From assembly GCA_946401865.1 (NCBI GenBank), contig CAMIVO010000019.1, positions 1 to 35,481 on the forward strand: a DNA stretch of 35,481 nt. Reading direction: 5' to 3'. This DNA is from an uncultured Clostridia bacterium. GTDB lineage: Bacteria; Bacillota; Clostridia; TANB77; CAG-508. The number at the start of each line of letters is the position of its first letter. The first letter of the stretch is position 1. Both the position numbers and the translations under genes were made by a program. Below, in pieces: positions 1 to 35,481 of this stretch. Below the pieces are notes generated by a model. The model was not told the origin of the DNA, searched no databases, and was given only the letters and a program-made list of their open reading frames with translations.

Positions 1-2546
1 GTTTCCGTCAAAACCTACTTGGAAAACGTGTTGACTATTCAGGACGTTCAGTTATAGTTGTTGGACCAGAGTTAAAAATATATCAATGTGGTGTTCCAAA
101 AGAAATGGCTGTAGAATTATTTAAACCATTTGTAATGAAAGAACTTGTTGGAAGAGGAATAGCACACAATATTAAAAGCGCAAAACGTATGGTAGAAAGA
201 TTAAAACCAGAAGTATGGGGAATATTAGAAGAAGTTATTAAAGATCACCCAGTAATGTTAAACCGTGCACCAACACTACATAGACTTGGTATTCAAGCAT
301 TTGAACCAGTTTTAGTTGAGGGTAGAGCAATAAAACTTCATCCACTAGTATGTACAGCATTTAATGCCGACTTTGACGGAGACCAAATGGCTATACATTT
401 ACCATTATCTCCAGAAGCACAAGCAGAAGCTAGATATTTAATGCTTTCAACAAACAATTTATTAAAACCACAAGATGGTAAAACAGTTACAGTTCCAACT
501 ATAGATATGGTATTTGGTGGATACTATTTAACAATGATAGTTGAAGGTGAACTTGGAGAAGGAAAATACTTTAAAGATCCAGAAGAAGCTATAATGGCAT
601 ATGAAAATGGTGCTGTTGGAATGCATGCAAAAATATTTGTTAGAAGAACATTAGAATTTAATGGAGAAAAACAATCAAAAAGAATAGAAACAACAGTTGG
701 TAGAATTATATATAATGATGGAATTCCACAAGATTTAGGATATGTAAATAGAGAAGATCCAGAAGAAAAATTCCAATATGAAATTAATTTTGCAGTTAAT
801 AAGAAAAAATTAGGAGACTTAATTAATAGATGTATTAGTATACATGGACTTTCAATTTCTGCAGAAGTACTTGATAATATCAAAGAAAAAGGATTTAAAT
901 ATTCTACAAAATCTGGACTTACATATTCTATGGAAGATGTTAAAGTGCCAAAAGAAAAGAAAGATATTCTTGCTAAAGCAGAAGAAGATGTTGCTCAAGT
1001 TAGAAAACAATATAGGAGAGGTTTAATTACAGAAGACGAAAGATTTAAGTCAGTTGTTAATATTTGGAATAATGCAACAGTTGATGTTGGTAAAGCTTTA
1101 GAAGCAAGATTAGATCCTTTAAATCCAATTAACTTAATGGTTGAATCAGGAGCAAGAGGTAATATAAACCAATTAAGACAAGCTGCAGGTATGAGAGGAC
1201 TTATGGCTGGTACAACAGGTAAAGTTATCGAAATACCAATTAAAGCATCATTTGCAGAAGGACTAGATGCATTAGAGTACTTTATATCTTCTCACCAAGC
1301 TCGTAAAGGTCTTGCAGATACAGCTTTAAGAACAGCAGACTCTGGATACTTAACAAGAAGATTAGTAGATGTTGCTCAAGAAATAATTGTAAGAGAACCA
1401 GATTGTGGATCTAATGAAGGACTAATAGTATATGACATTAAAGATGGAAATCAATTAATAGAGCCAATTCAAGAAAGACTACTTGGAAGATATCCTGTAA
1501 GAGACATTATTGATCCAAATACAAACAAAGTAATAGTTGATACAGAAACAATGATTACAGATAAATTAGCAGATAAAATTGTTGAAGCAGGAATAGATAA
1601 AGTAGAAGTACGTTCTGTTCTTGGATGTCATTCTAAACATGGTGTATGTCAAAAATGCTATGGAATGAGTTTGGCAAGACATAATAAAGTTGAAATCGGA
1701 GAAACAATAGGAATAGTTGCTGCTCAATCAATAGGTGAACCAGGAACACAGCTTACAATGAATACAAAACATGCCGGTGGTGCTATAGGAACAGATATAA
1801 CTCAAGGTTTACCAAGAGTTGAAGAATTGTTCGAAGCTCGTAAACCTAAGGGATTAGCTGTTATGACAGAAATCGCAGGTAAAGTAAAAATAAAAGAAAC
1901 TAAAAAGAAAAAAGAAGTTATAGTAACAAACAAAACAGAATCAAAATCTTATACAATTCCATATGGACCTAAAATGAAAGTTAAAGATGGAGATATGGTA
2001 GAACCAGGAGATGCTTTAATTGAAGGATCATTAAATCCAGCAGATATACTTGCAATTAAAGGACCAGAAGGAGTATTTGAATATTTAACAACAGAAGTTC
2101 AAAAAGTTTATAGAAACCAAGGTGTTGATATAAATGATAAACATATTGAATTAATTGCAAGACAAATGCTTAAAAAGGTAAGAATAGAAGACAATGGAGA
2201 TACAGACATGTTCCCAGGAACTCTAGTAGATATGTACGAATTTGCAGACAAAAATGCACAAATAGAAGCACAAGGATTAAGACCTGCAAAAGGAAAACGT
2301 ATTTTACTTGGAATTACAAAGGCTTCTCTTGCAACAGATAGTTTCTTATCTGCAGCTTCTTTCCAAGAAACAACAAGAGTATTAACAGAAGCAGCAATAA
2401 AAGGAAAAGAAGATGAATTGGTTGGACTTAAAGAAAATGTTATTATAGGTAAATTAATTCCAGCAGGAACAGGTATGAAAAAATACCAAGATATAACTAT
2501 TAAAGTTAATAAAGAAGTAGAAGATAAAGAAGATACAAACGAATAA
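1..2546 (+). CDS. rpoC: DNA-directed RNA polymerase subunit beta' (3' part)
   Basis: This is the C-terminal part of RNA polymerase beta', the catalytic clamp subunit. The 5' end lies outside the window; the frame is open from base 3, so the first ATG at 105 is internal. The NADFDGDQM motif, whose three aspartates bind the catalytic magnesium, is encoded at about 362-388. The bridge-helix/trigger-loop region is recognisable further on (for example [10 protein letters not shown] and SYLTRRLVD-like stretches). The cysteines in [10 protein letters not shown] and [12 protein letters not shown] form the usual beta' C-terminal zinc site. The end matches a normal beta' C-terminus, with an acidic tail [10 protein letters not shown]. 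rpoB would be expected just upstream. A strong hairpin follows the stop. Confidence 0.98.
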
Positions 2547-2555
2547 AATTTAAAA

Positions 2556-2615
2556 TAGCCAACGAAAACAAATTATATATTAATTTAATTTGTTTCGTTG
2601 GCTAAAGTTGTTTTT
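2556..2615 (+). terminator. rpoC terminator hairpin
   Basis: Arms 2556-2575 and 2586-2604 are reverse complements over about 19 bp with one bulged base (TAGCCAACG pairs with CGTTGGCTA). A short TTTTT run follows at 2611-2615. The T run sits just before the next gene's ribosome binding site (AGAGGAG at 2616-2622), so some read-through into 2629 is possible. Confidence 0.75.
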
Positions 2616-2628
2616 AGAGGAGAAAAAG

Positions 2629-3333
2629 ATGGAAGTTTCAAATAATATAGCAATGAATACATATATGAATATAAGAAAAGAAATTCGAAAAATTATAAGT
2701 GAAATACTTAAAAACTCATCTAAAGAAAATCAAGATATAGGTAAAAAATTTATAATACCTAAAGAATTTAAAATACCAGAATATTCAGTACAAATAGAAA
2801 CCTATAAAAGCATACCAGAAAATCAAACTGTATATATATATATTTTTGAAAAAACTCAATCTGCTGAATATCCTGAAGGTGAGGAATGTTTTGAAAAAAG
2901 AAAAATTATTATTAGTACTGATGAAATAGATGAGGATATAATAAAAAGTCAGGGTATTTATACATCTTTAGAAAGTGACGAAAGAAAAAACTATATTATT
3001 TTTTCGATTTATCCAAATTCAGGACAACGTAAAATTAAAGCAGTATGTGTTTATCAATCAAATAATAATGGCGAACCACAAATAATTAGAGAAACACTTT
3101 TTATTAGAAGAGAAAATATAAATGGCAAACCTATACATTATACAATACATAATCCAGATTCATATTCATGTCAATACAGCATTAAAAGCAAAAAGAAGCT
3201 TTTAAGTATTGATAGTATTAAGGGTATTAGGGATAAAGGTAGATTACCACTTATTTTTCAAATAGCTTTTCAATTAATGAAAGAAGAGCAAATACAAGGT
3301 GATAATGGTATAGAGATTGAAAATAAATTATGA
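2629..3333 (+). CDS. Hypothetical protein, 234 aa
   Basis: I do not recognise this protein. The ATG at 2629 is preferred to the upstream TTG at 2590 because AGAGGAG (2616-2622) is correctly spaced before it and because 2590 lies inside the rpoC terminator stem. The protein is hydrophilic, lysine- and isoleucine-rich, and has no signal peptide or membrane segment, so it is probably cytoplasmic. It alternates short beta-like stretches (QTVYIYIFEK, KRKIIIS-type) with charged loops and has two cysteines. It sits alone between rpoC and the subtilase, with no separate promoter that I can see. Coding status is supported by length, codon use and the ribosome binding site. Confidence 0.75.
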   Translation: MEVSNNIAMNTYMNIRKEIRKIISEILKNSSKENQDIGKKFIIPKEFKIPEYSVQIETYKSIPENQTVYIYIFEKTQSAEYPEGEECFEKRKIIISTDEIDEDIIKSQGIYTSLESDERKNYIIFSIYPNSGQRKIKAVCVYQSNNNGEPQIIRETLFIRRENINGKPIHYTIHNPDSYSCQYSIKSKKKLLSIDSIKGIRDKGRLPLIFQIAFQLMKEEQIQGDNGIEIENKL

Positions 3334-3383
3334 TAATAATACAGTATAAGGTTAAGGAAAATTTGCTTCTTTATATTTTTACA

Positions 3384-3419
3384 TTGAAAATTTACAATTT
3401 ATATGATAATATAAATTGT
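3384..3419 (+). promoter_or_regulatory. Promoter with overlapping palindromic operator
   Basis: A TTGAAA (3384-3389) lies 17 bp before TGA-TAATAT (-10 at 3407-3412), a moderate sigma-A match. A perfect 10-bp inverted repeat, ACAATTTATA (3394-3403) and TATAAATTGT (3410-3419), straddles the -10. This is the expected placement of a repressor operator. It lies about 35-60 bp upstream of the protease start. Confidence 0.5.
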
Positions 3420-3454
3420 GTTAGAAAAGATATTTGAAAGGAAACATAAATCAA

Positions 3455-5551
3455 ATGAAAACAATACTCACAAAATTAATAGTAATAACTATTACTATTA
3501 GCATAATTTTATCATTAATAAGCGGAATTATTATATCAATTAATATTGTTGCAAAACAAAACAAAGAACAAAAATGGGCAGAGAGCAACAAAATAAAAAT
3601 AGGGAACGAAGAAATTCTATATGTGGATTTAACCACAAAAACAGAGAATTATAATAAAATTAATAATCAAAACAATGAAACTGAAAATCAAAATAACAGT
3701 AAAAAAACAGAAGCTGTAAATATAGAAAATCAAAAAACATCAGAAATTGAGAAAGAGCGAAAAATAACCAAAGAAGATATAGAATATAAAAAAGAAGAAA
3801 TTAATAACAATAAAGAAATAAAAACTACGGAACAAAAAAATGTAGAGACTGAAAAAGAACAACATAAAGATAGTGAGTTTTCAACAAAAAAAATATTAGT
3901 TAAATCATCAAATATAGATAAAATAAATAGTGCAAAAAATATAGAGTCAATAGTTAAAATTTCAGAGGATATGTATTCTATTCATTATTCAAGTCAGGAA
4001 AGCACTGAATTAGGGTATAATGAGTTAACAAAAGATAAGGCTATAGAAAGTGTAGTAAAAGATTATAAAGTTTCAGCATTAGAAAATGATATAGATATTG
4101 AAGCATTAAATGTGCCTGAAAATAAACAGGCCTGGGGAATTTTCGATACTGGACTTGTAAATCTAAAAGCAAAAAATGAAAACAATAAGAATGCTTCTCA
4201 AATAAAAGTTGCAGTTCTAGATTCTGGAGTAAGAGCAACACATGAGGTATTTAAAAATATAGATACAGCAGATAGGTTAGATTTAGCAAATGCATATAAT
4301 TATGTAGAAAAAAATACGGATATAGAAGATACATATGGACATGGAACAATGGTATCTGGCATTATTGCAGAGGGAACTTCAAATAATGTAAAAATTGTAC
4401 CAATTAAAACTTTAAATAATGAAGGTAATGGAACTTTTATAACTGTTTTAGAGGCAATGGCAAGTATATCAAATAAAGTTGATGTTATTAACTTAAGTTT
4501 AGGAATGAGTGAAAAGGAAATAAATGAAACAACAAAAACATATTGCGAAGAATTTTTTAAAGCATTTTATGATTTGGGGATTCCTGTAGTTTGTGCATCT
4601 GGAAATAAAGGTGAAGAAGATATTTATTATCCAGCAAGTAGTAAATATACAATTGCAGTTGGGGCAACTACTATTAATAAAGAAATTGCTTCATTTTCAA
4701 ATTATGGTAATTCACTTGATTTTGTAGCTCCAGGAGAAGCATTAATTTTACCTTATCCTACAACAGATACTTATTATACTGAAGAGGGTAGTGTTCACAG
4801 GGTTAATAATAAAGGAACCTCATTTGCTACGCCTTTTGTAACATCTGCTATAGCAATGATAAAATCAGAAAATAAACAATATACATTTGAACAAATAAAA
4901 AATAATTTGATAGAAAATACTGAAGACTTAGGAGTACAAGGTAAAGATAAGTATTATGGATATGGATTATTAAATTTAAATACAAATATGTTTAATAAAC
5001 CGGTAATAGTATCATCTGAAGTAGTGGATATTGATGAACAATCAATTTCAATAACAATGAACGCGGTTTGCGGAAATAAAATAACTAATTGGTCATATTC
5101 AAATACAGATACAAAACCAAATGAATGGAGAGCTTATAAAAATGGATCTACAAATGTATTTGCAAAATTAACTACACTTAATAATAAAGACTGCTATATA
5201 TGGTTTAAAGATGAAAAAGGCAATGTAACAGGACAAAAAGTCTATACTGCTAAAATTAATAATAAAACTGAAACAGATAGTATGTATGGAGATATAAACC
5301 TAAACAAAATAATTGATTCCGGTGATATTCTTAAGTTACAAAGACATATAGCAGTAGAACAGAACAAATCCCTATTACAAAGTCATTCCAATTGGATGCT
5401 AACTCCTGAATTAATAAAAATGGGGGATTTAAATAGAAATAATAAAATTGATATAGGAGATATTTTAAAAATAAGAAGATATATTACAACACAACAAAGT
5501 GAGAAAATAAAAGAAAAACACCCAGATTGGGCTATACTTATTTCAAAATAA
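3455..5551 (+). CDS. S8 subtilisin-like serine protease with C-terminal dockerin-like repeats
   Basis: This is a secreted or membrane-anchored subtilase. The ATG at 3455 follows AAAGGA (3437-3442); a TTG at 3434 is an alternative. The N-terminus has one long hydrophobic segment (about residues 5-33), then about 100 residues rich in N/K/E, then a possible inhibitor propeptide. The S8 triad is visible: Asp256 in VAVLDSGV, His296 in YGHGTMVSG and Ser456 in KGTSFATPF, with the oxyanion Asn384 in CASGNKG. The last ~90 residues hold two repeats beginning GDINLNKIIDSGDILKLQR and GDLNRNNKIDIGDILKIRR, matching the duplicated calcium-binding-like motif of type I dockerins. Dockerins normally bind cohesins on a scaffold; no cohesin gene is in the window. 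It is followed by its own terminator. Confidence 0.9.
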   Translation: MKTILTKLIVITITISIILSLISGIIISINIVAKQNKEQKWAESNKIKIGNEEILYVDLTTKTENYNKINNQNNETENQNNSKKTEAVNIENQKTSEIEKERKITKEDIEYKKEEINNNKEIKTTEQKNVETEKEQHKDSEFSTKKILVKSSNIDKINSAKNIESIVKISEDMYSIHYSSQESTELGYNELTKDKAIESVVKDYKVSALENDIDIEALNVPENKQAWGIFDTGLVNLKAKNENNKNASQIKVAVLDSGVRATHEVFKNIDTADRLDLANAYNYVEKNTDIEDTYGHGTMVSGIIAEGTSNNVKIVPIKTLNNEGNGTFITVLEAMASISNKVDVINLSLGMSEKEINETTKTYCEEFFKAFYDLGIPVVCASGNKGEEDIYYPASSKYTIAVGATTINKEIASFSNYGNSLDFVAPGEALILPYPTTDTYYTEEGSVHRVNNKGTSFATPFVTSAIAMIKSENKQYTFEQIKNNLIENTEDLGVQGKDKYYGYGLLNLNTNMFNKPVIVSSEVVDIDEQSISITMNAVCGNKITNWSYSNTDTKPNEWRAYKNGSTNVFAKLTTLNNKDCYIWFKDEKGNVTGQKVYTAKINNKTETDSMYGDINLNKIIDSGDILKLQRHIAVEQNKSLLQSHSNWMLTPELIKMGDLNRNNKIDIGDILKIRRYITTQQSEKIKEKHPDWAILISK

Positions 5552-5591
5552 GACCGAGTATTTTTTAAAATTAGGCTCGGGCCTTTTTTTT
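5552..5591 (+). terminator. Intrinsic terminator after the protease
   Basis: GACCGAG (5552-5558) pairs with CTCGGGC (5576-5582) with one mismatch, followed directly by an eight-T run (5584-5591). Confidence 0.75.
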
Positions 5592-5606
5592 GGGCTCATG
5601 TCCTTT

Positions 5607-5635
5607 TTGACAAAATAAAAAAAAAGATATATAAT
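5607..5635 (+). promoter_or_regulatory. Consensus sigma-A promoter
   Basis: TTGACA (5607-5612), a 17-bp spacer and TATAAT (5630-5635) are a perfect match to the vegetative consensus. It drives the PLP-enzyme gene at 5697. Confidence 0.85.
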
Positions 5636-5696
5636 TTTATAGAAAACATAGAAGAGAAGGGAGAAATAGCCATTTTTAAAAGCTATAATATAAAAA

Positions 5697-6950
5697 ATGT
5701 ATAAAGAATTTGGAATAAGTGAAAAATTAGAAAATCTTTCAATAGAAGTTGAAAAAGAAATAAAAGAGCAATTTGAAAAGATTGATAAAATATGTGAAAT
5801 AAACTCAATTAAAGTATTAAAAGCAATGCAAGAAAGCAATCTATCTGGATCACATTTAAATACATCAACAGGTTATGGAATAGATGAACCAGGAAGAGAT
5901 AAAATTGAAGAAATATATAGTAAAATATTTAAATCAGAAGATGCATTAGTTCGTTCTCAATTAATTTCTGGTTCACATGCTTTAGCTGTAACTTTACAAG
6001 GATTATTGCGACCAGGAGACACAATGCTTAGTATAACAGGACTTCCTTATGATACACTTCAAACTGTAATAGGAATAGGAGAAAATCCATCACCAAGTTC
6101 TTTAAAAGCGTTTAACATAGGTTATGAGCAAATTGATTTAGTTAATAATGAATTTGATACTCAAAAAATAATTGAGAGGTTATCAAAAAAAGATATAAAA
6201 TTAGTTGAAATTCAAAGATCACTTGGATATTCAACAAGAAAAAGTTTAACTATTGATAAGGTTGAAAACATCATAAAAGAAATACGAAAAGTAAATAGTG
6301 AAGTAATTATAATGGTAGACAACTGCTATTGTGAATTTGTTGCAGATAAAGAGCCAATTGAAGTTGGAGCAGATATTGCAGTTGGATCATTAATAAAAAA
6401 TTTAGGAGCTGGAATTGCAACAAGTGGAGCATATGTAGTTGGAAAAGAAAAATTGATTGCTTTAGTTGCAGATAGACTAACAGGACTTGGAAAAGAAATA
6501 GGACCATCAATGAATCAAAATACTAATTATTTAAAAGGTTTATTTTTTGCACCAGAAGTAGTTGCAAGTGCAGTAAAAACAGCAGTATTTGCAAGTAGAA
6601 TGTTAGAAAAGTTAGGATATAATACAACTCCAAAATATAATGAACCAAGAGCAGATATAGTACAAAGTATAATATTTAATGATAAAGAAAAATTAATAAA
6701 ATATTGTCAAGGAATCCAATCAGGTTGCCCAATAGATAGCTATGTAACACCAATTCCAAGTCCAATGGCAGGATATGAAGATGAAGTAATAATGGCTGCA
6801 GGTACATTTGTAGATGGTGCTACAATTGAGCTTAGTTGTGATGGACCAATTCGCCCACCATATATAGCATATATGCAGGGAAGTTTGTCATATTATTATG
6901 GCAAAATCGGAGTTTTAAAGGCAATTGTCTCATTTGGTGACGGGGAATAA
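5697..6950 (+). CDS. Aluminium-resistance / methionine gamma-lyase-like PLP enzyme
   Basis: The 417-aa protein belongs to the YnbB-like family annotated as aluminium resistance or methionine gamma-lyase family (fold type I, Cys/Met metabolism superfamily). The PLP-binding lysine is probably Lys234 in VGSLIKNLGAG; the glycine-rich region SGSHALAVTLQGLLRPGD and the Asp in VDNCYCE fit the cofactor pocket. The true substrate of the family is uncertain. The ATG at 5697 is forced by an in-frame TAA at 5691. The only good Shine-Dalgarno (GAAGGGAG at 5656-5663) lies about 33 bases upstream, with a small hairpin between. The last residues, IVSFGDGE plus stop, are encoded by an inserted GGTGACGGGGA hairpin repeat, so the native C-terminus appears to have been replaced. 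Confidence 0.85.
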   Translation: MYKEFGISEKLENLSIEVEKEIKEQFEKIDKICEINSIKVLKAMQESNLSGSHLNTSTGYGIDEPGRDKIEEIYSKIFKSEDALVRSQLISGSHALAVTLQGLLRPGDTMLSITGLPYDTLQTVIGIGENPSPSSLKAFNIGYEQIDLVNNEFDTQKIIERLSKKDIKLVEIQRSLGYSTRKSLTIDKVENIIKEIRKVNSEVIIMVDNCYCEFVADKEPIEVGADIAVGSLIKNLGAGIATSGAYVVGKEKLIALVADRLTGLGKEIGPSMNQNTNYLKGLFFAPEVVASAVKTAVFASRMLEKLGYNTTPKYNEPRADIVQSIIFNDKEKLIKYCQGIQSGCPIDSYVTPIPSPMAGYEDEVIMAAGTFVDGATIELSCDGPIRPPYIAYMQGSLSYYYGKIGVLKAIVSFGDGE

Positions 6951-6963
6951 ATGAGACATTTTT
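6927..6963 (+). repeat. REP-like hairpin repeat, copy A (also terminator)
   Basis: GTCTCATTT (6927-6935) and AAATGAGAC (6949-6957) form a perfect 9-bp stem around the core GGTGACGGGGAAT, with T-rich sequence after it. It overlaps the end of the upstream gene and supplies its TAA (6948-6950). Confidence 0.8.
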
Positions 6964-6971
6964 CTTCGTCC

Positions 6972-7009
6972 GTCTTATTTGGTGACGGGGAATAATTAAG
7001 ACTTTTTTT
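6972..7009 (+). repeat. REP-like hairpin repeat, copy B (also terminator)
   Basis: GTCTTATTT (6972-6980), the core GGTGACGGGGAAT and AATTAAGAC (6994-7002) form an imperfect stem ending in a seven-T run. It has the same core and orientation as copy A, and the arms have co-varied from GTCTCA/TGAGAC to GTCTTA/TAAGAC. Confidence 0.8.
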
Positions 7010-7018
7010 CATAAACAC

Positions 7019-7047
7019 TAGAATTTTACATAAAATAGTGGTATAAT
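7019..7047 (+). promoter_or_regulatory. Extended -10 promoter of the RAYT gene
   Basis: TGG-TATAAT (-10 at 7042-7047) is an extended -10 with a poor -35 (TAGAAT). AAAGGAG (7071-7077) is correctly placed before the TTG start at 7084. Confidence 0.55.
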
Positions 7048-7177
7048 GCTTTGTATAAAACTTAATTTAGAAAGGAGTATTAATTGCCAAGATTACCAAG
7101 AGAATATAGTGATTCGAAGGTTTATCATATTATCATCAAAGGGATAGATGACGGTGATATTTTTTATGATAATGAAG

Positions 7178-7202
7178 ATAAACAGGTATTTAAAGAAAAA
7201 AT
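7178..7202 (+). repeat. 25-bp target-site duplication, left copy
   Basis: The 25 bases starting ATAAACAGGTATTTAAAG are identical to 8368-8392 and abut the left IS end (TGTAGTG). Confidence 0.9.
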
Positions 7203-7247
7203 TGTAGTGTTACAATTGATGTGAAACAAAATATATAATAATTGAAT

Positions 7248-7314
7248 AAGTGATTTAAATCATATATAATTGAGTTGCGAAACAAAAATTATATAAAGGA
7301 GATTTAAATCACTT
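7248..7314 (+). repeat. Internal inverted repeat upstream of the transposase start
   Basis: A perfect 13-bp inverted repeat, AAGTGATTTAAAT (7248-7260) and ATTTAAATCACTT (7302-7314), encloses the Shine-Dalgarno AAGGAG (7296-7301) and ends at the ATG. The loop also contains TTGCGAAACAAAA (7276-7288), a near copy of the terminal repeat. The hairpin would form in transcripts entering from outside and could shut off transposase translation. Confidence 0.6.
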
Positions 7315-8313
7315 ATGAATAATATTATATCAGAAAAAAATAAAAAAAGATACCTTCCACATGATATTAATACAAGAAAATATGCAGTAGAAATGTATAG
7401 AAATTGTGGAGATATAGATTATGTATGCCGTAAGTACCATATATCAAGGATTTCATTATGGAGATGGAATAAAAAATATGATGGTACAAAAGAGAGTCTA
7501 GAAGATAAAACGCATAAGCCCAATAGTAGACATCCAAATGCACATACAAATCAAGAAATTAGATGGATAAGAAATTATGTTAGAAGAAATCCAAGGATAA
7601 CATTGTGTGAATTATGGGCAAAATTAAAGAGAGAAAAAGGATATACAAGGACAATAACAGCATTATATAGAGTAATGAGAAGATTAGACATAAAATTCTA
7701 CAAAGGAATGAACATAAAGAATACATCAAAGAAAAAACACAATAAAAAATATGAAACACCAAAAAACATTGGAGAGAAAGGGCAAATGGATGTTAAATAT
7801 GTGCCAAATGAATGTAAGAGCAAGAATTTGCCAGAGGATAAAAAATTCTATCAATATACGTATGTAGATGAAGCAACGAGAGAAAGGTTTTTATATTGGT
7901 ATGAAGAACATACGCCAACAAATACGGTAGATTTTGTAAAGAGATTGATAGAATATTTAGGGTACAAACCAAAAGAAATACAGACAGATAATGGAACAGA
8001 ATTTACGTATAATCAAGCAAAGATCAAGAAAGTCCATCCACTAGAGAAACTATTGAAAGAGTTAGGGATAAAGCATCATAAAATACAGCCAAGAACACCA
8101 CAACATAATGGAAAAGTAGAAAGAAGTCATAGAAATGATAATGAGAGATTTTATAGTTATTTAAAATTTTATAGCATAGAAGACTTAAGAGAGCAAGGAA
8201 AAAGATATTTGAAAAGATCAAATAATATACCAATGGCAGTATTAAAATACTTAACACCAAAGGAGAAAAGAGCAGAGTTAGAAGGATTTGGAATGATTAA
8301 TTGTGCAATTTAA
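7315..8313 (+). CDS. DDE transposase of the insertion sequence
   Basis: This is a 332-aa rve-type integrase/transposase. Residues ~15-60 are a helix-turn-helix (YAVEMYRNCGDIDYVCRKY, then ISRISLWRW) and ~70-130 a second DNA-binding region. The catalytic DDE residues are visible: Asp in GQMDVKYV, Asp in QTDNGTEF and Glu in HNGKVERSHRND. These fit the IS481/IS1202-related group. The frame is intact and the element has clean ends and duplications, so it may still be active. The ATG follows AAGGAG at 7296-7301 with a long 13-nt spacer that holds one arm of a hairpin. The position inside another transposase gene means its transcription may be boosted by the RAYT promoter. Confidence 0.92.
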   Translation: MNNIISEKNKKRYLPHDINTRKYAVEMYRNCGDIDYVCRKYHISRISLWRWNKKYDGTKESLEDKTHKPNSRHPNAHTNQEIRWIRNYVRRNPRITLCELWAKLKREKGYTRTITALYRVMRRLDIKFYKGMNIKNTSKKKHNKKYETPKNIGEKGQMDVKYVPNECKSKNLPEDKKFYQYTYVDEATRERFLYWYEEHTPTNTVDFVKRLIEYLGYKPKEIQTDNGTEFTYNQAKIKKVHPLEKLLKELGIKHHKIQPRTPQHNGKVERSHRNDNERFYSYLKFYSIEDLREQGKRYLKRSNNIPMAVLKYLTPKEKRAELEGFGMINCAI

Positions 8314-8367
8314 TTATATTGATTAAATTTTTATACTTTTTTGTTTCACATCATTGACACATATACA

Positions 8368-8392
8368 ATAAACAGGTATTTAAAGAAAAAAT
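8368..8392 (+). repeat. 25-bp target-site duplication, right copy
   Basis: This is identical to 7178-7202 and directly follows the right IS end (TATACA). The RAYT reading frame resumes through it. Confidence 0.9.
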
Positions 8393-9047
8393 GAAATTGA
8401 CTAAAGATAAATTTAAATATAAAATATACGCATATTGCCTGATGAATAACCATGTTCATTTAGTTATAGATGCAACTGACGACATTTTGTCTAAAGCCAT
8501 GCAAGGGCTATCAATTCGATATGTACATTATTTCAATCATAAATATAATCGTAAAGGACCTTTAATTCAAGAAAGATTTAAAAGTAAAAGAGTTGAAAAT
8601 CATAAATATTTTTTAGAAGTTTGTAGATATGTTCATAGAAATCCAGAAAAAGCCAAAATTGAAAAAACAAATCAATATAATTGGAGTAGTTATAAGGAAT
8701 ATATATATAAAGAAGAACTAATTAACAAACAGGTGTTATTACACTATTTTTCAAATGATTTAGATCAATTTATTATTTATACAAATAAAAAAGAAAATAT
8801 AGAGGAAGTGATGAATTACGCTGATTTTGAACTTATTCCGAAATTATCTGATGAAGAATTAATAAATATAATAATGAAAAAAATATCTTTAAAAACACCT
8901 AAAGAAATTATTTCATATTTTAAAAATAAAAATAATAGAATTCAGTTAAAAGAACTAAAAGATATATATAAAGTTAATAAAACACAATTAGCTAGAATTA
9001 CAAGGGTTAATTCTAAATTAATAGATAAAATTTGGAATGAATAAAAA

Positions 9048-9117
9048 TCTCATTTTATCCCCGTCACCAAATGAGAAGACGAAAATTGTCTCATTTATTC
9101 CCCGTCACCAAATGAGA
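9048..9117 (-). repeat. Two REP-like hairpin repeats, copies C and D (inverse orientation)
   Basis: Copy C (9048-9076) has TCTCATTT/AAATGAGA arms and copy D (9089-9117) the same arms; both enclose the core CCCCGTCACC, the reverse complement of copies A and B. The RAYT gene is therefore bracketed by copies in opposite orientation. Confidence 0.8.
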
Positions 9118-9130
9118 AAAGAGAAAGTAA

Positions 9131-9169
9131 AAAAATCCTATTTGGTCCCCGTCACCAAATAGGATTTTT
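9131..9169. terminator. Bidirectional terminator built from REP-like copy E
   Basis: A perfect 16-bp inverted repeat (9131-9146 and 9154-9169) with a seven-base CCCCGTC loop; the arms run AAAAATCC/GGATTTTT so both strands end in a U tract. It separates the plus-strand RAYT from the minus-strand glmS and ends one base before the glmS stop. Confidence 0.85.
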
Positions 9170-11020
9170 TTATTCTACAGTTACAGACTTTGCAAGATTT
9201 CTTGGCTTATCTACATCTAAGCCTTTTTCTTTTGAAACATAATAAGCTAGTAATTGAAGTGGGATTATAGAAACAATAGGAGATAGACAGCTGATTGTTT
9301 CTGGAACTACAATTACATTATTAAAAATAGATTTATCAATTTGTTTTTCTGTAGCTTCATTAACTACAACAGTAGTAATTGCACCTCTTGTAGAAAGCTC
9401 TTCAACATTACTTATTGTTTTTTTGACTAAATCTGGCTCAGTAACTATGCCTATTACATTAATTCCTTTTTCAATTAAAGCAATAGTTCCATGTTTTAAT
9501 TCACCTGCTGCATAGCTTTCAGAATGTATATAAGAAATTTCTTTTAGTTTTAAAGATGCTTCCATAGAAGTAACATAATCTACACCTCTACCTATATAAA
9601 ATACATCTTTTTCTTTAAATATATTTTTTGCAATTTGAGATATTTGTTTAGTATTTTTTAATATGGTTTCTATTTTTGATGGTAATTCAAGTAATCCATC
9701 AATAATTTCTTTACTTTCTGCCAAAGAAATTGTTTCTAATGTTTCGGCTAAATATAAAGTAAGTAAAGTTAGTAATGTGATTTGAGAAGTATATGCTTTT
9801 GTTGAAGCAACAGCAATTTCAGGTCCTGCATGAGTATATATGGCAAAATCTGCTTCTCTTGAAATTGAGCTTCCAATTACATTTGTAACTGCAAGGGTTT
9901 TTGCATTATGTTCTTTACATAGTTTTAAAGCAGCTAATGTATCTGCTGTTTCTCCAGATTGACTAATAAAAATACATAAAGTTTTTTCATTAACTATAGG
10001 ATCTCTATATCTAAATTCTGAGGCAATATCAACAATTACAGGGACTTTACAATATTTTTCTATTGTCTTTTTAACTGCTAAACCAGCGTGCATAGCAGTT
10101 CCACAAGCGACTATATAGATTAAATTTAGAGATTGTAGATACTCTTTAGTAAAATCTAATTCTGTAAAATTGCATTTTCCATTTTCAATTCTTGAGCCTA
10201 TAGTTTCTCTAACAGCTGTAGGTTGTTCCATCATTTCTTTTATCATAAAATCTTCATATCCGCCTTTGTCTGCAGCCATAGCATCCCAAGTAATTGTGGT
10301 AGTTTCTTTACTGAATTCTTTTAGATTATTATCATAAAATTTAATATTATCTTTTGAAAGAATAACATATTCAAAATTATTTAATAAATAAAAATCTTTT
10401 GTATAGCCTAGTATAGCAGGAATATCAGATGCTATATAGTTTTCACCGTTTCCTTTTCCTATAACTAATGGACTGTCTTTTCTTACAACAATCATATTAT
10501 TAGGCATATATTTTGAAAGTATTTCTAAAGAAAAACTTCCAATTAATTTATCACAAGCTTTTTTTACAGATCTTAATATTTTAAAATCGTCATTTTCGTT
10601 GTCTTTAGAATAGAAGTAGCTAATTAAATTTGGAACAACTTCGGTATCTGTATCTGATATGAATTTGTAACCATTTTCTTCAAGAAATTTTCTTAATTCA
10701 AGATAATTTTCTATAATTCCATTGTGAACAACAGCAAATGATTCTGTCATATCAAAATGAGGGTGAGAGTTTACCTTTGATGGTATTCCATGAGTTGCCC
10801 ATCTTGTATGAGCTATACCAATTGTTCCCTCTAATTCTTTTGTTTCTTTTAAATTATAAAGGTTTTCAACACGACCTTTATCTTTTGCAATTCTTATAGA
10901 ATCCTTTTCTATAGTTGCAATTCCTGCAGAGTCATAACCTCTGTACTCTAATTTTGAAAGCCCTGCAAGTAAAATAGGGCTAGCTTTTTGGCTACCTATG
11001 TATCCAACAATTCCACACAT
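9170..11020 (-). CDS. glmS: Glutamine--fructose-6-phosphate aminotransferase (isomerizing)
   Basis: GlmS makes glucosamine-6-phosphate from fructose-6-phosphate and glutamine, the first step to UDP-GlcNAc, peptidoglycan and teichoic acids. The 616 aa begin MCGIVGYIG with the N-terminal nucleophile Cys2 of the class II glutaminase domain (YRGYDSAGIA, HTRWATHG, HNGIIEN). Two SIS sugar-phosphate isomerase domains follow (ACGTAMHAG, FISQSGETADT, GRGVDYVTSMEASLKLKE) and it ends DKPRNLAKSVTVE, the conserved C-terminal tail. The ATG at 11020 follows AAGGAG (11029-11034 on the complement) with 8-nt spacing. It is regulated by the ribozyme in its leader and ends at a bidirectional hairpin. Confidence 0.98.
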   Translation of the reverse strand: MCGIVGYIGSQKASPILLAGLSKLEYRGYDSAGIATIEKDSIRIAKDKGRVENLYNLKETKELEGTIGIAHTRWATHGIPSKVNSHPHFDMTESFAVVHNGIIENYLELRKFLEENGYKFISDTDTEVVPNLISYFYSKDNENDDFKILRSVKKACDKLIGSFSLEILSKYMPNNMIVVRKDSPLVIGKGNGENYIASDIPAILGYTKDFYLLNNFEYVILSKDNIKFYDNNLKEFSKETTTITWDAMAADKGGYEDFMIKEMMEQPTAVRETIGSRIENGKCNFTELDFTKEYLQSLNLIYIVACGTAMHAGLAVKKTIEKYCKVPVIVDIASEFRYRDPIVNEKTLCIFISQSGETADTLAALKLCKEHNAKTLAVTNVIGSSISREADFAIYTHAGPEIAVASTKAYTSQITLLTLLTLYLAETLETISLAESKEIIDGLLELPSKIETILKNTKQISQIAKNIFKEKDVFYIGRGVDYVTSMEASLKLKEISYIHSESYAAGELKHGTIALIEKGINVIGIVTEPDLVKKTISNVEELSTRGAITTVVVNEATEKQIDKSIFNNVIVVPETISCLSPIVSIIPLQLLAYYVSKEKGLDVDKPRNLAKSVTVE

Positions 11021-11101
11021 AATTTTTTCTCCTTTTCATATCTTATTTCTAAGAATTAATTTTTATAAAATATATGGAATTGAAAGTAAATACTTTTAAT
11101 T

Positions 11102-11231
11102 TAACCTCTGTTCAAATGTCACCATTTGGCTTTAATTAAATTTATGGTAAAAGTCTATACCACTAAGGCATCCGCCGAAAATTTCGATAACCTTAGACCT
11201 CGTCAACTATTATAAAAATAGTCCTGGCGCT
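11102..11231 (-). ncRNA. glmS ribozyme-riboswitch
   Basis: The complement reads AGCGCCAGGAC at 11231-11221, then AGTTGACGAGG (about 11198-11208), TCGGCGGATGCCTTAG and finally GTGACATTTGAACAGAGGTT. These are the conserved blocks of the glmS self-cleaving ribozyme in order, including the P1 GCGCC, the GUUGACGAGG core and the 3' pseudoknot region. Cleavage is expected just 5' of the G at 11230. Glucosamine-6-phosphate acts as the cofactor, so high product destabilises glmS mRNA. This explains most of the 393 bases between glmS and the divergent gene. Confidence 0.96.
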
Positions 11232-11287
11232 TAAAATAAGAACTCCTTTCATAAAATTTTTTATACTTTCAATTCTAATAGTATTAT

Positions 11288-11314
11288 ATTATAACAAAAA
11301 CCAAAAAGTTTCAA
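11288..11314 (-). promoter_or_regulatory. glmS promoter
   Basis: On the minus strand TTGAAA (11314-11309) precedes TGT-TATAAT (-10 at 11293-11288), an extended -10 with a short 15-bp spacer. It lies about 50 bases upstream of the ribozyme cleavage site. Confidence 0.55.
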
Positions 11315-11413
11315 GAGTTTAGAAAAAAATATTATACTTAAGTCATTTCACCTTGCTTTTTTAGAGCTTTTATAGTAAAATAAAATCACTATAAACAAAG
11401 ATAAGAGGTAATA

Positions 11414-11872
11414 ATGTATTCGATAGAAGATTTTGATAAAGCAAAAACAAAAATTTTAAAATATATAGTATATAAAAGAAGAACAGAACAAGAAGTAAGA
11501 CAAAAGTTTCAAAATGAATTTGATGAAGAAATGTTTGAAGATATTATAGATTATTTAAAAGAAGCAAAATATATTGATGATAAAGAATATATTGAAAAAA
11601 TTATAAACAATTTTCAAATCTTAAAAAATTTGTCGAACAAAGAATTAAAATATAAATTAATTGCTAAAGGTTTAGATAGAGATTTAATAGAAGATTATTT
11701 TTATGAAAATAAAGAAGAACTTGAAGAATATGAAATAAAATCAGCATATAATATATTTTTAAAGAAAAGTAAAGACATGGAACAAGATGAAATAAAACAA
11801 TATTTAATGAAAAAAGGATACAGACAAAGTTCAATAAAACAAGCAGTTGTCAATGGGGACGGACCTTTTTGA
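11414..11872 (+). CDS. recX: RecX-like regulatory protein
   Basis: This 152-aa helical protein has the RecX pattern: RRTEQEVRQKF, then IDYLKEAKYIDDKEYIEKII and later KELKYKLIAKGLDRDLIEDY, that is, three-helix repeats that bind in the RecA filament groove. RecX limits RecA filament growth and coprotease activity. The length is close to that of short family members. Start ATG 11414 follows AAGAGGT (11403-11409). The C-terminal residues VVNGDGPF plus TGA are encoded by a hairpin repeat (11843-11880), so the original end may be altered. It is divergent from glmS; no recA is in the window. Confidence 0.8.
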   Translation: MYSIEDFDKAKTKILKYIVYKRRTEQEVRQKFQNEFDEEMFEDIIDYLKEAKYIDDKEYIEKIINNFQILKNLSNKELKYKLIAKGLDRDLIEDYFYENKEELEEYEIKSAYNIFLKKSKDMEQDEIKQYLMKKGYRQSSIKQAVVNGDGPF

Positions 11873-11880
11873 CAACCTGC
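11843..11880 (+). repeat. Degenerate REP-like hairpin at the recX 3' end
   Basis: GCAGTTGTCAA (11843-11853) pairs with TTGACAACCTGC (11869-11880) with one bulge, around GGGGACGGACC. The GGGGAC core resembles the copies at 6927 and 15556. It supplies the last codons and the TGA (11870-11872) of recX. Confidence 0.6.
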
Positions 11881-12001
11881 TGTTGATAATAGTTCTGGCT
11901 GAAGAAAAGAAGTAAGAAGTGAGAGATGATAAGATAGAAGTTTAAGAAATAATGAGTAAATAATTATTTTGTGGAATTAAAAGTAAAAGAAGGAGAAATT
12001 T

Positions 12002-13075
12002 ATGAAAAAAATTCTATTTTCAGCATATTCAATGGATGTAGGTGGAATTGAAACAGCATTAATTACATTATTAAAAAATATTAAAGATAAATACAAAATC
12101 ACATTAGTTCTAGAAAAAAAAGAGGGAATATTTTTAAACGAAATTCCGGAAAACATAAAAATAATAACATATAAGCCAAGTAACTTTAAAATAGTATTAA
12201 TTAGAAAAATAATAAACTTCTTAAAACAGCAAATATTTAAACTAAAATATAAAAACAAGTTTGATTTTTCTGCAAGCTTTGCAACATATAGTTATTCATC
12301 AGGCTTTGTTGCAAGAAATGCAAGCAAGAATTCAGCATTATGGGTACATAATGACTACTTAAATTTTTATAATCAAGATGTAAATAAATACAAGCAGTTT
12401 TTTGAAAAATTAAAAATAGAAAATTTTAAAAAGATTATTTTTGTATCTGAAAATGATAAAAACACTTTTATAAAATTTTTTGAAAATCAAAAAGACAAAT
12501 GTATAAAGTGTAATAATTTAATAGATTATAATAAAATAATACAAAAATCTAAAGAACCAGCTACAGATTTTGAAGAAAGAGAAAACATTGTTACATTTAT
12601 TAATTTAGGAAGACATAAAGAACCTCAAAAAAAGCTAACTAGAATTATTGATGCTACAAAAAGATTAAATCAAGAAGGCTATATTTTTAGAGTAATATTT
12701 GTAGGAACAGGGGAAGATAGCGAAGAATACCAAAAACAAGCTGAAGGAATAAACAATATAGAGTTTTTAGGTGCTAAAAAGAACCCATATCCATATTTAA
12801 ATAAATCAGATTGTTTACTTATGTCATCAGATTACGAAGGATATCCAGTTGTGTTTATAGAGAGTATGATTTTAGGAAAACCAATAATTACTACTAATGT
12901 ATCAGATAGTATGTTAGAAGTAAATAAAAAATTTGGCATAGTTGTTGAAAAAAGTGAAGATGGTGTCTATTTAGGAATGAAAGAGTATTTAGATAAAGGA
13001 TTTAATATGCAAAAATTTGATGCAAAAAAATATAATGAAGAAATTTTAAATAAGTTAGATGAGATTTTTTCTTAA
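12002..13075 (+). CDS. Glycosyltransferase family 4 (GT-B)
   Basis: A 357-aa retaining GT4-type glycosyltransferase that probably builds a surface polysaccharide or glycolipid. The N-terminus MKKILFSAYSMDVGGIETALITL has the glycine-rich donor/acceptor loop typical of the family. The C-terminal GT-B lobe carries NLGRHKEPQKKLTRIIDA and the EX7E motif (Glu279 and Glu287 in YEGYPVVFIESM), the sugar-nucleotide contact of GT4 enzymes. No membrane segment or signal is seen, so it acts at the cytosolic face. The ribosome binding site AAGGAG lies just upstream. The acceptor and sugar cannot be told from sequence. It is paired with the GT2 gene downstream. Confidence 0.9.
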   Translation: MKKILFSAYSMDVGGIETALITLLKNIKDKYKITLVLEKKEGIFLNEIPENIKIITYKPSNFKIVLIRKIINFLKQQIFKLKYKNKFDFSASFATYSYSSGFVARNASKNSALWVHNDYLNFYNQDVNKYKQFFEKLKIENFKKIIFVSENDKNTFIKFFENQKDKCIKCNNLIDYNKIIQKSKEPATDFEERENIVTFINLGRHKEPQKKLTRIIDATKRLNQEGYIFRVIFVGTGEDSEEYQKQAEGINNIEFLGAKKNPYPYLNKSDCLLMSSDYEGYPVVFIESMILGKPIITTNVSDSMLEVNKKFGIVVEKSEDGVYLGMKEYLDKGFNMQKFDAKKYNEEILNKLDEIFS

Positions 13076-13082
13076 AGTGTTT

Positions 13083-13113
13083 TCCATTTTGCAAATGGGA
13101 CAGTCCCCAATGA
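13083..13113 (+). repeat. Degenerate REP-like palindromes between the two glycosyltransferases
   Basis: CCATTT/AAATGG (13084-13098) is followed immediately by GGGACAGTCCCC (13098-13109). It is GGGAC-centred and lies directly after a stop codon, like the other copies, but the GGTGACGGGGA core is not conserved. Confidence 0.45.
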
Positions 13114-13132
13114 AAAAAAGAGGTGTAAAATT

Positions 13133-14038
13133 ATGATTAGTTTTATCATTCCAAGTTTTAATAGTGCAAGTACTATTAAAAGAACAATAGAATCTATATT
13201 AAGCCAAACAGCAAATATAAAATATGAAATTATAATTGTAGATGATGGTTCAATAGATAACACTGAAGAGGTTCTTAGAAACTATGAAAAAGATGAGAGA
13301 ATAAAATATTACAAGAAAGAAAATTCAGGAGTTGCAGATACAAGAAACTATGGAGTTAAGATGGCTACAGGTGAATATATTATTTTCGTAGATAGTGATG
13401 ACTATATATCACATGATTTACTAAAGGATATTGAACCTTTTATATTGCAAAATATTGACTTAATAAAATGGAATCCAATTTTTGTAGATGAAAACAAAAA
13501 TGAATTGTTAAAACCTCAAAGTGTCGCATTTGAAGGAGTTACAGGAGAGCAAGGATTTAATATTTTATTTGGTAGAGACAATTTTATAGATTGTTTATGG
13601 AATTATGCCATAAAAAAAGAATTAATGATTGAATTCCCAAGTGGTACATATCATGAGGATTTCGCCACAATGCCGATAATTATATTAAAAGCAAAATCAT
13701 TTGTTTCTTTAGATAAAAGAGAATACTTTTATGTTCAAAGTAAAAATAGCATTATGAGAAATGATAATGACAAAAAAACAAGAAAGAAATTAGAAGATAA
13801 ATTAATGCATTTTGACAATTTGATTAAAACTTCAAACAATATGAATATACAAAAACAAACTAAAGAAAATTTTGCAATATATGCTACAAATAGTTTATTA
13901 GTGGTATTAAAAGACTTAAATGGAGAAAATAAAGAATTTTATAAAAAAGAACTAAAGAAAAGAAAAATATGGAGGTATATAAAAATTAGAAATTTAAAAC
14001 AATTGGTTAAAAGAATAATTTTATTAATTAAAATATAA
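13133..14038 (+). CDS. Glycosyltransferase family 2 (GT-A)
   Basis: A 301-aa GT-A fold transferase that uses a nucleotide sugar to extend a cell-surface glycan. The N-terminus ISFIIPSFNSASTIKRTIESIL is the classical GT2 start. Asp37/Asp38 in VDDGS bind the nucleotide and DSDD (Asp87-Asp90) is the DXD metal motif. Residues after ~200 are lysine-rich and helical, with a short hydrophobic C-terminus but no clear membrane helix. It starts at ATG 13133 behind AAAGAGGTG. It lies 57 bp after the GT4 gene, so the two probably work on the same glycan. Confidence 0.92.
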   Translation: MISFIIPSFNSASTIKRTIESILSQTANIKYEIIIVDDGSIDNTEEVLRNYEKDERIKYYKKENSGVADTRNYGVKMATGEYIIFVDSDDYISHDLLKDIEPFILQNIDLIKWNPIFVDENKNELLKPQSVAFEGVTGEQGFNILFGRDNFIDCLWNYAIKKELMIEFPSGTYHEDFATMPIIILKAKSFVSLDKREYFYVQSKNSIMRNDNDKKTRKKLEDKLMHFDNLIKTSNNMNIQKQTKENFAIYATNSLLVVLKDLNGENKEFYKKELKKRKIWRYIKIRNLKQLVKRIILLIKI

Positions 14039-14095
14039 AATATTACTTTTATATTACAAATTTTTAACAAATTTTTAACAAATTTGAAACATATC

Positions 14096-14124
14096 TTGTA
14101 ATTATAAAAAAAATATGATATAAC
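14096..14124 (+). promoter_or_regulatory. glyS promoter
   Basis: TTGTAA (14096-14101), a 17-bp spacer and TGA-TATAAC (14119-14124) form an extended -10 promoter. The implied leader is only about 35 bases, too short for a T-box. Confidence 0.6.
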
Positions 14125-14165
14125 AAGAAACATCACTATAAAAGAACAAAAAAGGGGAGAATAAA

Positions 14166-15548
14166 ATGCTAGATTCAATGGAAAAAATAGTTAGCTTATG
14201 CAAATCAAGAGGATATATATATCCTGGTTCAGAAATATATGGTGGACTTTCAAACACTTGGGATTATGGTCCACTTGGTGTAGAATTAAAAAATAATGTA
14301 AAAAAAGCTTGGATGAAAAAAATGGTTCAAGAAAATAAATATAATGTTGGTCTAGATGCAGCAATTTTAATGAATCCACAAGTATGGGTTACAACAGGCC
14401 ATGTTGCAGGTTTTACTGATCCATTAATAGACTGTAAAGAGTGTAAAACTCGTCATAGAGCAGACAAATTAATAGAAGAATGGGCTGCCAAAAATGGAAA
14501 AGATGTTATTGCAGATGGTTGGACAGATGAAGAAACTGTAAAATATATTAATGATAATAACATTGTGTGTCCAAAATGTGGAAAACTTAACTATACAAGC
14601 ATCAGAAAATTCAATTTAATGTTTAAAACATTTCAAGGAGTTACAGAAGATGCAAAATCTGAAATATATCTTCGTCCAGAAACAGCACAAGGTATATTTG
14701 TTAACTTTAAAAATGTTTTAAGAACAACAAGAAGAAAATTACCTTTTGGAATTTGCCAACAAGGAAAAGCCTTCAGAAATGAGATAACTCCAGGAAACTT
14801 TATTTTTAGAACACGTGAATTTGAACAAATGGAAATAGAGTTTTTCTGCAAACCAGATACAGATTTAGAATGGCATGAATATTGGAAAGAATATTGCAAA
14901 AATTTCTTACTTAGCTTAGGAGCAAAAGAAGAAGATATAAGATTTAGAAATCATACTAAAGAAGAATTATCATTCTATTCTAAAGCAACAGCAGATATAG
15001 AATATAAATTTCCATTTGGATGGGGTGAAGTATGGGGAATAGCTGATAGAACAAATTATGACTTATCACGCCATATGGAAGCTACAAAACAAGATTTAAC
15101 ATATCAAGATCCTGAAACAGGGGAAAAATATGTACCATTTGTTATAGAACCATCAGTTGGTGCAGATAGATTAGTTTTGATGTTCTTATGTAATAGTTAT
15201 GAAGAAGAAAAAATTGCAGAAGACGATACAAGAGTGGTATTACATTTACATCCAGCTCTAGCTCCATATAAAGTTGCAGTACTTCCATTATCTAAAAAGT
15301 TATCAGATAAAGCAACTGAACTATATGATAAATTGTCAAAATCATTTATGGTAGATTTTGATGAAACAGGTTCAATTGGAAAAAGATATAGAAGAGAAGA
15401 TGAAATAGGAACACCATACTGTGTAACTGTAGATTTTAATACATTAGAAGATAACCAAGTTACGATCAGAGACAGAGATACAATGGAGCAAATTCGTATT
15501 CCAATTGATGAAGTTGAAGATTGGGTTAAACAAAAAATTGAATTTTAA
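14166..15548 (+). CDS. glyS: Glycyl-tRNA synthetase (alpha2 type)
   Basis: Charges tRNA-Gly. The 460-aa protein is the single-chain homodimeric class II form, not the bacterial alpha/beta tetramer. [14 protein letters not shown] and [11 protein letters not shown] are its N-terminal signature. Class II motif 2 is in [20 protein letters not shown] and motif 3 in [11 protein letters not shown] zinc-binding Cys4 insertion is visible (CKEC ... CPKC). The C-terminal anticodon-binding domain ([11 protein letters not shown] ... IDEVEDWVK) is complete. ATG 14166 follows AAAGGGGAGA. Terminator-like REP repeats close the gene. Confidence 0.97.
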
Positions 15549-15555
15549 TAATAAT

Positions 15556-15600
15556 ATCTCATTTTGTCCTATTTGGTGACGGGGACGAAATGAGATTTTT
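15556..15600 (+). terminator. glyS terminator made from REP-like copy F
   Basis: ATCTCATTTTGTCC (15556-15569) pairs with GGACGAAATGAGAT (15583-15596) over 14 bp with one G-T wobble; the loop holds TATTTGGTGACGG, and a T run follows. It has the same GGTGACGGGGAC core as the repeats around the RAYT. Confidence 0.8.
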
Positions 15601-15602
15601 TA

Positions 15603-15631
15603 TCCTATTTGGTGACGGGGACGAAATGAGA
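15603..15631 (+). repeat. REP-like repeat copy G, tandem partner of copy F
   Basis: The 29 bases beginning TCCTATTTGGTGACGGGGAC are identical to 15567-15595, a direct repeat at a 36-bp interval. Without the upstream arm it lacks the long stem of copy F. Confidence 0.75.
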
Positions 15632-15660
15632 CATTTTACACTATTCGTGGGATATTAAAT

Positions 15661-15690
15661 TTGACATATATAATAAATATATGGTATAAT
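15661..15690 (+). promoter_or_regulatory. Sigma-A promoter of the 108-aa gene
   Basis: TTGACA (15661-15666), an 18-bp spacer and TGG-TATAAT (15685-15690): a consensus -35 with an extended -10. Confidence 0.8.
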
Positions 15691-15725
15691 TAACGTGTAA
15701 AATAAAAGGAGAAGAACGATTAAAA

Positions 15726-16052
15726 ATGAAATCAAAAAATGAGGCTTTGCTTGAAATTATAAGGGAAGTAATAAGAATGATAAAAGAAGATAGGCCGTCT
15801 GCTTCTATTGATGAAATATTAAAGGAGTTTTTTATAAGGGATAGGAGAAAAGTAAAACTAAAACCACGAGATGCTGCGATTGGTATGTTGCTGTTCTTTC
15901 TGAGAGAAAGCGGATATGGTGATAAAATAAGACAAGAAGATCCTAATAATCTAAAAAATATAGAACAAGAATGTCTGAATTATCTAAAACAATTTAAAAA
16001 GGATAATAATAATAGACGTAAGTTACAACCAGGAGAAGTAGAGTTGTATTAG
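15726..16052 (+). CDS. Hypothetical protein, 108 aa
   Basis: Not recognised. The protein is small, basic and mostly helical (NEALLEIIREVIRMIKED, DEILKEFF), with a short hydrophobic stretch (AAIGMLLFFLRES, about residues 50-62) that is more likely a buried helix than a membrane span. The C-terminal third is rich in K/N/Q. It has its own strong promoter and a strong terminator, so it is a monocistronic and probably well-expressed gene. AAAGGAG (15705-15711) is 14 nt from the ATG, a rather long spacing; no better in-frame start exists. Confidence 0.75.
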   Translation: MKSKNEALLEIIREVIRMIKEDRPSASIDEILKEFFIRDRRKVKLKPRDAAIGMLLFFLRESGYGDKIRQEDPNNLKNIEQECLNYLKQFKKDNNNRRKLQPGEVELY

Positions 16053-16061
16053 TATATAAAT

Positions 16062-16099
16062 AAAAAAATTCCCGTATTAATATAATTGGGAATTTTTTT
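16062..16099. terminator. Bidirectional terminator between convergent genes
   Basis: A perfect 12-bp inverted repeat AAAAAAATTCCC (16062-16073) and GGGAATTTTTTT (16088-16099) with a 14-base loop. Both strands end in a U tract. It overlaps the stop codon of the minus-strand gene by two bases. Confidence 0.85.
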
Positions 16100-17777
16100 A
16101 TAAATAAATTCTATAATCAATATCTGGGAAAATTGCATCTTTAAGTTCAATGTCTTCTAGAAATTTTTTGTCAATTTTGCCTGAATTTAATTCATTGTAA
16201 AGTCTAGTAAATCTACCAGTATGATCTTTAATTCTTCGATGAGCATAATCCACCATAGTATTATTTGTAATAATAAACAACCAATCACTACTTTGAAGAA
16301 GAAGAAGTTCTCTAGCTGCTTGGTTTAAAGCACGAAGTTGTAATTTTAAATCTTTATATTTTTTTGTAGATGTAATTTTTGTTACACTTTTTTTATTTTT
16401 TCTTAATTCAGATATTTCATGTTCTAATTTATCTAAATCAGGTTTTACATTTCTAAAATTATATGCAAGCTCACACATTCTGTCTCCGGCTTTATGTAAG
16501 TGTTTATGAGCATAATCATTACTTGGGTTAAGCCAAACCTCACTATAACCATTTGCACCCCAACTTGATCTGCAAGGAGTACATTGTTGAATTAAAGGAT
16601 ATTTATCTATGTATTCAGATGGAGTAATTAATTCAAAATTACATTCATCATAATAAATTTTTTTAAATAAAATATATAGCCAATAAGGGCCTTCATACCA
16701 CCAATGTCCATAAAGTTCTGCATCATAAGGACAAAGAACAATAGGAGGTTTATCCATATATTTTGAGGCATTTTCTATTTGACTAGTTCTTGAGTTTAAA
16801 AAGTGACCAGCTTGTTTTTCTGCGGAATCTTTTGCCCACCCAATATCATAAATGTCTTTATTATCAGTTTTTCCAGTAATTCTGTGATATTTTATACCAG
16901 TATGAACTCTTACGCCATTGTGAGCTATGTATGGTTTTATATATTCGTAATCGGTTTCATAACCAATATCTTTATAAAAATCTCTATAATTAAAATCACC
17001 TGGATATCCATTAATAGAACTCCAAACTTGTCTAGAAGATTCCATATCTCGACCAAAAACAGTAAAACCATCTGGAGATACAATTGGAGCTAAAGTTCCA
17101 TAAATTGGAGTAGGGTTTGCATATAAAACACCATGTGATTCAACAATTGCATAATCTAAACCAAATTCTCTTAAGTATTTATCAGCTTCTGGAACATATC
17201 CACATTCTGGTAGCCAAATACCGCGTGGTTTTCTACCAAAAAATCTTTCATAAGTTTGAACGCCAACAGCAATTTGTGCTCTAACTGTTTTTTCATTTAC
17301 ATATAAAATTGGAAAATACCCATGAGTTGCACCACAAGTTATTATTTCTAATACTCCAATATCTTGAAAATGTTTAAATTGAGAAATAATATCACATTTA
17401 AAAACATCTCTAAATAATCTTAAATCTTCAGAATATCTTTCAAAATAATAATGAGAAAGATCATTCATTTTTTTATTAAATGTAGTTCTTTTAATTTCTT
17501 TTTCAGAAAGCTCTATTAAGTTTTCTAAATACTTAATATATTTTTGTTGCAATAATTTACTGTCAAGCATAGAAAGTAGAGGAGGAGTCATACTCATGGT
17601 TATACGAAAATTAACTTTTTCATCTACTAACATTTTAAAATATTTAAGTAGTGGCAAATATGTTTCTGAAATTGCTTCATATAACCAAGATTCCTCTAAA
17701 TAATCATCACTTTCTGGGTGATGGATAAATGGAAGATGTGCATGTAATACAAAGCTTACATAGCCTTTCTTTTGCAT
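16098..17777 (-). CDS. GH57 alpha-glucan branching-type enzyme (DUF1957-like)
   Basis: The 559-aa protein is a family 57 glycoside hydrolase that matches the 1,4-alpha-glucan branching group. The N-terminal histidines in VLHAHLPFIHHPE begin the catalytic barrel. The nucleophile is probably Glu191 in GIWLPECGYVPEAD, the acid Asp352 in CPYDAELYGHWWYEG; both motifs are intact. The C-terminal helical region (WLNPSNDYAHKHLHKAGDRM onward) matches the part of the fold that closes the active site. No signal peptide is present, so it acts on cytoplasmic glycogen-like glucan. The start lies 5 bp after the stop of the DUF4912 gene, indicating a two-gene operon. Confidence 0.92.
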   Translation of the reverse strand: MQKKGYVSFVLHAHLPFIHHPESDDYLEESWLYEAISETYLPLLKYFKMLVDEKVNFRITMSMTPPLLSMLDSKLLQQKYIKYLENLIELSEKEIKRTTFNKKMNDLSHYYFERYSEDLRLFRDVFKCDIISQFKHFQDIGVLEIITCGATHGYFPILYVNEKTVRAQIAVGVQTYERFFGRKPRGIWLPECGYVPEADKYLREFGLDYAIVESHGVLYANPTPIYGTLAPIVSPDGFTVFGRDMESSRQVWSSINGYPGDFNYRDFYKDIGYETDYEYIKPYIAHNGVRVHTGIKYHRITGKTDNKDIYDIGWAKDSAEKQAGHFLNSRTSQIENASKYMDKPPIVLCPYDAELYGHWWYEGPYWLYILFKKIYYDECNFELITPSEYIDKYPLIQQCTPCRSSWGANGYSEVWLNPSNDYAHKHLHKAGDRMCELAYNFRNVKPDLDKLEHEISELRKNKKSVTKITSTKKYKDLKLQLRALNQAARELLLLQSSDWLFIITNNTMVDYAHRRIKDHTGRFTRLYNELNSGKIDKKFLEDIELKDAIFPDIDYRIYL

Positions 17778-17782
17778 TTTAT

Positions 17783-18955
17783 TTATATCCTTTCATAAAA
17801 GCTTCCTGAACCTACATTTCCAGAAGAAGGATTTAGTAAGTTAAAGCTATCATTTTTAATTTCTTCTTTGTATAATTCTTGATATAATTTATAAATATTA
17901 ATAAATTTGCCATTTTTATATATATTTGGAAAGTCTTTAATATCTTTTTCAATAATTTCGTTGGTTTTTACATTTCTAAAATAAACTTTATCAAGCATAT
18001 TAAATAATATTTTGTCATTTGGCGCATCAAGTTCATTTGAAGAAGATATGTAAATATATGGAGTTTGAATCTCTTTAATTGGTCCTTTTTTATTAACATC
18101 ATAATTAGATATATAGTTGTAATTTACAGGAATTGGACGTCTACCAAGCTCAATTTTATATTCTGAGTTACTATCATTTACATGTAAATACCAACTATTT
18201 GCAAAGTCATCTATATCTACTTCAAAAGAATAATTTAGAGTTTCATTATGCACAACTAAAACAGGTTTTGTTATTTCAAAGAAATATTCACCATATTGTT
18301 TTTTTAAACTCTCTCTATCTTCATCAGAAATTTCCCAATAAATAAATAAATTTTTGGGAGTTTGTGCTAATATTTTTACAACTGTTTGATTGTATCTAAA
18401 AGGTAGGTCATAATATTCTGCAGAAAATTGTCTATCTAAAATCTCAACACCTTTTTTTGCTTTAGATACTCTTTTAGTAGCTACAGTTTTTTTCTTAGTT
18501 GTAGTTTCTTTTTTTGGTACTTTAGTTGCTTTGCTGACAGAAGCTTCTTTCTTTTTAGGGACAGAGGCTTTTTTGGTAGCTGTTTTTCTTTTTGTTGTAG
18601 CAGTTTTAGCTAAAGTCTTCTTTGTTGTAGCAGTTTTGGTTAAATTTTTCTTTACTGTAGCAGTTTTAGCTAAAGTCTTCTTTGTTGTAGCAGTTTTGGT
18701 TGAATTTTTCTTTACTGTAGCAGTTTTAGCTGAAGTTTTCTTTGTTGTAACAGCTTTTTTTGCAGTACTTGTTTTTTTTGCTGATGTAGATTTTTTTGCA
18801 GTAGTTGTTTTTTTTGTTGATGTAGATTTTTTTGCAGTAGTTGTTTTTGGGGCAGATGTAGATTTTTTTGCAGATGTAGCTTTAGGCATAGAAGTCTTTT
18901 TAGTTGCTGGTTTATTCAAATCATTTTCAGCGATTTCTTTAGTTTTTCTTGGCAT
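17783..18955 (-). CDS. DUF4912 protein with a histone-H1-like N-terminal tail
   Basis: This 390-aa protein has two parts. Residues 1-168 are almost entirely K, T, A and S in degenerate repeats (units such as TKKTLAKTAT), very basic and disordered, like the tail of histone H1. Residues ~180-290 match DUF4912 (YDLPFRYNQTVVKILAQTP, LFIYWEISDEDRE, SWYLHVND), a beta-rich domain often found beside GH57 enzymes and proposed to bind carbohydrate. The last ~100 residues are less conserved. CAGGAGG lies just before the ATG. It is the first gene of the operon with the GH57 enzyme. The tail could bind DNA, RNA or polyanionic glycan; this is inference. Confidence 0.85.
   Translation of the reverse strand: MPRKTKEIAENDLNKPATKKTSMPKATSAKKSTSAPKTTTAKKSTSTKKTTTAKKSTSAKKTSTAKKAVTTKKTSAKTATVKKNSTKTATTKKTLAKTATVKKNLTKTATTKKTLAKTATTKRKTATKKASVPKKKEASVSKATKVPKKETTTKKKTVATKRVSKAKKGVEILDRQFSAEYYDLPFRYNQTVVKILAQTPKNLFIYWEISDEDRESLKKQYGEYFFEITKPVLVVHNETLNYSFEVDIDDFANSWYLHVNDSNSEYKIELGRRPIPVNYNYISNYDVNKKGPIKEIQTPYIYISSSNELDAPNDKILFNMLDKVYFRNVKTNEIIEKDIKDFPNIYKNGKFINIYKLYQELYKEEIKNDSFNLLNPSSGNVGSGSFYERI
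18601..18750 (-). repeat. 60-bp tandem repeat in the basic tail
   Basis: 18601-18660 and 18661-18720 are nearly identical 60-bp units (single base differences), and a third, diverging copy begins at 18721. Each encodes 20 residues of the K/T/A repeat. The DNA repeat suggests copy-number change by slippage. Confidence 0.85.
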
Positions 18956-19050
18956 TTTTTTATCCTCCTGATTATTATTCCATTATATACTATACTAAAA
19001 CTAATTTAAATTCAAGTTTTTTTGACAAAAAATTAAAAAAATTAAAAGTC

Positions 19051-19079
19051 TTGATTTTTAAAAATAGATATTATAAAAT
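19051..19079 (+). promoter_or_regulatory. Likely promoter of the pilin-like gene
   Basis: TTGATT (19051-19056), a 17-bp spacer and TAAAAT (19074-19079). Confidence 0.5.
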
Positions 19080-19139
19080 ATATAAAAAATGTTGATGTAA
19101 GAAATTACTACTAGTACATATGAAGGGAGAAATATTAAA

Positions 19140-20540
19140 GTGAAAAAAACATATAAAAATGCTGGAATTACTTTAATTGTACTTGCTGTAACTATTATAG
19201 TGCTATTAATTTTAGCTGGAATCTCTATTTCGATGCTAACAGGAAATAATGGAATAATAAGACAAGCGGGTGATGCAAAAGAATCTGCACAAAAAGAGGA
19301 AGCTAGAGAATTAATTAAGACAGAAGTCTTACAATCATATAACAAATTAGGCGATTTAAGTTTAATAAAATTAAAAGAAGGACTTTCTAAAATAGATGCT
19401 GATGTATCACAAATAGAAAACGTATTGATTGATAATGCACATACTGGTAAAATTACTTTAAATGGGTATGATTTTTATATAGATAGTAATGATGAAGTTT
19501 TGAGTGATAAAAGTATATTATTAAATAAAAAATATATAGAATTACAGCTGATGGGAGAAAACCAATATGATAAAACATTGGAAATAACAAAAATGAATCT
19601 ATCTGGAGATATAATTTGGAAAACTTCAAATGAGGAAATTGTTAAAGTAGAAAATGGAAAGATAACTCCTGTTTCAGATGGAGAAGCTACTATTACAGTT
19701 ATATGTAAAGAAGGAAAAAATGAATATAAAGCAACATGTGTAGTAAAAGTAGAATCATTTATAGATGATAGTTACATACGATATGATGTAGAATATGAGG
19801 ATGTATATTCAGAAAAAAGATATACAAAAAATACAGGATGGAGACTAATTTCTCAAGAACAAAATAGTGATGGAACCTATAGTATTGAGTTTATAAGTAC
19901 AGGTGTTCCTTGCAAATTGTGTTATGGTTGGTATGAAATGAGCAGTGCAATATGGAAACCAACTTCTCAAGTGAAAAATGAGTATGTAAATCGATTTTAT
20001 GATACTGCAAGCAATAGAAATGCGACATATTGTGCCGCTGGTTTATATTACTCTTTTGATAAAATTGAATTTAGAGAAGAAATTTCAAGTGATGATCGTA
20101 ATATAGGAGGATATAAGAAAATAATTACAAAAAACAAAAATGGAATAATGGAAGAGTTAAGTGGAAATATTACAGGAGAGGCTTTTATAGCCAAAAAAGG
20201 TGCTAAAGTAAGAAATGTAAGTTTGGCAGATATAAGAGGTTATGATAAAATACAAGGGAAAGAAGGCGGTGTAAAATCATATAATTCTGGAGAAGAATAT
20301 GCAGACAAAAAAAGAGGATTATTTAAACTTAATGATTATACTTTAGATAATAAAAAAGTAAAATCTTATTTCTTATCAAATCCTTCATCTATTACATCTT
20401 CATACCATATTTTGGCGTTTATGAGCTCTGGAGGTACTAATTCAAGTAATGGAGCAAGAATTGCAGGGCTAAGACCAGTTATTTCAATGAAAAATGTAAA
20501 TATGACAAAAGAAGACTGTGTATGGATTATAAATGATTAG
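19140..20540 (+). CDS. Pilin-like surface protein with Big_2-like domain
   Basis: A 466-aa protein with a type IV-prepilin-like N-terminus: MKKTYKNAG then ITLIVLAVTIIVLLILAGIS, a short basic leader ending in glycine followed by a ~22-residue hydrophobic helix. The Glu at position +5 of classical pilins is replaced by Val. A coiled, charged linker follows, then a bacterial Ig-like (Big_2) segment at about 125-200 (IIWKTSNEEIVKVENGKITPVSDGEATITV). The C-terminal ~250 residues hold conserved-looking tryptophans, a few cysteines and GARIAGLRPVISM, and may be an adhesin head. GTG 19140 is the start, behind GAAGGGAGAA. No pilin assembly ATPase or prepilin peptidase is in the window. It is followed by its own terminator. 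Confidence 0.8.
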   Translation: MKKTYKNAGITLIVLAVTIIVLLILAGISISMLTGNNGIIRQAGDAKESAQKEEARELIKTEVLQSYNKLGDLSLIKLKEGLSKIDADVSQIENVLIDNAHTGKITLNGYDFYIDSNDEVLSDKSILLNKKYIELQLMGENQYDKTLEITKMNLSGDIIWKTSNEEIVKVENGKITPVSDGEATITVICKEGKNEYKATCVVKVESFIDDSYIRYDVEYEDVYSEKRYTKNTGWRLISQEQNSDGTYSIEFISTGVPCKLCYGWYEMSSAIWKPTSQVKNEYVNRFYDTASNRNATYCAAGLYYSFDKIEFREEISSDDRNIGGYKKIITKNKNGIMEELSGNITGEAFIAKKGAKVRNVSLADIRGYDKIQGKEGGVKSYNSGEEYADKKRGLFKLNDYTLDNKKVKSYFLSNPSSITSSYHILAFMSSGGTNSSNGARIAGLRPVISMKNVNMTKEDCVWIIND

Positions 20541-20635
20541 ATAGACTTTATATTAGGAGATAGTCCCATTTTCGTTAATAGAAATTTTATACATTCAAAC
20601 AATTTAGTCAAAATCATAAGTTTTCAAATATTTAG

Positions 20636-20664
20636 AAGATGAATTTAAAAGTTCATCTTTTTTT
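20636..20664 (+). terminator. Terminator after the pilin-like gene
   Basis: AAGATGAA (20636-20643) and TTCATCTT (20652-20659) form an 8-bp stem followed by a T run to 20664. Confidence 0.7.
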
Positions 20665-20699
20665 GAACTTAAAAATAAAAAAATATGAAGGTAAAAGTT

Positions 20700-20840
20700 A
20701 TGGAAAAGAAAGAATTGAAAGAAAAAAGCAACTTAACTGAAGAAATGAAAAACTCTGCTCCATTATACTGGGTTGGTACAATGAATGCGATTAAAGGACA
20801 AGTCGAAGAAATCGTATATAATGAAATTATTTACAAATAA
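20700..20840 (+). CDS. Small hypothetical ORF, 46 aa
   Basis: Starts at ATG 20700 with GAAGGT 9 bases upstream (an in-frame ATG at 20685 is an alternative). The product is mixed charged and polar (MEKKELKEKSNLTEEMKNS, then APLYWVGTMNAIKGQVEE). It has no signal peptide. It is too short for any homology call by eye, and no clear promoter lies between it and the upstream terminator. Confidence 0.4.
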   Translation: MEKKELKEKSNLTEEMKNSAPLYWVGTMNAIKGQVEEIVYNEIIYK

Positions 20841-20940
20841 TATTTTTAGAAAATTATTAAAAAATATAGATGCCTCAAATAGATTAAGAGAAAAAGTAAT
20901 ATATAATGTTCTTTTATTAGAAAATTCTCCCAAAATGTAA
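20821..20940 (+). CDS. Possible small ORF, 39 aa, overlapping the previous one
   Basis: ATG 20821 to TAA 20940, overlapping the 46-aa ORF by 20 bases in another frame. It encodes a basic helical peptide (MKLFTNNIFRKLLKNID, then ASNRLREKVIYNVLLLE). The ribosome binding site is weak (GAAGAA), so translational coupling would be needed. It could be chance. From 20941 to 20993 I see nothing. Confidence 0.25.
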   Translation: MKLFTNNIFRKLLKNIDASNRLREKVIYNVLLLENSPKM

Positions 20941-20993
20941 ATTAGAAATTTCAGTAAAAATAAATATCTATATAATAGCTGAGTACTAATTAA

Positions 20994-21054
20994 TGTAATA
21001 AAAATGTAACATAAAAATAATATTTTTGTAATAAAACTCGGAAATCCTTACAGC
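20994..21054 (+). promoter_or_regulatory. 11-bp phased direct repeats plus GAAATCCTT box, copy 1
   Basis: TGTAATAAAAA (20994), TGTAACATAAA (21005) and TGTAATAAAAC (21027) lie in exact 11-bp register, with one degenerate unit at 21016. They are followed by GAAATCCTTACAGC (21041-21054) and, further on, AAAGTCG (21100-21106) and TATAAT (21110-21115). The same arrangement occurs at 23139-23242. Read on the other strand the units are TTACA every 11 bp, a geometry used by OmpR/PhoB-family regulators. Confidence 0.6.
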
Positions 21055-21170
21055 TGTACACACACATATATATTGCCAACTTTGTGAAGCGTTGCAAAAA
21101 AAGTCGAAATATAATAAAATAAAAATAATCAAAGTAACTTTTAATAGGAAAAAGGAAAAGATAATGGAAA

Positions 21171-21743
21171 ATGAAAAAAATCACTGAAAAAATTAAACAG
21201 ACAACATTATTAGAAGATATAATATTTTATGTAATTATTATACCTTTAATTTTGATATCTATAACAATAATTTGGCAACGATTAACAGAACCAGATAAAA
21301 TACCAGATATTTTAGGATACAAAATGTTTGTTGTTTTAGACGGAAATATGGATCAAGCAATTGAATATGGAGATTTAATTTTTACACACAATATTGCTCC
21401 AGAAAATCTTGAAAAAAGCAATTTAATAGCATTTAGAAATAATACTAATAAAGTAACAATACATAGGATTATAAAAATTACAGAAGATGATATTGGAAGA
21501 CAATTTGAAATGCAAAATAGCGTAAATGAGGTTGGAGATACAAAATTTGTAAAAGAAAATCAAGTTGAAGGATTAATTATTCACAGAATTCCTAATATAG
21601 GTATAATATTATATAAAATTCAAGAACCTTATATAATTTTGATTTTAATAGGAATTGTTTTATTAATAGGAATAGTTGCTTACTATATAGCAGGAAGATT
21701 GGACAAAAGAGATATGAAAAAAGCAACTGAAAATAGTTATTAA
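21171..21743 (+). CDS. Signal peptidase I (S26B/SipW-like) homologue lacking the catalytic serine
   Basis: A 190-aa protein with one N-terminal (~16-35) and one C-terminal (~152-170) membrane helix and an S26 core, as in SipW-type peptidases. At the nucleophile position the expected SGSMxP reads DGNMDQ: Asn59 replaces the serine just before the methionine. GDLIF and the general-base-like His98 in VTIHRI are kept, but the usual KGDNN segment reads MQNSVNE. It is therefore probably inactive and may act as a chaperone, adaptor or substrate-holding subunit. The best Shine-Dalgarno (AAAGGA, 21151-21156) is better spaced for an out-of-frame ATG at 21164 than for ATG 21171. The TasA-like gene follows. 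Confidence 0.82.
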   Translation: MKKITEKIKQTTLLEDIIFYVIIIPLILISITIIWQRLTEPDKIPDILGYKMFVVLDGNMDQAIEYGDLIFTHNIAPENLEKSNLIAFRNNTNKVTIHRIIKITEDDIGRQFEMQNSVNEVGDTKFVKENQVEGLIIHRIPNIGIILYKIQEPYIILILIGIVLLIGIVAYYIAGRLDKRDMKKATENSY

Positions 21744-21755
21744 GATTGTTATAAT
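21727..21755 (+). promoter_or_regulatory. Promoter of the first TasA-like gene
   Basis: CTGAAA (21727-21732), a 17-bp spacer and TGT-TATAAT (21750-21755). The promoter overlaps the end of the preceding gene. A 7-bp inverted repeat TAATTAG/CTAATTA (21752-21772) lies at the start of the leader. Confidence 0.5.
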
Positions 21756-21818
21756 TAGAAAATAACTAATTATACAGTTTAAAATACAAAAATATCATAA
21801 TTGAAGGGAGGGAAAACA

Positions 21819-22433
21819 ATGGCAAAAAATGAAAGAAAGACAAGAACTAAAAGAGCGATTTTTGTTGTTATAGCACTTTTATTAGTTGCTTACCTAATAA
21901 GTAGTACATATGCTAGATACTCAACAGTAGGAGAAGCAACAGGAAAGGTAGATATAGCAGAATGGCATGTTGTAATGACACCTGATGATGGTGGTGCAGC
22001 ATTAACATCAACTACAAGAGATATTACATTTACAGTACAAAGCAATAATAATGTAGTACCTAATAAAATTGCTCCTGCAGTTACAGCAGTTGCAACAATA
22101 GAATTAGACTTAACAGGGACAGAAGTTGCAGTTGACTTTACCGCTACAGTTGGAGAAATGACAAATAATTTACCATCTGGCGTAACATTACCAAGTAGAG
22201 TAACATTGACTTCTGCTGTTGATGGCGGAACACCTGGAACTGCACAAGTTATTCCTTTAGTTAACAACTCAGCTTTTACAACAACAAATGGCAAAAAGAC
22301 AGTTACATTAACATTAACATGGGAAAATTCAGACACTGATGCAGCAAAAACAGAAGATACAGCTGTTGGCGTAGCTGGTGGAACATTAACAATTCCAGTA
22401 ACATTAACAGTTCAACAACATATCGGTGCATAA
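21819..22433 (+). CDS. TasA/camelysin-like secreted fibre protein 1
   Basis: 204 aa from ATG 21819, directly behind GAAGGGAGG; the TTG at 21801 is upstream of that site. A basic N-terminus and hydrophobic helix end in STYARYSTVGEATGKVDIAEWHV, the pattern of SipW-dependent signal peptides. The mature part is rich in Thr, Ala and Val with alternating beta strands (VVPNKIAPAVTAVATIELDL, KKTVTLTLTWEN), as in TasA-type biofilm fibre subunits. It ends TVQQHIGA, a motif also seen in its two neighbours. Strong ribosome binding site, own promoter and own terminator suggest it is the major subunit. The codon choice is less A+T-rich than that of its neighbours. Confidence 0.85.
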   Translation: MAKNERKTRTKRAIFVVIALLLVAYLISSTYARYSTVGEATGKVDIAEWHVVMTPDDGGAALTSTTRDITFTVQSNNNVVPNKIAPAVTAVATIELDLTGTEVAVDFTATVGEMTNNLPSGVTLPSRVTLTSAVDGGTPGTAQVIPLVNNSAFTTTNGKKTVTLTLTWENSDTDAAKTEDTAVGVAGGTLTIPVTLTVQQHIGA

Positions 22434-22453
22434 GTTAATTTAATTCTAACAAG

Positions 22454-22487
22454 ACACTATCTTAATTTTAAGGTAGTGTTTTATTTT
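22454..22487 (+). terminator. Terminator after TasA-like gene 1
   Basis: ACACTATCTTA (22454-22464) and TAAGGTAGTGT (22469-22479) form an 11-bp stem with one G-T pair and a four-base loop, followed by a T-rich tract. Confidence 0.85.
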
Positions 22488-22498
22488 TGCATATTTTA

Positions 22499-22527
22499 TT
22501 GACAAAGTATACATAATACTATATAAT
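22499..22527 (+). promoter_or_regulatory. Consensus promoter of TasA-like gene 2
   Basis: TTGACA (22499-22504), a 17-bp spacer and TATAAT (22522-22527): perfect sigma-A consensus. Confidence 0.85.
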
Positions 22528-22558
22528 ATTTATGTAATTTTTTTTAGAGGTGTATCAA

Positions 22559-23062
22559 ATGCAAAAAAGAAAAACAAGTGTATTTGTTACTACATTTATT
22601 ATTATGATTATATCTCTTACAACATTAAATTATGTATATGCAAAAAATAACGAGATAACGAATAAATGGAACGTAACAATTACAAATGATGCAAAAGAAA
22701 TAAATGATACACACAAGATAAAATTTGAAGTGCAAAAAAGCAAAAATGTAGTACCTGGGAAAATAGCACCTGGGATGAAAGCAACTGCTGAAATAGATAT
22801 TAATCTTCAAAAAATAAATGGTTTTGTGGATATAGAAATAGAACTTGATGATTCAAAATTAAATGACGTATTTTCGCTCAGTACAAGATTTGAAGACGAA
22901 TATGGATTTTCTAAAAATATGAAAAAGGTAAAAGCAGGGAAAATAGAAAAGGTGCTTTTAGAACTTATATGGAATGGAAATGATGTAGAAGATACAGAAA
23001 TAGGAATCAATACTGCATCGATTGAAATTCCTGTAAAAATAAAGGTATTACAACACATTTAA
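22559..23062 (+). CDS. TasA/camelysin-like secreted protein 2
   Basis: 167 aa from ATG 22559 behind AGAGGTG. The hydrophobic N-terminal helix (about 8-27) ends LNYVYAKNNE, a signal peptide of the same type as in gene 1 but without the ARYS motif. The mature part is paralogous to gene 1: VVPGKIAPGMKATAEIDINL corresponds to VVPNKIAPAVTAVATIELDL, and it ends VKIKVLQHI. It is more charged and lysine-rich than gene 1. A minor subunit or anchor role is possible, as for TapA beside TasA, but this is inference. It is transcribed from its own consensus promoter and ends at a terminator. Confidence 0.8.
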   Translation: MQKRKTSVFVTTFIIMIISLTTLNYVYAKNNEITNKWNVTITNDAKEINDTHKIKFEVQKSKNVVPGKIAPGMKATAEIDINLQKINGFVDIEIELDDSKLNDVFSLSTRFEDEYGFSKNMKKVKAGKIEKVLLELIWNGNDVEDTEIGINTASIEIPVKIKVLQHI

Positions 23063-23063
23063 T

Positions 23064-23111
23064 AAATCACTATTTTAAGTTTTTTATTAGAGCTTAGGAT
23101 GGTGATTTTTT
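23064..23111 (+). terminator. Terminator after TasA-like gene 2
   Basis: AAATCACTAT (23064-23073) and ATGGTGATTT (23099-23108) pair over 10 bp with one wobble, then a T run. Confidence 0.7.
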
Positions 23112-23138
23112 ATGTTAGAAATAAAAAACTAATAATTC

Positions 23139-23242
23139 TGTAACAAAAATGTAATATAAATGCAATATAAATGTAATATAAATGTAATATAAATATAAAA
23201 TTATTGAAAATCCTTGAAGCAACTAAAAAACAAAGAAAGTCG
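23139..23242 (+). promoter_or_regulatory. 11-bp phased direct repeats plus GAAAATCCTT box, copy 2
   Basis: Five units in exact 11-bp register at 23139, 23150, 23161, 23172 and 23183: TGTAACAAAAA, TGTAATATAAA, TGCAATATAAA, TGTAATATAAA, TGTAATATAAA. Then GAAAATCCTTGAAGC (23206-23220) and AAAGTCG (23236-23242). It matches the element at 20994 in unit, phase and downstream boxes and lies upstream of a promoter at 23257. Together these fill the 324-bp gap before TasA-like gene 3. Confidence 0.7.
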
Positions 23243-23256
23243 GTTTTTTTACAGCA

Positions 23257-23285
23257 TTGAAAAAGATTTTGTAGTATGATACAAT
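23257..23285 (+). promoter_or_regulatory. Promoter of the tasA3-InlB-sipW operon
   Basis: TTGAAA (23257-23262), a 17-bp spacer and TGA-TACAAT (23280-23285). A second -10 candidate TGG-TATAAT is at 23292-23297. The phased repeats end about 64 bp upstream of the -35. Confidence 0.65.
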
Positions 23286-23386
23286 ATCATTGGTATAATA
23301 GTAGGTATTATATCTTTTACAAGCAAATTACAAAACTTTTAAAAAGTTGTAGTTCAAAATAAAAAATAGAGAAAGGAGAAATAGTA

Positions 23387-24010
23387 ATGACTCTTAAAGA
23401 ACATTATTCAATTAATAGCAGAAAAAGTATAAAACCATATTTTAAGTTAATAATATTGTTTTTCATTCTTATTACTGTTTCTCATACATATGCAAGATAC
23501 ACATATACAACAACAAATAACGGAGCAATTTCAGCTGCTAAATGGCATATAGAAATTAATGGTACGGAAATAACTAATGCAACAAGCAATTTAAATAATA
23601 ATATAAGACTATTAAATGTAGAAGATAATACAACAAATATAGATTCTGGAGATGAATGCTACTTTGATATAATAATAAATCCAAGCACATCTGAAGTTGC
23701 AATTTCATACTCTATTTTAGTAGATTTAGCTGAATCTAATTTACCTAGTGGAACAAAAATCTTAAAATATGAAAAGTATGTAAATACCGGAGCAAACGAA
23801 GAAAGAGATAAAACAGAGGATATAAATGAAGAAACGGTTTCTATAATAGAAAATATTCCATTGCAAGAGACACAAATTGCATTGAATAATGAATCAATAC
23901 GAAGATATAGGATTTTTTGCAAAATACCATTTCCAACAGATATAGACAAGGATGAAGATTTTACAGCTACATCTAGAATAACTGTAAAACAATACATAAA
24001 TCAACAATAA
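23387..24010 (+). CDS. TasA/camelysin-like secreted protein 3
   Basis: 207 aa; ATG 23387 follows AGAAAGGAG. The signal helix (about 16-34) ends SHTYARYTYTTTNNGAISAAK, close to the STYARYS site of gene 1, and the following AKWHIEI corresponds to AEWHVVM. The mature part is beta-rich with short acidic loops, two cysteines and the C-terminal motif ITVKQYINQQ. It is the first gene of an operon with the InlB-repeat protein and the intact SipW, so it is a strong candidate substrate of that peptidase. Confidence 0.82.
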   Translation: MTLKEHYSINSRKSIKPYFKLIILFFILITVSHTYARYTYTTTNNGAISAAKWHIEINGTEITNATSNLNNNIRLLNVEDNTTNIDSGDECYFDIIINPSTSEVAISYSILVDLAESNLPSGTKILKYEKYVNTGANEERDKTEDINEETVSIIENIPLQETQIALNNESIRRYRIFCKIPFPTDIDKDEDFTATSRITVKQYINQQ

Positions 24011-24024
24011 AAAGGAGAAAAAAA

Positions 24025-26349
24025 TTGAAAAGAATAAATAAAATTAGAATTAAATATGCTTTATTAATTTCCTTTTTTATAATTTTAGCAACTGTTTTGC
24101 CTACTTTCATGAGATATCAAGCAAGCGTTACAGCAAATGTAGTTGGCTATGCTAAAGAAACGAGAAGAAGTACATACAAAGTAAACTTCCATAGTAATGG
24201 AGGAACTGGTACAATGGCAAGTATGACAGTGAATTATAATGAGGCGGTTAATTTAATCCCAAACACATTCACCAATGAGCCCTCTCACTTTGCAGGATGG
24301 AATACACAGGCAGATGGAATGGGAACAAACTATAGAAATGAGCAAGAAATAATTGAAACAGATTATATTACAGGAAATCAAATAGATTTATATGCAAAAT
24401 GGGCTCAAGGTATTGCAGAGGTAGATGGTAATTTTTATCAGACTTTACAAGCTGCTGTAGATGCAGTACCAAATAATGTACAAAAGACAGTTAAACTTCT
24501 TGCAGATACCGAAGAACAAATAACTATAAAAAAATTGCAGAATATTATATTTGATTTGCAAGACTATACAGTATCAAAAACTTCAGGTAAAGACGGAGTT
24601 TTTGAAAATTATGGTACAATAAGGATAACAAATGGTACATTAACCTCAAGCGTTGATGGTGCCGTATTAAATAACTATCCAGGAGCGACGGCTTATATAT
24701 CTGGAGGAAATTTAATTGGAACATCGACTCTAAAAGGACAAGCTGTTTACAATAAAGGTGGAACAGTAGAAATCTCAGGAACGGCGTATTTAAGTAGTGC
24801 GTCGACAAATAGACCAACAGTACATCATTTAGACAATACACCTAACATTGCTATAACTAGAATATTAGGTGGAACAATTATTGGAACAAGTTATTATGCA
24901 GTAGGGAATGAAAAAGGCGCTAATGCTGTAGAAATTGGTTCAAAAGATGGAAATGTAAGTACAACCACACCAGTAATACAAAGTGGTACTTATGGAATTA
25001 GTAGCTATTCAAATAATGATGGAAGATTTAAGTTTTATGATGGAATTATAAAAGGAAAAACTGGTGCAATAAATAATGAGGCAACACTTATAACTGATGT
25101 AGAAAACTATTGTGAAATAGTACATTCACAAGAAACAATAAATAATCAAACATACAAAACAGCGTATTTGCAAAATACGGCGAATGTAAGGGAAGTAACA
25201 TTTAATCCAAATGGAGGAAATGTAAGTGAACCAACAAGAAGAATTTTAATTGGAGACCCAGTAGGAACATTACCAACTCCAACTAGGGAAGGATATGTAT
25301 TTAATGGATGGTTTACATTAAGTGAAGGTGGAGATCAAATAGATGCAACCACAATTATTACAGCAGATGTTGAATATTTTGCTCAGTGGGAAAAAGCAAA
25401 AGTAGTAACATTTAATCCAAATGGTGGAACTGTAAGTGAACCAACAAGAAGTATTATAAGTGGAAATCCAATAGGAACATTACCAACACCTACTAGAGAT
25501 GGATATGCATTTATTGGATGGTTTACATTAAGTGATGGTGGAGATCAAATAGATGCAACTACAATTATTACAGCAGATGTTGAATATTTTGCACATTGGA
25601 GACTATTATATTTTGCACAAATAGGCAATACTAAATATTATTCATTATCAGCAGCTTTAAATGCTGTGCCAACTACTAATGTTCAAACAACTATAACATT
25701 ATTACAAAATTCAGTTGGAAGCTTTAAAGTTGCTAAAAATAAAAATGTTTTACTAGATTTGAATGGTTATACATTAAGTGTTGCAGAAAATAAAACGGTT
25801 ATAGAAAATAGTGGAACTCTATTGATTACAAATGGTACATTATCATCGACACAGGCAACTGGCGCAATTAATAATTTGGAGAATGCTGTTTTAAGAATTA
25901 CTGATGGAAACTACTCTGCGACACAAAGAGCAGTAATTTATAATACTAATGGTACTGTTGAAATATCAGGTGGAACCTTTACTTCTAATGCTACTGGAAA
26001 TCCTGATAATACAAATGTACCAAGATCAACAATTCAAAATGTTGGAACTAATGGAACAATAACAATAACAGGTGGAACCATTATTGGAACAACTCAACAC
26101 GCAATTTCAGGTGATGGACCTATAATTATAGGTATTAAAGACTCAAATATTAGTAGCACATCGCCAGTTATTAGGGGTAAGCAGTATGGAGTATGGGCTT
26201 CAGGAACATTAGACTTTTATGATGGTGCTATAAAAGGTGTAGCTGATCCAATTTATGGAACTATAACAGATACTGAAGCAAATAGTACACAAGTTACTGG
26301 AACAGAAACAATTGGTAGTGATACATATAAAACTTTACATTTAGAATAA
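24025..26349 (+). CDS. InlB B-repeat / beta-helix surface protein, 774 aa
   Basis: TTG 24025 follows AAAGGAG, 14 bp after the preceding stop. A hydrophobic N-terminal segment (about 9-30) is followed by FMRYQASVTANVVGYAK, resembling the SipW-type signal region. Then come an InlB B-repeat (VNFHSNGGTGTMASMTVNY to DLYAKWA), a parallel-beta-helix-like block (QTLQAAVDAVPNN, TIRITNGTLTSS, GTVEISGTAYLSS), two nearly identical InlB B-repeats (VTFNPNGG ... GYVFNGWFTL) and a second beta-helix block. There is no LPXTG, membrane helix or SLH domain at the C-terminus (YKTLHLE), so anchoring must be through the N-terminus or through the fibre. Probably an adhesin. Confidence 0.88.
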   Translation: MKRINKIRIKYALLISFFIILATVLPTFMRYQASVTANVVGYAKETRRSTYKVNFHSNGGTGTMASMTVNYNEAVNLIPNTFTNEPSHFAGWNTQADGMGTNYRNEQEIIETDYITGNQIDLYAKWAQGIAEVDGNFYQTLQAAVDAVPNNVQKTVKLLADTEEQITIKKLQNIIFDLQDYTVSKTSGKDGVFENYGTIRITNGTLTSSVDGAVLNNYPGATAYISGGNLIGTSTLKGQAVYNKGGTVEISGTAYLSSASTNRPTVHHLDNTPNIAITRILGGTIIGTSYYAVGNEKGANAVEIGSKDGNVSTTTPVIQSGTYGISSYSNNDGRFKFYDGIIKGKTGAINNEATLITDVENYCEIVHSQETINNQTYKTAYLQNTANVREVTFNPNGGNVSEPTRRILIGDPVGTLPTPTREGYVFNGWFTLSEGGDQIDATTIITADVEYFAQWEKAKVVTFNPNGGTVSEPTRSIISGNPIGTLPTPTRDGYAFIGWFTLSDGGDQIDATTIITADVEYFAHWRLLYFAQIGNTKYYSLSAALNAVPTTNVQTTITLLQNSVGSFKVAKNKNVLLDLNGYTLSVAENKTVIENSGTLLITNGTLSSTQATGAINNLENAVLRITDGNYSATQRAVIYNTNGTVEISGGTFTSNATGNPDNTNVPRSTIQNVGTNGTITITGGTIIGTTQHAISGDGPIIIGIKDSNISSTSPVIRGKQYGVWASGTLDFYDGAIKGVADPIYGTITDTEANSTQVTGTETIGSDTYKTLHLE
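25195..25614 (+). repeat. 210-bp tandem duplication encoding two InlB B-repeats
   Basis: 25195-25404 and 25405-25614 are two copies of a 70-codon unit starting GTAACATTTAATCCAAATGG. Many stretches are identical at DNA level, including the region encoding TTIITADVEYFA. Confidence 0.9.
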
Positions 26350-26376
26350 ACATAACATGATTAATTGGGGGATAAA

Positions 26377-26994
26377 ATGATTTATACTAATGAAATTATA
26401 AAGAAAAAATACGAAAAAAAGTTAATTATAAAAAGATTGCTTAAAATAGTTTATGTACCAATTATTGCAGGTATTATTTTAATAACAATACTTGCAGGGT
26501 ACAAAAAATGTGTAAAGCATGAAAACAATATTAGTATTTTGGGATTTAGACAATATGTAGTTTCTACAGGAAGTATGGAACCTGAATATAATATTGGAGA
26601 TTTAATAGTTATAAGAGAAACAACAAAGGAAGAAATAAAAATCGGAGATGTAATTAATTATATCTCCGAAACCGGAATAGATACAATAACTCATAGAGTA
26701 GTAGATATAATACAAAAAGATGGACAAACTTACTATAAGACAAAAGGAGATAACAACAATAGTGTAGATCCAGAATTAGTAAACTATAGCCAAGTGAAGG
26801 GAATATTAGTATTTAAAATAAGCAAATTAGGAACAGTCATTACAAAAATGTTTACTGGAACAGGAATTACAATTCTATTTGCAGTTATTATATTATCATA
26901 TATAAGAGATAAAAACAAAGAAGAAAAAATAATATCAAGAGAAAATGCGAGAAAGCTATATAATGTTCCAAAATATGAGGAGAATGATAGTTAA
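26377..26994 (+). CDS. sipW: SipW-type signal peptidase I, catalytically intact
   Basis: An ER-type (S26B) signal peptidase of 205 aa. ATG 26377 follows GGGGGATA; the TTG at 26365 is upstream. A membrane helix (about 24-41) precedes the active site: Ser66 in VVSTGSMEPEYNIGDLIV and His106 in TITHRVVD, the Ser-His pair of SipW enzymes rather than the Ser-Lys of standard bacterial SPases. TKGDNN follows, then a C-terminal helix (about 160-178). SipW of Bacillus processes TasA and TapA; here it sits in the operon of TasA-like gene 3. Its stop overlaps the next ATG by one base. Confidence 0.9.
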   Translation: MIYTNEIIKKKYEKKLIIKRLLKIVYVPIIAGIILITILAGYKKCVKHENNISILGFRQYVVSTGSMEPEYNIGDLIVIRETTKEEIKIGDVINYISETGIDTITHRVVDIIQKDGQTYYKTKGDNNNSVDPELVNYSQVKGILVFKISKLGTVITKMFTGTGITILFAVIILSYIRDKNKEEKIISRENARKLYNVPKYEENDS

Positions 26995-28094
26995 TGATAT
27001 TTTACAATGATAAGAATATAAGAAAAAAAATCGAATTGGATTACAAAGAACTAGAAAATTATAAAAATTCATATAGCAAAAGAATATCTTTATATAATAC
27101 ATATTTAGATACTATGCAAGTATTTGAAGATGGAATTGTTGAGAGAAATAATCTAAATAAAGAGGATATGGAAAACAAAAAGCAAGTATTTCAAACGCAA
27201 ATTAATAAAATTGATAATAATTTAGAACTATTGACAAATTTACTAAGAAATATTGATTCAACAGGTAATATAGGAGTAGAAAAGAAAATATTAAATAAAT
27301 ATAATCAAAAATACAGAGAAATTAGAAATAATTATATAGTTAATAGCATTTTTGAAGAACAGTTAACAGAAAATTATATAAATGTATTAATGATTGATTT
27401 AGCAAAAACACTCGAAAAAATGAAGGAAGAACACGAAAAAGAAATGGAAAAAGTATTAACTGAAAAAGAAAATATTCAAAATGTAACAGAGAAAAAAGAA
27501 AATGTTATACAAGAAGATCAAATAGTAAATTATATAGATGAAACAGAAGATAAAGAAATTCATATAAAAAATAACAATACACTTTTAATATCTGAAAAAC
27601 AGGGGAAAGTTATATTACCATACAAAGCAGAAGAAGTATTAAGAATTCTTAATAAGGAGAAGAGTAAATACAGTTCTGTAGAAGAAGTAATAGAAGATAA
27701 ATTTACAAGAAATTTTTCAGACTTTAAAATACAATTTGCAAGTAGATATGCTGAAACAATAAGATTAGCTAGAGAAAGGGAGAATTATAGTTTTATTGAT
27801 GCAGTAACAATAGCAACAGAAATGATGAGAAAAAAATTTTTACACCCTGCTATAATTTCTGCATGTAGAACTCTAAACGAATTGGATGTATATTTGGATT
27901 GCCTTGATAAAAATGAGTTAGAAGATTTTAAGATATTTAATGTTAAATATGAATTATATCCAATGGTTGTAAAATCATACAATAATGGAAAAAGAGCCAA
28001 ACATAATGAAAATCCAGATTTAAAAATATTTAGTAAAATAAAAAGAATTTTCAAAATGGACAATAGAGAAACTCATAAGGCATATGACAAATAA
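26994..28094 (+). CDS. Unknown coiled-coil protein coupled to sipW
   Basis: 366 aa, not recognised. ATG 26994 overlaps the sipW stop (TAATG), with a GAGGAGA site inside sipW, so translation is coupled. Residues ~1-180 are charged and predicted helical coiled coil (KEHEKEMEKVLTEKENIQN-like). Residues ~205-340 look like a compact conserved domain (ILPYKAEEVLRIL, FKIQFASRYAETIRLARERE, HPAIISACRTLNELDVYLD). There is no signal peptide or membrane segment, so it is probably cytoplasmic. A regulatory or assembly role for the fibre locus is possible from context only. Confidence 0.75.
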   Translation: MIFYNDKNIRKKIELDYKELENYKNSYSKRISLYNTYLDTMQVFEDGIVERNNLNKEDMENKKQVFQTQINKIDNNLELLTNLLRNIDSTGNIGVEKKILNKYNQKYREIRNNYIVNSIFEEQLTENYINVLMIDLAKTLEKMKEEHEKEMEKVLTEKENIQNVTEKKENVIQEDQIVNYIDETEDKEIHIKNNNTLLISEKQGKVILPYKAEEVLRILNKEKSKYSSVEEVIEDKFTRNFSDFKIQFASRYAETIRLARERENYSFIDAVTIATEMMRKKFLHPAIISACRTLNELDVYLDCLDKNELEDFKIFNVKYELYPMVVKSYNNGKRAKHNENPDLKIFSKIKRIFKMDNRETHKAYDK

Positions 28095-28130
28095 GATAAT
28101 AAGAAGCACATAATAATATAGCTCATTAAG

Positions 28131-28160
28131 AAATAGAGAGAATCTAAATTCTCTCTATTT
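28131..28160. terminator. Palindromic terminator-like hairpin
   Basis: A perfect 13-bp inverted repeat AAATAGAGAGAAT (28131-28143) and ATTCTCTCTATTT (28148-28160) with a four-base loop; weak T tract. It closes the sipW operon. Confidence 0.6.
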
Positions 28161-28301
28161 ACTATGTATAAGCCATTTATAAACTTCATTTTCAGTAAGC
28201 TTTCCTTTTTTCATATCATTAATTTTTTCTTTAGCTTTTTTCTTCCAAGTTTCAAAGTCTTTAGCAAGTTTAGTGTTAGTTTTATCTTTTCTAATTTGCA
28301 T
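28155..28301 (-). CDS. Possible small ORF or gene remnant, 48 aa
   Basis: On the minus strand ATG 28301 runs to TAG at 28155. It encodes a basic helical peptide (KLAKDFETWKKKAKEKIND, then MKKGKLTENEVYKWLIHSK). There is no Shine-Dalgarno before the ATG, and the stop lies inside the palindrome. It looks like the C-terminal remnant of a gene rather than an intact one. From 28302 to 28389 I see nothing. Confidence 0.35.
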   Translation of the reverse strand: MQIRKDKTNTKLAKDFETWKKKAKEKINDMKKGKLTENEVYKWLIHSK

Positions 28302-28389
28302 AAATTTTTGTTGTTAATGTGAACTTAAAACGTAAGAATGAATTATAATTGAACCACAATAATTAATTGTAAATTTTTCGTAAAATCTC

Positions 28390-28418
28390 TTGAAAAAAAT
28401 ATAATTTATTGTTATGAT
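28390..28418 (+). promoter_or_regulatory. ftsEX promoter
   Basis: TTGAAA (28390-28395), a 17-bp spacer and TATGAT (28413-28418). Confidence 0.7.
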
Positions 28419-28443
28419 GTAAGAGATTGAATAAATTTTTCGA

Positions 28444-28474
28444 AAGGAGTCGTTTATAATAAAAAATTATAAAC
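28444..28474 (+). promoter_or_regulatory. Shine-Dalgarno separated from the ftsE start by a hairpin
   Basis: AAGGAG (28444-28449) is 35 bases from the ATG at 28485. Between them GTTTATAAT (28452-28460) and ATTATAAAC (28466-28474) form a perfect 9-bp stem with an A5 loop. Folding would reduce the effective spacing to about 12 bases. Confidence 0.6.
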
Positions 28475-28484
28475 AAAAACATAA

Positions 28485-29168
28485 ATGATAGAATTTAGAA
28501 ATGTTAATAAAACATATGATACAGGCACAAAAGCTGTAAAAAATGCAAATTTTTTAATAGAAAAAGGTGAATTTTGCTTTTTAGTTGGAACCTCTGGAAG
28601 TGGAAAATCAACTTTAATAAAATTAATTTTAAAAGAAGAAGAACCAACTTCAGGAAATATAATTATAAATGGAAAAGACACAACATTTTTAAAACCAAGT
28701 AGAGTTCCATATTTAAGAAGAAGTATGGGGGTTGTTTTTCAAGACTTTAGATTATTACCTGACAAAACAGTATATGACAATGTTGCATATGCAATGTATA
28801 TAGTTCGTGCAACAAGTCGCCACATACGTAGACAAGTTCCAATGGTACTTTCACTTGTTGGATTAAGCGGAAAAGCCAAAATGTATCCAAATGAGCTTTC
28901 AGGTGGTGAGCAACAAAGAGTGGCTTTAGCAAGAGCAATGGTTAATAATCCATCAATGCTTATAGCTGATGAGCCTACAGGAAATCTAGACCCAGATACA
29001 GCTTGGGATATAATGAATTTACTAAATGATATAAATATGAGAGGAACAACAGTTGTAGTTGCAACACATGCAAAAGATATAGTAGATAAAATGAAAAAAA
29101 GAGTTATACATATAGAAAAAGGCGACATTATTAGAGATGATAAAAAAGGTGGTTATGATGAAATATAA
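28485..29168 (+). CDS. ftsE: Cell-division ABC transporter ATPase FtsE
   Basis: 227-aa ABC ATPase. Walker A GTSGSGKST (residues ~35-43), Q-loop VVFQDFRLLPDKTVYDNV (the sequence typical of FtsE), signature LSGGEQQRVALARA, Walker B MLIADEPTGNLDP and the switch His in VVATHAKD are all intact. FtsE with FtsX forms a transmembrane complex that turns ATP hydrolysis into activation of periplasmic or extracellular peptidoglycan hydrolases. It has its own promoter; ftsX overlaps its 3' end by about 11 bases. Confidence 0.97.
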   Translation: MIEFRNVNKTYDTGTKAVKNANFLIEKGEFCFLVGTSGSGKSTLIKLILKEEEPTSGNIIINGKDTTFLKPSRVPYLRRSMGVVFQDFRLLPDKTVYDNVAYAMYIVRATSRHIRRQVPMVLSLVGLSGKAKMYPNELSGGEQQRVALARAMVNNPSMLIADEPTGNLDPDTAWDIMNLLNDINMRGTTVVVATHAKDIVDKMKKRVIHIEKGDIIRDDKKGGYDEI

Positions 29169-30058
29169 TGTGTTTACCTACTTAGTAGGAGAAGGATTTT
29201 CAAATATATTTAAAAATAAAAAACAAGCATTTACCTCATTTGGAACAATGTGTTTAATAATGATATTTTTTGGGTTCTGCTTTATAATAGTAGGAAACTT
29301 TAATCACTTTATTAAACAAGTAGAATCACAACAAGGAATACAAGCATTCATTAAAAAAGATGCAACAGAAGAAGAAATAGAAGAGGTTAAAAGACAAATT
29401 AACGAAATAGCAGAAATAAATACTATAGATTTTGTTTCTCAAGAACAAGCCTTAGAATCAGTAAAGCAAAGAGTTTTTCGCGATAGAGCAGATTTAATAA
29501 GTGGTTATGATGTTAGTATATTTAAACCATCATATAAAATAACACTTACAGATATTACAAAAACCGTAGAAGTTAAGGAAAAACTGCTTCAAATAGAAAA
29601 TATAGTTAAAGTAACAAATACAGATGATGTAATTGAAGTTTTAATTAAAATAGCAAGACGGAATAAAAATAGGTAGTTATACAATAATCATTGCATTAAT
29701 TGCTGTTAGTATATTTATTATTTCAAATACAATAAAACTTACAGTTTATGCAAGAAGAAAAGAAATTTCTATTATGAAATATGTTGGAGCAACAAATAGT
29801 TTTATAAGATGGCCATTTATAGTAGAAGGAATTATTATTGGACTTTCTTCAGGAATAGTTTCTCTTATAATAGTTTCAGGATTATATATGTTAGTAAGTA
29901 GAAATATTTCTTTTATAAATTTCCTAGCTAATTTAGGATTAAGGCTTTTAGAATTTAAAGAAATGTTTAGTGTTATTGTAATTGTATACCTAGTTTTAGG
30001 AATGGGCATAGGAATAATAGGTAGTACAAGATCAATGAAAAAATATTTAAAAGTTTAA
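29158..30058 (+). pseudogene. ftsX: FtsX permease, interrupted by a +1 frameshift
   Basis: FtsX is the membrane partner of FtsE. ATG 29158 (or 29155) lies inside the end of ftsE behind AAAGGTGG. The first part has the N-terminal helix and the extracellular domain (GIQAFIKKDATEEEIEEVKRQ). The frame stops at TAG 29674-29676 after reading AGA CGG AAT AAA AAT AGG. Skipping one base at about 29659 (AGA-GGA-ATA) restores KIARGIKIGSYTIII and the three C-terminal helices (ISNTIKLTVYARRKEISIMK). The restored protein would be about 299 aa, normal for FtsX. Explanations are a sequencing error, a real mutation, or programmed frameshifting at a rare CGG codon. Confidence 0.85.
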
Positions 30059-30073
30059 AAAGGGGGAAAAGTG

Positions 30074-31219
30074 ATGCAAAAAAAAATCAAAATATTTATA
30101 ATAAGCTTTTTAATAGTTTGCATTACAACACCTTTATTTGCTGCAGATGTAAATGAATTACAAGAACAAAAAAGTGAAATACAAGAAAAATTAAACCAAA
30201 CAAATGAAGAACTCAATATAGTAAATGAAGATTTAACACAAAATTTACAACAAATTCAAAAATTAGATGAAAATATTCAAGCAAATGAAGAAACAATTAA
30301 TAAAATAGATGAAGATATTTCTAAAATAGAAACTGAAATTAAAGAAATCGAAAAAAAATTGGAAGATGCAACAATTACATATAAAAAACAAAAAGACTTA
30401 TTAGATGCAAGGCTAGTTGAAATATATGAAGCAGGAGATACAAACTATTTAGAAATTGTGCTTGGTGCAAGAAGTATCTCAGATTTTTTTGCAACATATT
30501 ATATTGTATCTGAACTAGCTTCATATGATATAGAACTATTAGAATTTGTTGAGGAAAAGAAAAACGAAATAGAACAAGACAAAAATAAAATATATGATAA
30601 AAGAACTGAATTAGAAAATAAAGAAAGAACAGCTTCTAAAACAAAAATTGCACTATCAAATACAAGAGTTTTAAGACAAAATTATATATCAAAATTAAGC
30701 CAAGAAGAACAAGAACTACAAGCCCAAATAGATGAATATAATGCACAAATAAACTCAATAGAAACAGAAATAAAAAGTTTGGCAAAAACCATCAATTTTG
30801 GAGAAGACTATTCAGGTGGACCAATGCAATGGCCAATACCAGGACATTATACAATTACATCTAATTATGGAATGAGAGTTCATCCAATTACAGGAGTATA
30901 TAAACTTCATACTGGGGTTGATATAAGTGCATCTATGGGAACAGAGTTTACAGCAATTGCAAATGGTGTTGTAGTAAAAGCCGAATATAATTCAGCATAT
31001 GGAAATATGGTAATAATTGACCATGGTGGAGGGGTTCAAACTCTATATGCTCATGGTTCAGAAATAGTTGCTACATTAGGGCAGGTAGTTAATGCAGGAG
31101 ATGTTATTTTGAAAGTTGGTTCAACAGGCTATTCAACAGGACCACATGCACATTTCGAGATAAGAGTTAATGGGAACCCAGCTAATCCATTAGATTATGT
31201 TTCAGTACCTGAATATTAG
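30074..31219 (+). CDS. Coiled-coil M23 peptidoglycan hydrolase 1 (EnvC-like)
   Basis: 381 aa from ATG 30074 (GTG 30071 also possible) behind AGGGGG. A signal peptide (about 1-24, ending PLFAADV) is followed by a long coiled coil (~25-235), then a LytM/M23 zinc endopeptidase domain: HPITGVYKLHTGVDISA holds the HxxxD zinc ligands and GPHAHFEIRV the HxH. All metal ligands are present, so the enzyme is probably active and not a bare activator. The order ftsE-ftsX-M23 with a coiled coil is that of FtsEX-activated hydrolases; the coiled coil would contact the FtsX extracellular domain. Confidence 0.93.
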   Translation: MQKKIKIFIISFLIVCITTPLFAADVNELQEQKSEIQEKLNQTNEELNIVNEDLTQNLQQIQKLDENIQANEETINKIDEDISKIETEIKEIEKKLEDATITYKKQKDLLDARLVEIYEAGDTNYLEIVLGARSISDFFATYYIVSELASYDIELLEFVEEKKNEIEQDKNKIYDKRTELENKERTASKTKIALSNTRVLRQNYISKLSQEEQELQAQIDEYNAQINSIETEIKSLAKTINFGEDYSGGPMQWPIPGHYTITSNYGMRVHPITGVYKLHTGVDISASMGTEFTAIANGVVVKAEYNSAYGNMVIIDHGGGVQTLYAHGSEIVATLGQVVNAGDVILKVGSTGYSTGPHAHFEIRVNGNPANPLDYVSVPEY

Positions 31220-31230
31220 TTGAATAAAAT

Positions 31231-31362
31231 TACAATTTGTTATATTTTGTCCGCGTCAGCATTTCGTTTTTAAAAATTCGTATGGTGGGTATCCCTAAAG
31301 GGGGAACCATAGAATTTTTAAAAATGATGTGCGGTTAAAAAGGACAAAATTTACAAATTGTA
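31231..31362. other. Large imperfect palindrome between the two M23 genes
   Basis: Nested inverted repeats: 31231-31252 with 31342-31362 (TACAATTTGT ... ATTTTGTCC, imperfect), 31267-31279 with 31312-31324 (perfect TTTTTAAAAATTC), 31281-31286 with 31306-31311 (TATGGT/ACCATA), and CCC-TAAA-GGG at the apex. Nothing ends in a long T tract. It could be a structured leader RNA of the next gene or a miniature palindromic element. Confidence 0.7.
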
Positions 31363-31390
31363 TTTAAAATAAGTATTAAGGAGAAAACTT

Positions 31391-32614
31391 ATGAATAAAA
31401 TAATAATTAGAATATTTAGTATTATCTTAATATTATGTTTATTAACAAATGTAAATATGGTATTTGCAGTAACACAAGCAGACATAGACAAACAAAAAAA
31501 TGAAGCTAGCCAAGTAAGTGAGCAAATTGAGGATGTTAAAGAACAAAAAGAAGAAATATCAGCAAAAAAATCTGAAGCTCAAAAACAAGTAGATAAATTA
31601 AATAATCAAATTGATTCTTATGAGAACGAAATAGATAAACTAGAAGTACAAATTGATGATGCAAATAAAAAAATTGATGAAGCAGAAAAGAAATTAAAAG
31701 AAAATCAAGAACAATTTGATGAACAACAAGAATTGCTTAACCAAAGACTTGTTGCTACATATGAAGCGGGAGAAACTTCATTTTTAGATGTTATTTTAAA
31801 TTCAAATGGACTTGTTGATATGATTTCAAATTATTATTTAGTATCTGAAATTGTAGAACATGATACAGAATTATTAGATGAACTTGAAGCTAAAAAACAA
31901 GAAATTGAAAAATCTAAAAAAGAAATCGAAGATAGCAAAAAAACACTTGTTACTGCAAAAGCAAGTAAGGAAAGTGTAGCAACTCAATTAAAGACAACTC
32001 AAAAAGAAAAAAGTAAATATGTAAGCGAATTAACTCAAGAAGAAGCAGATTTAGAAAAACAATTAAAAGAGTTAAAGAGTCATGAAAGCAGTATTAGTAG
32101 TAAGATAAAAAGCATGCAAGCTTCATATGATGCAGAAATTGCTGCAAAGAAAAAATCAGGTTCTTCATCAAATAAAAATTCAGGTTCAAGTAGCACTAGT
32201 TCAAACAAATCATCAAGTTCATATGGTTTTGGTTGGCCTGTTGCAAATCCTGTAATTGGTACTGGATATGGAGTTGCAGGTAGATATTGGAGTTCTGGAT
32301 ATCATACAGGTCTTGACTTTAGAGCTTCATCTGGAACAGCTGTATATTCTATTGGAGATGGTATAGTATGTGATACAGGATATAATTCCGCATATGGAAA
32401 CTTTGTTGAAATATATCATGGAAATAATATATATAGTTTTTATGCACATGCTTCTAGAGTTCAAGTTTCTTCAGGACAAAGGGTTTCAAAAGGACAACAA
32501 ATAATGCTTTCAGGTGCTACTGGAAATGTTACAGGTCCACATTTACATTTTGAGATAAGGACACCGGGGTCTAGGTATGCTAATTGTGTTAATCCAAGAC
32601 CATATCTACCATAG
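31391..32614 (+). CDS. Coiled-coil M23 peptidoglycan hydrolase 2
   Basis: 407 aa, paralogous to the preceding gene. Signal peptide (about 1-26, ending VNMVFAV), coiled coil (~30-250) with VATYEAGETSFLDVILNS matching VEIYEAGDTNYLEIVLGA of gene 1, a Ser/Asn-rich linker (~255-280), then M23 with YHTGLDFRA and GPHLHFEIRT intact. ATG 31391 follows AAGGAG. The structured element lies in its leader. Two hydrolases beside one FtsEX suggest divided roles at septum and side wall, by inference. Confidence 0.93.
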   Translation: MNKIIIRIFSIILILCLLTNVNMVFAVTQADIDKQKNEASQVSEQIEDVKEQKEEISAKKSEAQKQVDKLNNQIDSYENEIDKLEVQIDDANKKIDEAEKKLKENQEQFDEQQELLNQRLVATYEAGETSFLDVILNSNGLVDMISNYYLVSEIVEHDTELLDELEAKKQEIEKSKKEIEDSKKTLVTAKASKESVATQLKTTQKEKSKYVSELTQEEADLEKQLKELKSHESSISSKIKSMQASYDAEIAAKKKSGSSSNKNSGSSSTSSNKSSSSYGFGWPVANPVIGTGYGVAGRYWSSGYHTGLDFRASSGTAVYSIGDGIVCDTGYNSAYGNFVEIYHGNNIYSFYAHASRVQVSSGQRVSKGQQIMLSGATGNVTGPHLHFEIRTPGSRYANCVNPRPYLP

Positions 32615-32628
32615 GAGGTTTATTACTA

Positions 32629-33867
32629 ATGGAAGAGAAGAAAAATAGAATTTATAGAACAATAATGATTGTTGTTCTTACAATATTTGTTACATTTATG
32701 TTAACATCTTTTTGGATGTATTCATATTTAAAAGAAGATAATCAAACATTAACACTATCAGAAAATACTGGATTATTAAAAGAGCTAACTTCTTCTTCAA
32801 ATACTAGTATAGATAAGTATATAAATAAAATAAAAAAAACAATTGATGATTATTATTTGTGGAATAATGATATTAATGAAGAAGATTTAAAAAATTCAGC
32901 AATAAAAGGATATGTGGCAGGTCTAGGAGATGAATATACAGAATATATCCCTGCTAGTAAAATGAAAGATTATACAGAAAACATTACAGGAAGTTTTGTT
33001 GGTGTTGGTATATATATGGTAGCAGACGAAGAATCTGACAGAGTTCTTGTATATTATCCAATTCCAGGAAGTCCTGCAGAAAAAGCTGGAATAAAATCAG
33101 GAGATTTAATAATAAGTGTAGATGATGTAGAATATACAGCTAAAGATTTTGATAGAATAGCTTCTTTTATAAAAGGAAAAGCAGGAACAAAAGTCAAGCT
33201 TATTATTGAAAGAGAAGGACAAAGAATTCCTTATGAATTAATTAGAGAAAAAATAACTACAAATCCTATTACTGCAAAAATGCTTGAAGGAAATATTGGT
33301 TATCTAAAAGTGCCAAGTTTTGATGAAGATACAGCAAAGAGTTTTAAAGAAAAAGTTCAAGAATTGCAAAATCAAGGAGCTCAGAAATTAATTATTGATC
33401 TTAGAAATAATGGCGGAGGAATAGTTGATGAAGCTGTAGATATAGCTGATATGTTATTAGAAAAAGGAAAAACTATTATCTCAACAGTTAATAATAAAGA
33501 TAAAAAAACAGTTACTTATTCAAAAAATGATCCAACTATAACAATGCCTGTAATAGTTTTAGTTAATGAAAATTCAGCAAGTGCTTCTGAAATACTAGCT
33601 TGTAGCCTTCAAGATAATGAAAGAGCAAAATTAGTTGGAACAAAAACATATGGAAAAGGAATTATTCAAACTTTACTTTCTTTAACAGATGGAAGTGGCT
33701 TAAAAATAACAACAGAACAATATTATACACCAAAAGAAACTTCAATTCATAAAGAGGGAATTAAACCAGATGAAGAAGTAAAACTTCCAGATACAGTAAA
33801 AAGCATATACAGTTTAGAGGAATCTGAAGATACTCAACTAAAAAAAGCTATAGAAATGTTGAAATAA
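32629..33867 (+). CDS. C-terminal processing peptidase, S41 (CtpA-like)
   Basis: 412 aa. The AGGAGG site overlaps the previous stop codon, so the gene is cotranscribed. One N-terminal membrane helix (about 10-30) anchors it outside the membrane. A PDZ domain (~115-200; GVGIYMVADEESDRVLV, SPAEKAGIKSGDLIISVD) leads into the S41 domain with the serine motif NENSASASEI and the lysine in KTYGKGIIQ. Such proteases often trim or degrade cell-wall hydrolases, which fits its place after two M23 enzymes. Confidence 0.94.
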   Translation: MEEKKNRIYRTIMIVVLTIFVTFMLTSFWMYSYLKEDNQTLTLSENTGLLKELTSSSNTSIDKYINKIKKTIDDYYLWNNDINEEDLKNSAIKGYVAGLGDEYTEYIPASKMKDYTENITGSFVGVGIYMVADEESDRVLVYYPIPGSPAEKAGIKSGDLIISVDDVEYTAKDFDRIASFIKGKAGTKVKLIIEREGQRIPYELIREKITTNPITAKMLEGNIGYLKVPSFDEDTAKSFKEKVQELQNQGAQKLIIDLRNNGGGIVDEAVDIADMLLEKGKTIISTVNNKDKKTVTYSKNDPTITMPVIVLVNENSASASEILACSLQDNERAKLVGTKTYGKGIIQTLLSLTDGSGLKITTEQYYTPKETSIHKEGIKPDEEVKLPDTVKSIYSLEESEDTQLKKAIEMLK

Positions 33868-33880
33868 AAAGGAGACAAAA

Positions 33881-34477
33881 ATGAACTTACCAAATAAACT
33901 AACAGTACTTAGAATATTATTAGTTCCAATAATGGTTATAATACCATATTTAAATATACCAGGAGAATTCTTACAAATACCAATTTCATTTTTATTAATG
34001 GATTTAATTTTTATAATTGCATCTATCACAGACCAATTAGATGGTGCAATTGCTAGAAAAAGGAATTTAATAACAACATTTGGTAAGTTTTTAGATCCAA
34101 TTGCAGATAAAATTCTTGTTCTTGCTGCATTTATAATACTTGTTGAACAAGGAAGAATTCCAGGCTGGATACCAATAATTGTTATATTTAGAGAGTTCGT
34201 AGTTTCTGGCTATAGACTAATTGCAGTAGGTAATGAAGGAAAAGTAATTGCAGCATCAATTTGGGGAAAACTAAAAACAGTTACTCAAATGATTGCAATT
34301 ATTTTAGCCTTTATTGATATTGGAACCTTTTTTGAATTTACAAAAGGTACACTTTCAAGCTGGCATTTAGTAATAAATGTAGTAACATCAATAATGATGG
34401 TAATATCTGTGATTGCTACAATTTTTTCAGGATATGATTATATAAAAGATGGGAAAGATTTGTTAAAAAATAATTAA
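33881..34477 (+). CDS. pgsA: CDP-diacylglycerol--glycerol-3-phosphate 3-phosphatidyltransferase
   Basis: 198-aa integral membrane enzyme that makes phosphatidylglycerol phosphate, precursor of phosphatidylglycerol. MNLPNKLTVLRILLVP is the family N-terminus. The CDP-alcohol phosphotransferase motif is intact: DGAIARKRN, then FGKFLDPIADK, giving the pattern DGxxAR-x8-GxxxDxxxD. Several hydrophobic helices follow. It starts 13 bp after the protease gene behind AAAGGAG and is probably in the same operon. Confidence 0.95.
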   Translation: MNLPNKLTVLRILLVPIMVIIPYLNIPGEFLQIPISFLLMDLIFIIASITDQLDGAIARKRNLITTFGKFLDPIADKILVLAAFIILVEQGRIPGWIPIIVIFREFVVSGYRLIAVGNEGKVIAASIWGKLKTVTQMIAIILAFIDIGTFFEFTKGTLSSWHLVINVVTSIMMVISVIATIFSGYDYIKDGKDLLKNN

Positions 34478-34523
34478 ACAGCAAAATATGATATATAATT
34501 TGTAGCAATGTAAGGAGGTATGT

Positions 34524-35369
34524 ATGACAATAAAAGAAGCAATAAATCAAGCAGTAATTATGTTAAAAAACGAAAATATTGAAGCACCAAAAAATAAAGC
34601 CAGAATGCTGTTAGAAGCAACTTTAAAAAAGTCAAAAGAATACCTAATTATATATGACAATAAAGAGATAACAAGTCAAGAAAGAGAATTATATATAAAA
34701 AATGTAAAAAGACATATTTTAGGAGAACCTATACAATACATTACAGGAAAACAAGAATTTATGAAATTAAATTTTTTGGTTACAAAAGATGTTTTAATTC
34801 CAAGACAAGATACTGAAATTTTGGTTGAAGAAGTTATTAATATCGCAAAAAAAATTGAAAACCCTATTATTTTAGATTTATGCACAGGAAGTGGAGCAAT
34901 TGCAGTTTCTCTCGCAAAATATGTAAATAATGTTAAAATATTTGCAACTGATATTAGCCCAAAAGCTTTAGAAATAGCTAAAAAAAATGCTGAATTTAAT
35001 GGCGTAAAAAATAATATAGATTTTATTGAATCTGATTTATTTAACAAAATTAAAAATTTAAAATTTGATATTATAGTTTCAAATCCACCATATATAGAAA
35101 CAGATGAAATAAAAAAATTGACTAAGGACGTTCAAAATGAGCCAATACAAGCCTTGGATGGTGGAAAAGATGGACTTACTTTTTATAGAAAAATTGCAGA
35201 AGATGCTCCAGAGTTTTTAAATATCAATGGATTTCTATGCTTCGAAATTGGATATAATCAAAAACAAAAAGTTAAGCAAATATTAGAGAAACAAAAAAGA
35301 TATATAAATATATACTGTAAAAAAGATTTATGCGAAAATGATAGAGTTGTTGTGGCACAGTTAAGCTAA
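34524..35369 (+). CDS. prmC: Peptide chain release factor N5-glutamine methyltransferase
   Basis: 281 aa. PrmC methylates the GGQ glutamine of release factors RF1 and RF2 with S-adenosylmethionine. The N-terminal helical domain binds the release factor (GEPIQYITGKQEF, VLIPRQDTEILVE), and the Rossmann domain carries the SAM loop DLCTGSGAIAVSLAK and the catalytic NPPY in VSNPPYIET. ATG 34524 follows AAGGAGG. prfA is often adjacent in other genomes but is not in the window. The final 112 bases hold no supported gene. Confidence 0.95.
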   Translation: MTIKEAINQAVIMLKNENIEAPKNKARMLLEATLKKSKEYLIIYDNKEITSQERELYIKNVKRHILGEPIQYITGKQEFMKLNFLVTKDVLIPRQDTEILVEEVINIAKKIENPIILDLCTGSGAIAVSLAKYVNNVKIFATDISPKALEIAKKNAEFNGVKNNIDFIESDLFNKIKNLKFDIIVSNPPYIETDEIKKLTKDVQNEPIQALDGGKDGLTFYRKIAEDAPEFLNINGFLCFEIGYNQKQKVKQILEKQKRYINIYCKKDLCENDRVVVAQLS

Positions 35370-35481
35370 AAAATTAAATATTAGAATAATGTATAATTCT
35401 CATAAATTTAACACAAAATAAGATTGGATAGTGTAAAGTAATCTATGAAAAAAATTATGGAAACCACTATTAAATAAAAAA

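What the first reader, a model, noticed from the sequence alone, without database searches (positions are those of the whole stretch)
21171..21743. Signal peptidase pseudoenzyme: nucleophile serine replaced by asparagine
Compared with the intact paralogue at 26377 (STGSMEPEY, KGDNN), this protein reads LDGNMDQAI and MQNSVNE at the aligned sites, so both the nucleophile and a conserved Asp-containing segment are lost, while the membrane helices, GDLIF and His98 are kept. Selective loss of catalytic residues with the fold kept suggests a non-proteolytic role such as substrate binding or partnering with the active SipW.
Basis: partly seen in the sequence, partly recalled or inferred. Interest (0 to 1): 0.72.

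Follow-up and report, generated by a model that had tools for sequence, protein, structure and literature searches.

The report
Dead signal peptidase beside TasA-like genes
This Clostridia genome carries a signal-peptide-cutting enzyme that has lost its cutting residues but has been kept by selection for a long time, next to genes for fibre-like surface proteins of the sort such enzymes normally trim, which suggests that it now binds or helps assemble those proteins instead of cutting them.

Summary
ORF 21171-21743 is an S26B (SipW/Sec11-type) signal-peptidase homologue with Ser59 -> Asn and Asp117 -> Ser; His98 and the GDL motif are kept. Nine members of one clade (UFBoot/SH-aLRT 100/100), spread over three families of one Clostridia order, all lack a usable catalytic set. 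The Ser column reads N,D,D,K,Y,N,Q,Y; the ninth keeps a Ser but has His and Asp deleted. So Asn59 itself is not conserved, but inactivity is. The sister clade has ordinary LSGSM/TKGDxN motifs. dN/dS is below 1 and new clade-specific invariant residues replace TKGDNN, so this is not decay. In 8/9 genomes the dead gene sits directly before a TasA-like gene, in a locus with a second, intact signal peptidase from one matching clade. Unexpectedly, two more dead lineages (types II and III) occur in the same genus, paired with an active peptidase or a TasA-like gene. Most likely role: membrane-anchored binding or assembly factor for TasA-like subunits, analogous to S. pyogenes SipA. Loss of catalysis is well supported (~0.95); the mechanism is inferred (~0.45).

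The parts
21171..21743 (+). Dead S26B (SipW/Sec11-type) signal-peptidase homologue, 190 aa: N-terminal TM helix, small beta domain, C-terminal TM helix
21345..21347 (+). Codon of Asn59 (aat) at the nucleophile-serine column; D, K, Y, N, Q or S in the other clade members
21462..21464 (+). Codon of His98, the retained general-base histidine column (8 of 9 clade members)
21510..21530 (+). MQNSVNE (residues 114-120), replacing TKGDNNN; catalytic Asp -> Ser117; Met114 and Glu120 are clade-specific invariants
21819..22433 (+). TasA-like secreted protein 1; a TasA-like gene is directly downstream of the dead peptidase in 8 of 9 clade genomes; AF2 model matches donor-strand pilins and the TasA fibre
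22451..22482 (+). Terminator-like hairpin with T-rich tail after TasA-like gene 1 (fold z -6.0); makes a dead-peptidase + TasA1 transcript plausible
22499..22527 (+). Perfect TTGACA-17-TATAAT promoter-like site before TasA-like gene 2; also present in relative L039
22559..23062 (+). TasA-like protein 2
23064..23108 (+). Second hairpin (20 bp stem, z -6.1) after TasA-like gene 2; same sequence in L039
23387..24010 (+). TasA-like protein 3
24025..26349 (+). Secreted protein with Listeria-Bacteroides (Flg_new) repeats
26377..26994 (+). Intact S26B signal peptidase (STGSM, THR, KGDNN) of the same locus; belongs to one clade with its counterparts in the other dead-peptidase loci
26994..28094 (+). 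Coiled-coil protein without TM, 1-base overlap with the intact peptidase; counterpart gene next to the intact peptidase in L031, L032, L073, L074

Best explanation
A duplicated SipW-type signal peptidase in a TasA-like surface-fibre locus lost catalysis in an ancestor of the nine-member clade, and kept its membrane anchors, beta fold and probably its peptide groove. It now most likely binds the signal-peptide or N-terminal region of the neighbouring TasA-like subunits at the membrane, and holds or presents them for cleavage by the intact peptidase and for fibre assembly. Shown here: loss of the catalytic residues, one clade, purifying selection, fold, gene neighbourhood. Inferred: binding of TasA-like precursors, and the assembly role, by analogy with S. 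pyogenes SipA. In B. subtilis TasA the strand just after the cleavage site is the donor strand of the fibre (PMC9674648), so holding that end would directly gate polymerisation.
For: All nine clade members lack a usable catalytic set, with a clear score gap to intact relatives: at least 208 versus at most 173 bits. The clade has 100/100 support and groups with intact first-slot SipWs at 99/94. NG86 dN/dS is 0.18-0.53; binomial p 0.002 and 0.001 for two pairs. Ser59, Thr97, Thr114, Gly116 and Asp117 are lost, while G67-D68-L69, H98, E133 and G134 are kept and Asp16, Gln36, Thr72, Met114, Glu120, Lys125 and Ala174 are newly (nearly) fixed. AF2 pLDDT 85.5, with SEC11 and SipA as top folds. A TasA-like gene lies directly downstream in 8/9, and its model matches donor-strand pilins and the TasA fibre. 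Type III dead homologues precede a TasA-like gene in 15/15 loci. SipA: same fold, dead, groove kept, essential for pilus polymerisation (PMC4049620).
Against: No binding, expression or phenotype data; no complex could be modelled. Adjacency to a TasA-like gene is ancestral (intact sisters have it too), so it need not reflect the new function. G219 keeps the dead gene without any TasA-like gene beside it, although TasA-like genes and another signal peptidase lie elsewhere in that genome. The TasA-like call rests on a predicted fold with weak Foldseek values (E about 1e-3; no family-library or PDB sequence hit). Retention of His98 without Ser and Asp is not explained by a pure groove-binding role.
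Confidence: 0.45

Rival explanations
1. Regulatory or structural partner of the intact signal peptidase: dead and active paralogues form a heteromer in which the dead subunit sets substrate choice or stability.
For: In 8/9 genomes an intact peptidase lies in the same locus, and these intact proteins form one clade (100/99). Type II dead homologues overlap an intact peptidase gene in 12/12 loci. Pseudoprotease partners of active proteases are known from other families (iRhom-ADAM17, found).
Against: G219 lacks the partner beside it but kept the dead gene. SipW-type peptidases are not known to need a partner (own knowledge). Co-inheritance in one locus also follows from common descent or joint transfer.
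Confidence: 0.3
2. Cleavage-independent signalling: the protein senses or regulates matrix-gene expression or surface attachment, like the second role reported for B. subtilis SipW.
For: SipW of B. subtilis was reported as bifunctional (Terra et al. 2012, cited in PMC4551309; the paper itself was not readable here).
Against: The window protein has little cytoplasmic sequence (short termini around two TM helices), and no regulator in the locus was identified as a partner.
Confidence: 0.1
3. Altered catalysis with another nucleophile or a Ser-less mechanism.
For: His98 is kept in 8/9 members.
Against: The nucleophile column holds N, D, K, Y, Q; the Asp column holds S, Q, L, P, I; the column two before the nucleophile (Ser/Thr in intact forms) is Asp/Asn/Lys; one member lacks His. 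No conserved candidate nucleophile exists.
Confidence: 0.03
4. Decaying gene without function, or sequencing/assembly error.
For: The named relatives are all metagenome-assembled genomes; one member (G367) has an internal deletion.
Against: Intact ORF in nine genomes over three families, dN/dS below 1, new invariant residues, deep divergence (down to 34% identity) without stops.
Confidence: 0.05

Closest known systems
SipA (LepA) of Streptococcus pyogenes pilus loci (PMC4049620; PDB 4n31)
   Same: Signal-peptidase fold without catalytic residues (Ser -> Asp), membrane-anchored, encoded beside surface-fibre genes; next after the two SEC11 chains in Foldseek and rank 2 by VIA-align
   Different: SipA descends from Ser-Lys (S26A) peptidases and serves sortase-built pili; this protein descends from S26B (Ser-His-Asp, SipW/Sec11) and sits with TasA-like genes; no sortase gene was recognised in the part of the window studied (17-30 kb)
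SipW of Bacillus subtilis / sipW-bsaA of Clostridium perfringens (PMC4551309, PMC7395162)
   Same: Same peptidase family; gene lies beside a fibre-protein gene; in C. perfringens sipW-bsaA is bicistronic with a terminator after bsaA, as the window layout suggests
   Different: Those are the peptidases needed for export and processing; here the slot is held by a dead homologue and a second intact copy is present
Eukaryotic SEC11A/SEC11C (PDB 7p2p, 7p2q)
   Same: Best sequence and fold match in the PDB
   Different: Catalytic subunits with an intact active site, part of the ER signal peptidase complex
SpsA of Staphylococcus aureus (PMC12445088)
   Same: Signal-peptidase homologue lacking catalytic residues beside an active paralogue (SpsB)
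   Different: S26A type, reported as dispensable; no fibre locus known to me

Membership tests
S26B signal peptidase (SipW/Sec11 type) | Sequence homology to family models | tested here: met
   NF046067 E 9e-16 (below its 190-bit equivalog cutoff), TIGR02228 52.4 bits over cutoff 51.85; all 9 clade members match both models
S26B signal peptidase (SipW/Sec11 type) | Signal-peptidase beta fold with membrane anchor | tested here: met
   AF2 pLDDT 85.5; SEC11C Z 10.6, SEC11A Z 9.7
S26B signal peptidase (SipW/Sec11 type) | Nucleophile serine in SGSM | tested here: not met
   Asn59; 8 of 9 clade members lack Ser
S26B signal peptidase (SipW/Sec11 type) | General-base histidine in THR | tested here: met
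   His98 kept; deleted only in G367
S26B signal peptidase (SipW/Sec11 type) | Catalytic aspartate in KGDNN | tested here: not met
   Ser117 in MQNSVNE; lost in all 9
S26B signal peptidase (SipW/Sec11 type) | Cleaves secretory precursors | not testable with these tools
   needs biochemistry
SipA-type pilus assembly pseudo-peptidase | Signal-peptidase fold lacking catalytic residues | tested here: met
SipA-type pilus assembly pseudo-peptidase | Encoded in a surface-fibre locus | tested here: inconclusive
   TasA-like genes adjacent in 8/9 loci, but their fibre nature rests on a predicted fold only
SipA-type pilus assembly pseudo-peptidase | Descent from Ser-Lys (S26A) signal peptidases | tested here: not met
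   retains S26B-type His98 and groups inside S26B sequences
SipA-type pilus assembly pseudo-peptidase | Required for fibre polymerisation | not testable with these tools
   needs genetics
TasA-like fibre subunit (neighbour gene 21819-22433) | TasA / donor-strand fold | tested here: inconclusive
   AF2 pLDDT 85.3; Foldseek E 4-9e-4 to CfaB, FimG, PapG and TasA fibre 8aur; no Pfam, NCBIfam or PDB sequence match

The most novel reading that the evidence does not exclude
In these Clostridia, TasA-like fibre loci repeatedly turned SipW-type signal peptidases into non-cutting proteins. At least two and probably three separate lineages (types I, II, III) are each kept beside a TasA-like gene or an intact peptidase, pointing to an unrecognised class of S26B pseudo-peptidases that act as holdases or assembly platforms for donor-strand fibres, or as heteromeric partners of active SipW.
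Probability: 0.4. Interest if true: 0.72.

Novelty: new variant of a known kind. Interest (0 to 1): 0.55.

Why it matters
Dead signal peptidases are known from the Ser-Lys branch (SipA, SpsA). In the papers that could be searched, none was found described in the Ser-His-Asp (SipW/Sec11) branch. If the role is confirmed, signal-peptide recognition and cleavage have been split between two proteins, and TasA-type fibres in Clostridia would have a dedicated membrane assembly factor where B. subtilis uses TapA. It also warns about annotation: the window protein passes the NCBIfam cutoff for 'signal peptidase I' (52.4 versus 51.85 bits) although it cannot work as one by the known mechanism.

Tried and rejected
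One-genome mutation or sequencing error: rejected by nine orthologues. A substitute nucleophile: rejected because no residue is conserved in the column. Asn59 as a functional residue: rejected, since its closest relatives carry Asp. A single origin of dead types I and II: AU test p 0.0083 (the grouping was chosen after seeing the first tree, so indicative only); type III was not placed in a tree. Pfam gave no usable match for the dead protein. The genome-contig scan with the three-member profile returned only four loci, all members of the clade. Class-level sampling (391 genomes) gave no further type I member. TasA-like proteins gave no hit in Pfam, NCBIfam or PDB sequences, so they were judged by predicted fold. 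The B. subtilis SipW paper (PMC3370629) is not held. A complex of the dead protein with the active peptidase or a TasA-like protein could not be predicted with the tools at hand. Type II loci (3.5 kb stretches) showed no TasA-like gene within the DNA held.

Full report
OBSERVATION. The ORF at 21171-21743 is intact (190 aa). Against the intact paralogue (26377-26994) the nucleophile motif reads LDGNM instead of TGSM and the aspartate segment reads MQNSVNE instead of TKGDNNN, while GDLIF, His98 and both hydrophobic helices remain. Homology is firm: SipW model E 9e-16, TIGR02228 52.4 bits; by sequence the best solved structures are SEC11C and SEC11A. An AlphaFold2 model (84-row alignment, pLDDT 85.5, pTM 0.67) has SEC11A/C and S. 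pyogenes SipA as its best Foldseek matches and Z 9.7-10.6 to them.

IS IT ONE GENOME ONLY? No. Searches of about 977 distinct genomes (handles G000 to G976) found nine members, all in the window's order: six in the same genus, one elsewhere in the same family, two in other families. On a profile of the nine, the members score at least 208 bits and all other S26B proteins at most 173 (the profile was built from the members, so part of the gap is by construction, but the three-member profile already put the others at 177 or above and the intact ones at 168 or below, with the partial G367 at 147). Nucleophile column: N (window), D, D, K, Y, N, Q, Y, and S in G367. Aspartate column: S, S, S, Q, L, P, I, L, deleted in G367. 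Histidine: kept in eight, deleted in G367. So the particular Asn is not conserved, but the loss of a usable triad is. G367 has a Ser but lost His and Asp in one deletion, so it is inactive by another route.

HISTORY. In an IQ-TREE analysis with the three catalytic columns masked, the nine form a clade (100/100) grouped at 99/94 with the intact proteins that hold the same first slot in other genomes (same picture with 111 rows). The intact second peptidases of the eight dead-peptidase loci form their own clade (100/99). Two of these loci (G081, G121) lie in other families yet nest inside both clades, which suggests that the two genes moved together (inference). The ancestral locus apparently had two intact peptidases, and one stopped cutting.

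IS IT KEPT BY SELECTION? NG86 dN/dS is 0.18 (G000-G250), 0.45 (G000-G035) and 0.38-0.53 for the other wide pairs; the deficit of replacement changes gives binomial p 0.002 and 0.001 for the two pairs tested. Synonymous counts are small or the sites partly saturated, so these are supporting values. More telling, the clade fixed residues of its own: Asp16, Gln36, Thr72, Met114, Glu120, Lys125 and Ala174 are (nearly) invariant in the dead clade but not in the intact sister; the old TKGDNN loop became FxM[QK]xxxxExxDTK[YF]V in most members (alignment). That is remodelling, not erosion.

NEIGHBOURHOOD. In eight of nine genomes the dead gene is directly followed by a TasA-like secreted protein, usually further such proteins, then an intact peptidase; a coiled-coil protein follows the latter in most. 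The TasA-like protein has a conserved GTYARY signal-peptide end. Its model (pLDDT 85.3) matches donor-strand pilins and the TasA fibre, at modest E-values of 4-9e-4; no family library recognises it, so TasA-like is a fold-level statement. In the window a strong hairpin with T-rich tail follows the first TasA-like gene (z -6.0) and a perfect promoter-like site precedes the second (the promoter-like site also in L039; not in L031). This suggests that the dead peptidase and TasA-like 1 share a short transcript, as reported for sipW-bsaA of C. perfringens (PMC7395162). The exception is G219, where the dead gene stands alone near cell-wall genes, with TasA-like genes and other signal peptidases elsewhere.

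OTHER DEAD LINEAGES. Type II (12 genomes of the genus with E at most 3e-46): Ser -> L/K/A, His -> mostly N (also S, D), Asp -> N/I, always overlapping or abutting an intact peptidase gene. Some His columns print V or I in the automatic alignment because of a gap shift; the RINK motif shows Asn. Holding types I and II together is rejected (AU p 0.0083), with the caution that the grouping was chosen after the first tree. Type III (19 of 98 sampled genomes): nucleophile column K/E/D/N, S in two; no catalytic His in that strand; followed by a TasA-like gene in 15/15 loci examined. So first-slot dead homologues next to TasA-like genes recur.

MECHANISM. Best supported: a non-cutting, membrane-anchored factor that binds TasA-like precursors or freshly cut subunits. 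The analogy is SipA, a dead signal peptidase with a preserved groove that is essential for pilus polymerisation (PMC4049620). In B. subtilis the residues just behind the SipW cut form the donor strand that links TasA subunits (PMC9674648), and TapA acts as chaperone (PMC10151520); no TapA was recognised here (one TasA-like row has only a chance-level match to TIGR04087). A dead SipW holding that end could do a related job. This last step is inference. The main rival is a heteromer with the intact peptidase; type II pairs favour it, G219 speaks against an obligate form for type I. Conservation of His98 without its catalytic partners stays unexplained.

VERDICT. The pseudoenzyme claim is confirmed and extended; the function is open between substrate/assembly factor (0.45) and peptidase partner (0.3). 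New variant of a known kind.

Noticed in passing
L160-L171 (for example L181:5022-6141): Type II dead S26B proteins: Ser -> L/K/A, His -> N/S/D, Asp -> N/I, each overlapping or abutting an intact signal peptidase gene, in 12 genomes of the genus.
   Followed up: partly
L180:1304-1885; L182-L196: Type III dead S26B-like proteins (K/E/D/N, twice S, at the nucleophile; no His, no KGD) that directly precede a TasA-like gene in 15/15 loci; G035 and G250 carry types I and III.
   Followed up: partly
L074:9266-9739 (G367): Clade member with a Ser at the nucleophile site but with the His strand and the Asp segment removed by an in-frame deletion; an assembly error is not excluded.
   Followed up: partly
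window 26994-28094: Coiled-coil protein with no TM and no Pfam or NCBIfam match, next to the intact peptidase in several of these loci; a conserved unknown part of the locus.
   Followed up: no
window 29137-29676 and 29774-30058: FtsX-like protein appears split over two frames downstream of the FtsE-like gene at 28485; frameshift or sequencing error.
   Followed up: no
window 17783-18955: Protein with a long Lys/Thr/Ala repeat tract (KKTSTAKK) before a folded-looking C-terminal part, upstream of the locus and on the other strand.
   Followed up: no
window 21462-21464 and orthologues: His98 is kept in 8 of 9 dead proteins although Ser and Asp are gone; no explanation beyond a structural or binding role.
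   Followed up: partly
L180:1304-9699 (G036): One locus interleaves several signal peptidases, active and dead, with several TasA-like genes, as if each subunit had its own peptidase.
   Followed up: no
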